In this document: positions 1 through 25,373 of the stretch, piece by piece | Layout of the letters: the number at the start of each line of letters is the position of its first letter | Position numbering within the stretch: position 1 is the first letter of the stretch | Program-made: the position numbers and the translations under genes | The notes under the pieces: generated by a model | Seen by the model: the letters and a program-made list of their open reading frames with translations, nothing else | Told to the model about the DNA's origin: nothing | Database searches by the model: none | Source of the DNA: a virus | Direction: 5' to 3' (one strand) | IMG/VR virus record: IMGVR_UViG_3300030090_004549 | Span: 1 to 25,373 of that record | DNA: 25,373 nt

Positions 1-191
1 GAAAACGTTTTAACATCAGATATAGAAGTACCACCGTTAACAGCAGCGTATACTGTAGAAAATTTTAATTGATTAGTTAATATATTTTTAATATCATATT
101 CATAACCTTTGTAAACAAATTGTCCACAACAAGTTTTTGGTGTAGCACAAGAAGTTAAAACTATTAAAATTAATATTAATATTTTTTTCAT
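1..191 (-). CDS. Predicted small lipoprotein, 3' part outside the window
   Basis: The N-terminal 63 residues of an exported lipoprotein are visible; the rest lies beyond position 1. The start is Met-Lys-Lys, followed by a run of Ile/Leu/Val and a lipobox Leu-Thr-Ser-Cys with the modifiable Cys at residue 15. Residues 16-24 (ATPKTCCGQ) contain a Cys-Cys pair. The rest is a mixed sequence ending in GGTSISDVKTF at the edge. The ATG overlaps the stop of the upstream 714-residue gene by four bases (ATGA), so translation is probably coupled. Expected location is the inner or outer membrane facing the periplasm. By position, after ejection proteins and next to a one-TM protein, it could be an outer-membrane spanin subunit or a superinfection-exclusion lipoprotein. 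Nothing in the visible sequence proves either, and I do not recognise the family with certainty. The coding call is firm; the function is open. Confidence 0.8.
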   Translation of the reverse strand, partial: MKKILILILIVLTSCATPKTCCGQFVYKGYEYDIKNILTNQLKFSTVYAAVNGGTSISDVKTF

Positions 192-2332
192 TTTACAAGT
201 TTCTTTTCTGTTGTACCGTCATCGTATATAAAGATTAACAGTTTGTTTTTAGTTATTTTAGCAGGTCTACCTAATAAATCTGTAACAGCTACTAAGTTTG
301 CCATACGTTTTGGTAATGGACCAACCCAAGCACCTTGGCAATAGTCATAAGTTGCTCCACATATATTATCCCACTCGTTTTCACAACAATAAGCGTCTAC
401 ATCTATAACCCATGCATAACACGGGTCGTTTAACCAATAAGGTATACCTGCACCAGTAATACAACCAGCATCATACAAACAAGCGGTAGTATCATTAACG
501 TTGGCAGTTAAATCATAATTATAAGCATTAACATCCATACAACCATGTATTATTTCAATACAAGAGCCATTATCTGCATTAGCATCTTCGTTATAATTAA
601 AAGCTGTAGAGTCAGTACAACCATAAACAAATGGTATACAGTTACCATCATCAGTGTTAGCTATAGGATCGTAATTAAACATTGTAGGATCTATACAACC
701 ATATATATAAGGTACACAACTACCATCATCAGTATTTGCATTAGCATCATAATTAAATGCTAAAGGCTGCATACAACCTAATATTACAGGTGTACAACCA
801 CCATTATCTAAATTAGCTAAACTATCATAATTAAACGCCGTGCTATCAGTACAACCCCATATAGCTTCTGTTTGACAATCACCATTGTTGTAATCAGCAG
901 TAAAACCTTGAGTATAATATTCTAAATATTGTGGATCTGTACAGCCGGGTTCATAATAGCAACTACTATCACTAGTGTTGGCATTGTTATCATAATTATA
1001 AGCTGTTGAATCCATACATCCATAAACATAAGGCGTGCATATTGTAGGGCAATTTGGCAAAGCTATGTATTTATCTGGAAACAACATTATTCTGTCACTC
1101 CAAGGGTTTGTACCACCTGAAGCTATAACAACACCTTCTGGGTTTATTAATTTAAAACCTATTTGATCTATAGTAGCGTCAGAGCTTGTTTGTGAGTAAG
1201 CTCTAATTGTAACTGGGTGGTTTGATTTTAATTCTAAATTTATAGTTTCAATAAATGAACTTATATTAGTGTAAGGACCATATGAATTACCTAATTGATT
1301 TACTACAACGTAAGCGCCTAACCAACCATCACCACCACCATCAGTAAGCTCTAGTACATAACCACAAGTGTCTTCCATAAGTGGTGTGTTAGCTATAGGG
1401 TTAAAATCGAACATAGTGCTATCCATACAACCTATTACTCTAGGTGTAACGCATAATGCTGGGTTATCTATATCGGCCGCTGGATTAAACTCTAAGTAAG
1501 CTGGATTAGGACAACCAACAACAGGTATCCAGCTACAGTCTTTCATTATAAACACATCTGATGTGTCACCGTGACCAAAGTTTAAGTTGTCACCTGGTGT
1601 TAAACTATATATAGTATCACCACACTCATCTGTAATTAAGGCATAACCATCAACACCACCAAAACAACTTCCACATATTCCATCACCATACGAGTCATAT
1701 ATCATAAACTCAACTGTATCACCTATTGGTACACATATTGTTTCGGTATAAGTATTACCAGTACCTACGCTCCAAAAAAATCCTTGTGGTATACTATATA
1801 AAACACTATCATCTTGATTTATAATACTCATAGATGTTTCGCCAGAATATGTGTCTGGCACAAACTCTATTGTTATAGATGTTTTTGTAGTATCTAAACA
1901 ATCGTCTTGTGGTGGTGGTATTGCTAAACAAACATCAGGTATATTAGCTAGAGGATTATAATTATCATATGATGGGTCCATACAACCTTCAATACATGTA
2001 AATTCACTAGCATATATTGTATCGGTAAAACTACCATCAGCCATTTCCAAAACCATCCAAAAACCCTCTGAACTAGCAAAAGGATCACCTGGACTATAAT
2101 TATTATAAAAAGAATAATTAGTTTGGTTTTGATTACCCCAACCCCAACTATAAGTATTATAAGGTGTACCTCTATGAATATTAGCTATAACACATCCACT
2201 GTCTAGTGGTTGCCACTCTACCCAAGTTCTTGCATAGCCATACATACACGTGTCAGTAGCTACTAATGTAGGAACACAATTTTGTGCAAAACTAAATATA
2301 GGTAATAATAATAATAATAAAATATTTTTCAT
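188..2332 (-). CDS. Secreted Cys-rich repeat protein with T9SS-like C-terminus
   Basis: The protein has 714 residues. Residues 1-16 are a signal peptide (Met-Lys-Asn, six Leu, then FSFA) with likely cleavage before Gln17, a pattern typical of Bacteroidota. Ten copies of a 21-24-residue unit G-C-x-D-x(3)-[FY]-N-Y-x(3)-A-N-x-D-[DN]-G-x-C follow. Isolated copies start at residues 116, 273 and 301, and seven form an array at 438-618. Between them are two beta-type domains, one with DSYGDGIC (213-220) and one with GGGDGW (332-337). Residues 648-665 hold a YCCE-x-EWD-x-IC type motif. The end (681-714, with TDLLGRP and FIYDDGTTEKK) resembles the last strands of type IX secretion sorting domains. Such modules are common in flavobacterial surface and secreted proteins, so a host origin of the gene is plausible. 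The ATG follows the upstream TAA with no gap. A virion tail fibre is less likely because of the signal peptide. The molecular role is unknown. Confidence 0.85.
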   Translation of the reverse strand: MKNILLLLLLPIFSFAQNCVPTLVATDTCMYGYARTWVEWQPLDSGCVIANIHRGTPYNTYSWGWGNQNQTNYSFYNNYSPGDPFASSEGFWMVLEMADGSFTDTIYASEFTCIEGCMDPSYDNYNPLANIPDVCLAIPPPQDDCLDTTKTSITIEFVPDTYSGETSMSIINQDDSVLYSIPQGFFWSVGTGNTYTETICVPIGDTVEFMIYDSYGDGICGSCFGGVDGYALITDECGDTIYSLTPGDNLNFGHGDTSDVFIMKDCSWIPVVGCPNPAYLEFNPAADIDNPALCVTPRVIGCMDSTMFDFNPIANTPLMEDTCGYVLELTDGGGDGWLGAYVVVNQLGNSYGPYTNISSFIETINLELKSNHPVTIRAYSQTSSDATIDQIGFKLINPEGVVIASGGTNPWSDRIMLFPDKYIALPNCPTICTPYVYGCMDSTAYNYDNNANTSDSSCYYEPGCTDPQYLEYYTQGFTADYNNGDCQTEAIWGCTDSTAFNYDSLANLDNGGCTPVILGCMQPLAFNYDANANTDDGSCVPYIYGCIDPTMFNYDPIANTDDGNCIPFVYGCTDSTAFNYNEDANADNGSCIEIIHGCMDVNAYNYDLTANVNDTTACLYDAGCITGAGIPYWLNDPCYAWVIDVDAYCCENEWDNICGATYDYCQGAWVGPLPKRMANLVAVTDLLGRPAKITKNKLLIFIYDDGTTEKKLVK
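479..1021 (-). repeat. Coding tandem repeat array, about 72-78 bp units
   Basis: Seven consecutive units encode the Gly-Cys-x-Asp ... Asn-Tyr ... Ala-Asn ... Gly-x-Cys module (residues 438-618 of the secreted protein). On the plus strand the blocks TACAACC and CATAATTAAA (or CGTAATTAAA) recur at each period with near-identical spacing. The units are similar but not identical in DNA, so the array is old enough to have diverged yet still offers short homologies for unequal recombination. Two conserved Cys per unit suggest one disulfide per module after export. The Asp/Asn-rich cores could bind calcium, as in thrombospondin type 3-like repeats, but this is inference. Confidence 0.85.
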
Positions 2333-2692
2333 TTAAAAATCACTCATTAATTGATTATCTATTTCTTCTTGTACTTCTTCTCTTGTAGCGGCTAATGTAA
2401 AACTAAGATCAGCTTGAAACCTAGCGACTTCTTCACCATCTTTAAATATTATAATTGTAGGAACAGATGCTATTTTATATTTTTTCTGTGCATCAACATC
2501 TTTAGCAACATCTGTGTAACCTATAGTATTACAATCTTTTAAACTTTGTACCCAAGAAACGTCATTAGCTTTATTCCAACTAGCATTAAACTGAACCACT
2601 TTTATTTGACCAAAACATATACTAGCAAATAACATAAAAACAATTATCAACATGTATATAACGCGAGTTGGCCAGTTAATATTATCTGTCAT
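2333..2692 (-). CDS. Exported thioredoxin-like protein lacking the CxxC site
   Basis: The protein has 119 residues with a hydrophobic stretch at 11-27, followed by a thioredoxin-like fold. The beta strand IKVVQFNASW (30-39) sits where thioredoxins have the strand before the active site. The canonical W-C-G-P-C is replaced by W39-N-K-A-N43, so both catalytic Cys are missing. The cis-proline loop is kept as A-S-V-P78-T, followed by IIIFKDGEE (80-88), the standard thioredoxin strand and turn. Thiol-disulfide exchange through a CxxC is therefore impossible; only Cys26 and Cys54 remain. The ATG used overlaps the previous gene by 11 bp. An internal ATG at residue 14 (2651-2653) would avoid the overlap and give a classic signal peptide ending CFG|Q, so it may be the true start. 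It sits with three other envelope genes and may act as a binding scaffold or chaperone. I recall similar proteins in marine flavobacterial phages. Confidence 0.85.
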   Translation of the reverse strand: MTDNINWPTRVIYMLIIVFMLFASICFGQIKVVQFNASWNKANDVSWVQSLKDCNTIGYTDVAKDVDAQKKYKIASVPTIIIFKDGEEVARFQADLSFTLAATREEVQEEIDNQLMSDF

Positions 2693-2993
2693 AAAGCTTG
2701 TCTTCTATTTTTTCTAATGTTTTTTTAATTTCATCAACATCAGTTTTTGTGTCCATAATAGTTTGTCTTATCATTTGATCTTTCATGTCAAACTCCATAC
2801 GTGTAACCTCTGCGTCTGGAAGCTTTTCTTCCCACTCAGGATTCCACTCGTTAGCTGGTAGCTCTTTTGCTTCTGCTATATCAGCTTGTAATGTAAACCA
2901 CATGCCAGCTAAAGTTGCTATCGCAAAGCCAGCACCTATTATTGTTTTTATGCTTAATTTAAACGATGTATCTTCATTTAATTCTTTTGCCAT
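2682..2993 (-). CDS. One-TM coiled-coil protein, holin-position candidate
   Basis: The protein has 103 residues. A polar N-terminus (MAKELNEDTSFKLS) is followed by one predicted transmembrane segment, about residues 15-37 (from IKTIIGAGFAIATLAG). The acidic, Trp-containing part AKELPANEWNPEWEEK comes next. The C-terminus (about 64-103) is heptad-like, with Met, Ile and Leu at regular spacing and many charged residues, consistent with a coiled coil. The architecture resembles XhlA-type holin accessory proteins, but with reversed order of TM and coil. The gene comes directly after the ejection-protein genes and overlaps the next gene by 11 bp, where T7-like phages carry tail-fibre and lysis genes. 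A holin, antiholin or inner-membrane spanin role is possible from position and topology only. I recall homologues in uncultured marine flavophages, where they remain hypothetical. The start is ATG with no Shine-Dalgarno motif. Confidence 0.8.
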   Translation of the reverse strand: MAKELNEDTSFKLSIKTIIGAGFAIATLAGMWFTLQADIAEAKELPANEWNPEWEEKLPDAEVTRMEFDMKDQMIRQTIMDTKTDVDEIKKTLEKIEDKLYDR

Positions 2994-3031
2994 TTTTGCT
3001 TTTTATATATATATTATACAATCACTTGTTT

Positions 3032-6000
3032 TTAACGGTTTTTACTTTTTCTTTTGTTTTCAAGTTCTATGATTTTTTTAACTCTATCTTCTTCATATTT
3101 AAGCTCTTTTATTTGACTAGGAGATAAACCTAAGTTCATAAGCATGTTTACTTGTTCGTTTTTATTCATTTTAAACAAATCAATTTCTCTTTGCTCGCTT
3201 TTATCAGGAACGTAATTTTGTATATCAGACACTTGTTTGTCTATTTTGTTTTTGTTTTTGTCGCGTAGTTTCATTATAGCGTCAACTCGATCTTTTTCTA
3301 GCTTATAATTTTTAGGATTTAAACCATTTTGTTGTAATATACGCTCTTGCTCTCTTTTATTTAAATCATATATAGTTTTTTCGGTTTCTAGTATATCTAT
3401 TTCTTGTTTTGTTTTACCTGGGTATTTTTTCTTTAGTTTAGTTTCTTTATTAATTTGTTTTTGATTTTCTTTAACACGCTGTCTGGCTTCTTGTAAAGAT
3501 TTATTTTCAATGCCAACATCCCACTTACTCCAACCAGCTAATACAGCTACTCTTTGCCACCAAGCATTTTGATTATCTAAACCAGCACTTATATTTTGCA
3601 TTTTTCTATGTAATCTAGCTAATGGTATATTTGTAAGACCTTCTATAAATGTTGTTGTCATTTGCCACAAAGGATTTTCTATATCAAGTAAAGACATTTC
3701 TTTTATAGCGTCTTTATTCCAGTCTAAACTTCTTTCAGCACTTCTTAATTTTCTTATTTTAATACCTATAGGTGGAGATATTTGTAGTAACTCTTCCCAA
3801 GCTGGTGTTTTAAAAAACTCTTTGCTTTTTTGGTTGTCAACTAATTTAATAGCATAGTTTTTAAGTGTAGAAATAACAGCACCACCAACACCCATACCTT
3901 TTAATATATTATCAAGAGTACCATTTATTACTCTATCTTTTTTAGTCTTAAAAAAATCTTCATCTTTCTCGTCATCGTCAAACATCATTGCGAAAAGAGC
4001 TGTTTGTAAACCATAAAATATAACACTTTGTACAGCTCCATAATATATTATTTTAGATATATTAGCCATATCACTTTGTTTTTGCGTAGTATATGGTGGT
4101 GAAATTCTTCTATTTACTAAATCTAAACTAGATTTTTTAATTAACCTTACGTATTGTGACGTTACGTTTTGAAACGCTAATATTAATCTACCAAGAGTTG
4201 ATCTTTGTTGCTGTGATACCATATCAGGCCTAGATGACTGTTGAGTTGCTTCTGCAACTTCCATAAAGTCATTAAAAGCTTTTTCAGTAGCTTCTGCTTT
4301 CGTTAAGCCTTGTTTTATATAAGTGTTAATTCTATTTCTATAAAAACTAGCACCACCAATAGCAATAGCAAAACTATCACCCATTTGTGTAGGTAAAAAA
4401 CCTAGATTTAATATATACTTTATAGCAGCTCTAACAGGATTACGAGATGAAGCAACTTCTCTAGCTATTTCACTAGCGTTTACATCAAAAGCAGCACCAG
4501 ATCTTCTTTGTTTTAAGAAGTCTGAATTAAATAAAGCAGCAAAATCTGCCCAAAATTGTTTTTGATTAGCAAAAGCTTTAGCAGCTTTAAATATATTATT
4601 ATCTGCAAAATTTATAAAGTTAACAAAAGAAAGTTGCTGTAATAAAGCAGATCTAATATTAAAGAACATCGTAGCACCAACAGAACCGTTAATCCAATCA
4701 AGCCAAGCATTAACTATTCTATTATTACCAGTAGGTCTATTTGAGCCAGTTTTATTTACATAAAGCATATCTTGTAATGCTTCTACAAAATTATCACCAA
4801 ATATAGCTCTAATTTTATTTATATTTTCACTAGAAAATATAATATCTGCATTTTCTTGATATTCTGCAAAAAACTTAGCTCTACCAACTCTACCTGTAGC
4901 ATCGACTAAATCGTATTTAATATTACTAATTTCCCAACTATCACCAGGTTGCACATAACCTTCTTTCATCCTAGATATTTCACCAACAATATCTGCAAAA
5001 TTTTGTAGTGTAGTATCATTTTTAATAAAATTTACTAGTTGTGCTTGATCTGTTTTGCTAAGTCCTGGTATTTCAAAGCCAAATTTATCCCATAAATAAA
5101 CTCTTATACTATCTTCAACAGTAAAATCACCATCAAGTATTTTTTCACCTAAACGTTTACGTACTTTTGGCATAGCTTTTATTAAAGCTCTATAGTCGTT
5201 TGCTATAGCTTGTTTAGCCCTATTTAACTCTCTATATGCTTTGTTTAAAGGTTTTATTAAAGCTCTTTCAAAAAAGTCTCTGTGCTCGTTACCTTTTTTA
5301 CTTCTACCTATAAAATTATATAATAATCCTACAAAGTCTTCATGTGATGGTGGTACAAAAAGTCTAAACCTACCTTTTCCAGCTCCACGTTTTCTAGCTT
5401 TTGCATCTGAAAAACGTTTTTTTGAATCAATACCAGCTATATCTTCTAATATATTATTAAAATCAGTATCTAATGTTTTACTAAATTGAACTCTAACTTG
5501 TTGCACTTTAGATTTAATATCTAGTTGATCTAAAACTTGTTTAACAGCTTTTACATTAGACAAAGCATCATCAACAAAATACATATCGTTATATCCTTCT
5601 GCAAACTTATTAAGCATCCACACTGCTTTTGCTTGACCAGTACTATCACCTAATCCAGTTATATTTTTTAAAGGTATGTTTATTCCTTTTGACTTTAGCC
5701 AACCTTGTATCGCCGAAGCACTTTCTGGCGGTCTTGCTGTTAAAACAAAAACATTACTTGGTCCAAACTTTTTTATTTGATTACGCATTTTTTGTAATAA
5801 AGGCCCTTCAATACCACCTCTAACCTTAACAAAGTCACTAAAATCAAAAGTGTAGCCTTGTTCTGCTAAATCTGGTCCTTGTATAGGCCATTCACCACTT
5901 GTTATTTTTATAGTTTTATCACCTTTTTTAGCTATAATAAAGTTTTTACCTTTATCAATAAGTGTTTCATCAAAATCAAAAGTACTCATACCTCTAGAAG

Positions 6001-9000
6001 TTTTACTGTACTGTACTGTTTGTCTTGCGTTTTCTACTGATTTACTTAAGTTTACGCCAATTTCTTTATTAGCTGTTTCTTTTGCTGATTCTATAAATGC
6101 TTTTGTAAATTTTTCATCTAATAAACTAGCCGTTGTATCTACAAATTCTTTTTCATTAAGTAATGGCTCTACTCTAAACTGAACTTTACCATTTTTACCT
6201 AAAACCATACGGGCTTGTAAAGTTATTTTACCGTTTTTATCTTTGAGATCTAAATCTTCTATTATATTATCTGGATTAGCAATATTCCAGTCATTTTTTA
6301 TTTTTGATGTAGTTTTGTTAAGTTTTTCGTTATTAGTTACCATTCTAAAAAACTTATTACCTATTTGTATCATACCCTGAGGTGCTTTACCATACTTACC
6401 GCTAGAGTAAGCGTTCATAACATGGTCTAAAGTAACTTCAGTAGTAGTATAATATTTAGATCTACCATTATCCGTTAACCATTGCCTTTGGTTTTCGTTT
6501 AATTCAAAATTAACAATATCGCCTAAACCAGCTTTTTTAAGATCTGCTTGTAATTGCTCGTATTGATCTATCAACAGATCAGCCATTATATCATCAAAAA
6601 GCCTATTTGTATTAGGATCTATCGTTGGATTTTTAACATTGCCACCACCAAAAACAGATGGATATGTAACTATAATTTTATTGCCTTCAAGTTTAAATGA
6701 TACTAGCTGTGATACGCCTCTAGCTTTATGAAGCTTAACTTCTATACCAAGTGTAATAGCTTTAAGAAGAGGTATATATACATCTCCTTTTAATTTAAGT
6801 TTTGTTTTGTTTAAAACTTTTGTATACTTAGATATTATGTTTTTTATTCTATATTCAAAAGCATTACCTAAATTAAGTTTTTCACCTTTTTTACCAAGTT
6901 TGACTATATCACTAACAAGTTTTTGTTCTAAAACAGGATCATCAACAATTTCAGCATGCTCATTTGCTTTTACTATTTTATATATTTTTTCCGCAGCAAG
7001 ATCTTTATCTTTTTTAGAGTGTTCTCTTTGCCCTTTTTCAAATATTTTTTTAAACTTTATTTTAAGAGAATAATTTTTACCATCTTTCTCAACAACTTTA
7101 TCTAAACTAGTTTTATTAGTTTTTATATCGTTTAAAACATTTAATATATTATTAGCTAACCCATCTAGTATTTGTGTTCTAGAAAACTGTACATTTGGAT
7201 TTCTACCTATTACTACAGATAAGTTTTGAATATCAGTATCATCTATTGTCTCGCCTTTTAGTTCAGCTATTTGCTGTCTTTTTTCTGCAACTTCAGTTTC
7301 TTGAGCTACTTGCATTACAGCGTCTAACGTTAAAGAGTTTGCTAGGTATGTTGTTAGTTGATCTTTTCTAGTACCTTTTAAACCAGATCTAACACCTGTT
7401 ATAGGGTTTTTAAGCGGTTGATCAAAAAATGCAACAAAATTATCTTGTTGTTTTTGATCTCCTTCTACTTGCACTACTTTTTCATAAAGATTTACAGCTT
7501 GACCTTTTTTTATTTTATTAATTTCAGAAGGTTGTAATAAATTTTGATCTATAGCATTTTGAACATCTTCTACTCTAGTAAGTTTTCTTACAAATCTAGT
7601 AAAAACTTTTTCGTTATCAGGAACATTTCTTTCCATTTGAACTAAATCAGCAGTAAACATAGAGTTTATAATTTCTACTCTAAGTTTTGAAATAGTAGGT
7701 ATATACTTAGCACCTACACCTAGCATGTTTTTTACTTGTTTAAATATATAGGCATTAGCTTCTTTTTTCAACGCTATTTGTATGTTTCTAACACTTCGGC
7801 CAGTGTCATATGCTCGTAGTAAAACTTTACGCGCTGTTTCTAAAACCGTGTTATATGCTTCACTTCCAGTTTCAATACCTAGTGTTTTTCTTAACTTAGA
7901 TGTTTTAGGTTTTTTATCTAAATCAGCTTTTGCTTTTCTTCTTGCTTCTGCTTGAGGTGATATGTCTTGTTCTTCTATATCTTGTTGTTCTGTCGCGTCA
8001 GTATCTTCTATATCAAAAGTTCTTTCGCCTTCTTTAGTTCTTTTAGCAGCGTCAATACTTTTTTCTTGTTTTGTTTTAGCTGCTTCTGTAGCTAATTTCT
8101 TAGCAGCATCTAGTTTACCAAAACCTACATTTGCCATTATAAACTCACCTAATGTTATAGGTTCACCAGTATCTGTTTTTCTTTGCGCTGCAGGATTAAA
8201 ATTCATTAATCTATCAGCAACCCTATCTATAGTTTCTTCTGTTTGCTCAGGACTTAATCTTAAGCTTTTTATATAGTTATTTATAGCACCACCATCTTTT
8301 ATTATAGAGCTATATATTTTGTTAAATATATTTGGCTTTAAAAACTGTTCTCTAGTTTTAGCGCCTTGTTGCATTTTATTAATATCACTAACAAGTTCAG
8401 TTCTTGATAATTGAGTTTTACCACCAGTGTCGATAAACTGCTCTGCATAACTAATATCTCTACCAGCTCTAACATCTTTAGCAAAATTTTCCAAAAAGTT
8501 AAACATGCTCTCCGCATTATTAAATTCGAAGTTTTTATAATCTGTATTTTCTCGTATTGCCTTGTTATAAAACGGTATTAATTTTTGTAATAAACTAGTT
8601 CTTTTTTTGTAATATTTTCCTCTGTCAGCAACTTGATCTGAAAATTTATTAAACCATTCTACATTAACATCTGAAGATATACCTCTACCTTTACTATCAT
8701 CGTCTACTGCTTTTTCTACTTGCCTATAAGTTTTTTTATCTAATTTAGATTTTAGTACTTTTTTAAAATTAGTTATAAGTTCTTTTTTCTTTTTTGTACT
8801 AAGATTATAAAACTTGTTATCTGTTATATTATGAAAAACCTCGTGTGATCCAACACGCTCATAAGCACCTACTTCTACAGCTCTTTCTCTATCTATAAAC
8901 ACAGTACCATCTTCAAATTTAATACCTTCAGCTCCTTCGTATTCAATTATTGCTCCTTCTCCTAGTTTTTTACTAACCGCTGTATTAAAAGCATCACTAA

Positions 9001-10792
9001 AATCAAAAGCTTCAAAAATAAGGCCTTTTGCTTTTTGTATAAGACCTGCTTTTTCTTGCTTTTCCATTAATTGACGACGTACATCAACAGATTTTTTAAC
9101 ATCACCTTCTTTTAAAGGTGTTGTTGTTTTATCAGCATAACTATCGTAAATAGCGTCTATTTGTTCTTTTATATCTTTTACTTTTGTAGGTCTACCTAAA
9201 ACCTCAACTAATTTAGCTCCTTTTTCTTTAGCTGTATCTAAAGCGGTTTCTAAAATGTATAATAAGTTTCTATCTGTTTCTGATATAATGTGTTTACCAG
9301 TTTTTGGATCTCTTGGTAATGCGTTCTCTTTTTGAGCAGCTTTTCTTCTAGAATTATATTCTTTTTCTAGTACAGGATCGTTTTTAATATTTATACCAGA
9401 AGTAACTATATCAGCGTTGCTTCTATTTGGATCAGATAAAATCTCCCATATATCGTTTCTACTAACTGGGCTATCGTTAATTTCATAAACAGGTGGATTA
9501 ATAACTTGGTTATAAACAGACAGAGCAGTTACAGGTCCACCACCAGTTGCTTCTAAAAATAATTCTTTTGGATCAGACTCTTCACCAATAACTTTTTGAC
9601 TTAAATATTCACCAGTAGCTCCACCAGTGCCTTCTGCCACAAAAGCAGCGCCTGTCATTACTAAAGGCCTGGTAGTTAGCTTTGCGGCTGGTAGTGTTGT
9701 CATTGTAACGGCTTTACCAAAACCAAGAGTTGCGGCACTTACAAGAGTATCAACAGCAGCTATAGTAACACCTTTAGTGATAGCTTTAGTTCTTATTTCT
9801 CTTAATTTTTCAGGATTTTCTTTTACAAACTTTTCAAAGTTTTTATAAGTAAACTTCATACCAAGCTTGTTCATTTCTTCACGTATTAACTCTCCAACTT
9901 TTCCTGTCGCTTCTAACGCGCCACCAACACCACCCATCAAACCACCAAAAGCACCAGATACAGCACCTACTGTACCAGTTGCTAAAGCACCAGGCCCTGT
10001 AATAGCACCAATTCCAGCACCAACACCAAAACCAACAGCCGCCCCAGTCCCAGCTCCTGCTAAAGCCCAAGATAAACCTTCCTTTTGAGTAAGTCCCACT
10101 ACCATACTAGAAATAGAACTAGCAAACGTTTCAAACATTAACGTAGGACTCATTCCAGATAAAGCGTCCATTGCATCAAAAGTACCGTTTTCAGTAATTG
10201 GGTTCCTAGAGTTCATATAAACAATCATCTCATCGCTCATACCATACTCACTTTGTCTTTCTATTGCTTCAAAAAGTCTTTTTTGTTCACCCGGTGTTAA
10301 CTTACGATTTTTAACTTTAAATGCTAAAGCCAAATCATCCATGTCTAAAGCTTGCATTACGCCTTTTTTACCTCCTCTATAAAAATCTGAAACAAAATCA
10401 GTAAGTTGGTTTTTACCTAATAGTGTTTCTGCCCAAGTATTTTTTTCTTGAGTTCCTCTTTCACCTACCTTCCACCAGTCTACAAAACCTTTCCAAGTAC
10501 TTAACGTAAAAGGATCATCTTTATATTTTTCGGCTAAAGCTTTTTGCTGCTTTATACGATCTTCCCTCATGTCAAAGGTTTCAATTAATTTACCAGGATG
10601 ATCAAGCACAAAACTATCTATGTTTTGATTTTCAACATAATAAACCATATTACCCACATAAAGTTTTTGTGAACCACCACCTTCGCCACCTCTTAAATAA
10701 ACAGCAGTAGGATTATCTTTTTGAAATTTTTCTACTTCATTTGGCTGTATTTCATATGTAGCTCCAGTTTCTGGTATTTGAAATATATACAT
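3032..10792 (-). CDS. Giant internal virion (gp16-like) protein with peptidase and HAD domains
   Basis: The protein has 2586 residues, about twice T7 gp16. Visible order: a small N-terminal domain (1-75); a glycine-rich hydrophobic segment (240-294), suited to membrane insertion; a zinc-peptidase-like motif H650-E-V-F-H654 with Glu712 as possible third ligand; and charged, helical linkers. A HAD phosphatase-like domain follows (about 1602-1765), with DFDET at 1606-1610, TARP at 1685-1688 and DD at 1741-1742. A large helical core (about 1800-2270) includes a TM-like stretch near 2245-2270. Two helical repeats of about 46 residues end the protein (2471-2516, 2534-2580). The motif Q-[FYL]-S-[KR]-T occurs at 794, 1202, 1594 and 1769, near domain borders. 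It follows 300- and 865-residue proteins in the same order as T7 gp14, gp15 and gp16, so I infer a DNA-ejection protein that crosses the envelope. The core resembles, from memory, uvMED phage giant proteins. Enzyme activity is untested. Confidence 0.85.
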   Translation of the reverse strand: MYIFQIPETGATYEIQPNEVEKFQKDNPTAVYLRGGEGGGSQKLYVGNMVYYVENQNIDSFVLDHPGKLIETFDMREDRIKQQKALAEKYKDDPFTLSTWKGFVDWWKVGERGTQEKNTWAETLLGKNQLTDFVSDFYRGGKKGVMQALDMDDLALAFKVKNRKLTPGEQKRLFEAIERQSEYGMSDEMIVYMNSRNPITENGTFDAMDALSGMSPTLMFETFASSISSMVVGLTQKEGLSWALAGAGTGAAVGFGVGAGIGAITGPGALATGTVGAVSGAFGGLMGGVGGALEATGKVGELIREEMNKLGMKFTYKNFEKFVKENPEKLREIRTKAITKGVTIAAVDTLVSAATLGFGKAVTMTTLPAAKLTTRPLVMTGAAFVAEGTGGATGEYLSQKVIGEESDPKELFLEATGGGPVTALSVYNQVINPPVYEINDSPVSRNDIWEILSDPNRSNADIVTSGINIKNDPVLEKEYNSRRKAAQKENALPRDPKTGKHIISETDRNLLYILETALDTAKEKGAKLVEVLGRPTKVKDIKEQIDAIYDSYADKTTTPLKEGDVKKSVDVRRQLMEKQEKAGLIQKAKGLIFEAFDFSDAFNTAVSKKLGEGAIIEYEGAEGIKFEDGTVFIDRERAVEVGAYERVGSHEVFHNITDNKFYNLSTKKKKELITNFKKVLKSKLDKKTYRQVEKAVDDDSKGRGISSDVNVEWFNKFSDQVADRGKYYKKRTSLLQKLIPFYNKAIRENTDYKNFEFNNAESMFNFLENFAKDVRAGRDISYAEQFIDTGGKTQLSRTELVSDINKMQQGAKTREQFLKPNIFNKIYSSIIKDGGAINNYIKSLRLSPEQTEETIDRVADRLMNFNPAAQRKTDTGEPITLGEFIMANVGFGKLDAAKKLATEAAKTKQEKSIDAAKRTKEGERTFDIEDTDATEQQDIEEQDISPQAEARRKAKADLDKKPKTSKLRKTLGIETGSEAYNTVLETARKVLLRAYDTGRSVRNIQIALKKEANAYIFKQVKNMLGVGAKYIPTISKLRVEIINSMFTADLVQMERNVPDNEKVFTRFVRKLTRVEDVQNAIDQNLLQPSEINKIKKGQAVNLYEKVVQVEGDQKQQDNFVAFFDQPLKNPITGVRSGLKGTRKDQLTTYLANSLTLDAVMQVAQETEVAEKRQQIAELKGETIDDTDIQNLSVVIGRNPNVQFSRTQILDGLANNILNVLNDIKTNKTSLDKVVEKDGKNYSLKIKFKKIFEKGQREHSKKDKDLAAEKIYKIVKANEHAEIVDDPVLEQKLVSDIVKLGKKGEKLNLGNAFEYRIKNIISKYTKVLNKTKLKLKGDVYIPLLKAITLGIEVKLHKARGVSQLVSFKLEGNKIIVTYPSVFGGGNVKNPTIDPNTNRLFDDIMADLLIDQYEQLQADLKKAGLGDIVNFELNENQRQWLTDNGRSKYYTTTEVTLDHVMNAYSSGKYGKAPQGMIQIGNKFFRMVTNNEKLNKTTSKIKNDWNIANPDNIIEDLDLKDKNGKITLQARMVLGKNGKVQFRVEPLLNEKEFVDTTASLLDEKFTKAFIESAKETANKEIGVNLSKSVENARQTVQYSKTSRGMSTFDFDETLIDKGKNFIIAKKGDKTIKITSGEWPIQGPDLAEQGYTFDFSDFVKVRGGIEGPLLQKMRNQIKKFGPSNVFVLTARPPESASAIQGWLKSKGINIPLKNITGLGDSTGQAKAVWMLNKFAEGYNDMYFVDDALSNVKAVKQVLDQLDIKSKVQQVRVQFSKTLDTDFNNILEDIAGIDSKKRFSDAKARKRGAGKGRFRLFVPPSHEDFVGLLYNFIGRSKKGNEHRDFFERALIKPLNKAYRELNRAKQAIANDYRALIKAMPKVRKRLGEKILDGDFTVEDSIRVYLWDKFGFEIPGLSKTDQAQLVNFIKNDTTLQNFADIVGEISRMKEGYVQPGDSWEISNIKYDLVDATGRVGRAKFFAEYQENADIIFSSENINKIRAIFGDNFVEALQDMLYVNKTGSNRPTGNNRIVNAWLDWINGSVGATMFFNIRSALLQQLSFVNFINFADNNIFKAAKAFANQKQFWADFAALFNSDFLKQRRSGAAFDVNASEIAREVASSRNPVRAAIKYILNLGFLPTQMGDSFAIAIGGASFYRNRINTYIKQGLTKAEATEKAFNDFMEVAEATQQSSRPDMVSQQQRSTLGRLILAFQNVTSQYVRLIKKSSLDLVNRRISPPYTTQKQSDMANISKIIYYGAVQSVIFYGLQTALFAMMFDDDEKDEDFFKTKKDRVINGTLDNILKGMGVGGAVISTLKNYAIKLVDNQKSKEFFKTPAWEELLQISPPIGIKIRKLRSAERSLDWNKDAIKEMSLLDIENPLWQMTTTFIEGLTNIPLARLHRKMQNISAGLDNQNAWWQRVAVLAGWSKWDVGIENKSLQEARQRVKENQKQINKETKLKKKYPGKTKQEIDILETEKTIYDLNKREQERILQQNGLNPKNYKLEKDRVDAIMKLRDKNKNKIDKQVSDIQNYVPDKSEQREIDLFKMNKNEQVNMLMNLGLSPSQIKELKYEEDRVKKIIELENKRKSKNR
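3035..3382 (-). repeat. C-terminal duplicated helical module of the giant protein
   Basis: Residues 2471-2516 and 2534-2580 align with each other: E-x(2)-[IL]-[FY]-x(2)-N-K-[RN]-E-Q-x(4)-[LM], then G-L-[NS]-P-x(6)-L, and then [EK]-D-R-V-x(2)-I-[IM]-[EK]-L. The copies are clear at protein level and strongly diverged in DNA, so this is an ancient duplication. The sequence is highly charged and predicted helical. It could mediate oligomerisation of the ejection tube or bind a partner protein. Confidence 0.6.
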
Positions 10793-10795
10793 ATT

Positions 10796-13393
10796 TTAAT
10801 TTCCTATTATTGAATATTTGTTGCCTTTTTTCTCAATTCTTTGTTTTGAAAAATGCTGCGTGTATCTATAGCTTAACATCCACTCGCGTTCCATTGCCGA
10901 AATAATTTTGTTTTCATCTGATTTTCTACTGTCACTACTAGATCTATCAGTTGTAAATGTTCCTACTTTTCTTTTAGTACCTGTTACATCTTGGAAATAA
11001 ACAGTTAAATCGTCATCTGTATCATTAAAACTAAAAGTAAAACCAAGAGCTCCATAAGCTTTTTTCATACGATTTAACACTATATCGTTGTCATTATAAT
11101 CCATTATATATTTTCCAGCATCGTTTTCTCTTCTAATCCAATCAAAATCTACATTTCCTAAACTATCCATCTGTAATCCTTTAACTTTGTTTAACTTATA
11201 AATTTTATAACCATAGCTATATTGGTCAAACTGTTTAATATTTGATGAAACTGTACCCATAGCACCTCCAGTTCCTGCATCAAATGCTTCTATTATACGT
11301 TGATATGCCGCAACCTTTGCAGGGTCGTTACTATCTGCATTAAAATCAGATAGAACCCATATTTTTTCGTCACTATCCCATTCATAAAGCATATTATTTG
11401 TTCCTAATTTAAATGTTTTATCTTTGTATGTACTTTCACTTTTTATAAAACCACTTTTTTCGTATTTTTTCTTTCTTACATCCTTAGTATCGTTATCTAT
11501 TATAAGTTTTAAATTTTCACCAGTAATACCTATTTCACCAGTTTCTAACGAAATACCATTTAATGAATTTTCAATAGTATAAGGTTGAACTCCACGAGAA
11601 CCCCAGTCATAAACAACAGCATTATCTTGAAGCGTTGATCCTAATTGACTGTTTAAAATAGCAGTACTTCCAGTTCCTGTGCCAGTACCAGTACCAGTAC
11701 CAGTACCAGTTCCTGTGCCAGTGGGTGTCCCAACAACTTTAGATTTTTTACCTTCTGTAATTTGTGTGTCAATTTCTTTTTTATACCACTCCATAAACTG
11801 AGTCTGTAAAGTGTCTTGACCACCTTTACCGTTATTATACATTTGCGTAACATCATCAGCTCTCATTAACTCTATCTTTTCTGCTATTTCTTCTTCTGAC
11901 AAGTCTGAACCATAATGATTTTTTATAACTTGCTCCATAAAGCTATCTGTATTAATACCATTATAGATACTATCAGGATCATTACGAAGACCATCAAATA
12001 TTAAAGATTTTATACCATCTGGTCCAATGTTATTTAATTCAAATATTTGCTGCTTAATTAATGTGTTATACATAGGATCATCTACGCCTACGCCTTGATT
12101 TATAAGTTCTTGAGCATTACCTCTTATCAATATATCTTGATTAACAGCTTTACTATTTATCATTGTAGGACCATCACCTATTTGTGATAAATCTATAACT
12201 CTTGTTTCACCAACACCTGTAGTCGTAGTAGTTCTATATTTTTCAGCGTCTTCTTCCGTCATATACTTATCAAGATGTTGTTCGTTTAACTCACCTCTAA
12301 CTTTTAAATATTTTTTAAAAGCCTCTCTTGTTTTAGGCCCAAATTTACCATCTACTTCAAGTGCGTTACCATCGTTGTCTGTAATACCAAGAGTGTTAAG
12401 TGATTGTTGAATGCTTTTTGCGCCTGATTCAGAATAAACGTCTCCTGGGTCGTTACCATCAGGATTTTGATCACCATACCAGTGTAATGTACTCAAAGCG
12501 TCAGCTCTTTTATATTGTTCACTGTTTTCATCATCACCTCTACTGTTCATTAAAACACTATGAGTTTCATCGTCATAAACATTTTCACCTCCTCCAGTAT
12601 TATCATCAGGTATATTATAAGTGTTTCTAGTTGTACCTTTTTCGTCAGTCCAAACTAAATTACCATCTTGGATTTTTATATTTTTACCATTGCTAGTGTA
12701 AATATCTCTCCACATGTTTGCAGTAGTTTCATCCATACCTCTACTCCATTGCGATTCGTCCGTGCCAGCATTCCTTATTTCTAATAACTTTTTATTTACT
12801 TCATCGAATTTAACTATAGTTTTTTGATTTTTCTCTACTCTCTTTTTTATCTCATCATACCTCTCATCCATAGGATTCAAACGAGATAACTGTCTTAAGT
12901 CTTCTTTGTTTGCGTTACTTATATTTTTTATTTCATCCGAAACAGGCATAGGATTACCACTTTGATCACCAAATATAGTAGTATCATCAAACTCTGGCAT
13001 ACGATTTTTTAACAAAGTAAATCTAGCCATAGCTGCAGCCTCACGTTTTTTTATTAAATCTAATGTGGGTAATAATAAATTACTTAGATTTTTTTGTGTA
13101 CGTAAAAAATCACCTTCACCTCTAGCTCTGTACATAGCAGCTTGTTTGCTATAAACATCTGTACCGGTTGGTTTTTCTATTTGTGCAATGTAACTATCAA
13201 TAGCTGAATTATTAACTTTTTTACCAGTTAAAGCACCAGCACCAACACCTAAAGCTTGATCTGTAGCAAAAGTAGCTTTTTGTTGAACATCAAAAAGTTT
13301 ATCTTTATCTAAGCCTAAAGTTTTTAGTTCTTCAGCTGATAAATCCATAGCTTTATCTATGTCTAAGTTTTCTAAATTTATTTCGTCTGCCAT
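10796..13393 (-). CDS. Internal virion (gp15-like) protein with peptidoglycan-binding-like domain
   Basis: The protein has 865 residues and is mostly hydrophilic, Asp/Asn/Lys-rich and without a signal peptide or TM. Residues about 322-365 match the PG_binding_1 pattern: S-I-Q-Q-S-L-N-T-L-G at 327-336, then VDGKFGPKTREAFKKY at 347-362, the classic D-G-x-F-G-x-x-T core. This suggests binding to the cell wall during DNA injection or lysis. No lytic catalytic domain was recognised beside it. Residues about 556-575 are a pure Gly-Thr dipeptide linker encoded by a hexanucleotide repeat, separating N- and C-terminal halves. Position and size match the second of three T7-type core proteins (gp15, 747 residues in T7); the sequence itself does not show homology to gp15 that I can see. 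It starts with ATG 17 bp after the previous gene's stop and ends 3 bp before the giant gene. The structural call is inference from context. Confidence 0.75.
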   Translation of the reverse strand: MADEINLENLDIDKAMDLSAEELKTLGLDKDKLFDVQQKATFATDQALGVGAGALTGKKVNNSAIDSYIAQIEKPTGTDVYSKQAAMYRARGEGDFLRTQKNLSNLLLPTLDLIKKREAAAMARFTLLKNRMPEFDDTTIFGDQSGNPMPVSDEIKNISNANKEDLRQLSRLNPMDERYDEIKKRVEKNQKTIVKFDEVNKKLLEIRNAGTDESQWSRGMDETTANMWRDIYTSNGKNIKIQDGNLVWTDEKGTTRNTYNIPDDNTGGGENVYDDETHSVLMNSRGDDENSEQYKRADALSTLHWYGDQNPDGNDPGDVYSESGAKSIQQSLNTLGITDNDGNALEVDGKFGPKTREAFKKYLKVRGELNEQHLDKYMTEEDAEKYRTTTTTGVGETRVIDLSQIGDGPTMINSKAVNQDILIRGNAQELINQGVGVDDPMYNTLIKQQIFELNNIGPDGIKSLIFDGLRNDPDSIYNGINTDSFMEQVIKNHYGSDLSEEEIAEKIELMRADDVTQMYNNGKGGQDTLQTQFMEWYKKEIDTQITEGKKSKVVGTPTGTGTGTGTGTGTGTGTGSTAILNSQLGSTLQDNAVVYDWGSRGVQPYTIENSLNGISLETGEIGITGENLKLIIDNDTKDVRKKKYEKSGFIKSESTYKDKTFKLGTNNMLYEWDSDEKIWVLSDFNADSNDPAKVAAYQRIIEAFDAGTGGAMGTVSSNIKQFDQYSYGYKIYKLNKVKGLQMDSLGNVDFDWIRRENDAGKYIMDYNDNDIVLNRMKKAYGALGFTFSFNDTDDDLTVYFQDVTGTKRKVGTFTTDRSSSDSRKSDENKIISAMEREWMLSYRYTQHFSKQRIEKKGNKYSIIGN
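11670..11717 (-). repeat. Hexanucleotide microsatellite encoding a (Gly-Thr)n linker
   Basis: On the plus strand CCAGTA is repeated four times without change (11682-11705), flanked on both sides by the identical 12-mer CCAGTTCCTGTG (11670-11681 and 11706-11717). The minus strand encodes alternating Thr and Gly. Because the unit is 6 bp, slippage changes linker length by whole dipeptides and does not break the frame. Mirror-like flanking 12-mers suggest expansion within a pre-existing repeat. A length-variable flexible linker between virion-protein domains is the simplest reading. Confidence 0.9.
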
Positions 13394-13410
13394 AATTTAA
13401 TTTTTAATAT

Positions 13411-14313
13411 TTATCTTTCTAAATAATCTGGTAAACCAGGTATACCACCTTCGTCTGGTAAATTTACATTATAACCTGTTGAAGGACTTATACCATAACT
13501 CGGATTGGTGCCAAATCTTCCACCACTTAAACTAAACAAATCATCACCAAACATACCTGATCTCATGCCTCCTGGCGCATATAATCCAGCAATACCAGCC
13601 GCGGCAGAACCTAAACCACCATAAAATTGTGCCCTAGCAGTTTGTCTAGCTTTATCAGCAGCCATTTTTCTATCTAAACTTAAACCAAATAAAGCTTGTG
13701 TTCTAGCGTTTTCCTGACTTCTTCTAATTCTTTCTCCTTCAGCTTGAAGCATATCTAATTTTCCTTTTGCTCCGGCTTTCATTTTATCAACACCAAACTG
13801 ACCAGTTCTTTTTTGTTGTTCACCTTTTATTCTAGCTAGCTCATTAGCTCTTTCTTGTCTACCTATATCAAGAGAAGCTTGACGTGCTTGTTTAGAAGAT
13901 ATATTAGACATTGCTTGAGCAAGTCCAGCTACACCAGAGCCACCAGCAACACCTCTATACTGCTGCATTAAATTAGCTTGAGACTGTTGTTGTTGTTCTC
14001 TTAAAAAATCTGCTGCTTGCGTATTTACACCTAAGTCTTCATATAAGTTTTCGGCATAAGGGTTTTGTAAACCAGCATATGGGTTTGTTAAATTTGCATA
14101 TGGATTTACATATTGTATACTTTCAAAAGCTTCTCTTCTTCTTTGCAACTCTGCGGCTGCTGCTTTTTGCTCTCTTCTTCTTCTTCTAGAACCAAACAAA
14201 CTACCAATAGCACCAATTATACCTGGAGCTGCAGCCATACCTATTTGATATAACGCTGGATTTTTTAATGGTGAAGCTTTCTTAAAAGGAGATCTATATC
14301 CTACTATATTCAT
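13411..14313 (-). CDS. Internal virion (gp14-like) protein
   Basis: The protein has 300 residues. A short basic N-terminus (YRSPFKKASPLKNP) leads to a hydrophobic Ala/Gly segment at about 24-41 and then a run of five Arg (43-47). A repeated N-P-Y-A motif follows (NPYANL, NPYAGL, NPYAEN; about 70-92). The centre (about 95-235) is Gln/Ala/Arg-rich and helical, with GVAGGSGVAGLAQAMSN near residue 120. The C-terminus is Gly/Ser/Pro-rich. This layout (membrane-active helix, basic patch, long amphipathic helices) fits small DNA-ejection proteins such as T7 gp14, and the gene precedes 865- and 2586-residue proteins in gp14-15-16 order. I recall close relatives in marine uncultured phages annotated as internal virion or structural proteins. 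The start is ATG after a 40-bp intergenic stretch, the second longest in the window. Confidence 0.75.
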   Translation of the reverse strand: MNIVGYRSPFKKASPLKNPALYQIGMAAAPGIIGAIGSLFGSRRRRREQKAAAAELQRRREAFESIQYVNPYANLTNPYAGLQNPYAENLYEDLGVNTQAADFLREQQQQSQANLMQQYRGVAGGSGVAGLAQAMSNISSKQARQASLDIGRQERANELARIKGEQQKRTGQFGVDKMKAGAKGKLDMLQAEGERIRRSQENARTQALFGLSLDRKMAADKARQTARAQFYGGLGSAAAGIAGLYAPGGMRSGMFGDDLFSLSGGRFGTNPSYGISPSTGYNVNLPDEGGIPGLPDYLER

Positions 14314-14353
14314 ATTCTTTGTTTTATGTATTTATAATTACACTTTTTATATT

Positions 14354-14710
14354 TTATTTACTACTTTCAGCTATTTCAGAGCCAACAGTAAACAATTCTG
14401 TTTTCTTAAATAAAAAATTACCACCAAGTTCACCTTGGCTAAACGTAGATAATTTAACTTCCGCATAGTAACCTTTTATACCTGCATTATTTTCATTAGG
14501 CTTTCTAAACATAAACAGCATGTTTTTTGGCGTAAACGATGGCGCGTTATCTACGTCAACAAAATCTACACCAACATTTATTACTTCTCCAACAAGTATA
14601 GGTGTTTGATTCGCAACATTTGTGATTTGATTGTATTGAGTCCAATATAATGTATCTCCGACTTGAACAGAAACGTTTATTGGGTTTGAAAATTTTATTC
14701 TATCTGCCAT
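14354..14710 (-). CDS. Small beta-rich structural protein
   Basis: The protein has 118 residues, no signal peptide and no TM segment. Alternating hydrophobic and polar residues (ISVQVGDTLYW type strands, VGEVINVGVDFVDVD) suggest a compact beta fold such as an OB fold or a small sandwich. It ends FTVGSEIAESSK. It lies 3 bp after the 417-residue gene and before the ejection-protein block, so it is probably a minor virion component. I recall proteins beginning KIKFxNPINVSVQ-GD at the same place in marine flavophage contigs, always described as hypothetical. No specific role can be assigned. The ATG is preceded by CATAAATT, with no Shine-Dalgarno motif. Confidence 0.75.
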   Translation of the reverse strand: MADRIKFSNPINVSVQVGDTLYWTQYNQITNVANQTPILVGEVINVGVDFVDVDNAPSFTPKNMLFMFRKPNENNAGIKGYYAEVKLSTFSQGELGGNFLFKKTELFTVGSEIAESSK

Positions 14711-14713
14711 AAT

Positions 14714-15967
14714 TTATGCTGTTGTTGCTAGTATATGTGACCTATCTATATCATAAAAAATATCCGTAGATATACTAGGAAACGTACTAATTAATATTTC
14801 TCCATTTATCAGTGTTGACGTAGAAGATCCTAAAACTTTTAAAGGAACATTATCTTTTATTTCTTGGTTTCCACCCATAGTTAACGTTAAGCCGTTTGAG
14901 CTAAGGTTTTCTATTTTGTTATTATCCTCAGTTGTATCAACTCCGGCACCAAATATTCTACTATCAATAGAAATACCACTTAAAGTATCTACAACAACAG
15001 TAGTGTTTCCAGCAGTAGTACCATTAACAACAACCGTACCAAATTGTGTAGAAGGTTCAACTGTAAAATTATTAAAAGAAAAAACACCACCTGTTGATTC
15101 TCTTATTAAATCACTACCATAAGCCCTAAAAACAACCGCTTTATTATCAGCCCAACTATGTGCACTTGACAAAGTTACAGTTTTAGTATCTGTATCTATA
15201 GCTGTAATAGTAGGAAAAGTAAGTACACCTAAACTACCACTAGTTGTTACAACACTACTTGTAATACTAATTAAACTCATGCCTATAACTAAGTTGTCTA
15301 TATTTGTTAAAACCATAGCTGTAGCACTACTACCACTACCACTTGTTGTTTTTGATTGTGAAGTAAAAAAGTCACTATCTATAGGTTGTTTATCAGCAGC
15401 TACTTTTTGAGTTTTACTTCTTGTGCTAAAACTAAACTTATAGCCAAGAGCAGTACCATCACCACTGTCTGCAATAGAATAGTCTGAAACGGTTATTATA
15501 GAATTAGCAGTTTTTCCTGAGTTACCAGTGATACTACCAACATTAGTACCTAATCCAACAAAATTTGAGGCTGTTTGATCTGAAGAAGTGCTAAACCTAA
15601 CAACTGATTCTCCTTTTTGCGTTATATCTTTTTTTAAAAAAAAACTATTTTCCCCTACTATTTCTGTGTTAAATATTGGCTCTGCAAAAACTAAAAATCT
15701 ATACTCATTACCACTACTTCCATCTGGTATTAAAATACTTGATTCGTACAAGTTAGAACTTAAAACAACATTTGAAAGTGTGTTTTCTGAGGTAAAAGTG
15801 TTTGTAAAAGTATTTGTTTCAAAATTATAAAACTTATTAGGAGAAGAGCTGTCTTTAACTTGTAAACTAAAAACAGCACCAGTATCTCCTTGTATTTTAT
15901 AACTAAGGATTGATGAAGTATTTTTTAAAAATGACTTGCCAAGAACTATGCTTTTTATTTTTTTCAT
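14714..15967 (-). CDS. Beta-rich structural protein with duplicated module
   Basis: The protein has 417 residues rich in Ser, Thr, Val, Asn and Ile, with no signal peptide or TM segment. The N-terminal domain (about 1-130) begins with strands such as SYKIQGDTGAVFSLQVKD and looks like an immunoglobulin-like or jelly-roll sandwich. Two diverged copies of a beta module follow in the C-terminal half. Each has a V-x-[LV]-T/D strand before an I-G-M-S- or I-D-S-R- turn, then a T-V-T-L-S- or L-T-L-T- strand, ending D-N-[KV]-x-[VL] ... [VA][YL]GS. Similar beta modules are usual in phage tail-associated and adsorption proteins. The gene sits just after the nozzle-like giant and is probably a tail-tip or fibre-attachment component; this is inferred from context. 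It starts with ATG 2 bp after the TAG of the previous gene. Confidence 0.75.
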   Translation of the reverse strand: MKKIKSIVLGKSFLKNTSSILSYKIQGDTGAVFSLQVKDSSSPNKFYNFETNTFTNTFTSENTLSNVVLSSNLYESSILIPDGSSGNEYRFLVFAEPIFNTEIVGENSFFLKKDITQKGESVVRFSTSSDQTASNFVGLGTNVGSITGNSGKTANSIITVSDYSIADSGDGTALGYKFSFSTRSKTQKVAADKQPIDSDFFTSQSKTTSGSGSSATAMVLTNIDNLVIGMSLISITSSVVTTSGSLGVLTFPTITAIDTDTKTVTLSSAHSWADNKAVVFRAYGSDLIRESTGGVFSFNNFTVEPSTQFGTVVVNGTTAGNTTVVVDTLSGISIDSRIFGAGVDTTEDNNKIENLSSNGLTLTMGGNQEIKDNVPLKVLGSSTSTLINGEILISTFPSISTDIFYDIDRSHILATTA

Positions 15968-15969
15968 AT

Positions 15970-18900
15970 CTATATATTATATTCTATATTACTAGCCACG
16001 CCTATGCCTTGAAAGCTAAAAGAATTATTAGAAACAACATTACTAGTACCATCATCTATTATAGTAGAAAACCATTTATTTTCTTTATTTAAAAAGTCGT
16101 GTAAAGTTGTTCCTGTGTTTAAATCTGTTTCTATAAAATCACATCTCCAACCTTGTTCTCCATCGTAATTTAAAGTGTTAAAATGTTTTACTGTTGTAGG
16201 AGCATTGTTAAAAACTGTTGTAACAAAAGAACCTTGCTGTGTATTATAAAAAAAGCTTCTCATGGTATCAGTGTGCTTATATATTTGACCGTTTCTTATT
16301 GTAAAATAATCATTAGCACAACTTAAACCAGCTTCAGGTATAAAACCTTTAAAACTTTCCCAACCTTTAACGTTTTCTTTATAAGTAACTGTAACATCAG
16401 TGTCTGTAGATTTAAAATCAGAGTTTTCGCCATCATTATCTATGTTAAACGAAAAATTTCCAGAACCATCCTCAGACGCACCATTGTCAAAAGTTAAATT
16501 ATAATTATCTTTATTAGAATCGTAAGTTCCTAATATATTAAAATAATCACCTTCAAGCTTGTCTTTAAAAAAGTCTTTCATGCCAGCGGAAGATATAGGT
16601 GTTAAACCATCCATTGATAACCTAAGCACAGCACCTCTTTGTTTGTCTGTAAAATAAGCTCTATAAGAAGAAGATGCAAATGATTCTGGATTATTTGATA
16701 TACCATATTCGCCAACAAAAGGTCTCGACTGACCTAAAACTTTATTTGAAGCTGTTAATTGTGGCCTGCCGTCAGCATTAAATATAATATCTTTGTCTGC
16801 TGCAATTTGAACTATTTTATCTTGGCAAAGAGCGATTAAATCACTATCTCTTGCAAATAACTTTTGTATACTACCATAAGTTGGCTCTAGTTCTTTAGTT
16901 ATTTTTTCTGCCATTATAAACTGGTTTAAATCATTTAAACTAGTATTTTTATTATATATACCAGAAAATATTAAACCACTACCTCTAACATCTTGCTTAT
17001 ATTGCTCTTGTAGTGTTGTAGAAGCTTTTACTCCGTTTTTTATAAAAACTCTATTAAAATCATCACGTATTCTATTAGATTCTACACCATTACCAAATGA
17101 ATAACAATTGTAATATGATAAGCCAACTTTACCAACCTTTGGGTCTAACTTAAGTTTAGTAATAAGGTTAAAAGTAGTATTACTACCAGGAATAGCAGCT
17201 ACACCAGTTGTTATTTCCTCTACTTCAACAACCTGCATTTTAGCATAGCTTCCGTCTTCTTTATGAAATTCAATAAAACTTCCTTCAAAAATAGCTGTTT
17301 GATCAGTTAGTCCTTGTGCACCACTTGTTGCTGCTGAACTACCATTAGGTAAAGTATCAATTGTAAAAAGCCCAAGATCTAACTCTACAATATTACCATC
17401 CCAAGATTTTACTCTACAATCAATATATATTGGTTGGGATTGCGATGCGTATACAGATGTATTTGCTGGTACTTTACTAGATCTTGCTTTGTCTCCTATT
17501 GAAGCTATTAAATAACCTTTTCTATTGTCTATTGAAGATTGAGTTGATAAGTCTAACTGCATTGGATATGCTTGAGAAGCCTCATAAAATATATCTAAAT
17601 CTAAATTTTCTTTTGGTTCTGTTTCAAATATAGCTGGATTATTACTTACTGGATTAAGTCCATTTTCAAAAAACGGTTGAACAAACTCTATATCTGTAAA
17701 TTCTACAGTAGAAGAAGGTCCACCTAAATTTTCTGGATTATTTAATAAATCTTCTGGACTTTGATCTAACTCAAGTATGTAACAAACTCTCCTGTTGTCA
17801 GGCGAACCAAATTTTTTCAACGCGACCGCTAAATTATTAAACGCAGCATCAGTATCAGGACCATTTCCATCAATAGATGCAGCAACAAACTTGTGCCAAG
17901 CATAGTGTACTGTGCTTGTATCTTCTATCACGCCACTTGTTGCAGACCCCGGACCTCCTTGAGTGCTCCATGCGGTTTTTCTATTCCAAGCAGTATGATT
18001 ATAAATTCTTTTTTCAGTAACGTTTAGTATTGTAAATTCTGTTTCTGAAGCGTCATTAGCAAATCTAAATTTATTGCCAGGAACTAAATTATCTACTAAA
18101 TCTTTATTTCCTTGGTTATAATTACCAATACTAGCGTCTCCATATGGAGTCCATTGATATTTAATTTTGTTAACGTCAAAACCTCCCGACGCGGAGCCTG
18201 TTTGTTCTACATTACAAACCTTGTGTTCAGGGGCTGCTTGTGTATTGTAGTTTTCTATAGATTGTAAGTTTATTTTTGCGCTAGGCTCCCAATCATCAGC
18301 AGTTGAAGCATTGCTATCATACCAACTAACTGGTGGAAAATTATCATTACCATTAAGATCAGATCCATCATGCAGTGCTACGCCAACTCCAGAAAAAGAA
18401 AGATGTAAATAATGACCTGTTGTTCCTTGAGGCCCGTAAACCTGCTCACCAACATCACCATAAGTACCTAATTGACTTTTCCAAGCTCTAGCACCATTAA
18501 CTTGTCCACCACCAGATGTATTATTGTGCTCAAAATTAGCGTTTATAATACCTTGTAAACCATCTACCCAACCACCATCAGCCAGAGTAACGGTGGTATC
18601 TGGAGTGCTACTAGCCAAACCACTTCCGTAACTACTATGTATCCATCCACTACTAACAAATCCTGCTGATAAAGGATAAACTGGCCCAAAGTAATTGTTC
18701 ATTAAATTACCACTACAAGAAACATCATAAAGTAAGCCAGTTGCACCTGGATTTGAAGAAGGAGTGCCCATGCCAGCATATAAACCTATGTTACTACTTA
18801 CAGTTGGTTGTTGTGCGGCCATATAAGCGCCATCAATAAACCATCCACTATTAACTCCACCGTTGTTTTGTGCGTTTCCATTAAAATCTAAATTTGTTTG

Positions 18901-21900
18901 CCAATCACTTTGAGTGTCAGATGCGTCGCTAGTGTTTGGTAGTGAAGGTTGAACAGGAGGACTACCAGGCGTAGGATTTTGCCCTAAAAACAAATCTGGA
19001 TTCATTAAAGAAAATATCTGCGTAGAAGAATCTATTATACTTTGCAGAACAGACGTAATCGGTTGGTTTATAAGATACTGAGATGTAATTATATCAGATT
19101 TTATTTTAACAAAAAATCTACCTTGAAACTCTTGTAAATCTTTATTTTCTTGTACTGAAAACTTTGTTTTTAAAGCTGGGTCTAATACACTAGTACTAGT
19201 TTCTATCCAGCCATCCTGAATAAAAATAGGTCTATCAATAACTATTCTATATTGATCAAGTGATAAACTGGCTGAAAGATCCTCAAGTGAAACTATTCTA
19301 TATCTTCTAGATATTAAAGTTGTTGTTGCGGTAGTTTTTTGAAATTCAATAGAAATTTCTTTTCCAGAATCAAAAACGTCTTTTATATCATTAACATCTT
19401 CATCAACAAATGATTGTTTATTTATTATTATTTTATTAGATTCAGGAGTAGGTTGGTTATTAATATCTGGAAATAAACCATTAGTACCTGTTAAATTACC
19501 ACCTCCATCTAAAATGCCTAAAGATCTATGCTTTGTTTTTATAAACTGCGGCGCTTCATTTTTTATATCTATTATTTTAAATTTATTTTCATCATCAACC
19601 TGGTCGTTTGAATCTATTGTTTTTTTAAGTATAATAAAATCATCTTCTTTTATTTTGTTTCTATCAGAAGAAGGAAAAGAAAGCCATAAATTACCATCTT
19701 CTTCAGCTACATAAACTCGATCTAATACTAAATTATAATACTCAGAAGCTGTTTCTTTTACAAATATTTTAAAAAACTTTGCGTCAGTTTCTATACTTAT
19801 AATATCTCCCTCTTGCCAATCGTTTACACTAGAAGAAGAAAAAGGTTCATATCTACCATGACCTTTAGTAACACCACCAGAAGGTGAGGCAGAGCCAGAG
19901 TTAGCACTTTGTTGATTCCATATTCTAACCGGTCCTTCATATATTAAAATATTAACAACACCACCAGAAGGATTAGCAGTTGGTCTGTATTGCTTTATAT
20001 CGTGTATTGAAAAATTATCATATTCTTGGGATAATAAATCATTCATATCATTTATTTCAAAAAAGAAATACTGACCAACAGTACCATTGCTATGTTCAAC
20101 GCCTGTTACTGTTACAGTCTGATAAACGTGTTCTATTTGAGGTATATTTTGAACAGCAAGTCTATTTGATCTAGAAGCATTTCCATTAGGACCATTATTC
20201 CAATTATAATTTACATTATAAGAATTACTTTCACTTGAAGTAAAAACAGGTGTTTCTCTACCATACAAGTCTAAAAAACTTATACCAACTTGATATGTTC
20301 TTTGAGATTTTATAGATTTTTCTCCAGTTATAAAACTAGCATAATCTCCTTGATGAAAACCTCTATTTTCTAACACTATTCTCATACTAGAGTAATCTGC
20401 AGGTTTTAAATTAATATTTTGAGTATAATTACCATATATTAATCTTCCTGCCGTAAAATCTTGCGCTTTTGCTTTTTTTGGTACATTATCCCATGGTCTT
20501 AAAAATTGATTTTCTGGAATAGCGCTGTATACTAAATCTTTTGTTATTTCATAATAACCTCTATCACTTGCTGGTGTGATAGTTCCAGATGGAAGTATTA
20601 TATTTGCATTAGAACTGTTAATATTATGCCAAGCAATATTATTTGATCCATCTGCGTTTGTAGGTTTTATAGTGTCTAAAGAATATATAACATTAGAATC
20701 TTCTCGTTTATATAATAAATCTATTTCTACAACTTCTAAAGGTATGTCATAAGTAACAAAATCTTTTAAAATAATTTTTGTAACACGATTTTCCATGCCC
20801 GTGTTATACGGCTCTCTAGTAGGGTGTATGTTAAATGGACCTGCCGCAAAAGCTACTTCACTAAACGGCCCAAAAGCAGAATATTCACCATCTTGATATT
20901 TATATCTATATGCAAATCTAGCAAACTGTGTTTCATACAATATATCTTGTTCGTTTTCAAAACTCCAATTAAAAATCAACTCAGTAGGAGAAAGAAGTGG
21001 ATCTATAGATATTATTTCAAATTCAACATCGGCGTAAACCTCTTCGTTTATTGCAGATCCACTAATGTAATTACCACCTTGATAAGTTATATTCACAACT
21101 TCCATTCTAATCTGCGCATTGGTTGGTAATGATCCAGGAGAGTTTGAGTCACTCATTAATATAATTTGACCAATACTAAAAGGAACACCTAAAACAGCGT
21201 CTTGTATATCGTGTGCTACACCACTAGGTGCTGATGTATTATAAGTAGTACTTCCAGTAGAAGCAGGAAGATTGCTAAACGTTGTATAATCCGCGGGTAA
21301 ATTAGTTGAAGGATCTAAATATTGATTACCACTTTGAACAATAACATCATTTGGTAATATAAATTTAATAATAGGATTTGATGCTGTAGAGCCATAACCA
21401 TAACCTAAAAAAGAAAAAGGAGCTACATACACTGATCTATTCGGATCAATAGATTGACCGTATAAAACACTAGTTTCTAATTCTAAAACAGGTGGTTTTG
21501 TAGGTTTTCTTTTTATTACAGTAATATCTTCTTTTGTAAATCTATTACCAGTATTTATATTATTAACATAAAAATTACTAGTTATTATATTATTATTAGC
21601 ATCAACAAGATCTGTATGAGCGTTCTGTCTAAAATGTTCTATATTTATTTTTTTTGGCTCTGTTACGCCATCTGTAAAAAATAAAAAATCATCTACAACA
21701 TTTATACCTGTTATATAATTATTGCTATTAAATTCTAATCTACTATTATCACCGTCTATAATTATAGGCGTTGTATTATTTAAATCTACATTATGTTCTA
21801 TTATAGCGCTAGCTATATCAACACCGTCGTCATCACTTATAACTACAAGCCAATAAAATCTATTTTTTTTCTCATCAGAAATAGATCCTATACAAATAAG

Positions 21901-22098
21901 GTTTGTGTCAGTTACATTTTCTAAAAAACTAGTTAGCTTTTCATTACCTAATATATTTTGAACACTACCAACGTCTGAATCTTCAGATGTAGATACTTGA
22001 ACATTAAAAGCTTCTGTATATTCACCACTTGGTATTATTCTTTTGTCAAGGTCTAAATTCATACGACCTTTAACAAAACTATTTTTTATTTCAGGCAT
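15970..22098 (-). CDS. Giant tail-nozzle / stabilization-like protein with insertions
   Basis: The protein has 2042 residues. The N-terminus (KGRMNLDLDKRIIPSGEY, then VQVSTSEDSDVGSVQNILGN) is the signature I associate with phage stabilization or tail-nozzle proteins of marine Bacteroidota phages and crAss-like phages. The beta strands that follow (NRFYWLVV, DDFLFFTDGVTEPKKI) fit a beta-propeller like T7 gp12 or P22 gp10. The conserved C-terminal part (about 1740-1850) has LFARDSDLIALCQDKI, VGEYGISNNPESFA and YFTDKQRGAVLRLSMDGL. Between them, about residues 1055-1260, is a Gly/Trp/Tyr/Ser-rich stretch unlike either end (GGVNSGWFIDGAYMAA, YGSGLASSTPD), probably an inserted surface domain. It is far larger than T7 gp12 (794 residues). 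It follows the 510-residue gene by 4 bp and ends in TAG. Tail assignment is inference from motif memory and gene order; receptor contact by the insert is speculative. Confidence 0.8.
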   Translation of the reverse strand: MPEIKNSFVKGRMNLDLDKRIIPSGEYTEAFNVQVSTSEDSDVGSVQNILGNEKLTSFLENVTDTNLICIGSISDEKKNRFYWLVVISDDDGVDIASAIIEHNVDLNNTTPIIIDGDNSRLEFNSNNYITGINVVDDFLFFTDGVTEPKKINIEHFRQNAHTDLVDANNNIITSNFYVNNINTGNRFTKEDITVIKRKPTKPPVLELETSVLYGQSIDPNRSVYVAPFSFLGYGYGSTASNPIIKFILPNDVIVQSGNQYLDPSTNLPADYTTFSNLPASTGSTTYNTSAPSGVAHDIQDAVLGVPFSIGQIILMSDSNSPGSLPTNAQIRMEVVNITYQGGNYISGSAINEEVYADVEFEIISIDPLLSPTELIFNWSFENEQDILYETQFARFAYRYKYQDGEYSAFGPFSEVAFAAGPFNIHPTREPYNTGMENRVTKIILKDFVTYDIPLEVVEIDLLYKREDSNVIYSLDTIKPTNADGSNNIAWHNINSSNANIILPSGTITPASDRGYYEITKDLVYSAIPENQFLRPWDNVPKKAKAQDFTAGRLIYGNYTQNINLKPADYSSMRIVLENRGFHQGDYASFITGEKSIKSQRTYQVGISFLDLYGRETPVFTSSESNSYNVNYNWNNGPNGNASRSNRLAVQNIPQIEHVYQTVTVTGVEHSNGTVGQYFFFEINDMNDLLSQEYDNFSIHDIKQYRPTANPSGGVVNILIYEGPVRIWNQQSANSGSASPSGGVTKGHGRYEPFSSSSVNDWQEGDIISIETDAKFFKIFVKETASEYYNLVLDRVYVAEEDGNLWLSFPSSDRNKIKEDDFIILKKTIDSNDQVDDENKFKIIDIKNEAPQFIKTKHRSLGILDGGGNLTGTNGLFPDINNQPTPESNKIIINKQSFVDEDVNDIKDVFDSGKEISIEFQKTTATTTLISRRYRIVSLEDLSASLSLDQYRIVIDRPIFIQDGWIETSTSVLDPALKTKFSVQENKDLQEFQGRFFVKIKSDIITSQYLINQPITSVLQSIIDSSTQIFSLMNPDLFLGQNPTPGSPPVQPSLPNTSDASDTQSDWQTNLDFNGNAQNNGGVNSGWFIDGAYMAAQQPTVSSNIGLYAGMGTPSSNPGATGLLYDVSCSGNLMNNYFGPVYPLSAGFVSSGWIHSSYGSGLASSTPDTTVTLADGGWVDGLQGIINANFEHNNTSGGGQVNGARAWKSQLGTYGDVGEQVYGPQGTTGHYLHLSFSGVGVALHDGSDLNGNDNFPPVSWYDSNASTADDWEPSAKINLQSIENYNTQAAPEHKVCNVEQTGSASGGFDVNKIKYQWTPYGDASIGNYNQGNKDLVDNLVPGNKFRFANDASETEFTILNVTEKRIYNHTAWNRKTAWSTQGGPGSATSGVIEDTSTVHYAWHKFVAASIDGNGPDTDAAFNNLAVALKKFGSPDNRRVCYILELDQSPEDLLNNPENLGGPSSTVEFTDIEFVQPFFENGLNPVSNNPAIFETEPKENLDLDIFYEASQAYPMQLDLSTQSSIDNRKGYLIASIGDKARSSKVPANTSVYASQSQPIYIDCRVKSWDGNIVELDLGLFTIDTLPNGSSAATSGAQGLTDQTAIFEGSFIEFHKEDGSYAKMQVVEVEEITTGVAAIPGSNTTFNLITKLKLDPKVGKVGLSYYNCYSFGNGVESNRIRDDFNRVFIKNGVKASTTLQEQYKQDVRGSGLIFSGIYNKNTSLNDLNQFIMAEKITKELEPTYGSIQKLFARDSDLIALCQDKIVQIAADKDIIFNADGRPQLTASNKVLGQSRPFVGEYGISNNPESFASSSYRAYFTDKQRGAVLRLSMDGLTPISSAGMKDFFKDKLEGDYFNILGTYDSNKDNYNLTFDNGASEDGSGNFSFNIDNDGENSDFKSTDTDVTVTYKENVKGWESFKGFIPEAGLSCANDYFTIRNGQIYKHTDTMRSFFYNTQQGSFVTTVFNNAPTTVKHFNTLNYDGEQGWRCDFIETDLNTGTTLHDFLNKENKWFSTIIDDGTSNVVSNNSFSFQGIGVASNIEYNI

Positions 22099-22102
22099 TT
22101 AA

Positions 22103-23635
22103 TTAGTGTTTTATTTGTTTTGATTTACCTCTAAGTATTTGTGTAATTTCTTCTAGCTTAATATTAGACAGTCTAAGTTTAGCTTGTCTAATAGCAGCAA
22201 ATCTTTCTCTTTTATATCTTCGAACAACATATTCAGGTGTATTTGCCCTAGTACATAATATAGCATATATTATACTTTTGTACATTGCTTCTTCTGCAAA
22301 TTTATGCACTTGCATCTCTTCATCAGTTCCTAAGCTATCACTAATATAATCTAACACGATTGTATTACCGCTTAGATTTGAACTAAAATGTATCTTACCT
22401 CTTAAATTATCTATATAATAAGAGCCATTATCTTGCGCGTGTGCTGGATCTAAACCATATCTTTTACCAACATTTGCTTCAAATATATGATCGTCGTAAT
22501 CATAATCGTGCTGTTGATTTTCGCTAGGTTTGTCAGATTTGTAATTACTCCAAGTTGTAGACTCGCCTCCTTCTATTAAATTAGAAGAAATAGCATCGCA
22601 ATTTACAACTATATTATCTACTATATTTTGACTATTAGCTAACGAACTATCAGTAAAATCTTCTATAAAACTAGTTATCAAAACAAAAACTTCTGTTTCG
22701 TTGCTAACATCAATATCTGTTACTGAAAGTGTTGACTCCGTGTTTAAACCATCGTTAAATGTTATTAAAGCTCTTGAGCCACTAACGGTATAAATGTCAA
22801 ATATTTCGTCGGTATTGTTAAGAGATGGGTCGTTGTTTTTGTTAGGATTACCTACATCTGGATCATAGTCTGGATACGTTAAGCTACTAATACCTACTCT
22901 TATAGTTCCTACACCTTTTCCTGTTGCCGCTGCCGCAGATTTACCAACAGCAGACAAATCTATAGTATCTATACCATCTACGTTTATTTTTTGTCTACAA
23001 GAATAAGCTCTACTTGTTGTAACGCCTGGAACTGTATTATTACTAGCGTCAAATGTAGACGAAGTGCTACCGTGCTCAAAAACTAATTGGCCATTAACAA
23101 TATGAAGCTTGTCATCAGATGGTAAAGCGCTAGTACCGCCAAAAACATTTCCTTTTATCCAATCTTGAGAAGGTGCAGCTGGAGGACTTGAGCTAGGTAT
23201 ACTATCACTAAAGTCACCATTAAAAATTATATCTGCATCAAATTTAAAATCATAAGACTTATCTTCTTTTTGAGATATTTTAAAAGGATTTTGAGTATGT
23301 TTTGTAGGATATAAAGGGTGTTTTATACCAGAGTTATCAACAAACAAAACTCTAGTATAGTTAACATAATCATGAGGAAGTATCATTGTTAATGAAGGTG
23401 GTAGTTGTATTTCTTGAGATTTTATAGATTTAAACGTATCAAAAGACAACTCAGCTAAAGCTCTTTGCGCGTGAAAGGCTACGTCTGTTCTATTTGTTTT
23501 AGTTATTAGTTTTTCTTCACCAACATAAACTACCATAAATTGATTTATAATATCTTGTAGTGATGTAAACTGATAGTTACCAAAATCTGAGGGATTATTA
23601 TAGTAACTATATTGTGATTGTTGTAATATTCCCAT
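22103..23635 (-). CDS. Tail-tube / connector protein with inserted lectin-like domain
   Basis: The protein has 510 residues. The N-terminal part (about 22-125) includes DIINQFMVVYVGEEKLI, AFHAQRALAELSFDTFKS and IQLPPSLTMILPHDYVNY; the C-terminal part (about 385-510) includes YYIDNLRGKIHFSSNL and a helical, Arg-rich end. These parts resemble conserved tail-tubular or head-completion proteins of marine Bacteroidota and crAss-like phages. Between them, residues about 136-350 form a beta-rich insert that starts IFNGDFSD, continues W-x-KG-N-x-F-G-G and NGQLVFEHGS, and closes with DNIVVN. That pattern matches carbohydrate-binding jelly rolls (CBM4/9-like), suggesting a glycan-binding decoration of the tail. 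The insert is Asp/Ser/Asn-rich and has few Lys, unlike its flanks. The gene lies 4 bp after the 243-residue gene, with the same TAATTAAATG junction as the next one. The domain call is by pattern only. Confidence 0.8.
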   Translation of the reverse strand: MGILQQSQYSYYNNPSDFGNYQFTSLQDIINQFMVVYVGEEKLITKTNRTDVAFHAQRALAELSFDTFKSIKSQEIQLPPSLTMILPHDYVNYTRVLFVDNSGIKHPLYPTKHTQNPFKISQKEDKSYDFKFDADIIFNGDFSDSIPSSSPPAAPSQDWIKGNVFGGTSALPSDDKLHIVNGQLVFEHGSTSSTFDASNNTVPGVTTSRAYSCRQKINVDGIDTIDLSAVGKSAAAATGKGVGTIRVGISSLTYPDYDPDVGNPNKNNDPSLNNTDEIFDIYTVSGSRALITFNDGLNTESTLSVTDIDVSNETEVFVLITSFIEDFTDSSLANSQNIVDNIVVNCDAISSNLIEGGESTTWSNYKSDKPSENQQHDYDYDDHIFEANVGKRYGLDPAHAQDNGSYYIDNLRGKIHFSSNLSGNTIVLDYISDSLGTDEEMQVHKFAEEAMYKSIIYAILCTRANTPEYVVRRYKRERFAAIRQAKLRLSNIKLEEITQILRGKSKQIKH

Positions 23636-23639
23636 TTAA

Positions 23640-24371
23640 TTATTGTTTTTCTTGTTGAATATTTTTTATATCTTCTGATGACGCTACTCTATAAAGTTGA
23701 GGATCTTTCATTTCAATAGCAGCGAGTTGTAGTATTTTCATTACTAATTTTGTTTCTTCAGAAATATGAAGTTCAAAATCTGTACCACTAGCATAAACTA
23801 ACTGATCACCTACAGAAGTACCTTGCCAAACTACGTTTTTTGGTTTTCTTATATAGTTTATTTCTATTGAACCTATAGTATCTGGCTCTAAAATTATACT
23901 AGTATCTTTTAAATAATAAACAGGTCTTAAAAGTGATGGTTTAATTAATGAAGATCTTTTTACTAACTCAAATTTGCTATGAGTTAATTTTTCTACAATA
24001 TTGCCATGTTCATTATTTCCAAGAGTATCTCCTTTAAGCGCATCACCTTTTGTTATAACTTTAGCTAGTCTATAATAATCTTCAGTTAAATTTTGCAAGT
24101 CAAATATATTAATAGGACTAGATGTGTTTATTAAAGTTTCAGCTCTATGAAATATTTCAATTTTTTCTTCTAATATATCTATTGGATCAGCATACATTGT
24201 TTGATTACCACTACGTCTACCAAATTGAGATCTATCATAAAAATATTGTTCAAATATATCCATTTGAGCTTGGTTAGCATATAAATTAAACTTAACAGGA
24301 GGTATATATCCTCTCTGTTCTTTATTAGCTAAAGCTAAAACTCTTTGATATACAGTATCTACACTTACCAT
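23640..24371 (-). CDS. Head-tail connector-like structural protein
   Basis: The protein has 243 residues with no signal peptide or TM segment. The N-terminus (VDTVYQRVLALANKEQRGYI, then FNLYANQAQMDIFEQYFYD) is helical and, from memory, highly conserved in uncultured marine Bacteroidota phages, where it is listed as a structural protein. A middle part (about 60-80, DPIDILEEKIEIFHRA) is followed by beta strands, including EINYIRKPKNVVWQG, and a C-terminal helix (LVMKILQLAAIEMKDPQLYRVAS). The helix-plus-barrel layout and position before the tail-tube genes fit an adaptor below the portal (T7 gp11 or P22 gp4 role). The ATG directly follows the TAA of the 50-residue gene. The family is recognised with fair confidence; the exact connector role is inference. 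Confidence 0.75.
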   Translation of the reverse strand: MVSVDTVYQRVLALANKEQRGYIPPVKFNLYANQAQMDIFEQYFYDRSQFGRRSGNQTMYADPIDILEEKIEIFHRAETLINTSSPINIFDLQNLTEDYYRLAKVITKGDALKGDTLGNNEHGNIVEKLTHSKFELVKRSSLIKPSLLRPVYYLKDTSIILEPDTIGSIEINYIRKPKNVVWQGTSVGDQLVYASGTDFELHISEETKLVMKILQLAAIEMKDPQLYRVASSEDIKNIQQEKQ

Positions 24372-24524
24372 TTATTTATTTTTTTTATAAGGAAAAACCT
24401 TATTTAATATTTGTTTTCTTTTTTCACAACCACATCCTCCACCTGTTATTTTATGAACAAACTTCTTTACGCCTGTTGCAGTTGTTATTTTTTCTATTGT
24501 ATCGCCTAAACCTTTTGATTTCAT
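24372..24524 (-). CDS. 50-residue Cys-motif phage protein
   Basis: The ATG at 24522-24524 gives MKSKGLGDTIEKITTATGVK, followed by KKFVHKITGGGCGCEKRKQI and LNKVFPYKKNK. The same frame stays open upstream to a GTG at 24563, but that longer form would translate the hairpin and add a low-complexity stretch (GDYNYNYN), so I reject it. The C-x-C-E-K-R-K motif with a basic C-terminus is the distinctive part. It could bind metal as a dimer or bind nucleic acid, but two Cys alone do not make a zinc finger. I recall very similar small proteins (KGLGDTIEK-x-T-x-ATG-[IV]-KK ... CGC-x-KRK) at this same place in marine flavophages, which supports real coding. It follows a stable RNA hairpin and abuts the connector gene. 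Function is unknown. Confidence 0.8.
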   Translation of the reverse strand: MKSKGLGDTIEKITTATGVKKFVHKITGGGCGCEKRKQILNKVFPYKKNK

Positions 24525-24542
24525 ATTATAATTGTAGTTGTA

Positions 24543-24560
24543 ATCGCCCCGTAGGGCGAT
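24543..24560 (-). promoter_or_regulatory. Stable RNA hairpin with UACG tetraloop
   Basis: On the minus strand, AUCGCCC pairs perfectly with GGGCGAU across a UACG loop closed by C-G. This is the cUNCGg class of exceptionally stable tetraloops. The tetraloop forms only in the minus-strand transcript, the coding direction. It starts 16 nt after the stop of the upstream gene and ends 18 nt before the next ATG, inside the longest intergenic gap (24525-24576). There is no U-tract after it (UACAACUAC follows), so an ordinary intrinsic terminator is unlikely. A role in mRNA stability, 3'-end protection of the head-gene transcript, or processing is inferred. Confidence 0.75.
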
Positions 24561-24576
24561 CACTTCTACAGGTTGA

Positions 24577-25373
24577 TTAATTTAATCTTTTTTGTATGTT
24601 TGAATATATCTCCATACCTTCATCAGTTTTAAACCAATGTGCCAAAGCAGTATATGGATGCTCATCAAACGGAACAGTCATTATTTTTCTATCGTTAGAA
24701 CCCCATAAAAAATTTCTTTGATCTTTTGATAATTTAATTATACCAAGTTCAACAGCTTTAATACCAAAGTTTCTAAGTTGCACATTATCATCAGCGGCTA
24801 ACTCTAAGAATAAACTAGGATTATTACGAGCAAATACTAATAAATCACGTTTAAGCTCTTTAGAACTCATCTTAGATACCTCAGATCCAACCTCTACGCG
24901 CATAATAGCTTCAGCTAAATCTAAATCCATATCTCTAGCTATAACTATAGCATCTGCTTCTAGTTCTAATAATTCAATATCACTATTAGCTTCTTGCACA
25001 GGGTTATATTCATAATATAACTTTTCTCTGTGCGGGTGGTACAATGATAATAATTTTTGCAAAGTAGTTTTAGACTTTTCTACAAACAAAGCACCATTTC
25101 TAAAAATAATATGCTCTAGTCTTTGGTCTCCTGTCATTTCGTCTACAAAAGGCGTTTTTTGATTTTGACAATACTTAAGCTCTCTTTCGTATCCTTTTTC
25201 TTCGTCAAAATAATATATGTCACAACTTTTTATTGTTCTTGACAAGGGTTTTTTATTACTTTTTAAATAATAAACTCTATCTTTTATTTCCCACTTAGGT
25301 TTTTTAGGTTCAACTTTTTTAGGTTTTGGTGTTTCAACAACTGGTGTTTCAACAACAGGTACCTCTACCTCTT
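24577..25373 (-). CDS. Conserved phage protein, probably head module, 5' end outside the window
   Basis: The frame is open to the right edge with no ATG; the apparent start at 25245 is an internal TTG. Reading upstream gives a Pro/Val/Glu repeat (VPVVETPVVETPKPKK) and then KKPKWEIKDRVYYLKSNKKP, so at least 265 residues are in this window. The body has YERELKYCQNQKTPFVDEM, a block that includes LEHIIFRNGALFV, TTLQKLLSLYHPHREK, and then acidic helices (ELLELEADAIVIARDMDLDL). From memory this is a conserved protein of marine Bacteroidota phages located near the capsid genes. It has no membrane segment in the visible part. It could be a head-completion or scaffold-related protein, but no motif decides this. 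The Pro-rich segment looks like a flexible tether before the folded domain. Confidence 0.75.
   Translation of the reverse strand, partial: EVEVPVVETPVVETPKPKKVEPKKPKWEIKDRVYYLKSNKKPLSRTIKSCDIYYFDEEKGYERELKYCQNQKTPFVDEMTGDQRLEHIIFRNGALFVEKSKTTLQKLLSLYHPHREKLYYEYNPVQEANSDIELLELEADAIVIARDMDLDLAEAIMRVEVGSEVSKMSSKELKRDLLVFARNNPSLFLELAADDNVQLRNFGIKAVELGIIKLSKDQRNFLWGSNDRKIMTVPFDEHPYTALAHWFKTDEGMEIYSNIQKRLN

Follow-up and report, generated by a model that had tools for sequence, protein, structure and literature searches.

A conserved phage family of putative type IX secretion cargo with a short, exchangeable C-terminal tail

Phage genes for cargo of the type IX secretion system (T9SS) have been described in Cryophage, for which a hijack of the host T9SS was proposed (Bellas et al. 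2020, PMC7468147). The cargo there, an endoglucanase, a GH39 and a PA14 protein, has type A domains and was called a unique occurrence. Proteins with T9SS sorting domains are also encoded near the structural genes of Bacteroidota gut phages, where they contain BACON domains (PMC6949934). Phage-encoded T9SS cargo as such is therefore not a new proposal.

In Bacteroidota with a T9SS, the canonical sorting domain, TIGR04183 (Por_Secre_tail), forms the very C-terminal end of proteins exported by Sec. It has 72 positions, starts with YPNP and forms a seven-strand (4+3) sandwich. Short C-terminal domains (CTDs) have been reported in Prevotella intermedia, where they form one three-stranded sheet with the motifs B, D and E; cleavage and glycosylation of short-CTD cargo are proven there, and the authors state that short CTDs side by side with long ones have been reported from no other species (Ye et al. 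2025, PMC11969387). In HBP35, the last 22 residues are the region required to export a GFP fusion (Shoji et al., PMC3120885). In our literature search, which covered mainly openly accessible papers, short CTDs were reported only from P. intermedia, and there was no further paper on phage T9SS cargo.

The phage and its cargo gene

The window, i.e., the whole stretch of DNA analysed here, is 25,373 bases long and forms the beginning of an IMG/VR record of 32,874 bases. The remainder of the record encodes terminase-like, portal-like and major-capsid-like proteins, named by gene order and size. The ring proteins are similar to those of Maribacter phage Panino, Cellulophaga phi38:1/Calle and Flavobacterium elemo phages, and the gene order from the terminase to the giant late protein is parallel to that in Panino and Calle_1. 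Judged from its sequence, the contig is a podovirus akin to Cellulophaga phi38:1/Calle. We infer the putative host lineage from the related phages and from the tail described below.

The cargo gene is complete (188..2332, minus strand, as are all features below), has an ATG start and encodes a putative T9SS cargo protein of 714 residues. A previous sequence-only reading of this DNA, which gave no strand, had listed a signal peptide ending in FSFA|Q, ten GC-D-NY-AN-DDG-C modules, a CC-x-x-EWD-x-x-C motif and a C-terminus with TDLLGRP and FIYDDGTTEKK, and its description is right. The Sec signal peptide, recognised from the sequence and the relatives, covers residues 1-16 (2285..2332); the leader is MKNILLLLLLPIFSFA, with cleavage before Q17 of QNC. 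The AlphaFold2 strands outline two beta-sandwich domains with approximate limits, one at residues ~144-265 (1538..1903; pLDDT 82-90) and a second of the DGGGDGW type at residues ~324-425 (1058..1363; pLDDT ~72-89). By pattern search, there are exactly ten GC...C modules, starting at 116, 273, 301, 438, 463, 493, 519, 545, 571 and 597. The first three lie outside the array that is formed by the other seven at residues 438-618 (479..1021), and the protein has 38 cysteines in all. The CC-EWD domain follows at residues 624-665 (338..463), as delimited from alignment A2 and a listing of the C-termini, and its motif, CCENEWDNIC, is at residues 649-658. The C-terminal end of the protein is VTDLLGRPAKITKNKLLIFIYDDGTTEKKLVK. 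Its putative sorting tail, LVAVTDLLGRPAKITKNKLLIFIYDDGTTEKKLVK, occupies residues 677-714 (191..304), is ~40 residues long and runs up to the stop codon. It is delimited by the alignments A3 and A4 and the AlphaFold2 model, together with the CTD exchange and the multi-copy occurrence in bacteria discussed below.

Scans of the window protein against Pfam, NCBIfam and PHROGs gave nothing of use. The AlphaFold2 model, based on 74 sequences, has a mean pLDDT of 72, and a Foldseek search of the full model against the PDB returned only generic C2/Ig-like sandwiches with TM-scores of at most 0.25, so the fold provides no clue to the function of the cargo.

Relatives of the cargo are encoded by 139 viral contigs, and 80 of these relatives (36-93% identity) were retained for analysis; among 50,697 phage records there is no full-length relative. 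Complete members have 621-1121 residues and 8-17 modules, and their N-terminal regions vary. A signal peptide is present in 75/75 complete N-termini, and in 73 of them a glutamine occupies position +1 (71 by the script pattern, as well as L074 with FGQ and L080 with TAQ by eye), which is the Bacteroidetes Q-rule (PMC5837995). Both body and tail are under purifying selection: in five close pairs, dN/dS is 0.07-0.11 in the former and 0.11-0.22 in the latter. This selection, and the number of viral contigs that contain relatives, show that the architecture of the cargo is not down to chance.

The two exceptions to the glutamine at +1, L070 (5678-8008) and L071 (7440-9770), have a lipoprotein-like leader (LQAC...ECCGQ) that is otherwise seen on the barrel protein encoded next to the cargo; apparently, the leader was swapped between the two neighbouring genes. 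Four loci encode, upstream, a second large protein with the cysteine repeats of the cargo (L008:89-4576, L072:2-5614, L076:3-2744 and L080:2-2914), and the one in L008 starts without an evident signal peptide. A full-length relative with a canonical CTD is also found, adjacent to the same barrel gene, in a bacterial genome bin (L238, contig 32 of genome G404). This contig is probably a prophage or a binned phage contig and might point to a host.

The short tail in phages and bacteria

The short tail is present in 67 of the 80 relatives. The other 13 end in a canonical T9SS sorting domain (YPNPT...G-x-Y...I-I-K), which sits directly after the same CC-EWD domain, the last one that short-tailed and canonical-tailed relatives have in common. 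TIGR04183 matches 12 of 59 scanned C-termini (best E 1.8e-13), which is the number of canonical-tailed members scanned, and its curated NCBIfam cut-off of 23 bits is exceeded in 11 of 49 phage records, every time only at the cargo gene. On body trees, 10-11 switches of tail type are required, and well-supported branches make 10 of these unavoidable; the count has to be read with the caveats that the trees were made by FastTree and that these modular proteins probably recombine. The tail type is also no more clustered on these trees than shuffled labels, and the tails therefore act as interchangeable parts. A phage-encoded, Sec-exported protein with a T9SS domain is seen directly in the relatives with a canonical CTD, and the window protein is connected to it through the exchangeability of the tail.

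The sequence-only reading had described the tail as shorter than a full T9SS domain, and this holds. Its proposed search of the C-terminal region against TIGR04183 and TIGR04131 gave no match, and at E<=1 neither these nor the other NCBIfam sorting-domain models match the window tail, which has no match to any Pfam or NCBIfam model. The same is true for the other short tails, none of which matches TIGR04183, while the canonical-tailed relatives do, and which are also missed at E<=1 by the type B (TIGR04131) and type C (NF033708) models. An hhalign comparison of the short tail with the canonical CTDs of the relatives is not significant, and we therefore do not claim sequence homology between the two. 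A viral scan with the short tail gave 118 matches, and the best 80, which include a fragment of 59 residues, all belong to the cargo family.

AlphaFold2 predicts three strands in the tail, at residues 680-684, 697-703 and 708-713, with moderate confidence (block pLDDT 66-79). The three strands are as in short CTDs, and the seven-strand sandwich of the TIGR04183 domain is not seen. The placement of the tail, at the extreme C-terminus of a protein with a Sec signal, is as in TIGR04183 proteins. The phage tails carry NxxLLxxIY and lack the GxY that known CTDs have as motif D. In the alignment, the region of motif B has an invariant glycine and an arginine in at least 90% of the tails but no tyrosine, and most tails have a basic end, EKK or ERK followed by LIK.

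In bacterial and archaeal genomes, a 46-residue tail query is found in 214 places, of which 78 were kept; these have Bacteroidota titles, nearly all from Flavobacteriales MAGs (e.g. Cryomorphaceae and Crocinitomicaceae). The tail ends exactly at the stop codon in 78/78 of these loci, and 61 of the 70 complete tail-bearing ORFs have a signal-like start. Nine genomes, chosen for having the tail, contain 1-40 copies each according to the 40-position tail model (A4), and all nine also have 45-150 canonical sorting domains. One copy is found in the cultured Lishizhenia tianjinensis. Within the order Flavobacteriales, A4 detects the tail in 57 of 148 genomes (1-48 copies each), compared with only 2 of 297 genomes drawn phylum-wide. 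SprA is present in 55 of the 57 tail-bearing and 68 of the 91 tail-less genomes (Fisher p = 5e-4), a difference confounded by genome reduction, because many of the SprA-negative genomes are ~0.6 Mb and belong to genome-reduced endosymbionts that have neither.

The bacterial short tails have no NCBIfam match and no convincing Pfam score. The exchange of tails can also be seen in a host esterase family, where, among 30 homologues read, approximately 20 end in the short tail and three in canonical or near-canonical CTDs; some of the short tails have GF at the canonical GxY position. We suggest that the tail, present on up to 48 proteins per genome (L082-L159; G004, G006, G008, G314 and G347), is a candidate for an unnamed family of T9SS sorting signals.

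The fallback offered in the sequence-only reading, that the tail is a remnant, does not agree with these results. The tail is conserved, is under purifying selection and is multi-copy in bacteria. It is unlikely to be decayed, since it is swapped with a canonical domain in 13 of 80 relatives by at least 10 exchanges, since Flavobacteriales with small genomes, nearly all of them with SprA, have 1-48 proteins each that end in it, since the esterase family alternates between both tail types, and since its three predicted strands are like those of the short CTDs of P. intermedia.

Neighbouring genes and a possible export route

The cargo gene shares a late operon with the gene for an outer-membrane barrel of the phage. 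The barrel gene is directly downstream, and its start codon overlaps the cargo stop (ATGA). The contig start cuts the gene, leaving the first 63 residues (3..191), and it was identified from a complete homologue (L012:9027-10142). The barrel protein has ~360 residues and no Pfam family. Aligned with 39 relatives, the L012 homologue is predicted by AlphaFold2 to form a barrel of 12 long strands (pTM 0.67), which in Foldseek resembles the outer-membrane barrels FapF, Tsx and NanC; the nearest viral structure, A0A516LKJ4, has 23% identity.

Upstream of the cargo, on the same strand, is a thioredoxin-fold protein (2333..2692) with an N-terminal hydrophobic segment (membrane or signal), assigned from weak Pfam and NCBIfam thioredoxin matches and a motif survey. 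In nearly all relatives its WCxxC is replaced by WNxxN, and therefore it is probably no redox enzyme. Also upstream on this strand is a 103-residue protein (2682..2993) with a single TM segment and a coiled-coil-like, charged C-terminal half; relatives of 93-103 residues exist in 70 of the 80 loci, and a lysis-related role would be a guess. All three neighbours, the barrel, the TM protein and the thioredoxin-like protein, are present in 69 of the 80 loci; the barrel gene may precede or follow that of the cargo. The sequence-only reading had proposed a survey for the same gene at the same locus; relatives are encoded by 139 viral contigs, and the neighbours are conserved. A late protein of 2586 residues (3032-10792) has an HExxH-like stretch (SHEVFHNI) and a HAD-like stretch (STFDFDETLID) and is probably multi-domain; related genes are found in 53 of 80 loci.

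From the comparative evidence, we consider it likely that the phage cargo passes first through the host Sec and then through the host T9SS machinery, to be displayed at the cell surface or released there. The central part of the earlier reading, export through the host T9SS, is well supported, as some relatives have a canonical domain and the same tail is multi-copy in mostly SprA-bearing Flavobacteriales. Since the cargo bears both host export labels, a protein of the virus is probably exposed on the surface of the infected cell. Sec and signal peptidase I would free the cargo into the periplasm with its N-terminal glutamine exposed. The host T9SS would then read the ~40-residue tail as a short sorting domain, presumably via PorV, and carry the cargo over the outer membrane, where it would be anchored or released. 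There, the variable, cysteine-rich modular part could alter the surface of the infected cell jointly with the co-encoded barrel, the most likely effects being adhesion or the masking of receptors against competing phages.

These effects are proposed because the variable display domains, the repeat arrays and the companion barrel fit them. Receptor masking or superinfection exclusion is a real possibility as the surface role, if short of an even chance; adhesion or aggregation is possible but rather doubtful, and other roles share the rest. It can also be speculated, as an unlikely extension, that the phages possess a dedicated surface-remodelling module, in which the barrel anchors or escorts the variable cysteine-rich cargo and the short sorting signal belongs to a class of T9SS signals in marine Flavobacteriales that has no name yet.

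Other explanations of the locus have to be weighed against export through the host T9SS. The cargo might be exported by Sec only, to stay periplasmic or be freed at lysis, and its tail might be a relic or belong to some unrelated system for anchoring. The lack of a statistical sequence match between the short tail and known CTDs agrees with this. However, purifying selection acts on the tail, it is interchangeable with canonical CTDs both in the phages and in the host esterase family, and in a single genome of the host lineage as many as 48 unrelated proteins have it, all of which makes Sec-only export improbable. It is quite improbable that the cargo is a virion component, such as a tail appendage or head decoration, in which the hydrophobic N-terminus and the tail serve otherwise. 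Its gene does come after the late structural genes, and one record labels a protein of Synechococcus phage S-CAM3, in which a stretch of repeats is similar, as a 'virion structural protein'. However, a cleavable signal peptide, conserved in every complete relative, would be needless for a virion protein assembled in the cytoplasm, the 38 cysteines fit an oxidising compartment, and 13 relatives have a canonical T9SS CTD. TIGR04183 matches nothing in the cultured relatives Panino, Calle_1 and elemo, which include those whose structural genes are in the same order.

Finally, the gene could be bacterial DNA that was misassembled or binned into a viral contig, as 57 of the 148 Flavobacteriales genomes are rich in repeat modules similar to those of the cargo. 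Such an artefact is contradicted by the conserved synteny of the barrel, TM and thioredoxin-like genes, by the number of viral contigs with the gene and by the terminase-, portal- and capsid-like genes on the contig of the window, and can hardly be entertained. Export of the cargo through the host T9SS thus remains the preferred explanation.

Comparison with known secretion signals and phage cargo

The window cargo resembles that of Cryophage in being a phage product linked to T9SS sorting domains; the cargo genes there were proposed to vary between phage variants (PMC7468147). Unlike the assorted Cryophage cargo, it belongs to a single conserved family of phi38:1-like podoviruses, whose members mostly have a short tail invisible to the models. 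The likeness to the BACON proteins of gut phages (PMC6949934) lies in the sorting domain and in the locus near structural genes. Compared with TIGR04183, which stands in the place of the tail in 13 relatives, the window tail is without the first half of the domain.

The closest likeness in the tail is to the short CTDs of P. intermedia. Both have ~40-55 residues, a predicted three-stranded sheet and a basic C-terminal end, and motif B and the window tail have an invariant glycine plus a basic residue in common. However, tails of the window type have N-x-x-L-(F/I/L)-(Y/F)-I-Y in place of the motif-D GxY (or GxN) and V/I-T-D in place of the motif-B tyrosine, and their lineage is marine Flavobacteriales and their phages. 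The glycine plus basic residue and the basic end are there but the motif-D GxY is absent, and we therefore liken the tail to a short CTD in its putative function without placing it in that group.

What is new is a conserved marine family at a fixed locus, a short tail that is multi-copy in Flavobacteriales, and natural tail exchanges; in the literature covered, such a short sorting signal appears not to have been described before in this lineage. This would turn an isolated prediction from one glacier phage into a conserved, testable strategy of common marine viruses. If it is true, annotation pipelines overlook secreted proteins in marine Flavobacteriales with small genomes, in some cases dozens in one genome, and short CTDs extend beyond P. 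intermedia. The natural swaps between short and canonical tails are then nature's own experiment, which would mark the short tail as a working T9SS signal.
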